Shown: positions 1 through 22,651 of the stretch, piece after piece
Position numbering within the stretch: the stretch's first letter is position 1
How the letters are laid out: every line of letters starts with the position of its first letter
IMG/VR virus record: IMGVR_UViG_3300035438_001323
Location: 1-22,651 of that record
DNA from: a virus
Length of the DNA: 22,651 nucleotides
Reading direction: 5' to 3' (one strand)
Translations under genes and position numbers: made by a program
The notes under the pieces: model-generated
Database searches by the model: none
Seen by the model: the letters and a program-made list of their open reading frames with translations, nothing else
Told to the model about the DNA's origin: nothing

Positions 1-213
1 TGCGTCATTATTGCTACAGTTTTAATAGCTGGAGTAGCTTGTAAGGTCAGTATTACAGATCTTACGGTTTTTGAGAAATTCAAGGTCAAGAAGATAGATA
101 TAAGCTTTAGATCTACGAGTATTTTGAACTATATCAAGGTCACATTAAAAAATGTTAGTAATTTTTTAGCAAAGTGTCTAATATACATTAAGAATAAAAT
201 ACATAGAACATGA
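1..213 (+). CDS. C-terminal end of a membrane protein (partial, 5' end outside window)
   Basis: An open frame runs from base 1 to a TGA at 211-213 and encodes the last 70 residues of a protein that starts before the window. It begins inside a hydrophobic stretch (VIIATVLIAGVAC), probably the end of a transmembrane helix. A basic, Lys-rich tail of about 55 residues follows (FEKFKVKKIDI, then IKNKIHRT at the end), which would be cytoplasmic under the positive-inside rule. Its stop overlaps the portal start as ATGA, so it is probably translated together with the portal gene. The family is not recognisable from this fragment. A holin-like or other small membrane protein is possible but not shown. 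Confidence 0.6.
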   Translation, partial: CVIIATVLIAGVACKVSITDLTVFEKFKVKKIDISFRSTSILNYIKVTLKNVSNFLAKCLIYIKNKIHRT

Positions 214-1760
214 AGAAGCATAAGAAGCATAAACACGCGGTTCACAGAGACTCTAAAGTATCTACGACTACACAGACAAAGCGCTTAGACGCTTGGGCAA
301 ACCGGCTGACGGGCATCAACTTTGGGTCTAGAGCTGGCTCTAGTAAATGGTGCGTAGATCAACATTATGACTTAAGCCAGGCTAAGCTCGATAGTATCTA
401 TAGCAAAGATGGTATATGCAAGCGTATTATAGATATATACCCTGAAGAATCTCTAAGGACTTTTGTAGACGCCGATCAGCGTATCTTAGAAGAACTAGAG
501 AGACTAAAGCTAAAGCCAAAGACCTTCGAAGCTTCAAGGGATGCAAGGCTTTTTGGGGGCTCTGTAGTCGTAGCGTTTATAGATGACGGCAGATCTTTAG
601 AAGATGAATTAGACTATGAGAACATAGATAAGTTAGTACATCTTAAGGTCTTTGATAGATACAAAGTTACTTGGTTTCCAACAGACTTAGTGACAGATCC
701 TTTAGACGAAGACTACGGCATGCCACTTTTTTACACGATTCAAAACAATAACTTTGTAACTTCAGACTCTGTGCAGTTTAAGGTTCACAAATCTAGGCTC
801 TTTAGATTCGCTGGAGACTCCACGACTGAGTTTTCTAAGAAAAACAATCAGGGCTGGGACAATTCATGCATAGTCAGCTTATACAAAAGCATACAAAGTT
901 TCGGAGAATCTATGGGTGTATCAGCTGAAATAGTTCAAGGATATTTAGAAACGACAGCAAAGATACCGGGGTTTACAGAGAGCTTTAGAGATGGGGAAAT
1001 GGGCGGTTACATGCGAAAGCGCATGGATGACTTTAATAGCTCAAAAGGTGCTTATAAAACTATATTTCTAGACGGCGAAGAAGAGTATCAAAAGCACGTT
1101 ACAAACTCTCACGGGCTCTCGGAGATCTTAGATCGCTTCGGAGAGATCATCTCTGCGTCATGTAGTATCCCAGTCTCTGTGCTCTTTGGTCGCTCGGCTG
1201 GAGGTCTAAATGCTACAGGTAAGCAGGAGTTAGACTTAATGAATAATAAGATCGAAGAATATAGAAACAATAATATAAAGCCTTTTTTTACATGGATCTT
1301 TAAGATCTTAGAAGCTCAAAAGAGCTTTGTATCTGAAGCGGGCCAAGATCTAGACTTTCACTGGGAGTTTCATCCGCTTGTTACTCTTGACGAGAAAAAA
1401 GAAGCTGAGACTCGTAAGCTTAATGCTGAAGTTGATAGATTATACATAGAAGCTGGGGCTGTAGATGCTCAAACACTATTTAAACTAAGATATCATGCAG
1501 AACAAGCCTTCAACAACAACATCATGTTTAGCAAAGAAGATTTAGTAGAACTTGAGAAAAAAATGAATCAACAAGAACTTGAGGAAGAACAACTAAACGA
1601 ACGAGACATAGAGCTTCTAAAAGACATGGAGCAAGAGAAGCTTGACAAAGAGAATAAGATGAATACAGATTCTCAAGAAAATCAAGTGAAACTTAGAACT
1701 GCAAAGTTAGATGAATATATAATCAATGGCTACTTAGAAAAGATTGAGAAACACAAATGA
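210..1760 (+). CDS. Portal protein, DUF1073 type
   Basis: Forms the ring at the unique capsid vertex through which DNA is packaged and to which the neck attaches. The 516 residues match the DUF1073 (PF06381) portal family as I know it: a GICKRIIDIYPEESLR segment near residues 68-83, DARLFGGSVVVAFIDDG near 111-127, and SIPVSVLFGRSAGGLNATG near 318-336. The last is followed by the long helix of the family (DLMNNKIEEYRNN) and a Lys/Glu-rich coiled C-terminus. The N-terminus is Lys/His-rich (MKKHKKHKHAVH). It overlaps the upstream fragment and the downstream fibre-like gene by ATGA junctions. Its GC content, about 40-50% in lines counted by hand, is above the rest of the window. No strong ribosome-binding site precedes it, which fits translational coupling. 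Confidence 0.9.
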   Translation: MKKHKKHKHAVHRDSKVSTTTQTKRLDAWANRLTGINFGSRAGSSKWCVDQHYDLSQAKLDSIYSKDGICKRIIDIYPEESLRTFVDADQRILEELERLKLKPKTFEASRDARLFGGSVVVAFIDDGRSLEDELDYENIDKLVHLKVFDRYKVTWFPTDLVTDPLDEDYGMPLFYTIQNNNFVTSDSVQFKVHKSRLFRFAGDSTTEFSKKNNQGWDNSCIVSLYKSIQSFGESMGVSAEIVQGYLETTAKIPGFTESFRDGEMGGYMRKRMDDFNSSKGAYKTIFLDGEEEYQKHVTNSHGLSEILDRFGEIISASCSIPVSVLFGRSAGGLNATGKQELDLMNNKIEEYRNNNIKPFFTWIFKILEAQKSFVSEAGQDLDFHWEFHPLVTLDEKKEAETRKLNAEVDRLYIEAGAVDAQTLFKLRYHAEQAFNNNIMFSKEDLVELEKKMNQQELEEEQLNERDIELLKDMEQEKLDKENKMNTDSQENQVKLRTAKLDEYIINGYLEKIEKHK

Positions 1761-3163
1761 TTTTAGACCAAGACAAAGTTACGAACTTAATGCTTTTAGA
1801 GATCCTTGGGAATCTGCAGATCAAAGATGCTATAATCTTTGTAAAGAGAGTCGATGATACTTTAGTATTTACAAATCAGGCTAAAGAAACATATAGCTTT
1901 GATCTGCAGAACTTAGATATAGAGACTATTACATCTGATGTAATTAAAGAATGTAAAGACTATAGCACTGAGCAGATTAAGCAGCTTAGAGAGCTATTGA
2001 CAGAGTCTTTAAGTATATGTCGTCAAGACTTGTTAAGTAACATGAGTTCTATTGAACAAAGTTTGCTGAAAAGGCTAAGTTCTTTAGATAGTTCTAAGGA
2101 TTCTTTAGACAAAGATATAGCGTCGATCAAGAAGTCATTTGAGCAATATTATAGCAAATCGCAGGTCGATAACTTAGTAGCAAGTACAAAAGACACATTA
2201 ACTAAAGTTGACTCTAGCTTAAAGCAAGAAATCGAAGATCTAAAGAAAGTTGATGCGGAAATGCTACAAAGTGTCAAAGATATCACAAACTTATTTGATT
2301 CTGATGAGTTTTCTTTCGTTCAAGATGCTTATGTAAAAAACAATGCTTTGTTCGTAAAGAAGAATGGAGAGACTAAGCAAAGAGGTTCTTTTACAGGGTC
2401 TAGAACTAGTGGAGGCGGAGGTTCTGAGCTATATACAAATCCAAATCCTACTCCAGTATTGCTTGGTGGTATACCTGAAGGCACTACGTTTTTAAACGTT
2501 CCTCAAAATATGATGTGGTCAATGTTGCTTTATGGCACTAAGTTGCCAGTTTTTAGTTCTTTTGTTATAACTGGGTTAAAATCTGTTTATGAAGTCGGGG
2601 AGAAAATAGTAGCTGGGAACTATAACGCTATGTGGACTATGCAAGATCCAGAGATGCTACAGGATAAGTCTATAGAGATAGATTACACCAATAATTCTTT
2701 AGTTTTAGCCTCTGGTTTAGATAACACAGGGTCTCAAGTAGTTAGTTTGCCAGAGATTACCTTCGATTACGTTGAATCTGCAATCTTCAAGATCAAAGCT
2801 ATTAGCACAAGTTTACAAAACGTTAACAAATTATTAATAATTAACTATATGTATAAGATCTATTACGGCGAAAGCCCACTTGATGTATTAACTAGCCAAG
2901 CTCTAAAGGGTCTTAGGGTTTCAAAGCTTGATGAGAATGTAGATGGCATGTATCTAACGCAAGCTGGAAACTATAAATATATATGTTATCCAAGCGCTTT
3001 AGGAACTAGAGATGACTTTATAGATGAGTCCACAGATCTAGAAATTGTGATGGCAGAGCCTCAACTTTTAAAAATAACCAATGATTTTGGGCTTGAAATA
3101 GATTACTATTGCTACAGAACTTTTAACAAACTAGGGGCTTCTCTTAATATAATTGTAAGATAA
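1757..3163 (+). CDS. Virion appendage / fibre-like structural protein
   Basis: The first 180 residues or so are strongly helical and rich in Ser, Lys, Asp and Leu in a heptad-like pattern (for example LLKRLSSLDSSKDSLDKDI), as expected of a trimeric coiled-coil stalk. A short Gly/Ser linker (SRTSGGGGSELY, near 214-225) leads to a beta-rich C-terminal half. That half contains GGIPEGTTFLNVPQNMMWSM, MYKIYYGESP and KLGASLNIIVR. The pattern 'GGI.aGTTF ... lLYg...P.F.SF.I.G ... YYG' recurs in uncharacterised virion structural proteins of many large phages, which is my reason for calling it structural. It starts by ATGA overlap with the portal gene and ends one base before the next start, so it belongs to the head transcript. 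Whether it sits on the head, neck or tail cannot be read from the sequence. Confidence 0.6.
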   Translation: MILDQDKVTNLMLLEILGNLQIKDAIIFVKRVDDTLVFTNQAKETYSFDLQNLDIETITSDVIKECKDYSTEQIKQLRELLTESLSICRQDLLSNMSSIEQSLLKRLSSLDSSKDSLDKDIASIKKSFEQYYSKSQVDNLVASTKDTLTKVDSSLKQEIEDLKKVDAEMLQSVKDITNLFDSDEFSFVQDAYVKNNALFVKKNGETKQRGSFTGSRTSGGGGSELYTNPNPTPVLLGGIPEGTTFLNVPQNMMWSMLLYGTKLPVFSSFVITGLKSVYEVGEKIVAGNYNAMWTMQDPEMLQDKSIEIDYTNNSLVLASGLDNTGSQVVSLPEITFDYVESAIFKIKAISTSLQNVNKLLIINYMYKIYYGESPLDVLTSQALKGLRVSKLDENVDGMYLTQAGNYKYICYPSALGTRDDFIDESTDLEIVMAEPQLLKITNDFGLEIDYYCYRTFNKLGASLNIIVR

Positions 3164-3164
3164 T

Positions 3165-5192
3165 ATGTCTAAAATCCCAGGATCTTTGCCCATCACAGGC
3201 TTTATAGGTACTACCTTTGCAGCCGATACATACCCTACTCACATTGATGAACTTGGTAAGGGTGGCTATAGGTCTGTGTCCAACATAGATGCTAGAAACT
3301 CTATCTCAGCAGAGAGAAGATCTATAGGTATGATGTGTTATGTGTTATCTGAGAGTAAGGCGTATCAGTTAGTTGGTGGTCTTGGTAATGAATTTTGGAA
3401 AGAGTTTGAAGCGATACCGCCTCTTGGAGTATTTAATGTTGCTGGAGTAACTTATCCTGAAATCTTTGTAGGTACTGCTACTGGAAAACCCGAAGCTTCG
3501 CAAAGTTTTGGGTATGCTTTGATTGACTTAGCTTTTTTAAATACTAGGCTTTTAACTGGTAATTTTATAATGGGAGATGCTCCTGTTCAAGCCGCTTGGC
3601 AAGGTGCGCAATTCCTAGCTAATTTACAAGATGGTATTCTAGCTAAAACGGGCTCAACTGTTAGACAGGCTGAATCTGGCGTTGATTTCGTAGATATAAA
3701 TAAACAATTATGTTATGAATATGGCATACCAGTTTGGCTTGCTAATGATAATAAAACACTTACGACCTCAAGACTTAAAATAATTGATGGAAACTTTGAT
3801 GATGGAGATGATCTACAGGGTATAAGAAACTTAACGGCTAAAGGTGGTGTTATAGCAAGAGCTGCTATAACTTCTAACGACTCAGTGTTTGGACTTAACA
3901 ACATTGGTACAAGGGAGCTAAAGATTTACGACAGAACGGATCAAGGAGCTGGAAGACTAACTAGGTCTGTGAACTTCATATCAGCTTATAACTTAGCTGG
4001 AAACGTTAATTTTTATTTACCAGAGACACCTAGTTCTCTTGGTAAAGTATTAGCAGATGTTGGAGAGACTATCTATGATGGCAGAACCTTTAGAAAGCTA
4101 GACTTCGTAGATGTTGCAAGCAATGCGGCTAAGTATATTATACAACAACCCAATGCGAACCTACCAAATGCTCAAGCTTTAGACTCTTTGGGCTTAGGGA
4201 TTGTAAAGACTATAGCTGGTGGAGTGTTAGCTAAAGCCATTGGTGGTACTGATTACGCAACACCTGTAGCACTACAAGAAGAAACGACAGCTAGGATCGA
4301 AGCAGATGGTGTATTAGAGGGTAGTATAGCTACAGTTGCCGCAGAGACTCAAGCTCAAATAACTGCTATAACAGGCTATGGATCTTTGGCTCTTTTGACA
4401 GAGTTTTTAGTAGATATAGGCTGGTCAACTGGATATTCTGAGTATTTATGGAGTAAATATAGACCGCTTAGGACTTATAATAGTTACGCTGATACAGATA
4501 AATACGACAAAGACGGAGGGAATCTTTGGTATGATGCTAGCCATATTGGAGGGGCTGGGGCTTTTAAGCCGGGTTTACGTATTACTTCATGGGATTCTTC
4601 AACGGTCTTTGACAATGATTTGTTCCCAGTTTCTATGGGATTATTTGGCTATAGGAAGCAACTAGGCGTCACGAGTGTTCAAGATGGTATAGTTTGGCAA
4701 AGTTATTTTGAAAATAATAGCTCTAGCCCACATTATAGATTTCCAAAGAACTTTGGTATGTATCATGTAGGACATGATGAGGGTTCTATAGGTTGGAATC
4801 GTCAGGAAAGACTACTCATGGAGTATAGATACTATGATGATAAGTTCTCTTTTGAGAAAAAAACAGAGTTTAACGGCGATGTAATGTTTTTAAGTCAAGG
4901 AATAAAAATACCTGTAGGAACGACAGCTCAAAGACCTCTAAATCCAACTAAAGGATATTTTAGACTTAATACAGACGCTCCAACGCCAGGAGCTGTATCA
5001 ACTGTAAATATTTTTGGTACAGTAAACCAAATTAATGTTACAAGTCCAGTTAATAATAGTTTTAAATTGGCATTTGAAGACAATGTAAAGCTCCCAGGCA
5101 AGGCTTATACTAAAATTGCCGTTGGAACAAGCGAAGATCGACCATTGACTCCAGAAGCTGGGATGATAAGATTTAATAAAAGTTTATATTGA
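3165..5192 (+). CDS. Tail-fibre / head-appendage protein with conserved phage fibre N-terminus
   Basis: The 675-residue protein opens with the GSLPITGFIGTTFAADTYPT ... GKGGYRSV ... RRSIGMMCYV module (residues 5-60), a widespread N-terminal attachment domain of phage fibres. The middle (about 95-360) is beta-rich with a KTIAGGVLAKAIGGTDYATP segment (near 345-365), the repeat style of phage fibre shafts. Residues 370-400 look like a short coiled coil (QEETTARIEADGVLEGSIA). The C-terminus carries two copies of the fibre motif 'vGTtaqRPlnP..G..RfN' (near 584-604 and 653-675). DNA encoding these motifs is nearly identical to the end of the next gene, implying cassette exchange. Start chosen at the ATG one base after the preceding stop. 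Receptor or attachment role is inferred. Confidence 0.7.
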   Translation: MSKIPGSLPITGFIGTTFAADTYPTHIDELGKGGYRSVSNIDARNSISAERRSIGMMCYVLSESKAYQLVGGLGNEFWKEFEAIPPLGVFNVAGVTYPEIFVGTATGKPEASQSFGYALIDLAFLNTRLLTGNFIMGDAPVQAAWQGAQFLANLQDGILAKTGSTVRQAESGVDFVDINKQLCYEYGIPVWLANDNKTLTTSRLKIIDGNFDDGDDLQGIRNLTAKGGVIARAAITSNDSVFGLNNIGTRELKIYDRTDQGAGRLTRSVNFISAYNLAGNVNFYLPETPSSLGKVLADVGETIYDGRTFRKLDFVDVASNAAKYIIQQPNANLPNAQALDSLGLGIVKTIAGGVLAKAIGGTDYATPVALQEETTARIEADGVLEGSIATVAAETQAQITAITGYGSLALLTEFLVDIGWSTGYSEYLWSKYRPLRTYNSYADTDKYDKDGGNLWYDASHIGGAGAFKPGLRITSWDSSTVFDNDLFPVSMGLFGYRKQLGVTSVQDGIVWQSYFENNSSSPHYRFPKNFGMYHVGHDEGSIGWNRQERLLMEYRYYDDKFSFEKKTEFNGDVMFLSQGIKIPVGTTAQRPLNPTKGYFRLNTDAPTPGAVSTVNIFGTVNQINVTSPVNNSFKLAFEDNVKLPGKAYTKIAVGTSEDRPLTPEAGMIRFNKSLY

Positions 5193-5936
5193 TAACATAC
5201 TTTATATAAGTTATATTTAAATTTATTAACAAACGTTTAAATATATGGCTCAATTACCTTTACCAAGGGGAAAACACGAATTTTATGATGATAGTTCTCC
5301 TCCTGTTCTTCATTATACTGCTTCTGAGAACTGGGTTCTTAATAACATTGCCAAAATAAACCCTTGTAACGTTGCTACTACTGCTAATTTAACCTCAATT
5401 TATGCTAATGGGTCAAGTGGAGTTGGAGCAACTTTGACTAATTCTGGAACACAAGCGGTTTTGAATATAGATGGTTTAGCGTTAGCTATAGGCAGTAGGG
5501 TTTTAGTAAAAAACCAGACTACAAACACACAAAATGGTGTATACGTAGTTACTGACGCAGGATCTGCTAGTACTAATTGGGTTTTAACTAGGGTTACTGA
5601 ATTAGATACTTACACACAGTTTTTAAGAGGTCTGACGGTTCAAGTATTTGCAGGAACTACTAACTCTCCTAAAATATTTATGTTAACTAGTTCTGTAACT
5701 GTAAATATTGGGTCTGCAGCTATAGTATTTTCAGAGTTAATATCGTCTGGAATTGCTGGTATACAAGGCACTACTAATCAAATTACTGTTTCAGTAACTG
5801 GGGGAGTAGCAACTTTATCTTTAGCTGCCGATTTGATTTTACCAGGTACTGAAGCGGTTACTTTACCTGTAGGAACGACAGCTCAAAGACCTTTGAATCC
5901 TAGAGTTGGGATGATAAGATTTAATAGAAGTTTATA
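4909..5936 (+). repeat. Near-identical DNA cassettes shared by the ends of two fibre genes
   Basis: Bases 4909-4937 and 5864-5892 are identical over 29 bp and encode PVGTTAQRP. Bases 5159-5188 and 5907-5936 match at 29 of 30 positions and encode GMIRFN(K/R)SL. In the first gene the two pieces lie about 220 bp apart. In the second they lie about 14 bp apart, so the second gene looks like a version with the intervening segment removed. The preserved DNA identity, including synonymous positions, points to recent recombination rather than only protein-level constraint. Confidence 0.75.
5212..5245 (+). repeat. 10-bp AT-only inverted repeat touching a fibre start codon
   Basis: TATATTTAAA at 5212-5221 is the exact reverse complement of 5236-5245, with a 14-base loop. 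The right arm ends on the A of the ATG at 5245. There is no recognisable ribosome-binding site in this 52-bp gap. Both arms lack G and C, so chance in AT-rich DNA is plausible. Confidence 0.35.
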
Positions 5937-5937
5937 A
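5245..5937 (+). CDS. Small fibre / appendage protein with RVLVKNQTT-type domain
   Basis: The 230-residue protein contains a domain often found in phage tail-fibre proteins and recognisable by eye: 'VATTANLTSIYANGSSGVGATL' spread over residues 43-64, then LALAIGSRVLVKNQTTNTQN (75-95), GVYVVTDAG, and an ending of VTVNIGSAAIVFSEL. The C-terminus is the VGTTAQRPLNPRVGMIRFN motif, shared at DNA level with the preceding gene. It follows that gene after 52 bp and precedes the next fibre gene by 19 bp. No transmembrane segment or signal peptide is visible. It is probably an accessory subunit or short tip of the same appendage. The exact role is inferred from domain type and position. Confidence 0.65.
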   Translation: MAQLPLPRGKHEFYDDSSPPVLHYTASENWVLNNIAKINPCNVATTANLTSIYANGSSGVGATLTNSGTQAVLNIDGLALAIGSRVLVKNQTTNTQNGVYVVTDAGSASTNWVLTRVTELDTYTQFLRGLTVQVFAGTTNSPKIFMLTSSVTVNIGSAAIVFSELISSGIAGIQGTTNQITVSVTGGVATLSLAADLILPGTEAVTLPVGTTAQRPLNPRVGMIRFNRSL

Positions 5938-5956
5938 TAATTTATTTTAAGTATCT

Positions 5957-7597
5957 ATGACAGCTCTTGAATATTTTGATGACAAATACCCAAACAATCT
6001 TCCTCCAACGCCTGAAAATCCCTATGGTATAGATCCAAGAAATTGGATCGTTTATGGATTACCGAGTATAAGCTTAACTGGAGCAGTTACAGGTACTTCA
6101 GTAGATGGAGTTGTAGCTACAACTTTAACTCCGATAAATACATCTCAGATAACAAACTTCTCGCTTGATGTAAAAACGCAAGCTAAAACAATCAGTTTAG
6201 ACCAATTTGCTATAGCGCAGGCTAATATAAATCTAAATAACAAAAAGTTTATTAATTTACCTACTCCAGATGTAAATATTGATACTGATATTGCAACAGT
6301 GGGTTTTGTTAAGCAATTTGCACCTTCTCAAGATATAAGTTTAGTTGGGGCTGTAACGGGTGAGTTGTTAAATGGTGTTATAAACACTAGTTTAACGCCT
6401 ATTAGTACTTCTCAAATAACAGATTTTGTAACTGATGTTGATACTCAAGTTAAAACAATTAGTTTAGATCAGTTTGCGGTACCTCAAGCTAATATAAGTT
6501 TGAATGGCTTTAGGCTTACTACTTCTGCAACGCCAAGTGGTTTGGTAGATAGTGATGTTGCGACTGTAGGGTATGTTAAACAGTTTGCAACGGTCCCAAA
6601 CGTAAGTTTAACTGGGGCTGTGACTGGACAAATAAACCCTCAAGGTGTTATTAATACAAGTTTAAGCGCTGCTCAGAATCTACCTAGTACATTTTTGAAT
6701 TTAGGTTACGAAGACATGGGAGCATATGGAGATCCTTATTTCTTTAGTAATTTTTTACCTAACAATGATCCTGAACCAGCTTTAAACTTTGTAACTCAAT
6801 CTGGAAGCTCTAGCTCTAACACTCTAAGACGGTGGGATATGAAGTTTAAAACTGGTCTTGGTAGTTCTGTGACTAATGAGTTTGAATTATCTATGTATCA
6901 TAGCTTACTTCCTGGCAATGTTCTTACACCACTGAAGATATCATACTCAATTGCAGATTCTAGACCTACGATAAGTATTGCTGGATTGCTAGACCTTGGA
7001 AATTACAATGCTTATAGCACTGCATCTCCTATATCAGCTTATCATTTTACTAATAAGGGGTATGTAGACTATACAGTTGCTACATATCCATTGAACTTGT
7101 TAGTTCCGACTGGTGATTTAGATCTGGGTGTATATAAAGCCTCTAGTTCTTCAGCTCCAGTTTCTAGTAACAATTTGACTAATAAAAATTACGTAGATAC
7201 TAAGCCTGTCAATTCGTTTCCAGTCACAGGGACGATTGATGCTGGGTCTAATGCTATTAAGTCTAGTTATACTCCTACAGTTAATGCAGATCTAGTTAAT
7301 AAGCTACATTTAGATACTATTATAAGTAACGCTGGTTTAGATTTGTTAACTTCTCGTCATAGAATATCTTTTGGATTAATACCGAATGCTGCATCAACAA
7401 CTGCAGTGACTTTTTCAAAAGCTTTTACTAGCCCTCCGACAATTACAACTGGACTTGAAGACAATAGCCGAGGTGATAATATAAATTTAATTTTAATACA
7501 AGCTTTAACTAAAACTGGTTGTACATTGTATGTAAGAGCAGGAGGAATAAACGTAAATAGTTTTGGATGGGTAAATATTATAGCTATAGGCACGTAA
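5957..7597 (+). CDS. Repeat-containing tail-fibre-like protein with lectin-like C-terminus
   Basis: The 546-residue protein has an N-terminal shaft of tandem repeats of about 89 residues. Two full copies (38-126 and 127-215) and a partial third (216-240) each begin with SLTGAVTG, and the full copies end with ATVGFVKQFA or ATVGYVKQFA. A second repeat type follows, 'LDLG.Y.A.S..P.....LTNK.YVD', at about 348-425 in three copies. The last 75 residues (RHRISFGLIPNAAS ... VTFSKAFTSPPTITT ... FGWVNIIAIGT) resemble the H-type lectin-like tips of phage fibres: a hydrophobic strand, 'F..aF..PP.i', and a closing 'GW..iiAIGT'. This suggests the protein carries the receptor-binding tip of the fibre encoded in this block. 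The TAAG before the ATG is only a weak ribosome-binding site. Assignment to head or tail is unknown. Confidence 0.7.
   Translation: MTALEYFDDKYPNNLPPTPENPYGIDPRNWIVYGLPSISLTGAVTGTSVDGVVATTLTPINTSQITNFSLDVKTQAKTISLDQFAIAQANINLNNKKFINLPTPDVNIDTDIATVGFVKQFAPSQDISLVGAVTGELLNGVINTSLTPISTSQITDFVTDVDTQVKTISLDQFAVPQANISLNGFRLTTSATPSGLVDSDVATVGYVKQFATVPNVSLTGAVTGQINPQGVINTSLSAAQNLPSTFLNLGYEDMGAYGDPYFFSNFLPNNDPEPALNFVTQSGSSSSNTLRRWDMKFKTGLGSSVTNEFELSMYHSLLPGNVLTPLKISYSIADSRPTISIAGLLDLGNYNAYSTASPISAYHFTNKGYVDYTVATYPLNLLVPTGDLDLGVYKASSSSAPVSSNNLTNKNYVDTKPVNSFPVTGTIDAGSNAIKSSYTPTVNADLVNKLHLDTIISNAGLDLLTSRHRISFGLIPNAASTTAVTFSKAFTSPPTITTGLEDNSRGDNINLILIQALTKTGCTLYVRAGGINVNSFGWVNIIAIGT
6068..6676 (+). repeat. 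267-bp (89-residue) tandem repeat in fibre gene
   Basis: Two full units, 6068-6334 and 6335-6601, plus a partial third to about 6676. They align at the protein level without gaps across SLTGAVTG, NTSLTPI, TSQIT, KTISLDQFA and the closing VKQFA. The DNA has diverged at many third positions, so the duplication is not recent. Confidence 0.7.
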
Positions 7598-7637
7598 TAA
7601 AAACAATTAATATAAAAACAATTAAAAAGGTATAAAT

Positions 7638-8135
7638 ATGTCAAAAGAACAAGCTAAAACATGGATTACAATAGAATTCATGCAATTTTATTTAAACGAA
7701 GAAATAGCTCTTATAGCAGATTCTTTAACTGAGCAAAACTTTGTATCGTCAGTATCTGACTTTGTAACTGCGAATAAAGCTATCGCAGAAACTGAAATTA
7801 GAGCCAATCATACACAGGCAGAAGCGGATGTGATAATAGAGCGTCTAGAGAGTTTAAATTATGAGCTTATGAAAATAAATTATTTTAATATATATAACCA
7901 AGTAGTGCCTAATATCCTTCCATTAGATCCAGTTGGTATTGAATATATGGAGTGGATACAAGCTGACATAAATACTTTAAAGAGATATGCTCCTGATATT
8001 TTTGCAGGAGGCATGGATGCAAACGAAGATAGTACTAAAGCAAAAATACAAGCTGCTTTAAAAGCACTATCAGAGTTACAAGATGATATTACAACTTTAA
8101 AGACTATATTAGAGTCTTTAAACAACAAGGCTTGA
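7638..8135 (+). CDS. Unknown helical protein downstream of fibre genes
   Basis: I do not recognise this 165-residue protein. It is acidic and mostly helical. It has an Ala/Glu/Ile-rich region near 50-85 (AIAETEIRANHTQAEADVII) and a C-terminal segment with a heptad pattern (IQAALKALSELQDDITTLK) that should form a coiled coil. There is no signal peptide, no transmembrane helix and no cysteine. A good ribosome-binding site (AAAAAGGT, 7624-7631) precedes the ATG, unlike the fibre genes upstream, so it may be translated more independently. Lying just after a fibre gene with a lectin-like tip, it occupies the position typical of a fibre-assembly chaperone. That is a positional guess only. A structural component is equally possible. 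Confidence 0.55.
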   Translation: MSKEQAKTWITIEFMQFYLNEEIALIADSLTEQNFVSSVSDFVTANKAIAETEIRANHTQAEADVIIERLESLNYELMKINYFNIYNQVVPNILPLDPVGIEYMEWIQADINTLKRYAPDIFAGGMDANEDSTKAKIQAALKALSELQDDITTLKTILESLNNKA

Positions 8136-8159
8136 AGCGAGATAAATAAACACTATATT
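8132..8159 (+). promoter_or_regulatory. Possible sigma70-type promoter
   Basis: TTGAAG (8132-8137) and TATATT (8154-8159) are separated by 16 bp, in the gap before the 72-residue gene. The same CTTGAAG hexamer context occurs in the better candidate at 9649. It partly overlaps the previous gene's stop. AT-richness makes chance matches common. Confidence 0.3.
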
Positions 8160-8190
8160 ATATATACAACCAACAAATAAAGAGAAACTT

Positions 8191-8409
8191 ATGAAAAAAG
8201 AAACATATAATGCTTTAAACGAAGCTGTATCATCTTTAGCAACTAATACAAATATTATTCATAGCGATATATCTTCACTAATAAGACTATTTGATGAAAA
8301 TAGGAAACAACTAATTATAAGTAGCCTTACAACTATAAAAGATAGAATTGATTTCTTAGAAACTGAGATTAATTTAATTGATGCAAAGAATCATTTTATC
8401 GAAGCTTAA
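8191..8409 (+). CDS. Small helical protein of unknown function
   Basis: A 72-residue protein with a purine-rich ribosome-binding site (AAAGAGAAA, 8179-8187) just before its ATG. Nearly the whole length is predicted helix with hydrophobic residues at heptad spacing (ISSLIRLFDENRKQLIISSL, then IKDRIDFLETEINLID), so a small coiled-coil oligomer is likely. No cysteine, signal or membrane segment. I do not recognise the family. It lies between the unknown 165-residue gene and the orphan lipoprotein. Confidence 0.5.
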   Translation: MKKETYNALNEAVSSLATNTNIIHSDISSLIRLFDENRKQLIISSLTTIKDRIDFLETEINLIDAKNHFIEA

Positions 8410-8425
8410 TTGCTTGTATTGCTTA

Positions 8426-8476
8426 ATCATGTTAAACTACTTAACAAATAATAACGAATAAGTAGTTTAACATGAT
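8426..8476 (+). promoter_or_regulatory. 18-bp perfect inverted repeat enclosing a start codon
   Basis: The left arm (8426-8443, ATCATGTTAAACTACTTA) is the exact reverse complement of the right arm (8459-8476), with a 15-base loop at 8444-8458. The ATG of the downstream lipoprotein gene (8472-8474) lies wholly inside the right arm, so in the mRNA the start would be base-paired. No T-run follows the stem on either strand, so it does not look like an intrinsic terminator. The options are translational control of the lipoprotein, a dyad operator, or an RNA-processing site. Confidence 0.7.
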
Positions 8477-8717
8477 AAAAACAACATATATATTTTTAAT
8501 AATGTTTATGTTAAATGGCTGTTGTACGGCTGGTACTTTAAACTTTCCACCATCTCTTGATTATAGAAGCGACGAGCTTAACGAGCAATTAAAGCATATA
8601 TGTGAATTTGATAATTGCGATCATATATATGATTACTTTAATAAAACAGATAACTTTATACTAAAGTATCGATTTTTCGTAAAAAAGTATGAAAACAAAA
8701 TTGTCATATTAGAATAA
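8472..8717 (+). CDS. Orphan o-spanin-like outer-membrane lipoprotein
   Basis: An 81-residue protein with a short hydrophobic signal (YIFLIMFML) and a lipobox LNGC, Cys at residue 17, so it should be lipidated and exported. The mature part carries NFPPSLDY, LKHIC and DYFNK. It resembles the mature part of the o-spanin at 14564-14878: both have NFP, then L-x-H-x-C, a second Cys a few residues later, then I-x-x-Y-x-NK and a Tyr/Lys-rich end. It therefore looks like a second Rz1-type protein. Unlike Rz1 it is not paired with an i-spanin; the preceding small gene has no membrane segment. Its ATG is buried in an 18-bp inverted repeat with no clear ribosome-binding site, and an in-frame TAG at 8463-8465 rules out an earlier start. 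The stop overlaps the minor head start (TAATG). Confidence 0.6.
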   Translation: MIKTTYIFLIMFMLNGCCTAGTLNFPPSLDYRSDELNEQLKHICEFDNCDHIYDYFNKTDNFILKYRFFVKKYENKIVILE

Positions 8718-9559
8718 TGAAACTTGGAAGATTAATCTTATCACCTACAGTAATTGAGATTGCTTATGCTACTTGTCTCTCATCTATGATGAAAGAGACT
8801 ATCCAAATCATCAAGAATGACTATATAGGAAACTTATCAAAGTGGAATAAATCTAATAGATTAGATTCAATTTCTATGATTCACAATGATGATTACATAG
8901 ACGATATGCAAAAAATGCAAAAGAAGACAGAGAAGCTCTTAAACATGGATAATGTTATGGTGTCTGCTTGTGTGTTACTTTTTGGAAAAAGGCTTCTAAG
9001 ATACTCTAAAAAGCAGGTTAAGCAGTCTGTAAAAAAGATGCGTGATGAAGATTCTGGAGACAAAAAAGATCTAGATCAAATGCTTAGATCCTTCATTAGC
9101 TCTAATTTGGACTTAATGAAGATCATGAGAAAGAATCTTGTTTATAAGACTGTTAAGACAATAAAGGATGGTTTTGCTTCTGGAGATGATTTAGAAGATA
9201 TCGAAGAGCGGATATTAGATGATATAGATTCTGCTGAAAATTACTTAAAGTTTAATGCTAAAGAGCAGATAAAAGATCTGCACATAAATTACTCAAGATA
9301 TAAGTTAGTCAAATTGGGTATATATGGGTACATATGGGTAGATGTTGGAGATAATAGAGTTAGACCTAGTCACAGAGTTTTGAATCAAAAAATCATGAGC
9401 TGGAAAGATCCAGATATCTATAGAACCCGCGGAAATGATAAATGGAGAAAGAAATCTTCGATCGGTGGTGTTCAAAAGCAAGTAGGTGAAGACTATGGAT
9501 GTAGATGTGGCTTTATACCTATAATTTCTTTTTTTGATAATGATAATGATTTAGACTAA
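8717..9559 (+). CDS. Minor head protein, SPP1 gp7 / Mu gpF family
   Basis: Head morphogenesis protein that in related phages binds the portal and enters the procapsid with it. The family signature is in the C-terminal third: GYIWVDVGDNRVRPSHRVLN (about 204-223), a WKDPDIY segment near 229-235, and the closing VGEDYGCRCGFIPI with two cysteines (about 256-269). The N-terminal 200 residues are helical and charged, as usual. At 280 residues the length is normal for the family. It starts on a TAATG overlap with the lipoprotein gene, so its expression may be tied to that gene. In most phages with a DUF1073 portal this gene is next to the portal. Here about 6.9 kb of fibre-like genes lie between them. 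Confidence 0.88.
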   Translation: MKLGRLILSPTVIEIAYATCLSSMMKETIQIIKNDYIGNLSKWNKSNRLDSISMIHNDDYIDDMQKMQKKTEKLLNMDNVMVSACVLLFGKRLLRYSKKQVKQSVKKMRDEDSGDKKDLDQMLRSFISSNLDLMKIMRKNLVYKTVKTIKDGFASGDDLEDIEERILDDIDSAENYLKFNAKEQIKDLHINYSRYKLVKLGIYGYIWVDVGDNRVRPSHRVLNQKIMSWKDPDIYRTRGNDKWRKKSSIGGVQKQVGEDYGCRCGFIPIISFFDNDNDLD

Positions 9560-9565
9560 ATATTT

Positions 9566-9620
9566 ACTATATATAGTGTTAAAAATCTATAGATATGTAT
9601 TTACCCACTATATATAGTGG
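9566..9620 (+). promoter_or_regulatory. Pair of palindromes, candidate operator sites
   Basis: ACTATATATAGT (9566-9577) and CCACTATATATAGTGG (9605-9620) are both perfect palindromes that share ACTATATATAGTG. Their equivalent positions are 41 bp apart, close to four helical turns, which would place both on the same DNA face. They sit 29 bp or more upstream of the promoter-like sequence at 9649-9677, in the largest gap of the plus-strand module. A dimeric regulator binding both sites is a reasonable inference. The 16-bp copy could also form a weak hairpin ending the preceding transcript. Confidence 0.45.
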
Positions 9621-9648
9621 TTTTACAAGGTTTTTTCATACATTTTAC

Positions 9649-9677
9649 TTGAAGTTTACCTTTTGTTTATATATAAC
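9649..9677 (+). promoter_or_regulatory. Candidate sigma70-type promoter for the capsid operon
   Basis: TTGAAG (9649-9654) and TATAAC (9672-9677) are separated by 17 bp, the optimal spacing, matching consensus at 4/6 and 5/6 positions. This would start transcription about 25 bases before the protease/scaffold ATG at 9711. It is the only sizeable gap between head genes, so a dedicated capsid promoter here makes sense. Confidence 0.5.
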
Positions 9678-9710
9678 TAATATAGTTAAATTAATATTAA
9701 TACATTCTTA

Positions 9711-10856
9711 ATGATTGAATTCAGAGAAGATGCTACTTTTAGGCCTAGATTAAAAAAGACTAAAGAGGGTTATTTAAAGGGTACTGCTTACATATCAAAG
9801 TTCAATAACGTTCAAAGATACTTTAATGCAGATGGATCTGAAAGATTTGAGTTTAGACCTAAAGATGAAGTATTGAAACAAGAAGCACTAGAATCTCTTA
9901 AAGGTATAGTAATTACCTGTGAACATCCTAGAGATAGTTTTGTAGATTCTACGAATGTAGATAAATTTACAGTTGGATATACTGGAGAATCTATAATTAT
10001 CAATGAAAATAAAGTTGGTATAAATCTTACAATCACGCATAAAGATGCAATAGCTCAAATACAAAGAGGTAAGCGTGGCTTATCTGTTGGCTATAGTTTG
10101 AGTTTGAGAAAAGAAGATGGTGTGTTTGAGGGTAAAAAATATACACATGTTCAAGAAAGTATTATAGCGAATCATTTGTCTATAGTCCAAGAAGGCAATG
10201 CTGGACCTGATGTAAAAATTAATACAGATTCAAGGCAAGAACATCGAGTTGATAGTCTGGAATTTGAAATGGAAAACGAAGAGGTAAATATGGATTCCGT
10301 ACAAGAAAACGAAGTTAAAGAAGTCGTTGAAGATAAAGAAGTTGTCGAAGATAAAACTGAGGACAAAGTAGAAGATAAAGAAGTTGTCGAAGATAAAGAA
10401 GTTGTCGAAGATAAAACTGAGGACAAAGTAGAAGCTACTGTGACTGCTAATACTGACTCTTTAGAATCTGCTATTAAGAACCTTAATAGTTTAGTCGAGA
10501 AATTAACAATTATAAAAAATAACAACGACTCTGATAAGGGTTTTCAAGAAGCTGTCTTTGCTAGATGTAGTCTTCTAGATAACGCAAAAAGAGTAATGAA
10601 CGTTGATAAATTACATGACAAATCAGATAGGTTTGTAATGGAGCAGGTTTTAAAGTCTAAAGATAGAACTTTAAATTTAGATGGAAAAAGTGAAGATTAT
10701 GTAAAAGCTAGGTTTGATCTTTTAATTGAGTCTGTAAAAAAAGATCCAATTAAAAAACAAATACAAAACTTAGATAGTAGTTTTCATACAAAAACAAAAA
10801 CGCCTGAAGAATTAAGTTTCCAAGATTTAATTAACGAAAAAAGACAAAGCAAATAA
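9711..10856 (+). CDS. DUF2213 prohead protease, probably fused to scaffold
   Basis: The N-terminal 165 residues match DUF2213 (PF09979), which occupies the prohead maturation protease position in phages with DUF2184 capsids: KEGYLKGTAYISKFNNVQ, then LKGIVITCEHPRD (about 64-76), RGKRGLSVGYSLSLRKEDG (about 119-137), and HLSIVQEGNAGPDVKIN (about 154-170). His73 and Ser126 are the plausible catalytic His and Ser by analogy. The rest is a highly acidic linker with a 20-residue tandem duplication (EVVEDKTEDKVEDK), then a helical Lys-rich C-terminus, the composition of scaffolding proteins. No ribosome-binding site precedes this ATG, yet a good one precedes an in-frame ATG at 10290. The stop is 10 bp before the cement gene. 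Confidence 0.8.
   Translation: MIEFREDATFRPRLKKTKEGYLKGTAYISKFNNVQRYFNADGSERFEFRPKDEVLKQEALESLKGIVITCEHPRDSFVDSTNVDKFTVGYTGESIIINENKVGINLTITHKDAIAQIQRGKRGLSVGYSLSLRKEDGVFEGKKYTHVQESIIANHLSIVQEGNAGPDVKINTDSRQEHRVDSLEFEMENEEVNMDSVQENEVKEVVEDKEVVEDKTEDKVEDKEVVEDKEVVEDKTEDKVEATVTANTDSLESAIKNLNSLVEKLTIIKNNNDSDKGFQEAVFARCSLLDNAKRVMNVDKLHDKSDRFVMEQVLKSKDRTLNLDGKSEDYVKARFDLLIESVKKDPIKKQIQNLDSSFHTKTKTPEELSFQDLINEKRQSK
10290..10856 (+). CDS. Possible nested scaffold protein from an in-frame internal start
   Basis: Within the DUF2213 gene, GAAGAGGT (10278-10285) lies four bases before an in-frame ATG at 10290 (residue 194, MDSVQENEV). This is a better ribosome-binding site than that of the full-length start, which has none. 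The product would be 188 residues: the acidic repeat linker plus the helical C-terminus, without the protease domain. Nested scaffolds made this way are established for other phages, such as Nu3 inside the lambda C gene. Here the idea rests on the site's strength and on the domain boundary falling just upstream. The same motif could arise from the Glu/Lys-rich coding sequence. Confidence 0.45.
   Translation: MDSVQENEVKEVVEDKEVVEDKTEDKVEDKEVVEDKEVVEDKTEDKVEATVTANTDSLESAIKNLNSLVEKLTIIKNNNDSDKGFQEAVFARCSLLDNAKRVMNVDKLHDKSDRFVMEQVLKSKDRTLNLDGKSEDYVKARFDLLIESVKKDPIKKQIQNLDSSFHTKTKTPEELSFQDLINEKRQSK
10329..10434 (+). repeat. 60-bp tandem duplication in the acidic linker
   Basis: Bases 10329-10374 and 10389-10434 are identical over 46 bp at a 60-bp offset, encoding a 20-residue unit rich in Glu, Asp, Lys and Val. 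A shorter internal repeat of GAAGTTGTCGAAGATAAA lies within each unit and also sits between them. Near-perfect identity suggests recent slippage or recombination, so length may vary between related phages. Confidence 0.85.
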
Positions 10857-10866
10857 AAGAGGAATT

Positions 10867-11334
10867 ATGACAAGTTTTGCATTAAGTATTGATAGTTTAC
10901 AAGTTGGGCAAAGACCTAACACAAATATATGTATGATAGATTCATACATTGCTAAAGAAGATATTGAATTCGGAAAGCCAGTTCTTAGAGAGGTGGTAAA
11001 TGGAGTTTTGGTTGTAAAAAACTGGGTTGCAGGAAGTGCTGCTGATCTTGCAAAAACTTTTGCAGGTATATCCATGTATAGCCAAACATCGGCAAATAAG
11101 TTTTATGATGATACAACTGGTAGTGTGATTTCCGCAGGTACTCTTGGAAACTTTATGAGGTTTGGAGATCATTTAATAACGGCATCAGTTACAGTGGTAA
11201 CTGGAGATTCTTGTTATATAGATGTATCAAATGGAAAATTTACAAACGTAGCAACAAACAATTTAAAAATCGGTAGATTTTATACCACAACTACAGCGGT
11301 AGATCAACCAGCTATAATTTATTTAACTTTTTAA
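10867..11334 (+). CDS. Capsid decoration / cement protein
   Basis: A 155-residue, beta-rich protein without cysteines at most surface-type positions (only two in total), directly between the protease/scaffold gene and the major capsid gene. The composition (DSYIAKEDIEFGKPVLREVV near 24-43, AADLAKTFAGISMYSQT near 59-75, and a closing VDQPAIIYLTF) fits the gp24-like or DUF2190-like structural cement proteins found at this place with DUF2213 and DUF2184 genes. Such proteins bind the outside of the shell at its symmetry axes and stabilise it. A strong ribosome-binding site (AGAGGAA, 10858-10864) precedes the ATG, as expected for a protein needed in hundreds of copies. The identification depends on position as much as on residues. 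Confidence 0.7.
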   Translation: MTSFALSIDSLQVGQRPNTNICMIDSYIAKEDIEFGKPVLREVVNGVLVVKNWVAGSAADLAKTFAGISMYSQTSANKFYDDTTGSVISAGTLGNFMRFGDHLITASVTVVTGDSCYIDVSNGKFTNVATNNLKIGRFYTTTTAVDQPAIIYLTF

Positions 11335-11346
11335 TAAGAGACAATT

Positions 11347-12417
11347 ATGTACAACAATCAATATAATACACACAACCTTGATGATAAAAAAAGATTTAAA
11401 TCAGAAAGATTTGTAAATTTTCAATTTCAAGATGGCAATACATCGTTGTCAAATAGATTTAATACCGACGCTTCATTCTCTGCTTTATTTGAAGAACAAC
11501 TACAAATGTTAGATAATACAGTAATGGAAGAAATGAAAGCCGATAGGACTTTCTTACAAGATATACCAGTACAACCAGGAGAGTCTGGGGCTTATACACA
11601 TACTTGGTTTATGAACGATATAAACGGTAAAGCAGGTTATATCTCTGATTATTCAACGGCTTTGCCTAAAGTTGGTACAACTGGAAGAGCTTATACTGGT
11701 AGATTCTTAGATTTTGGAGTTGCTTATGATTTAAGCGTTAGAGAAATACAAGCTGGTAATAAAGCTAATGTAAGACTAGAAGATAGTTTATTAAGAGCGG
11801 CTACTAGAAGTTTAATAGAACTTCATGATAACACTGCTTATTTTGGAGCGCCTGCAGATCAAGTTTATGGATGGTTAGATTATTCAGATAAAAACACTAA
11901 AACTCCTTTTGATAGAAGAGTTACTACTCTTGATGCGAGTGGAGCTAGTGTAAATGCCAAAAAATGGGCAAATAAAACTGCAGATGAAATCATGAAGGAT
12001 TTAACTGATATAGTAAATGCAATAGATCTAAGGACTAATTCTAAATTTATGCCTAACACAATCTTGTTACCTACAGAACAATATCAAAGAGCTAATGATG
12101 TTAGACTTTTGGCTACAGCTACAACTAGTGTGTTAGAAGAGTTTAATAGAAAATATCCAGATATAACTGTTATAAAAAGACCTATTCTAAAAGTAAGAAC
12201 AGATTCAAATGGTGTTGTTAGTGGTGGATTGCTAGGTAAAGATGTAATGATAGCTTATAAAAACGATAAACTTTGTTTTAATCAAATAATTACAGAAGTA
12301 ATGAATGTTTATCCAACTCAAGCAGTTAATTTGGCATATACAACAAATTTCACAGGAAGACATGGTGGTATTCAAATGAAACTACCTGAAACTCAATGTT
12401 TTATGTATGGCATTTAA
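11347..12417 (+). CDS. Major capsid protein, DUF2184 type
   Basis: Main shell protein, 356 residues, expected HK97 fold. Recognisable DUF2184 (PF09950) features are the N-terminal FEEQLQMLDNTVMEEMKADR (about 49-68), which precedes a long beta segment, YTGRFLDFGVAYDLSVREIQ (about 117-136), the IELHDNTAYFGAPADQVYG region (about 156-175), PNTILLPTEQYQRA (about 235-248), and the C-terminal NLAYTTNFTGRHGGIQMKLP. It has a purine-rich ribosome-binding site (AAGAGACAA, 11336-11344) and overlaps the next gene by TAATG. The N-terminal 45 residues are basic and polar and could be removed or disordered in the mature particle, but no cleavage site is evident. This is the most confidently placed head gene after the terminase. 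Confidence 0.88.
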   Translation: MYNNQYNTHNLDDKKRFKSERFVNFQFQDGNTSLSNRFNTDASFSALFEEQLQMLDNTVMEEMKADRTFLQDIPVQPGESGAYTHTWFMNDINGKAGYISDYSTALPKVGTTGRAYTGRFLDFGVAYDLSVREIQAGNKANVRLEDSLLRAATRSLIELHDNTAYFGAPADQVYGWLDYSDKNTKTPFDRRVTTLDASGASVNAKKWANKTADEIMKDLTDIVNAIDLRTNSKFMPNTILLPTEQYQRANDVRLLATATTSVLEEFNRKYPDITVIKRPILKVRTDSNGVVSGGLLGKDVMIAYKNDKLCFNQIITEVMNVYPTQAVNLAYTTNFTGRHGGIQMKLPETQCFMYGI

Positions 12418-12779
12418 TGGTTAAAACACCAAAAGAATTAATGGCAATAATAGCTCCAGAGTTTACATCACCAAAATACGAGGTAGACGGAGCTATTATT
12501 GTTGCTAAAATCAGAGTAGATAGTACTCTTTCTTTTACACCGGAAGAAAGCGTATATAATTTGCTTATAGCTTATTTTGCGGCTCATATTTTAACTGTTG
12601 GCGGTAGACCTATGGGAGGAAGCGGAGACATATCTAGTATGCAAGTTGGTGCAGTTTCCGTTACATATTCTACAAACAAAACATCTCCAAAGAATGCTAT
12701 GACTGGTTTAACGCAAACTAGTTTTGGCAATGAATACATACTACAAAGTCGCCCTTATCGATTCTCACCTAGAACTTAA
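12417..12779 (+). CDS. Head-tail adaptor, DUF4054 type
   Basis: A 120-residue protein immediately after the capsid gene, where the adaptor that binds beneath the portal is normally encoded. The pattern LMAIIAPEFTS, AIIVAKIRVDSTLSF, then ESVYNLLIAYFAAHILTVGG and an ending SFGNEYILQSRPYRFSPRT matches DUF4054 (PF13262) as I know it: a helical bundle with a conserved 'AHLLT' helix followed by a Gly-rich loop. An ATG at 12396 is also in frame, but 12417 fits better because it overlaps the capsid stop as TAATG and gives the usual family N-terminus. The next gene starts 10 bases downstream. Confidence 0.75.
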   Translation: MVKTPKELMAIIAPEFTSPKYEVDGAIIVAKIRVDSTLSFTPEESVYNLLIAYFAAHILTVGGRPMGGSGDISSMQVGAVSVTYSTNKTSPKNAMTGLTQTSFGNEYILQSRPYRFSPRT

Positions 12780-12789
12780 AAGGTATTGC

Positions 12790-13242
12790 ATGTCTGCTTA
12801 TTTAGAGGATGATGATTCAGAGTATAAAAAATTCAAAAGAAAAATAGAGGCTTCTAACGATCTAGAAGTAGCTGTGGGTATATTTGAAGATGCTGGTGTC
12901 AACGAAGACGGAGATGATATATTAGAATATGCAACATGGAACCATTACGGAACAGCTAATATACCAAAAAGACCATTTGTAGATTTAGCTGCAGATAGAA
13001 ATAAAAACTGGCAGAAATATGTTGATGAAGCTTATGGTAATCTTGTAGATAAGAATACATCTTTAAAAATCGAAGCTTCGAAGGTCGGAGCTATTGCTGT
13101 ACAAGATATGAAAGCTATTATAAAAAATCAAGAAGTTCCACCTCCCAATGCTTTATCTACTATAAAAAAGAAAGGATTTAACCATCCATTAATAGAAACT
13201 GGGGCTTTAGTAGACTCTATAAAATATAAAATCGATGAGTGA
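12790..13242 (+). CDS. Neck / tail-completion protein, HK97 gp10-like or Mu gpG-like
   Basis: A 150-residue protein containing signatures of the phage virion-morphogenesis group: ATWNHYGTANIPKRPFVDLA (about 47-66; the usual form is 'a..hEfGt.riPaRPfl') and HPLIETGALVDSIKYKI near the end (usual form 'PLidTG.Lr.Si'). These proteins join the neck to the tail or cap the tail tube. An in-frame ATG at 12724 exists, but the start at 12790 is preferred: it follows the previous stop by 10 bases and has an AAAAGGT ribosome-binding site at 12778-12784. It overlaps the terminase start by 8 bases. Confidence 0.75.
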   Translation: MSAYLEDDDSEYKKFKRKIEASNDLEVAVGIFEDAGVNEDGDDILEYATWNHYGTANIPKRPFVDLAADRNKNWQKYVDEAYGNLVDKNTSLKIEASKVGAIAVQDMKAIIKNQEVPPPNALSTIKKKGFNHPLIETGALVDSIKYKIDE

Positions 13243-14563
13243 TTATTCAGTTGATGATATAAATGACTTTCTAAGACTACATTTGCCGTCTTGGTTAAAT
13301 GAACATGATCAACCTAATTTTTTTGAAAATCATTATAGCTATATATATTTAGCAGGCGGAAGGGCGAGCGGTAAAACTTATATAGTAGCTCTTTATCTTT
13401 TGTTACAAGCAATATCAAAACCAAAACAAAAGATCTTATGCACTAGACAGTTTCAAGAATCTCTTAAAAAGAGTGTTGGCGCTTGTTTGTTAATTATGAT
13501 TCATAGTTTGGGACTTAGGAAACATTTCAAGATTACAAGTACTGAGTTTGTATATATACCAAATGGTTCGGAGTTCTTATTTAAAGGATTCGATAGAAAC
13601 AAAGATACTATTAAGGGTTATCAAGATCTAACGCATGTATGGATAGAGGAGGCAGATAGCTTAACTCAAGAAAGCTGGGATCTTTTAAGACCAACTGTAT
13701 TTCGTACTACTGAATCTATGTTTGGTTTGTTTTCTGAAGAAAGCTATAGTGCTAAACCGACTGAATCTAAAGCTCAAATCATCATAACAATGAATCCAAA
13801 ATATGAGACAGATTGTTTATATAAATCTTTTATTCTTTCTAAAAAAGCACCTCCAAAATCATACATAAAAACATTAAATTGGTATCAAAATCCATTCTTT
13901 AACCTTTCAATGCATAAAGAAAGGTTACATTGTTTAAAAAACGCCCCAGCAGTTTATAATCATATTTGGGAAGGAGAGTTGTTACAAAATTCAGATGCTC
14001 AAGTGTTCAAAGGAAAATGGTTCATTCAAGATTTTGAAGAAGATGAAAATGCTGAAAAATATTATGGTATAGATTTTGGGTTTGTGCATCCAATGGCGGT
14101 TATTAGATGTTATATAAAAGATAATTGTATTTATGTCACGCATGAGTATAAAGGAGTTGGGGTAGAAAATCATAAAATTTATGATTTATGTATAGAAAAC
14201 ATACCTGGTATTTCAAACGGCAAAGTGTACGGAGATTGTGCTAGACCAGACACTATAACCACTTTAAAACGCCAAGGACTATATATTAAACCATCCGATA
14301 AAACATCTGGAGATAGTAAATTATCTTATACAGAAGATTCTATATCAACGATGAGATCTTATGAAATAATTGTTAAACCTAGTTGTATTAATATGATTAG
14401 TAACCTCCAATTATTCTCTTTTAAAATAGAACCAAGAAGTGGAAAAATTACAAATGTTTTGATAAAAGAAAACGATGACTTTATTGATGCTTTAAAATAT
14501 GCAATATGGCCAGTCATTAAACAAAAAAAACATGATTATTCTAATTATAAATACGCAGTATAG
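13235..14563 (+). CDS. terL: Terminase large subunit, PBSX/Terminase_3 type
   Basis: ATP-driven DNA packaging motor with a nuclease that cuts the genome concatemer. Walker A is GGRASGKT (41-48). Walker B with the catalytic Glu is LTHVWIEEAD (132-141, Glu139 likely catalytic). The coupling motif is IIITMNP (181-187). The C-terminal RNase H-like nuclease shows its three acidic sites: GIDFGF (Asp279), YGDCARPDTI (Asp333) and DDFIDALKYA (Asp413/414 and Asp417). All key residues are present and the 442-residue length is normal. No small terminase is visible in the window. Unusually, the gene is last in the head operon rather than before the portal. Its stop abuts the o-spanin stop on the other strand. 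Coding sequence here is much more AT-rich than in the portal. Confidence 0.95.
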   Translation: MSDYSVDDINDFLRLHLPSWLNEHDQPNFFENHYSYIYLAGGRASGKTYIVALYLLLQAISKPKQKILCTRQFQESLKKSVGACLLIMIHSLGLRKHFKITSTEFVYIPNGSEFLFKGFDRNKDTIKGYQDLTHVWIEEADSLTQESWDLLRPTVFRTTESMFGLFSEESYSAKPTESKAQIIITMNPKYETDCLYKSFILSKKAPPKSYIKTLNWYQNPFFNLSMHKERLHCLKNAPAVYNHIWEGELLQNSDAQVFKGKWFIQDFEEDENAEKYYGIDFGFVHPMAVIRCYIKDNCIYVTHEYKGVGVENHKIYDLCIENIPGISNGKVYGDCARPDTITTLKRQGLYIKPSDKTSGDSKLSYTEDSISTMRSYEIIVKPSCINMISNLQLFSFKIEPRSGKITNVLIKENDDFIDALKYAIWPVIKQKKHDYSNYKYAV

Positions 14564-14878
14564 TTATTTAGTTTTTTGATATTTTATAGAGTCTTTATAT
14601 ATAGTATAGACTGCTTTAAATTTATATAATTTATTGATATAATTATTGATATTAACGCAATGATCTGGGTTGTCTAAACAAGCATGTTCTAAATCATCTG
14701 CAAATTCTTTATTAGGAATTGGAAAGTCTGGAAAGTTATAAGGATAAATAGTATTAGAATTCTCCTTTGCGCATCCGCTTAATATTTGACTTAAGATCAA
14801 CATCTTCAATAGAATTGATAGTATCGATAACTTTTTCCTGAGTATGTATAACATTTTTTTGATTATTAACTTCAACAT
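14564..14878 (-). CDS. Outer-membrane lipoprotein spanin (o-spanin, Rz1-like)
   Basis: Predicted lipoprotein with lipobox LSGC, Cys36, after a long basic and hydrophobic leader. The mature domain begins with a Pro-rich stretch (YPYNFPDFPIPN) typical of Rz1 proteins and carries LEHAC and a further Cys. It would be anchored in the outer membrane and join the i-spanin across the periplasm to fuse the two membranes at lysis. Its 5' 125 bases overlap the i-spanin gene in another frame, the arrangement known for Rz/Rz1. ATG at 14878 has a weak GAAAG site upstream. An ATG at 14854 would give a more normal 27-residue leader but has no such site. The C-terminal stop lies directly against the terminase stop. 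Confidence 0.75.
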   Translation of the reverse strand: MLKLIIKKMLYILRKKLSILSILLKMLILSQILSGCAKENSNTIYPYNFPDFPIPNKEFADDLEHACLDNPDHCVNINNYINKLYKFKAVYTIYKDSIKYQKTK

Positions 14879-15032
14879 TTATTTCTTTCAATTTATTCTT
14901 TAAGGTTTCTTTCTCGTTTATTAAGTTAAAATGTTTTTTAAGTAAGTATAAGCCAAAAAAAGCTAATCCCATATAAATATATTTTTTTACAGAGAAAAAG
15001 AAAAAGTTAATTTTCGTAAATATATTAAACAT
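14754..15032 (-). CDS. Inner-membrane spanin (i-spanin, Rz-like)
   Basis: A 92-residue protein with one N-terminal transmembrane helix (KKYIYMGLAFFGLYLLKK, about 16-33). A periplasmic coiled coil rich in Lys, Asn, Glu and Ile follows (EKETLKNKLKEINVEVNNQK, then VIDTINSIEDVDLKSNI). This is the topology of Rz: anchored in the inner membrane, N-terminus in the cytoplasm, coiled coil across the periplasm. The identification is strengthened by the overlapping out-of-frame lipoprotein gene and the lysozyme just upstream. Its ATG overlaps the lysozyme's 3' end by 8 bases, with GGAAAA before it. A shorter start at the Met within the helix is unlikely because it would remove the basic flank. Confidence 0.75.
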   Translation of the reverse strand: MFNIFTKINFFFFSVKKYIYMGLAFFGLYLLKKHFNLINEKETLKNKLKEINVEVNNQKNVIHTQEKVIDTINSIEDVDLKSNIKRMRKGEF

Positions 15033-15486
15033 AATTTTTCCATAATTTAGCTTCTAAAGCTCTTCTATTTACTAAGCCTTGTATTATTTTATTACCTATA
15101 CGTACAAAACCTACTTTGCTATCGAACAATTCAATTTTAGCTTTTTCTAAGTTGTTTTGATTAATTAACTTTAAAGCTTTGCTGCTAGCAAACTCACCAC
15201 ATCCAACATTAAATACTAAAGATATTAAAGTAGATATATTATCAGGGTGCAAATCTATTTTAATTAATTTCCTTAAACAATTAACGGCATCTTGTAAATC
15301 TTCTCTTAATAGATCATCTGCTTGTTTAGCAGAAATACCGTTTTTATATTTAACTTTTTCAGCTTCATTTACCACATGACCATATCCTATCGTGGGCTTG
15401 CCTGCTAAGCAAGGATATATAGTACTGCTAAAATCCTCAAACTTTTTAACCAAACTAATCGTAGCATCAGTAATTTCAATCTTCAT
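15025..15486 (-). CDS. Endolysin, GH24 T4-type lysozyme
   Basis: Muramidase that cleaves the glycan chain of peptidoglycan at lysis. With the start at 15486 the protein has 153 residues. The catalytic box is KKFEDFSSTIYP, then CLAGKPTIGYGHV: Glu17, Cys26 and Thr32, with the E-x8-[D/C]-x5-T spacing of GH24. Cys replaces the Asp20 of T4 lysozyme, a substitution seen in many phage members. LVFNVGCGEF (about 93-102) and the closing GLVNRRALEAKLW are also typical. An ATG at 15516 adds 10 residues, but 15486 gives the usual GH24 N-terminus and overlaps the upstream gene by only 11 bases. There is no signal peptide or SAR segment, so release should need a holin, which is not evident in this cassette. 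Confidence 0.88.
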   Translation of the reverse strand: MKIEITDATISLVKKFEDFSSTIYPCLAGKPTIGYGHVVNEAEKVKYKNGISAKQADDLLREDLQDAVNCLRKLIKIDLHPDNISTLISLVFNVGCGEFASSKALKLINQNNLEKAKIELFDSKVGFVRIGNKIIQGLVNRRALEAKLWKNYV

Positions 15487-16177
15487 CGCTTGTAAATCCA
15501 GTTTGTGTACTTTCATCTAATCGAATTGATGAAATTGATAAATCGTTATTATTGTCTAGTAGCAATTCTTTTCTTGCTATAGAAATTTCATTTATGATTC
15601 TTTGCGGTTGTTTTTCAGGAATTATAGAAATTTTGAATTTATAAAAATCCTCTATGTTATCAATAGTTTTTAATAATTTATTTAGAGAATTAAAGCTCTT
15701 TTTAATTTCTCTTAATTCTTGAAGAAAATCATCATATTCTTCATAGTCTTCTTTTGTATACTCTATAGGTAACTGTTCTCCTAATCCATGTTGTCCTGGT
15801 ACAGTTACTCTATATAAATTATCCAAAGTAAATAACGCTACTGATGCTTTTAAATTTTTCTTCGTTAGACAGTCGTATGAGTGATCTGCGGATTCTTTTA
15901 ACAATTCATACATGTGACCCCTAAATCCTTCTACAATGTACTCTGGAAGTGGAAATTGAGGGTTTGGGTAGTTTTTGGTATCAGATTGCCATATTTTTAG
16001 ATCAACTTCAGAAATCAAAGCGTCAAAAGATTCTTTTTCAATAAAATCTTTAACTTCAGAAAAATAAAAATTTTCGTTAAATTTATAAAAATATAAGTTT
16101 TGTTTTTCAAATAGTTCGTTATCTCCTGTATATATATATCCAGCTTTTTTTCTTCCTCTTTGTTTTTTTATAGTCAT
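15476..16177 (-). CDS. Unknown soluble protein at the head of the lysis cassette
   Basis: I do not recognise this 233-residue protein. It starts with a basic patch (MTIKKQRGRKKAGYIY), continues with an aromatic and acidic region (NLYFYKFNENFYFSEVKDFI), a PNPQFPLPEYIVEGFRGHMY stretch near 70-90, and an acidic helical region (YTKEDYEEYDDFLQELREIK) that could form a coiled coil. It ends in a Ser/Asp-rich tail. There is no transmembrane helix, so it is not a canonical holin, even though it precedes the lysozyme. An ATG at 16177 is used because it has an AGAGA site 6-10 bases upstream; a TTG at 16183 is the only earlier alternative. It has its own promoter-like sequence, so it may be expressed apart from the fibre genes. 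Confidence 0.6.
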   Translation of the reverse strand: MTIKKQRGRKKAGYIYTGDNELFEKQNLYFYKFNENFYFSEVKDFIEKESFDALISEVDLKIWQSDTKNYPNPQFPLPEYIVEGFRGHMYELLKESADHSYDCLTKKNLKASVALFTLDNLYRVTVPGQHGLGEQLPIEYTKEDYEEYDDFLQELREIKKSFNSLNKLLKTIDNIEDFYKFKISIIPEKQPQRIINEISIARKELLLDNNNDLSISSIRLDESTQTGFTSDED

Positions 16178-16200
16178 TTTCAATCTCTTGTTTATATGTA

Positions 16201-16229
16201 TATATACAATACAATAAATACTTTGTTAA
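16201..16229 (-). promoter_or_regulatory. Candidate sigma70-type promoter for the lysis cassette
   Basis: Read on the minus strand: TTAACA (16229-16224), a 17-bp spacer, then TATATA (16206-16201), matching consensus at 5/6 and 4/6 positions. It would give a short leader before the ATG at 16177. It lies in the 190-bp gap between the 757-residue fibre and the lysis genes, the only large gap in this module. Confidence 0.4.
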
Positions 16230-16296
16230 ATCAATAGTTTTTGTAATAAAAGCACTAATAAAAGTAAATAAAATAACAGAAAATAATAAAATAGAT

Positions 16297-16329
16297 TTCT
16301 ATTGATCTTTTCTAAGGAATCAAATAGAG
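16297..16329 (-). terminator. Weak hairpin with flanking T-rich sequence, possible terminator
   Basis: CTATTGAT (16299-16306) pairs with ATCAAATAG (16319-16327) with one bulged base, extended by one A-T and one G-T pair, around a 12-base loop. T-rich sequence follows on both strands (a five-T run directly after it on the plus strand, a looser T-rich stretch on the minus strand). It could end the fibre transcript read on the minus strand. The stem is AT-rich and imperfect. The rest of the gap up to 16367 shows nothing else I can name. Confidence 0.3.
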
Positions 16330-16367
16330 TTTTTATGTAATACTATTTTGAGTTCAATATTTCATAA

Positions 16368-18641
16368 TTATTCTGTTATTACTGTTATTTTTCCACCATT
16401 TAAAGCCGCTGTACTTCCTAGCGTAGTAGATGTCTTAACAAACAACTCGGCTTTGTCAGTTACAATATCTGCTATAGTTGAAGTATTTTTATTACGAAAA
16501 TCACTACCAAGTATTTTAAATAATGTGCGATTAGAAGATTGAGTGAATCTTAAAGATTCTACGGCGTTCTCTACAGTATTTAAATATTTTATTACACAGT
16601 TCTCTAATACAACAGACATTTGATCAGAATTTGCAGTAGCAAAAATATTTCTGTTATTTGCAATCTTTTGATTTAAAATAATATTACAATTTTTCAGAGA
16701 TAAACTTGTATTTCTTAAAACGTTTAATTCATCTAGTGTAGTTGAATTTATAACAACAATAAAACTGGCGCTATAATTACTAGGATTATCTACGTTAATA
16801 TTTAATCCATCAACTTGTAAAACCCCAACAATTCTAAAAATTTGCTTGCTAATTTTTGTAGTTAGTGGAGTAATATTATTTGTAAAAATTAAATTGTATA
16901 TAAAAGAATTAGAAAAAAATATTGTCTCCCTGTTAAAAAATCCAAAATTTATAATTTCAACATTATTAAAATTTAACGTAGTATATGTAGATATATACTT
17001 TAAATTAGATTTATAATTTGATGTAATAAATGGAAAATTTTGGGTTCCATTATTTTGATTCTCAATTATTATATTTTGAAAATCTAATAATAAAGTTGAT
17101 TTTTTTAATTCAATAAAACTATAACTTGTATTATCAGAACTTGATGGCAAAGTAATTTTCCAATTACCTGTTAATTTTAAAGTCCCAGCATTGCCAACAA
17201 CATTAGAATCAGAACTAATTTCATTGGTTAAATATTGAGCGAAAAATATAGATGACCTAGTTCCGAATGGAGTTACGGCTAGCTTCATCTGAATATTTGG
17301 ATTTCCAACGATCTTAATATATCCGGTATTATAATTTAGATTATCAAGACTTAACCCTTCTCCGGTGTAATCATTATCAAATTGAATAGTTACTTGACGA
17401 CCACCTCCTTCATGTCCATAATCTTTTACTATTTGATCGTAAGCAGATTGTAATGCTCGATTACTTAAGAAAATTTGAGTGGGTCCAACGTTAATAGTAA
17501 TTTCAGTAAAAGGAACTTCAGGCTCTTTCATAGTGAATGAGTTCTTAATAAACTTAGTACCATCATAAATCGCCATAATCGTTTGATTTTCTACTAATGA
17601 AAAAGGAGCTCCATCACCATCTGGATCTGATAATAATTTAGAACCTAAACTATCGATATTTAAATATACTAAACCTTCGCTATTAACTTTTGATGTAAAC
17701 AAAACAGACATTCCTAGATAATATGCATCTTTGTAATACTTTGTAACAGAAAATAAAGCATAAGTAGTAGTTGATTTATCTGGAGCAATTGTTGCCGAAC
17801 CATTATATTCATTTGTATATTTTTTAGATAATTCAGATAACAACAAAAATTTATCATCTTTATAATATGCTTCATAATATTGGCCTAAGGATAACTCTGC
17901 TAACAGAGTTCTAATATTAGGTTTAAGATCTACATATATATTATTTCCAATTTTGATTTGTACATTACCAGTATTAGTAATTGGAGAAATAAAAGATATT
18001 TTCATGCCATTCAAATATCCGGGAATATTAGCTCCATTTAAAGGTGTTAAGGTTATTTTATTTGTAGTTTCTGAAACAGCATTAAATCCAAAAATCGCAG
18101 GGTTGCTTAAATTATTTACTAATACAGATTTAGTAAGTTTATAATCCTTGTTTGCACTTGTACGTCTTATTAAAAATAAATCATCTGCATTTAATTGATC
18201 GTTTGGTAATGTAGTTAAATCAGAAATTTTACCATTAATCTGTACAAAAAGACCGTCTTTATAAATAGCTTCATAAAATTTACCAAATTCCAACTTTACG
18301 TCTTGATTTATATCGGTTTTAAAATTTTTGTATTCAAGATTTGAAAGTTTTAGTGTTACTGAAGCCGTAGAACCAATGGGAGATATGAAGCTTATAACCA
18401 TTCCTTCATAATATTTATCTAAGAATGCATCAGAAGCTTGGTTAACTGCAAAGAGTTGAATTTTATTTGCCGCACTACTAATTCCAAAAAACCCCGCGAC
18501 AATAGGATTCCCAATCGTTTTTACTAAATTAGATGTAGTGATTTTAAAATCTTCGTTTTGATTTGTTTTTCTGACAAGAAATAAAGTATCTTGTTCCAAT
18601 GAAGTAGTTATATCTAAATCAGAAATTCTTTTATCAGCCAT
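16368..18641 (-). CDS. Tail fibre protein with N-terminal repeats and beta-helix body
   Basis: A 757-residue protein at the end of the baseplate operon, the usual place of the main tail fibre. The N-terminal half has three related modules: about 3-135, 138-268 and 275-366. The first two begin with 'ISDL......D.LFL.R.T....DyK.T', and all share 'YY.GM.i.F.s....' followed by 'fYeAiYkDg.F' or the equivalent. From about 385 to the end the sequence is rich in Asn, Ile, Thr and Phe in short strands (for example LLLDFQNIIIENQNN), suggesting a right-handed beta-helix or beta-solenoid that may bind or process a surface polysaccharide. No catalytic residues can be assigned. A very strong ribosome-binding site (AGAGGTGAT) lies just before the ATG. 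A short Lys-free tail (LNGGKITVITE) closes it. Confidence 0.75.
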   Translation of the reverse strand: MADKRISDLDITTSLEQDTLFLVRKTNQNEDFKITTSNLVKTIGNPIVAGFFGISSAANKIQLFAVNQASDAFLDKYYEGMVISFISPIGSTASVTLKLSNLEYKNFKTDINQDVKLEFGKFYEAIYKDGLFVQINGKISDLTTLPNDQLNADDLFLIRRTSANKDYKLTKSVLVNNLSNPAIFGFNAVSETTNKITLTPLNGANIPGYLNGMKISFISPITNTGNVQIKIGNNIYVDLKPNIRTLLAELSLGQYYEAYYKDDKFLLLSELSKKYTNEYNGSATIAPDKSTTTYALFSVTKYYKDAYYLGMSVLFTSKVNSEGLVYLNIDSLGSKLLSDPDGDGAPFSLVENQTIMAIYDGTKFIKNSFTMKEPEVPFTEITINVGPTQIFLSNRALQSAYDQIVKDYGHEGGGRQVTIQFDNDYTGEGLSLDNLNYNTGYIKIVGNPNIQMKLAVTPFGTRSSIFFAQYLTNEISSDSNVVGNAGTLKLTGNWKITLPSSSDNTSYSFIELKKSTLLLDFQNIIIENQNNGTQNFPFITSNYKSNLKYISTYTTLNFNNVEIINFGFFNRETIFFSNSFIYNLIFTNNITPLTTKISKQIFRIVGVLQVDGLNINVDNPSNYSASFIVVINSTTLDELNVLRNTSLSLKNCNIILNQKIANNRNIFATANSDQMSVVLENCVIKYLNTVENAVESLRFTQSSNRTLFKILGSDFRNKNTSTIADIVTDKAELFVKTSTTLGSTAALNGGKITVITE

Positions 18642-18648
18642 ATCACCT

Positions 18649-19029
18649 CTATGCTACAATGCTATTATCTTTTACTTTACGCCAATTTGTACCATCACTA
18701 AATACAATACATCCACCTGTATCTATATTTGAAATATAAATTGTACTTCCAGCTGGTCTTGTAGAAGCTGTTGGCTTAGTTGCGTTGGTGTAAGCTCTGT
18801 TAGTTCTTTCATCTAAATATTCTATCCACAACGCATTATGATACTGTAGAAAGTTATAATCACCACGAGCTAATCCTTTGTTTATTGGGATTCCTTTGTC
18901 AGTAAATAATTCGGGTATAGTATCTGGTCTATTCCACCCCTGTGCTTCTCTGCCAGTTACTGGATCTATTCCAATTTCAAACTCTTGTATTTTTGCAAGA
19001 TAAGGTATCTTGTCGGGTCTATTTACCAT
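18649..19029 (-). CDS. Small fibre-base / tail fibre connector protein
   Basis: A 126-residue protein between the baseplate protein of the DUF2612 type and the large fibre. It contains NRPDKIPYLAKIQEFEIG, then PVTGREAQGWNRPDTIPELF, near residues 3-42, a Trp/Asn-rich middle (NFLQYHNALWIEYLDERTNR) and a closing CIVFSDGTNWRKV. 'EGW....P......' and 'fsDGt.W' patterns are common in small phage proteins that link fibres to the baseplate and in fibre N-termini. I infer an adaptor role from that and from position. The gene lies 8 bases after its upstream neighbour and 7 bases before the fibre gene. Confidence 0.6.
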   Translation of the reverse strand: MVNRPDKIPYLAKIQEFEIGIDPVTGREAQGWNRPDTIPELFTDKGIPINKGLARGDYNFLQYHNALWIEYLDERTNRAYTNATKPTASTRPAGSTIYISNIDTGGCIVFSDGTNWRKVKDNSIVA

Positions 19030-19037
19030 AATATTAT

Positions 19038-19739
19038 TTATTTATTTAAACGTTCCATTAATCTTCCGCCTATAAAAACCACTTCCTGTCCTTCTACCGT
19101 GAATTTATCAGATAAAGAATCGAATGGCGATGGTTCAGTTACTTCACCAGTACTTAATAGTACATTATACTCCAAACCCTGAGAATCCACAATTATTTTA
19201 TCTTTATTAACTCCTACGACTAAATTAAAATCTTCCAAATATCTTTCTGCAAAAATAAATTTTGTATCTGAAAAATCTTGATATAAGAAAATCTTTTTTA
19301 TACCAGCTAAGCATAATTTTTGCATTTGAGAATATAAAAAAGGGTCAGATTCATCGCTTCTAAAAGTTATAATAATTTCATATTTATATTCAGTATATTC
19401 AATAATTGTAGCATTCATTAACAACTTCAAAGATCTTATTAAAATCTCAGCTTCACCATTACTTGCATTTAAGATAATCTGAGAATATATACGTTTTCTA
19501 TATTGATTATCATCTAATCCATATCTTACAACACCCACTGTATCTCCGATTCTATCTAACTGATATCCAAAAGCTGTACTTATATATCTTAAAGTATATA
19601 AATCCCAAAAAACATCTTCTATTTCTTGAAGTTCTTCAACAAGAGCTTGCAATAATTGATTAAATTTAACGCTATCTTTGTATTGAGACATTAAATTTTT
19701 TTTAGCTCTTTCAACGTGATTTGAAATTTTTTCAATCAT
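19038..19739 (-). CDS. Baseplate / tail protein, DUF2612 type
   Basis: A 233-residue protein with the DUF2612 (PF11041) pattern: KFNQLLQALVEELQEIEDVF (about 26-45), a helical segment leading to GYQLDRIGDTVGVVRYGLDD (about 58-77), then DNQYRKRIYSQIILNASNGE (about 77-96), and a beta-rich middle (TIIEYTEYKYEIIITF). Proteins of this group follow the gpJ-like wedge protein and play the part of P2 gpI, closing the baseplate wedge and holding the fibre. The ATG overlaps the end of the gpJ-like gene as ATGA. The C-terminal 60 residues (from about 175) are less conserved, hydrophilic and may contact the fibre connector encoded next. Confidence 0.8.
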   Translation of the reverse strand: MIEKISNHVERAKKNLMSQYKDSVKFNQLLQALVEELQEIEDVFWDLYTLRYISTAFGYQLDRIGDTVGVVRYGLDDNQYRKRIYSQIILNASNGEAEILIRSLKLLMNATIIEYTEYKYEIIITFRSDESDPFLYSQMQKLCLAGIKKIFLYQDFSDTKFIFAERYLEDFNLVVGVNKDKIIVDSQGLEYNVLLSTGEVTEPSPFDSLSDKFTVEGQEVVFIGGRLMERLNK

Positions 19740-21160
19740 AATATTGTGATTTTACTTGTATCAGTTTTTTGAATTTGACTTTTATCCATAGCAATATTTG
19801 CACTTATCATCACACCTGGTTTTACTTCAATTAAATTACCTCCTATTAATACTGTAGCAAGTATAACACCCGGCACATTATATATTGCTGAAAATAATGA
19901 TTGATATAATATAGTTTCTCCTACTGCAAATTTAGATATTTGAGCTACTACATTATTTTTAATTAGATCATTGCCATTTATTGGAAATTTTGATTCATCT
20001 TTTACAAGTGTGATATCTACATATATATATAAATATATTGGTCTTGAAAAACTTATTGTTTGTAAATTTTCAGTACTATCAGGAACTTCAATAGTTATAT
20101 TTCCATAAGTAGCTATAGCAGCACCTTTCGTTTTCCAAATTGTTGATGCTATTTCGTTGTTATCTCCTCCAGCTACTAAACATTCAAAACTATGTGGAGG
20201 TAATAAATTTACTATTTGATCAGTTGCATTTTCTATAATTACCACAGAAGTAACGCCAGGTAAATTTGCAACTCTAGCCCTTATAGCTTCTACGGTCCCA
20301 GCTCCAATCAAACTTACCGAAGCTCTTCTTCTTATACGTAATTCTTCATCTGTTTCTAAATTTCTACCAAGGTTTGGGGATGTTTCGTTAATTACGGATA
20401 TCCAACCAGATACTGGAGTTTGTATATTTGTTAAAGCATTAATAGCTAAAGTAATATATCCAGCATCTTCCGCACTAAAAGTTCCTAAATTACTAATTAT
20501 ATCAATAGATATATATTGAGATATATACACTTCCATCAAAAGATCGTTATCAGTAGTTTTTATATAAAGCTTATCATTTACATTAGAAGCTTCTATCATT
20601 TGATTACTAGCATTGATCAAAGTAACTAAATTGTTTACAATCGTAGCTAAAGTAGCTGCTGGTTGTTTGACATAATTAAAAACTTCGTTGTTTATATCAA
20701 CAAATATAGTAAAATTATCTGGGATGTTATCAGCTATAGTTAAAGTTATATCGTAACAAGCTTCATTTGATAACTTGACTGTATTATTCAAATTAAAAAT
20801 AGTATCAACATTTTCAGCAGTTACTTGGCTATTAAAAGGTATTTCTATTTGGTTCTTACCACTTAATTTTGCTAATGTAGTAGTTTTAGTAGCTTGTATC
20901 CTTACCACTCCTATATAACTTACAATATTATCTAAACTTATACCAAAAGCAGTATCTGGATACATTGAGTTATAAAGTCCTTCTAGTGCTTCCCACAAAG
21001 ACGAACTCTCGAATGTATATGCAGAGAGTAGTTGCATATTAGTTCCCTGTTCATCTGTATTAAAAGACCCCCAGCTACTTGTTAACTTTTCACTTATATC
21101 TTTCATGCTGTCTTCAAACATCTTTCTTTTAAATCCAGTAGCCGTTAAACCAAAACTCAT
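19736..21160 (-). CDS. Baseplate wedge protein, gpJ / Mu gp47-like
   Basis: Central wedge subunit of a contractile-tail baseplate. The N-terminus has a region of TNMQLLSAYTFESSSLWEAL (about 39-58), then YNSMYPDTAFGISLDNIVSYIG (spread over about 63-84), which is the 'A.G..LD..a...G' signature of the Baseplate_J family (PF04865). A later LETDEELRIRRRASVSLIGAG (about 268-288) leads to VEAIRARVANLPGVTSVVII (about 289-308), the best-conserved part of the family. The C-terminal third is a beta-rich domain ending at FSAIYNVPGVI and a short tail. At 474 residues the length is within the normal range with some beta-domain insertion in the middle (about 110-235). Its start and stop both overlap neighbours as ATGA. 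Confidence 0.88.
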   Translation of the reverse strand: MSFGLTATGFKRKMFEDSMKDISEKLTSSWGSFNTDEQGTNMQLLSAYTFESSSLWEALEGLYNSMYPDTAFGISLDNIVSYIGVVRIQATKTTTLAKLSGKNQIEIPFNSQVTAENVDTIFNLNNTVKLSNEACYDITLTIADNIPDNFTIFVDINNEVFNYVKQPAATLATIVNNLVTLINASNQMIEASNVNDKLYIKTTDNDLLMEVYISQYISIDIISNLGTFSAEDAGYITLAINALTNIQTPVSGWISVINETSPNLGRNLETDEELRIRRRASVSLIGAGTVEAIRARVANLPGVTSVVIIENATDQIVNLLPPHSFECLVAGGDNNEIASTIWKTKGAAIATYGNITIEVPDSTENLQTISFSRPIYLYIYVDITLVKDESKFPINGNDLIKNNVVAQISKFAVGETILYQSLFSAIYNVPGVILATVLIGGNLIEVKPGVMISANIAMDKSQIQKTDTSKITIL

Positions 21161-21516
21161 GCTGTACCTTCTACAATATTTCCATTCATATCTTTTACTT
21201 TAAATGATATAGTTACTTTCTCACCCACTTTATCTCTAACTACTTCTAATTCCATTATTTCTACAATTTCTGGTATAGCTTGGAGTTCTTTAATAAAAAG
21301 ATTTCTTATTGTCTCATCAGTTACCGATCTTGCAAAAACATATTCTAAATAATCAACTCCATTGTCGGGATTAAGAAAACTATCTCCAATAAAGAACAAC
21401 AATCTAGTTTTGATCTTTTGCAAAGTAATCTCTCCATCTTTAGTCAATCGAATCTCGCCATTTTCTATTACTAGATCATGATTCGCTGGATCTAAATATA
21501 AATCTTTAACAATCAT
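21157..21516 (-). CDS. Baseplate wedge protein, gp25 / gpW / Mu gp46-like
   Basis: A 119-residue protein of the small lysozyme-like wedge group that connects the sheath to the baseplate. The features are DLYLDPANHDLVIENGEIRL (about 5-24), then LQKIKTRLLFFIGDSFLNPD (about 32-51) with 'G..Yl..vf' (GVDYLEYVF, about 53-61), a helix with ETIRNLFIKELQAIPEIVEI (about 68-87), and a final beta strand pair. Order next to a gpJ-like gene is the normal pairing. It shares ATGA overlaps with both neighbours. DUF2634 is an alternative name for the same structural role, and the sequence alone does not separate these. Confidence 0.8.
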   Translation of the reverse strand: MIVKDLYLDPANHDLVIENGEIRLTKDGEITLQKIKTRLLFFIGDSFLNPDNGVDYLEYVFARSVTDETIRNLFIKELQAIPEIVEIMELEVVRDKVGEKVTISFKVKDMNGNIVEGTA

Positions 21517-22322
21517 GTAGCACCTCCCGTTTGCGCTGGAATAGCAGCAGTTGGACTACTTCCAACAACTGGTTTTGAATAGATATGCGTATGATTCTTT
21601 AATGACACAGAGCCTGCTTTTACATCTCCTGTAGCTTCAACATCACCAGTGACTTCTAATTTAGCCCCAATTTTAAATGTTTCATTATTCTTACCAAATG
21701 CCTTACCTTCCAAATGTAAATCACCTTTTACATTAAGATTTGTAGTCTCGAAATTCACATTACCCGTAGATTTAAGATGAACATCTCTACAATTAATAAT
21801 AGCATCATGCTCTAGATTCACCTCTGCTGTCTTAGATGTAAGTTTAATATGATTTTTAGAATTAATCTCCACATCTCCATTTTCCTTTATTTTAATAGTA
21901 GTATTAGCATGATGAATATTTAGATCTACATTATTCTCAATTGGTATGGGTTTTGTGAATTGATGTAAGCCCATAATAGCTATTCCATCTGACAAACTAT
22001 GAATTCTTTTAGTTTCTGGTTTCTGGTTCGATAACCCATTTAACCAATTAGTAATATCTTTATCTGCAAAAAACACTAAACAAGAATCTCCAACTTGAAC
22101 TGGCATAGTAATATAAGCACCGCCTGAAGATGGCATTATAATTGGCACGCTTGAAATTACTGGATAGTCTGTTAACTCATCATTATCTTCTATTCTTTTA
22201 GAATCTATTTTAATATTAGCTTTCTGAGTTTTAAAATCATAAGATTCAATTATTCCAGGTAAGCAGACATTCAGCGAAGTCGAGATTTTCTTTTGAAAAG
22301 CTTCTAAAAACTGGTTATGCAT
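21513..22322 (-). CDS. Baseplate spike protein with Gp138-like N-terminal domain
   Basis: Membrane-puncturing tip of the contractile tail, 269 residues. The N-terminal 120 residues form an OB-fold as in Gp138 (PF18352): GIIESYDFKTQKANIKI, then VPIIMPSSGGAYITMPVQVG (about 54-73) and DSCLVFFADKDITNWL. The middle (about 130-235) is a run of short beta strands with repeating polar residues (TTIKIKENGDVEINSKNHIK, then LEVTGDVEATGDVKAG), a trimeric beta-helix needle. The apex motif HTH lies at 244-246. In P2 gpV and phi92 gp138 an HxH motif binds an iron ion at the tip, so the same is likely here. The tail end is GSSPTAAIPAQTGG, typical after that motif. It overlaps the gp25-like gene by ATGA and follows the hub by 5 bases. 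Confidence 0.87.
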   Translation of the reverse strand: MHNQFLEAFQKKISTSLNVCLPGIIESYDFKTQKANIKIDSKRIEDNDELTDYPVISSVPIIMPSSGGAYITMPVQVGDSCLVFFADKDITNWLNGLSNQKPETKRIHSLSDGIAIMGLHQFTKPIPIENNVDLNIHHANTTIKIKENGDVEINSKNHIKLTSKTAEVNLEHDAIINCRDVHLKSTGNVNFETTNLNVKGDLHLEGKAFGKNNETFKIGAKLEVTGDVEATGDVKAGSVSLKNHTHIYSKPVVGSSPTAAIPAQTGGAT

Positions 22323-22327
22323 TCTTA

Positions 22328-22651
22328 CTATCTATCTGTTATAATGAGTCTACTATACCACTCATTACCCCTTGTGTCACCAGTATGAGTTATTTCTTTG
22401 ATTAAAAAATTACCTTTTAAAGCATTACTATCTACTGAAACTAAATCACCCACTTCAAGCTGAGGATTTAATAATGAAGTAACGGAATATTCACCTTTAT
22501 CTTTTTTTTCAAAATATTTATTTTTAATAGTTCTAGTTGGGTTTTCAATTAACCCAGTTTCTGGCGATAATAAAAAAGCTTGAAAGTTAGTAGAAGAATT
22601 TTTTGTTAAAATCTGTATTTCTCCATTTTGTATAGACCAATCAAAATCATA
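22328..22651 (-). CDS. Baseplate hub protein, C-terminal end (partial)
   Basis: An open frame enters from the right edge and stops at a TAG at 22330-22328, giving the last 107 residues of a protein. It contains FDWSIQNGEIQILTKN, LLSPETGLIENPTR, SLLNPQLEVGDLVSVDSNAL and the closing EITHTGDTRGNEWYSRLII. The 'fsws..ng.iqiL', 'TGLi.sP', 'SLLnP.l..Gd.v' and 'HtGDt.GneW.t.l' motifs are those of the baseplate hub family (gp27, P2 gpD or Mu gp44 equivalents) found in phages with Gp138-type spikes. The hub forms the ring that carries the spike, which is encoded next. Confidence 0.8.
   Translation of the reverse strand, partial: YDFDWSIQNGEIQILTKNSSTNFQAFLLSPETGLIENPTRTIKNKYFEKKDKGEYSVTSLLNPQLEVGDLVSVDSNALKGNFLIKEITHTGDTRGNEWYSRLIITDR

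Follow-up and report, generated by a model that had tools for sequence, protein, structure and literature searches.

A stem-loop that buries a lipoprotein start codon between the fibre and head genes of an uncultivated phage: a possible translational brake

T4-type hairpins that sequester a translation start are described for I-TevI, soc, e and segB, and for mobE of Aeh1 (PMC2988022). In the intron-endonuclease cases of T4 it is the Shine-Dalgarno (SD) sequence that is hidden, and a late promoter gives short transcripts from which part of the stem is missing (PMC2988022). A stem immediately 5' of a start codon may also aid translation, as in T4 genes 38 and 25, where it brings an upstream SD near the AUG (PMC3014915). 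Like the first group, the locus considered here has a stem that, on a presumably long polycistronic phage message, covers the point at which translation of one gene begins; with genes 38 and 25 it shares the position of the stem next to the start codon. Unlike the intron-endonuclease cases, it has no SD, and its left arm and loop gave no sign of a conserved promoter; unlike genes 38 and 25, it has no SD-like sequence before the left arm (an SD core is absent from 8400-8425, cgaagcttaattgcttgtattgctta) and its AUG is inside the stem. It is probably best regarded as a start-occluding hairpin similar in action to the T4 ones, of a general type already known, and not as a member of the T4 switch class.

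The stretch of DNA analysed (‘the window’) is a 22,651-bp IMG/VR virus record from an uncultivated phage, in a phage group without any cultured member. Its + strand carries, in order, portal, fibre-like genes, a 165-aa gene, a 72-aa gene, the lipoprotein gene, a MuF-like gene, protease, capsid genes and terminase, with the lysis and baseplate genes on the - strand (Table 1 gives the features next to the hairpin). Portal, fibre, lipoprotein, MuF and head genes are presumably carried on one polycistronic message. In a distant relative (L014) MuF directly follows portal and the fibre module is absent, so the fibre genes and the lipoprotein gene look like an insert between portal and MuF. The MuF ATG overlaps the lipoprotein stop (TAATG) in the window, as it does in the relatives L006 and L007, and in L005 the MuF start comes 4 nt after the stop. 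Two other features of the window may be mentioned. The gap between MuF and protease (9549-9620) holds a cluster of short palindromes, with perfect arms at 9566-9578 and 9606-9618, and is perhaps a promoter region; and the fibre genes have near-identical C-terminal segments at 4909-5188 and 5864-5936 (PVGTTAQRPLNP and GMIRFN), possibly a tag for recombination or trimerisation.

Table 1. The hairpin and the genes on either side of it in the window
Feature	Positions	Strand	Remarks
72-aa gene	8191-8409	+	upstream; 16 nt separate its stop from the stem (7 nt in L007)
Left (5') arm, ATCATGTTAAACTACTTA	8426-8443	+	intergenic; exact reverse complement of 8459-8476
Loop, 15 nt, ACAAATAATAACGAA	8444-8458	+	orientation apparently inverted in relative L007
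Right (3') arm	8459-8476	+	contains in-frame TAG (8463-8465) and ATG (8472-8474)
Lipoprotein gene, 81 aa, lipobox LNGC	8472-8717	+	distant paralogue of the phage's o-spanin
MuF-like minor head protein	8717-9559	+	PHROG 324, head morphogenesis, E 6e-31; without SD

With loops of up to 40 nt allowed, no other perfect inverted repeat in the window is as long as the 18-bp one; when the window was simulated 80 times with an order-2 Markov model, arms went up to 15 and never to 16. The preliminary description had given perfect arms, the 15-base loop and an ATG within the right arm, all of which hold, and a fold of the mRNA proves strong: + strand RNA from 8400 to 8520 folds at -31.2 kcal/mol (z -5.65), and that from 8410 to 8490 has z -6.6, with an MFE of -21.7 kcal/mol over ~80 nt. 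By computation the lipoprotein start is the least accessible among the 25 genes of the window, its mean unpaired probability being 0.12 over -12 to +5 and 0.00 for the ATG; the occlusion of a start region by a stable stem that characterizes T4-type switches is thus found here in the computed fold. Given the in-frame TAG in the right arm, the ATG at 8472 is the earliest possible lipoprotein start. The ribosome-binding site said earlier to be missing is literally so (no SD at the lipoprotein gene, whose best duplex is -1.9 kcal/mol), but this is not distinctive, the anti-SD duplex being weaker than -2 kcal/mol in 15 of the 25 window genes, among which the lipoprotein gene is mid-range.

Several other ways of accounting for the repeat were set aside. 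There is no Rfam match in the entire window. An intrinsic terminator is rejected: as the preliminary description had it, no T-run follows the stem on either strand, a scan finds no terminator-like site there, and neither a G+C-rich stem nor a U-tract is present. An assembly or amplification artefact is rejected also, the stem being present in contigs of separate metagenome samples (3300042562, 3300042691 and 3300031857). A leader peptide is disfavoured; the 10-codon frame that opens at an ATG at 8429 in the left arm and ends at 8459-8461 is kept in L005 and comes down to 3 codons in L007.

That the gene whose start is hidden is o-spanin-like, as was claimed, is borne out. The phage's own o-spanin (14564-14878, - strand) matches the lipoprotein in a pairwise BLASTP comparison at E 2e-4, the two families match in hhalign at E 3.5e-6 (probability 87.5%), and cysteines are common to both; for that o-spanin family the name itself comes from the lipobox and from the overlap with an i-spanin-like gene next to lysozyme, and no family match stands behind it. 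The lipoprotein family has no Pfam assignment above cut-off and none from NCBIfam or PHROGs, and a protein-match search for the lipoprotein found nothing. Its lipoboxes, read by eye, are LNGC (window), LSSC (L007) and LSAC (L006), as an o-spanin should have, and LNGC is among the deviating o-spanin and u-spanin lipoboxes listed in PMC6139136. The resemblance to the o-spanins treated there lies in small size, the LNGC lipobox, cysteines after the lipobox and homology to the phage's own o-spanin. Unlike them, the window lipoprotein is located between fibre and head genes without an adjacent i-spanin, its neighbours being the 72-aa gene and MuF and no i-spanin gene being paired with it. The phage thus has a pair of related lipoproteins: the o-spanin, whose gene overlaps an i-spanin-like one next to lysozyme, and an orphan copy in the head operon. 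Protection from a harmful o-spanin, as had been suggested, does not fully account for the stem; the lipoprotein frame of L005 is reduced by an internal deletion to 46 aa and lacks the Cys domain, and the stem is still present.

No more than three independent copies of the hairpin were found: that of the window (L003, L004 and L009 are nearly identical to it), that of L005 and L010, and that of L007. Searches for additional ones with the 72-aa, 165-aa, lipoprotein, MuF and terminase genes were negative, the genome contigs collection yielded no relative by terminase or 72-aa gene, and there was no DNA match to 7600-9600 in named phages. A pattern match in L011 was rejected as unrelated (it is a different phage, and a T-run follows the stem, which is therefore terminator-like), and the exact coincidence of the L006 and L008 contig starts with start codons, which may come from gene-boundary trimming, is not counted as evidence. 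In L005 all 18 pairs are kept, its three one-sided changes all giving G-U in the + strand RNA, and the fold is -18.4 kcal/mol (z -4.7, ~80 nt) on the + strand and -11.9 kcal/mol on the - strand. In L007 17 of the 18 pairs are kept, with one mid-stem mismatch and three pairs gained at the loop end (MFE -20.7 kcal/mol, z -6.7, ~80 nt). Related phages that lacked the stem or broke it by changes in one arm had been named as the finding that would count against a role for it; the outcome speaks for the stem, since across the three sequences 98% of pair cells are kept and the single broken pair is that of L007. Each of the three phages has its start codon at the base of the stem (in L007 it is re-created 3 nt downstream and in frame), and an 11-bp core of the stem is invariant. 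Pair 8428-8474 is C-G in the window, U-G in L005 and, by a two-sided change, U-A in L007. The comparison of arms in relatives that the preliminary description proposed accordingly finds the stem itself kept in L005 and L007, and covariation that is not significant: with three independent sequences 339 of 500 shuffles reach the observed level, so covariation alone proves nothing.

How constrained, then, are the arms? Window and L005, and likewise window and L007, differ at 3 of 36 arm positions; in the left arm taken alone, the two relatives depart from the window at 1-2 of 18. Synonymous divergence (pS) is 0.25-0.27 in the adjacent 72-aa gene and ~0.6 in the lipoprotein gene. If synonymous change is taken as the neutral yardstick, the chance of at most three changes in 36 is about 0.005-0.011, and arm conservation is marginal (P 0.05) when the yardstick is how far the 72-aa gene has diverged as a whole (~0.2). 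Coding constraint cannot account for the conservation of the left arm, since that arm is non-coding.

The loop has fared differently from the arms. That of L007 agrees with that of the window at 6 of 15 positions directly and at 11 of 15 when compared with the reverse complement; in direct alignment 9 of 15 positions differ, far above the surroundings, and over the 58-nt element there are 49 matches inverted versus 45 direct. The inverted match has a permutation p of 0.009 against the window and 0.005 against L005, for one case of 15 nt. This points to spacer inversion by template switching, which is known to invert the spacer of short inverted repeats and to homogenise their arms (PMC8604942); microinversions are also known in plastid stem-loops (PMC3123225). 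As in the cases taken from these sources, the L007 loop looks inverted and the arms are kept; unlike them, the present one is in a phage, between coding genes, and is seen once, in a 15-nt loop. The spacer inversion between arms that typifies a template-switch palindrome is found in this one case, and within each genome the two arms match perfectly in the window, apart from three G-U pairs in L005 and apart from one mismatch in L007. With the loop apparently flipped in L007 and the stem kept, loop sequence and orientation are probably non-functional; and because template switching can homogenise arms, the change seen on both sides in L007 may go back to copying and not to two selected changes. 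Natural loop inversion is a way to separate constraint at the level of the stem from that on loop sequence, with the warning that template switching can mimic compensatory changes in palindromes.

The reading that we favour, tentatively and at a probability of about 0.45, is that the stem is a cis-acting mRNA element that throttles translation of the lipoprotein gene, and perhaps also of a coupled MuF. The repeat would act as RNA, an 18-bp stem-loop on the polycistronic + strand message, with the location of the lipoprotein start codon within the 3' arm making for low initiation at that gene. Since MuF is without an SD and starts at or near the lipoprotein stop, reinitiation at the stop-start overlap could pass the brake on, and the stem would then also keep MuF low relative to the upstream fibre genes; such coupling would explain why the stem has been retained in L005 despite the truncated lipoprotein. 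The junction of lipoprotein and MuF resembles termination-reinitiation coupling (PMC6728339) in its TAATG without an SD; unlike that system, the coupling is here presumed, and the junction of the 72-aa and lipoprotein genes is not a stop-start overlap, the two being 62 nt apart. Opening of the stem could be brought about by ribosomes arriving from the 72-aa gene or by cleavage of the message. If this is right, the locus is a compact case of one RNA stem in a structural operon restraining a lipoprotein, possibly together with a minor head protein, beside abundant fibre genes. A fuller version, which we think unlikely, would make the stem, with its pairing kept and its loop free to flip, a translational dose-setter at the join of fibre module and head operon that controls both a lipoprotein derived from an o-spanin and, by way of the stop-start coupling, MuF, the truncated L005 frame persisting as a translational leader for MuF.

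Is the burial of the ATG what the stem is kept for? It would be a side effect if the stem were an element of message processing or stability, placed where the fibre-gene message has its 3' limit and either cut by a double-strand RNase or holding up 3'-5' decay, so that fibre and head expression would differ. Persistence of the stem next to a truncated lipoprotein in L005, the unconserved and apparently flipped loop, and location at the end of a fibre module that the distant relative lacks (portal there being followed by MuF) would all suit such an element, but it would not need a start codon at the stem base, which is seen in all three phages, and we consider it a distinctly less probable account than the translational brake. 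It is less probable again that the palindrome is maintained by mutation, through template switching, and not by selection, with no function in the message. The inverted L007 loop, with its permutation values, and the mechanism as set out in PMC8604942 are in keeping with this, as is the two-sided change in L007, which would result if a left arm like that of L005 had been copied into the right one; however, homogenisation acts within a genome, yet between phages the arms differ at so few positions, and the three changes left uncorrected in L005 are all G-U on the + strand.

The preliminary description had also offered a timing switch and a DNA dyad for a regulator, both of which now seem improbable. 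In a switch of the T4 type the stem would be closed on long early or middle messages, and transcription begun later, from a promoter within the left arm or loop, would give short messages with the ATG free. T4 has established switches of this kind at I-TevI, soc, e and other genes (PMC2988022), and the lipoprotein is o-spanin-like, but no direct sign of one was found here: an SD that could be exposed is lacking, the loop is unconserved, and no sigma-70-like site on the + strand would start transcripts within the hairpin. The scan in question, by sigma-70 consensus, gave no conserved promoter in left arm or loop, with the proviso that the consensus may not match the late promoter type of this phage; the nearest + strand site (8467-8494) was rejected, since transcripts from it would begin past the ATG and, judged by eye, neither L005 nor L007 retains it. 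Least probable of all, by a small step, is a DNA dyad, or a weak terminator or attenuator. The perfect arms of the window and the invariant core speak for a dyad, whereas L005 breaks DNA symmetry three times in ways that keep + strand RNA pairing, and the window has no excess of the half-site TTAAACTA, with 4 copies where chance predicts 4.1; the absent U-tract and the A+T-rich stem go against a terminator or attenuator.

Some features of the related genomes were seen in passing. Between window and L005 there is a sharp mosaic boundary at window positions 8706-8720, identity being ~81% upstream (fibre-side genes and hairpin) and ~97% from the MuF start onward, and the segment upstream of MuF seems, from this pattern of identity, to have been exchanged. 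L010, a close relative, has at 8407-9372, in the same operon place, a different major capsid protein (321 aa versus 356 aa in the window). In L008 (1-900) the MuF gene is frameshifted by a short deletion, with a short tandem duplication just after it. In the tail operon of the relative L006, a small structural-type gene is overlapped by a gene for a 383-aa MFS-type transporter (L029, 12185-13336, - strand); the superfamily match of the transporter, TIGR00880 at E 4e-8, is a weak one below cut-off.
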